From: Thermoplasmata archaeon
GTDB lineage: Archaea > Thermoplasmatota > E2 > DHVEG-1 > B18-G2
Assembly: GCA_003651105.1 (NCBI GenBank)
Contig: QMTN01000039.1
Span: 1 to 5,464 of the forward strand
DNA length: 5,464 bases
Reading direction: 5' to 3'
Shown here one piece after another: positions 1 to 5,464 of the stretch. Below the pieces are notes generated by a model. It was not told the DNA's origin. It searched no databases and worked only from the letters and a program-made list of their open reading frames with translations. Every line of letters starts with the position of its first letter. Position 1 is the stretch's first letter. The translations under genes were made by a program, and so were the position numbers.

Positions 1-46
1 GATTAAAAGATGGTATATACGATATCGCGCTTATAGAGACCTAGCC

Positions 47-904
47 TCACACCAGCTCAACTATCCTGTTCGTGAATACACACGGGGCTGCTGCATCGAA
101 TGTACCGGGTGCACCTATCTCTGGGACGAAGCTACCAGATATTGAAGCTCTTGGTGGCAAGCCGGAGCCATTGAATGCAGCGGAGAGGTTGACGATTATT
201 ATAGCCTTATCTCCAACATTCATACCATAGTTTCTGTAGATCGATCCATCCGCATCGTGCAAGGCTATGATACCAAATGTGGTTGCATTCAAGGTAACTT
301 TCAAAGTGTGGAATACCCCTTCTGGACCAACCCTTGGAGCAACGTATCCTTCCTCTGGAGAGTAGGTCAGGGTTATCAACCTGTCATACTTCAGATATAG
401 TATCGTGTTTTTCAGATCTATATCCTGAGAACCAGCCCTGGGTCTGATGGTCAGCGCCAGATGGGTTATATAGGTCTTGTTCTCGTTTGCATAACCAACC
501 GCATCTATAACCGCAAGACCGCTTGATATCTCTCTGGTTGTTTGCAGACCTACCTTGTTCGCCCTCTGCTGGAGAGTCTCTCCAGTCTTTATTAAGACGC
601 TCGCAGCAACAGCGGATACCAGAATCAGGGCTATGAAGACGATCAGGGTACCTATACCTACAAATGCGAGCTCATCGCCTTTTATACTTCTCCTCGATCT
701 CGGGGAGGACTTGGGCTTTATCGCCACTATGGATTTCAGATTCAAGCAACCCAGTCCCTGCTCAGAATCAACTATCACAAAACCCGCATCATAGTCAATC
801 TCCTCTAACCTACCTGAGATAACGCTCGCCTTCTCTTTACCGGGTTCCTTCAACACTATCTTACAGTACTTCCCCACCAGCCTATCCATATACCTCTTCT
901 CCAC
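47..904 (-). CDS. Archaellin-like protein with an N-terminal Sm/LSm-like domain (fusion), 285 aa
   Basis: The C-terminal part is an archaellin (archaeal flagellin), the filament subunit of the archaellum. Residues 76-105 carry the class III signal/core region: KGDELAFVGIGTLIVF and then a hydrophobic helix. LQQRA and SSGL follow, as in typical archaellins, then a beta-rich exported domain with four N-glycosylation sequons (N142, N206, N239, N245) and an archaellin-like ending (PEIGAP near 261, VELV at the end). Prepilin peptidase could cut after G76 or after A80, two residues before GIG. Residues 6-65 form a separate small beta-rich domain resembling Sm/LSm (GRLEEIDYDAGFVIVD, then a final strand IVAIKP), joined by a basic linker (66-75). 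Archaellin leaders are normally some 4-20 residues, so this extension is exceptional. The GTG start at 904 is chosen because a strong GGAGG lies 9 nt upstream. The only other candidates are Met6 and an internal GTG at residue 60 that has no ribosome site. The archaellin assignment is secure; the Sm-like fold is judged by eye. Confidence 0.85.
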   Translation of the reverse strand: MEKRYMDRLVGKYCKIVLKEPGKEKASVISGRLEEIDYDAGFVIVDSEQGLGCLNLKSIVAIKPKSSPRSRRSIKGDELAFVGIGTLIVFIALILVSAVAASVLIKTGETLQQRANKVGLQTTREISSGLAVIDAVGYANENKTYITHLALTIRPRAGSQDIDLKNTILYLKYDRLITLTYSPEEGYVAPRVGPEGVFHTLKVTLNATTFGIIALHDADGSIYRNYGMNVGDKAIIIVNLSAAFNGSGLPPRASISGSFVPEIGAPGTFDAAAPCVFTNRIVELV

Positions 905-907
905 TTC

Positions 908-921
908 TCACCACCTCCTTT
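908..921 (-). promoter_or_regulatory. Strong Shine-Dalgarno deciding the GTG start at 904
   Basis: On the minus strand the sequence AAAGGAGGTGGTGA contains a near-complete match to the 16S anti-Shine-Dalgarno. GGAGG ends 9 nt before the GTG codon at 904-902. It supports the long reading of the archaellin gene that includes the N-terminal Sm-like domain. The next in-frame ATG (Met6) is about 15 nt further away and has only a weak AGAGGT in front of it. Confidence 0.85.
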
Positions 922-927
922 CCGTTC

Positions 928-960
928 CATTTCCCATGCGTTTTGCTTGCATGGGAAATG
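928..960 (-). repeat. Perfect 12-bp inverted repeat, 9-nt loop, in the 5' leader of the archaellin gene
   Basis: CATTTCCCATGC (928-939) and GCATGGGAAATG (949-960) are exact reverse complements separated by 9 nt. In the minus-strand transcript this forms a stable hairpin ending only 6 nt before the AAAGGAGG ribosome site. With the TATA box proposed at 990-997, the transcript would start near 965-968, so the stem would be almost at the mRNA 5' end. It may control mRNA stability or ribosome access, or the duplex may be an operator for a dimeric regulator between the divergent genes. The repeat is seen directly; its role is inference. Confidence 0.85.
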
Positions 961-988
961 TTGTCATGTAATATGTCTTCAAGTAGCA

Positions 989-999
989 TTATTTAAAGG
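989..999 (-). promoter_or_regulatory. Candidate TATA box for the minus-strand archaellin gene
   Basis: The minus strand reads CTTTAAATAAT here, preceded by ACC, which fits an archaeal TATA element (TTTAAATA) with a purine-poor BRE. Archaeal start sites lie about 25 bp downstream, here near 965-968. That gives a 5' leader of about 60 nt containing the 928-960 hairpin and the Shine-Dalgarno. It is the only convincing TATA-like element at a sensible distance on this side. Confidence 0.6.
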
Positions 1000-1034
1000 T
1001 TTTCTGTAAAAATAACATTTTGATAATTTGTCAC

Positions 1035-1048
1035 ATACTTGCATGCAA
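1035..1048. repeat. Palindromic candidate operator, TTGCATGCAA, distal copy
   Basis: ATACTTG (1035-1041) opens a 10-bp perfect palindrome, TTGCATGCAA (1039-1048). The same ATACTTG heptamer opens a second palindrome exactly 29 bp downstream. CTTGCATG also occurs at 946-953, inside the hairpin. This copy lies about 40 bp upstream of the plus-strand TATA box, a position suited to a transcription factor site. Function is inferred only from symmetry and repetition. Confidence 0.4.
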
Positions 1049-1063
1049 CATTATATCTCGATA

Positions 1064-1075
1064 ATACTTGTACAA
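1064..1075. repeat. Palindromic candidate operator, TTGTACAA, proximal copy
   Basis: ATACTTG (1064-1070) leads into an 8-bp perfect palindrome, TTGTACAA (1068-1075), ending 7 bp before the plus-strand TATA box at 1083. It shares the TTG...CAA design and the ATACTTG start with the copy at 1035-1048, although the central spacer differs (TA rather than CATG). A protein bound here could block or assist TBP/TFB loading. Short palindromes occur by chance, so confidence is low. Confidence 0.3.
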
Positions 1076-1082
1076 CAACTCG

Positions 1083-1090
1083 TTTATAAG
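1083..1090 (+). promoter_or_regulatory. Candidate TATA box for the plus-strand archaellin-like gene; leaderless mRNA expected
   Basis: TTTATAAG is centred about 27 bp upstream of the ATG at 1114, the usual distance between TATA and transcription start in archaea. The mRNA would therefore begin at or within a few bases of the start codon. The AAGGAG at 1088-1093 lies 20 nt from the ATG, too far to act as a ribosome site, which agrees with leaderless translation. An in-frame TAA at 1087-1089 rules out a longer protein. Confidence 0.7.
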
Positions 1091-1113
1091 GAGAATTACA
1101 GAAACTTGAATCG

Positions 1114-1683
1114 ATGGGAAACCAAGGAAGCACAGGGATAACCTGGATACTCCTCCTTACGATCCTCCTCCTCGTCAGCAGTAGCATAATCTATGGTCTC
1201 GCGAGCTCAGGAGATGAAGACGATCAAGACGTGGAGGATCTTCTGGAATCTGCTTTGAAAGAGATCGAATCGTATTTCGTCGTAAAGGAAGGATATGCCA
1301 AGATGAAAGATGAATATCTCATGATGGTTTTACTCATCAAACCTGTTTTCTCAACCCCAATACCCCTGTCAAACCTGACTCTAGAGGTAAACGATGGGAA
1401 GATGCTAAGGTTGCTCAACCTATCCGGGGTTTTTGATAGCAGGGATGTCTTTAATGAAGATTTCTGGAGTGATCTGAACCAGAGCTTCGCCATTGTACCG
1501 GTAATAGATAAAGATGGATCATTGAGGGAGGGATTTATCAATGGAGATCTATTCTATGCTGCCTTCAAGATTCCTAAGGATGCAGAGAGGATAGAGGTTT
1601 CCATAATATCTGGATATGGCTCGGTGTCAGAGGTAGAGATAACCCTACCCTTCTCCACAAGCGATGTTCTCAAGATATACTAA
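1114..1683 (+). CDS. Divergent archaellin-like / class III signal-peptide secreted protein, 189 aa
   Basis: The protein begins with a very short leader (MGNQG), then STGITWILLLTILLLVSSSIIYGL, a single hydrophobic helix of the archaellin/pilin type (residues 8-30). An acidic stretch (33-45) and a beta-rich exported domain follow. Residues 69-90 (YLMMVLLIKP...PIPLSNLTL) align by eye with residues 145-169 of the neighbouring archaellin (YITHLALTIRP...IDLKNTIL). The C-terminus (EVEITLPFSTSDVLKIY) resembles archaellin endings, so the two are probably distant paralogues. Three sequons are present (N87, N102, N122). The leader lacks the Lys/Arg that usually precedes the cleavage glycine, so processing after G5 is uncertain. 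It may be a minor filament subunit or an ArlF/ArlG-like stator component. The ATG is fixed by an upstream in-frame TAA and a TATA box 27 bp away. Its TAA overlaps the purH stop by 4 bp, tail to tail. Confidence 0.7.
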   Translation: MGNQGSTGITWILLLTILLLVSSSIIYGLASSGDEDDQDVEDLLESALKEIESYFVVKEGYAKMKDEYLMMVLLIKPVFSTPIPLSNLTLEVNDGKMLRLLNLSGVFDSRDVFNEDFWSDLNQSFAIVPVIDKDGSLREGFINGDLFYAAFKIPKDAERIEVSIISGYGSVSEVEITLPFSTSDVLKIY

Positions 1684-3212
1684 TGCTTGAAATATCTTCG
1701 ACCGGTGAACACCATGATAATCCCGTGTTCATCTGCTGCTTCTATCACTTCCTTATCTCTTATGGATCCGCCGGGCTGAACGATAGCTCTAATTCCAGCC
1801 TCCGCAGCGGAATCTATGGTATCTCTAAATGGAATGAATCCATCGCTGGCCATGATGGAGCCTTTCAGCCTGTTTCCGCCTTTCTTTCTTGCAATGAACA
1901 CGGAATCTATCCTCGCGGTCTGCCCTCCACCGATGGCAACGGTATAGGTATCTTTTACGAAGACTATCGCGTTCGATTTCACGTGCTTCACGCACTTAAC
2001 CGCAAAAACCATGGATCTTATATCATTACCTGTCGGTTTCCTTTTGGTGACAACCCTCCATTCTCCTGGATCTATACCTTTGATATCCTTATCCTGGATG
2101 AGCACCCCTCCAGTAACGCTTCTCAAAGATATGTCCGTGGATCTTTCCCTTTCGATCGGGACCTCGAGCAACCTGAGGTTTTTTCTTCTACTCAGCACCT
2201 CCAGGGCTGAATCCGAGAACTTCGGAGCGAGGATAACCTCAAGATAATGCTTATCCAGCTCCTTCGCCAGATCGAGATCGACCTCTCTATTGAATGCAAC
2301 AACACCTCCAAAAGGAGAGTAGGTATCCGTCTCGTACGCCTTCCTCCATGCGTCGATCAAATCCCTTGACGATGCTATACCGCAGGGGGTGGTGTGTTTT
2401 ATTATTACAGCAGTAGGATCGTCAAATTCCCTTATGCATTCGAGTGCAGAATCTGCATCCAAGATGTTGTTATAGGATAACTCCTTTCCCTGAAGCTTCC
2501 TTGCGAGGGTTATACCATCTCTCTTTTTATCCGGCAGGATCTTGTAAAGGGCTCCTTCCTGGTGGGGGTTCTCACCGTATCTCGTTTTTTGAACGAGTTC
2601 AAATGTCAAGGTGAGGCTTTTCGGGAAGTCTTCGCCGCCGAACCTCTTTCTCAGGTAGTTCGATATTATGGCATCGTACCTGGCAACATGCTCAAAAGCC
2701 TCGATGGCCAGCTTTCTCCTGAACTCATCATCTACTCCCTTCTTCAGCTTCTCTATCAGCTCACTGTATCGTGACGGATCTACAACGATCAGAACATTCT
2801 CGAAGTTCTTTGCTGCAGATCTTATGAGGGTTGGACCACCTATATCTATATTCTCCATGACCTCATCCAGATCAACGTCTTCCTTCTCTATGACCTTCTC
2901 GAAGGGATAGAGGTTGCAGATAACGAGATCTATGGGTCTTACGGATAATTCTTTCAGGATCCTCAAATGATCCGCATCCCTTCTGGCTAAGATACCCGCA
3001 TGCACCTTTGGGTGCAGGGTTTTTACCCTTCCGTCAAGTATCTCTGGAAAACCGGTTAGATCGGAAACCTCTATAACCTCTATCCCTCTTTCCCTGAGGA
3101 ACCTAGATGTACCTCCGGTTGAGATGATCTGAAAACCGAGTTCTTTCAGTTCCCTCGCGACCTCCTCTATACCTCTCTTATCATGAACGCTTATCAGTGC
3201 AAGCCTTTCCAT
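1680..3212 (-). CDS. purH: Bifunctional AICAR formyltransferase / IMP cyclohydrolase
   Basis: PurH carries out the last two steps of IMP synthesis in the cytoplasm: formylation of AICAR with 10-formyl-tetrahydrofolate, then ring closure of FAICAR. At 510 aa it has the normal bifunctional length. The N-terminal cyclohydrolase (MGS-fold) domain shows STGGT (31-35), TGFPEILDGRVKTLHPKVHAG (53-73), CNLYPF (99-104) and NIDIGGPTLIRSAAKN (121-136). The transformylase domain shows RYGENPHQ (211-218), LSYNNILDAD (245-254), IKHTTPCG with the Lys-His pair at 272-273, FGGVVAFNREVD (301-312), VKHVKSNAIV (408-417), GGGQTARIDS (428-437) and the conserved ASDGFIPFRD...QPGGSIRD...VFTGRR ending. The usual KHxNPCG asparagine is Thr275. 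Many archaea use PurP and PurO instead, so a full bifunctional PurH is a lineage marker and possibly of bacterial origin. ATG 3212 matches the family N-terminus. It has its own promoter and converges on the gene at 1114-1683. Confidence 0.97.
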   Translation of the reverse strand: MERLALISVHDKRGIEEVARELKELGFQIISTGGTSRFLRERGIEVIEVSDLTGFPEILDGRVKTLHPKVHAGILARRDADHLRILKELSVRPIDLVICNLYPFEKVIEKEDVDLDEVMENIDIGGPTLIRSAAKNFENVLIVVDPSRYSELIEKLKKGVDDEFRRKLAIEAFEHVARYDAIISNYLRKRFGGEDFPKSLTLTFELVQKTRYGENPHQEGALYKILPDKKRDGITLARKLQGKELSYNNILDADSALECIREFDDPTAVIIKHTTPCGIASSRDLIDAWRKAYETDTYSPFGGVVAFNREVDLDLAKELDKHYLEVILAPKFSDSALEVLSRRKNLRLLEVPIERERSTDISLRSVTGGVLIQDKDIKGIDPGEWRVVTKRKPTGNDIRSMVFAVKCVKHVKSNAIVFVKDTYTVAIGGGQTARIDSVFIARKKGGNRLKGSIMASDGFIPFRDTIDSAAEAGIRAIVQPGGSIRDKEVIEAADEHGIIMVFTGRRYFKH

Positions 3213-3220
3213 GAAGCTTA

Positions 3221-3258
3221 CCCAAAGGCAATAAGAAAATTAAAAATAAATCTTTGGG
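3221..3258 (-). promoter_or_regulatory. purH promoter: AT-rich TATA element flanked by a 7-bp inverted repeat
   Basis: In the 53-bp gap between the nuclease stop and the purH ATG, the minus strand has ATTTATTTTTAATTTTC (3251-3235). A TATA box at 3250-3241 would place the transcription start near 3219, giving a near-leaderless mRNA of about 7 nt. No good Shine-Dalgarno precedes the ATG, which agrees. CCCAAAG (3221-3227) and CTTTGGG (3252-3258), as read on the plus strand, form an inverted repeat bracketing the TATA element. This symmetry could serve a dimeric regulator, though none of this is proven by sequence alone. Confidence 0.5.
3235..3251 (-). terminator. Possible T-rich terminator of the cca-nuclease transcript
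   Basis: The transcript leaving the nuclease gene (stop at 3266) meets two close T runs (TTTATTTTTAATTTTC) about 15-30 nt after the stop. Archaeal RNA polymerase often terminates at such T-rich stretches without a hairpin. The same bases are proposed as the purH TATA element, so the dual role is uncertain and readthrough into purH is possible. Confidence 0.35.
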
Positions 3259-3265
3259 ATGATCC

Positions 3266-4012
3266 TCAGTTCCTTGCCCTCCTGATCGCATCTTCCAGCC
3301 TGATCTCCCCCCTGAGCACCTTCAGCGCCATCTCTCTCGATATCGTTATCCTCCCTCCGCTCATGATCCTGCTCCTCCTCTGGATCTCCTTTATCTCGCC
3401 ATTCGTGAAACCCTTAGATTCTGTATCAAACCTCGAGGATCCTATGGATCTGGCTATCATTATTGCTGATATCTCGTTCCTCTCCAATCTGGAGCTGGCT
3501 CTCACCTGGCTGGTCCTGCTCTCGTCGACGACCTCGATCTCCACATCCAGTTGTTTCAGCCCATCTATGATCCTGTCCCTGTATCTACCCGCGCCATGTC
3601 CTATCCTCACGATCTTTTCTTGATCAGAGAAGTCCTTCAGTATTTCCTTGATTATGCTCAGCGCCTCTTCTGGAGAGGATGCGCACCACGTTCTGAGGAC
3701 CTTTTCTCCCGATAAAAGGGCTATGCCCGGGTACTCTCCTGGATCCACGCCTATAACTATCCTCTCTCCTCCATGAAGTATATGGATCGCCCTGTCCAGA
3801 GCTGAATCTATGGTTCTGAAACAGTCCGCATAGATAACCTTCTTCTTGGTGATTTCCCTGCCTTCTGCTGAGGATGTTATTATCACCCCAACCCTCGATG
3901 GCATGTTCTCTATGGAGTGTAGCTGGACAAACTCGATACCTCTCTCCTTCAGCTTCTCAATTATATCGTGGGAAAGGGAGAAATCCTTCGTGTAGATCCC
4001 TATCACCTTCAT
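3266..4012 (-). CDS. Predicted RNase H-fold (RuvC/YqgF-like) nuclease, archaeal family, 248 aa
   Basis: Residues 1-80 form a small N-terminal alpha/beta domain (MKVIGIYTKDFSLSHDIIEK...GVIITS). The RNase H-like fold begins with ERIVIGVDPGEYPGIALL (83-100); D90 in GVDPG is the expected first metal ligand. A later strand ends in IEVVDES (159-165, D163/E164 candidates). The closing helix RNEISAIMIARS (178-189) has E180 where RuvC has an acidic residue, and a Ser where RuvC has its last Asp. The conserved-looking tail 206-225 (EIKEIQRRSRIMSGGRITIS) may bind nucleic acid. By fold it may cut branched DNA or process RNA; the substrate is unknown. The ATG at 4012 overlaps the cca stop as ATGA, so translation is coupled. 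A GTG three codons earlier is possible but less likely. The neighbour hints at RNA metabolism, but operon position alone is weak evidence. Fold assignment is fairly sure; activity is not. Confidence 0.7.
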   Translation of the reverse strand: MKVIGIYTKDFSLSHDIIEKLKERGIEFVQLHSIENMPSRVGVIITSSAEGREITKKKVIYADCFRTIDSALDRAIHILHGGERIVIGVDPGEYPGIALLSGEKVLRTWCASSPEEALSIIKEILKDFSDQEKIVRIGHGAGRYRDRIIDGLKQLDVEIEVVDESRTSQVRASSRLERNEISAIMIARSIGSSRFDTESKGFTNGEIKEIQRRSRIMSGGRITISREMALKVLRGEIRLEDAIRRARN

Positions 4013-5343
4013 CTTTCCCACGGCATCTTCCTTTCTATGTAATCTGTCCAGAATAACTTCAGATCGTCTCTTAATAAATCTTTCGATGACAATATCTTGT
4101 ATCTACCTTCCTTCACCATTTTCTCTATATCTTTGCCTAAACTTAAGCGCTCGATGTTTTTTCTCAGAAAATCCTCGATCCTCCTGTATCTTCTCTTCAC
4201 CTCCACGTACCATCTTCCATCTTTCAAGTATGGTCCCCTCACAACATCCTTGCTCCCTTTCCACTTCTCGAGGAATGCCCTGACGTGCATTTCCTCCTTC
4301 TCTGGAGGACCCCTGTGGATGTAGGTCTCGTCGAGCTCCATCATCTTGGGTTTCATTATCATATAAACCTTATCCTCCGTAACCACGAATCTGCCATCAT
4401 CTATCTTGAAACCATTCTCTTCACATGACCTGATGATCCTTCTGAGCGTCTTCCTTGCCTGGGGATAGAGGTTATCTGGTATTATATCAGGTTTCTCTAT
4501 CTCGATGCCAACGAAACCGGTTATCTTCTCTCTAATCTTCTCATCAGGTAGGGGTTTAAGTTCTCTTGGAAAGAAGAATCTTTCACTCGGTCTCAACAGG
4601 TATTCCCTGCAAGCTCTCTTGAATATCTCAAGCTTCTCCTCCGATACCGCAGAAGCAACATTCCTGTTTGGATCAACCGGATCTATGAAAATGAGGGGAT
4701 CCCTGAATGTACGAGATGGCACATCATGTAGTTTTATAACCTCTCCCTTTTTCCAGTCCTTTGCATTCTTGAGCACCTCCCTGAAAGAGCCGTATTTCAG
4801 GATGAGTAGCTCGCAGAGGTATCCCGAAAAACCCTCGACCTCTGCTTCCGCACCGTAGCACCCTATGCCTTTCAAGAACTGCTTCAGCAATCTGACCTCC
4901 TTCCTCTTCCTTGCAGATAGGTTCCTTCTTATAAAATCGGTGTGGAAGGGTGTTCTATCCACAGCGGTTATCCTCTCCGTTGCCCTCTCCACCCTGTAAC
5001 ACGGAACTATCTCGATCTCGTAACCCTTGAACTTACCTTTAACATACGGATGCTCAGCATACCTCTCTTCCCAATCCTCTAGAACCTCCTTTCCTATCTC
5101 CAGACCCTTCCTCTCCATCTCCTTTCTGGGTGTGCTCGGTGGAAAGAGAAGGAAGATGTCTATATCTATGGATCCCCTCAGGTAGGTATCCTTGGCAACG
5201 GATCCGACCAGTTTTGGAGTAACATCGATACCTTTCTCCCTTATGGAATTCTCTATCCTCTCCATTACTTCCGCAACGACCTCCTTCAACCTCCTCCTCT
5301 CGGCGAGGCTGGGAGTTATCCTTCTTAGCACTCCCCTCTCCAT
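4009..5343 (-). CDS. cca: CCA-adding enzyme (archaeal class I tRNA nucleotidyltransferase)
   Basis: The enzyme adds or repairs the 3' CCA of tRNAs from CTP and ATP without a nucleic acid template. Numbering from the ATG at 5343 (444 aa, normal length for the class): the nucleotidyltransferase head shows LVGSVAKDTYLRGSIDIDIFLLF (45-67), then AEHPYVKG (96-103), EIEIVPCY (109-116) and AVDRTPFH (127-134). The central domain shows RKEVRLLKQFLKG (147-159) and GAEAEVEGFSGYLCELLILKYGSF (164-187). The body continues with DPVDPNRNVA (221-230), FFFPRE and KPDIIPDNLYPQ (284-295). Compared with the Archaeoglobus enzyme (Glu59, Asp61, Asp110), the catalytic carboxylates here appear as D60, D62 and E111. 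In-frame GTG starts at 5352 and 5361 are possible; no start has a strong ribosome site. Upstream the frame stays open into a PAP2-like segment, so the true product may be longer. The downstream nuclease is coupled by ATGA. Confidence 0.95.
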   Translation of the reverse strand: MERGVLRRITPSLAERRRLKEVVAEVMERIENSIREKGIDVTPKLVGSVAKDTYLRGSIDIDIFLLFPPSTPRKEMERKGLEIGKEVLEDWEERYAEHPYVKGKFKGYEIEIVPCYRVERATERITAVDRTPFHTDFIRRNLSARKRKEVRLLKQFLKGIGCYGAEAEVEGFSGYLCELLILKYGSFREVLKNAKDWKKGEVIKLHDVPSRTFRDPLIFIDPVDPNRNVASAVSEEKLEIFKRACREYLLRPSERFFFPRELKPLPDEKIREKITGFVGIEIEKPDIIPDNLYPQARKTLRRIIRSCEENGFKIDDGRFVVTEDKVYMIMKPKMMELDETYIHRGPPEKEEMHVRAFLEKWKGSKDVVRGPYLKDGRWYVEVKRRYRRIEDFLRKNIERLSLGKDIEKMVKEGRYKILSSKDLLRDDLKLFWTDYIERKMPWER

Positions 5344-5464
5344 GCTGTTCACTCGATCCACCAGAATAGAGGATAGGGCAAAAAGGATTACACCTCCAGC
5401 CACGTCCGTCAACCAGTGGATGGAGAGGTAGATGACAGAAAATACGACCCCGAATGCGGAGAGC
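5344..5464 (-). CDS. Partial PAP2-superfamily-like membrane protein C-terminus, in frame with cca
   Basis: The last 40 codons before the cca ATG, truncated by the window edge, encode a hydrophobic segment containing FSVIYLSIHWLTDVAGGVIL and then FALSSILVDRV. This matches the third PAP2 (type 2 phosphatidic acid phosphatase) motif, SRx5Hx3D, including its conserved His and Asp (HWLTD), followed by the usual last transmembrane helix. Such proteins dephosphorylate lipid or isoprenoid phosphates at the membrane. The Arg of the SR pair is Val here, so activity may be altered. No stop codon occurs between this segment and cca in the shared frame. Either the two are one fused protein, the stop has been lost, or there is a frameshift error. 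Family identity rests on about 30 residues and is moderately sure. Confidence 0.6.

Follow-up and report, generated by a model that had tools for sequence, protein, structure and literature searches.

A predicted Sm/Hfq-type domain in the leader position of a Thermoplasmata archaellin

Class III leaders are generally regarded as short throw-away stubs. The window, by which the whole analysed stretch of 5,464 nucleotides is meant, contains an archaellin gene in which the place of the leader is taken by some 80 residues including a compact conserved domain. This raises the questions whether the domain is folded, whether it is cut from the filament subunit, and what it would do once freed.

The fused gene and its predicted products

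Positions 47-904 of the reverse strand form a single intact frame with a GTG start and 285 residues. It encodes, in this order, a domain of 64 residues, a basic linker that varies in sequence and spans about 16 residues, and an archaellin. The features of the locus are listed below.

47..664, reverse strand: archaellin core and stop codon, residues 81-285 (PF01917, E 1.1e-31)
Between 665 and 664, reverse strand: predicted class III cleavage position between A80 and F81; residue -1 is A or G in homologues
665..712, reverse strand: variable basic linker, residues 65-80 (linker identity 0.34)
713..904, reverse strand: N-terminal domain with predicted Sm/Hfq fold, residues 1-64, GTG start at 904
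912..918, reverse strand: Shine-Dalgarno sequence GGAGGTG of the long form, read from the sequence, 7 nt before the GTG
928..960, reverse strand: 5'-leader hairpin, 12-bp stem CATTTCCCATGC / GCATGGGAAATG, 9-nt loop, z -6.6 in the window
990..997, reverse strand: TATA-like box TTTAAATA, read from the sequence, with similar boxes before relatives; putative promoter
1114..1683, forward strand: divergent neighbour, a small class III-type protein with a counterpart at the same place in relatives

A Shine-Dalgarno-like motif (GGTG, GGAGG or GGAAG) was seen by eye ahead of all 27 fused genes with upstream sequence; a 28th gene (L031), with only 3 nt upstream, lies outside this count. Between codon 50 and the archaellin, a start codon with a Shine-Dalgarno-like match of at least four bases was found in one of 30 fused genes, and 18 of the 30 contain no start codon there at all. 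The window copy has TTG54 and GTG60, both without a Shine-Dalgarno sequence. An internal start yielding an ordinary archaellin was rejected on these counts.

Residues 80-269 match the archaellin family PF01917 (Pfam) with 110.8 bits against a cut-off of 29.5, and the flagellin model PRK08541 matches with E 1e-54, below its own curated cut-off. An identity as the stator proteins ArlG or ArlF did not reach the NCBIfam equivalog cut-off, ArlG scoring 27.3 bits against 110. The results agree with the original prediction of an uninterrupted frame with an archaellin core, a strong Shine-Dalgarno sequence serving the long form, no good start just before the archaellin, and a genuine archaellin with a leader of unusual length. 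The sources name the fused protein 'flagellin', 'flagellin FlaB' or 'hypothetical', and no description of an LSm-archaellin fusion was found in the open-licence PMC literature, covered mostly at the level of listings. What is new is the domain architecture; the kind of protein, an archaellin, is already known.

The class III signal that had also been proposed is present, with A80 at position -1, G83 at +3 and a hydrophobic helix next. Among 738 homologues, the 120 listed all carry Ala (97) or Gly (23) at -1, as do 28 of 28 fused genes read from the loci and 28 of 28 ordinary archaellins of the same genomes, which have short leaders. Gly at +3 is likewise present in 120 of the 120 matches listed, the pattern that placed the site having required it. 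Positions -2 and +1 are variable in the same 120 of 738 homologues (entropy 3.0 and 2.6 bits). The basic residues that other archaellins usually have at -2 and -3, as described in parts of PMC4307647, are largely replaced in the fused ones, where -3 and -4 are mostly acidic, and the basic pair is mostly absent from ordinary archaellins of the order too. A Peptidase_A24 gene was found in 46 of 59 genomes, that of the window (G000) among them. Because -1 is always Ala or Gly among the 120 homologues listed, inside an otherwise variable linker, a cut after A80 by the A24 prepilin peptidase is likely. Of the two mature N termini originally suggested, D77 and F81, it is F81 that would be expected from such a cut and not D77.

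Mean pairwise identity among 52 homologues is 0.78 in the domain, 0.34 in the linker, 0.77 in the filament helix and 0.52 in the outer beta domain; conservation of the N-terminal domain equals that of the filament helix. Its fold is predicted to be of the Sm/Hfq type. AlphaFold2 gives an alpha helix and a five-strand bent barrel, as in Sm, LSm and Hfq proteins, and 49 among the best 50 VIA entries for the domain are Hfq, Sm or Gemin chains. No Pfam family matched the 64 residues above its cut-off, and PF01423 (Sm/LSm) neither matched the window domain nor appeared among the Pfam families matched by 21 domain members. A comparison by hhalign of the domain and five SmAPs, taken from these genomes and from relatives, was not significant (prob 0.45%), and the Sm2 'RG' pair of the SmAPs was absent, by eye, from the domain alignment. 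Thus the earlier claim of an Sm/LSm-like domain stands for the predicted fold but not for membership in the Pfam LSM family or for a significant profile likeness to SmAPs. In lacking an LSM/Hfq family match the domain differs from the archaeal SmAP/Hfq proteins (M. jannaschii Hfq, PDB 5dy9; SmAP1, 1loj); canonical PF01423 LSM genes are also present in 56 of the 59 genomes.

The best sequence lead, though weak, is the RimP C-terminal domain (DUF150_C, PF17384), which gave E 0.023 on the window domain (15.4 bits against a cut-off of 26.3) and matched 17 of the 21 domain members at E up to 1, with a best E of 5.2e-4. RimP has an N-terminal domain, which is missing from the fused protein. When the domain profile was run against PDB sequences, the single match was a phosphate acetyltransferase with E 0.037, which was taken as chance.

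Distribution, gene neighbourhood and retention of the domain

Among 59 genomes searched, the fusion was found in 31 of the 52 that belong to the same order, a count that includes G031, whose copy is truncated by the end of its contig and contains a TAG. One fused copy is present in 29 of the 31 carriers and two each in G014 and G020. With the domain profile, matches were obtained in 44 of 80 class genomes (threshold E 0.01) and, in a sample of 389 genomes of the phylum, in 44 (threshold E 0.001); in both cases all matching genomes belong to this order. In the protein search with 738 matches, all 120 listed hold domain, linker and archaellin, the first residues of one (P0011) being missing; the nearest named relative comes from a Candidatus Thermoplasmatota MAG and is 89% identical. 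The search for the same fusion in other archaeal genomes, proposed originally as a check, was thus successful, and a sequencing artefact or chance ORF was rejected on the basis of this recurrence. A non-Sm fold, relatives starting near residues 60-75, and a stop or frameshift had been named as outcomes speaking against the prediction; none of the three occurred. Partly from the pfk gene, which parts of PMC9287336 report for most Thermoprofundales, we infer that the order is Thermoprofundales (marine benthic group D).

The genome of the window (599 kb, 70.6% complete) contains three further archaellin matches without the domain, one of which is truncated at the end of its contig. A quick tree was built from 60 archaellin cores; a single branch (SH-aLRT 100) separates the 32 fused from the 28 ordinary cores, and the window core groups with the other fused archaellins. 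The tree is consistent with a fusion that likely arose once.

In the seven clusters read (L039, L041, L042, L043, L045, L047, L051), the fused gene adjoins an arl cluster with ArlJ, ArlI, ArlH, ArlG, ArlF and two ArlC/D/E-like frames, the latter named by position, and in several of them a PAS protein. In L039, ArlI, PFK and the PAS domain exceeded the NCBIfam cut-offs, and ArlJ, ArlH, ArlG and ArlF stayed under the strict ones. Beyond the arl genes of all seven follow the fused archaellin and then the divergent small gene. The window copy of the latter (1114..1683) had no Pfam match over a cut-off; because its counterparts in the two relatives tested match the archaellin family (PF01917, 7.9e-10 and 2.8e-08), it is probably a minor archaellin or pilin.

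Several other features of these loci were recorded. Tandem genes for the ArlI-type motor ATPase are present in six of the seven clusters (L039, L041, L043, L045, L047, L051), with both copies of L039 over the NCBIfam cut-off, and a single gene in L042 (G022). A 6-phosphofructokinase gene lies inside the arl cluster next to ArlJ in L039 (7291-8385), L043 and L051, and PFK adjoins ArlJ in three of five f2 clusters. In the window (4009-5463, reverse strand), a CCA-adding enzyme frame is fused in frame to a preceding PAP2-type membrane phosphatase domain, an unusual pairing; the PAP2-type part there matches PF01569 with only 0.0056, and the fusion is clear in L047 (3850-5970) and L046 (2-1981), with PF14378 at 1.5e-14 and 1.1e-10 and three CCA-enzyme domains. 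Window positions 3266-4021 (reverse strand) encode a 251-residue protein without a Pfam match above the cut-off (DUF460, E 0.15), and similar frames sit beside purH in relatives.

A strong ArlJ match, defined as E 7.1e-90 or better (the next match was 6.9e-14), was found in 32 of the 52 order genomes. The fusion is present in 29 of these 32, the ArlJ-positive genomes without it being G009, G017 and G032. Among 11 cores read out of 17 archaellin matches in these three genomes, no fused-type archaellin without the domain was found, and all were nearer to ordinary archaellins. The 20 order genomes without strong ArlJ comprise two with the fusion (G045 and G050, 65 and 63% complete), eight with the domain alone and ten with neither. 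Among these ten, G038 and G049 hold other stand-alone copies, G036 has copies with stops and G029 a distant relative.

In the eight genomes with the domain alone (G018, G021, G023, G024, G034, G037, G047, G051), the gene is of the arl-locus type and intact, with 67-83 codons, the domain ending at residue 67-83. Five of the eight split genes sit beside arl-cluster remnants or a PFK gene. The order in G021 is a pilin-like remnant, the intact domain, an archaellin remnant, an ArlJ C-terminal remnant, PFK and another archaellin remnant; in G037 the intact domain is followed by an ArlJ C-terminal remnant and PFK, and in G023 and G024 the domain has PFK as its neighbour. In G047 the domain is fused to a decayed archaellin similar to a different paralogue, and PFK and an ArlJ remnant lie farther on, the arrangement that an inversion would produce; at this locus (L053, about 1390-3600) PFK and the ArlJ remnant are reversed, as if two archaellin genes had recombined and inverted the arl cluster. 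The weaker cases are G018, G034 and G051 (85, 74 and 56% complete); within the stretches read no arl remnant was found, and their placement relies on likeness of sequence and promoter.

The split domain is under purifying selection. Between G034 and G051, two split members of one genus, differences affect 19 of the 154 nonsynonymous sites and 17 of the 41 synonymous ones (Fisher 7.4e-5). The median dN/dS, taken from pairs with usable dS only, is 0.07 for fused copies (192 of 435 pairs) and 0.12 for split ones (17 of 28 pairs). The domain appears to have been kept for its own sake after the loss of motility. Besides the split genes, scattered stand-alone paralogues were found in more than 10 genomes, mostly of 63-73 residues with a few truncated, and several per genome in some f2 genomes; the five f1 genomes have a fused copy only, with no stand-alone copy found. 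The stand-alone form of the domain that the original prediction had suggested looking for thus exists in both guises. Very distant relatives of 63-64 residues (L121:2994 and L122:3007, reverse strand) lie, by eye, among small, possibly mobile-element frames.

These distributions bear on three alternatives to a freed domain. The protein might remain at least partly uncut, the domain being a cytoplasmic docking knob that ties a minor archaellin to the motor (ArlI/ArlH/ArlJ). Such a role would be in line with the terminal position of the fused gene in the arl clusters read, the presence of ArlJ in 29 of 31 fusion carriers, and the separate grouping of fused archaellins, of which 29 of the 31 carriers have a single copy alongside ordinary archaellins. 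However, the invariant Ala or Gly at -1 in the 120 homologues listed favours cutting, and the domain survives in eight genomes without strong ArlJ and is missing from three with it, so that docking is considered unlikely. Alternatively, two unrelated products could share one frame and one regulated message for operon-like convenience, the domain having a housekeeping task unrelated to motility. Scattered paralogues, retention after archaellum loss and the variable linker are in keeping with this arrangement, yet the fusion is unsplit in 29 of 32 ArlJ-positive genomes and all eight split genes are in genomes without strong ArlJ, leaving mere convenience improbable as well. The earlier alternative of a chaperone-like cap, whose task would be to hold the pre-archaellin in solution or, in an extension of that idea, to set the time of its export, would fit a strongly conserved domain ahead of a hydrophobic helix, but is disfavoured and very improbable because eight genomes without strong ArlJ keep the domain as an intact gene under purifying selection, suggesting that it is useful alone, and ordinary archaellins of the same genomes have no such cap.

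The 5' leader and promoter

The hairpin of the window lies upstream of the Shine-Dalgarno sequence. Over 38 leaders of fused and split genes, a set that includes a second L012 frame with an apparently misplaced start, the mean folding z was -2.42 and 29 were below -1. The control of 28 ordinary archaellin leaders gave a mean of -0.72 with 11 below -1, and two stretches further upstream of the leaders gave means of about 0. Leaders of split genes retain the hairpin less well (mean z -1.42, five of eight below -1). In a sequence-only alignment of 30 leaders, 72.8% of the cells pair, compared with 23-37% in slid controls, and double-changed cells, indicating compensatory changes, number 16 against 6.3 in shuffles. 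Double-changed cells, cells paired and the covariation score were clearly above shuffles; the pairs with double changes (4) and further pair types (12) were not clearly above them (219 and 61 of 500). RNAalifold on the same kind of alignment gave only a weak 4-bp alternative, and a search of Rfam gave no match. It is plausible that the conserved leader hairpin is the freed domain's own target. For the leaders of the scattered stand-alone paralogues, folding gave mean z values of -0.29 and -0.58, without a clear sign of structure. These genes have long 5' leaders in which two recurring sequence types were distinguished by eye, one at L091, L094, L097, L099, L102, L107 and L114, the other at L093, L095, L096, L103 and L124.

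The promoter block TTGNGAACANNNTACATG was considered as a private control element of the fused genes and rejected, at least 36 one-mismatch sites being present in 28 of 59 genomes. Some of these sites precede unrelated genes, and the reversed control gave 4 sites. The upstream block TTTTGACATTTTGACACGAT is frequent genome-wide. Since both are widespread beyond the fused genes, TTGNGAACANNNTACATG and TTTTGACATTTTGACACGAT are regarded as a general promoter style. With as many as 3 mismatches allowed, the composite block TTTTGACATTTTGACACGAT-N3-TTTATATA is present in 29 of 59 genomes, including f2 genomes such as G040 (22 sites), G050 (15) and G025 (13), and its reversed control pattern had zero matches; it looks like a lineage-wide upstream element of some factor.

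Proposed role and comparison with known systems

In the reading preferred here, the predicted Sm/Hfq-fold domain occupies the place of the archaellin's short leader, the A24 prepilin peptidase would cut after Ala80, and the remainder would become a filament subunit. The freed domain, like the stand-alone paralogues, would then act alone in the cytoplasm as a small regulator whose targets are RNA or partner proteins. One free domain would arise per processed subunit, so that the amount of regulator would be tied to archaellin maturation. The chances of cleavage followed by independent action of the domain are put at about even. A more specific form, in which each matured archaellin frees an Hfq-like domain that binds its own structured leader, and others, and thereby reports filament assembly to translation, is tentative and rather improbable.

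Most genomes of one archaeal order keep a strongly conserved, predicted-folded domain in the position of a class III leader, and lineages without an archaellum cluster have retained it. If the regulator reading is true, a leader peptide has been turned into a signalling molecule and a filament subunit carries its own regulator; should the cut domain act on RNA, prepilin peptidase would join a signalling route and archaeal motility would gain a built-in assembly sensor. A domain docked on the motor would instead offer a handle on how filament subunits talk with the cytoplasmic ring. A family with a predicted Sm fold and stand-alone paralogues is also defined that is amenable to in vitro testing.

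With other archaellins (PF01917, processed by FlaK/PibD) the protein shares the helix GIGTLIVFIA, the beta domain, Gly or Ala before the cut and the location at the arl cluster. Their processed leader is typically 6-12 residues according to parts of PMC4307647, whereas the fused archaellin has about 80 with a predicted folded domain. This length is outside the range of a short leader.

In modular type IV pilins, the extra module sits C-terminally, on the outside, and is retained in the filament. An extra folded module as such is common to the fused archaellin and these pilins, for example PilB of Streptococcus sanguinis (described in parts of PMC8179133); the module of the fused archaellin precedes the cut and would be left in the cytoplasm.

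By analogy, the nearest precedent is the cyanobacterial Hfq on the base of the type IV pilus. Parts of PMC4390875 and PMC8092324 describe its binding to the pilus base through PilB1 and changes in Hfq-dependent transcripts on loss of pilus genes. As proposed here, an Sm-fold protein is connected there with a type IV filament machine in both physical and functional terms. The precedent also lends itself to the docking alternative, the main rival of the preferred reading. Unlike the archaellin domain, cyanobacterial Hfq is a separate bacterial protein that docks on the ATPase, neither fused to a filament subunit nor released by prepilin peptidase.
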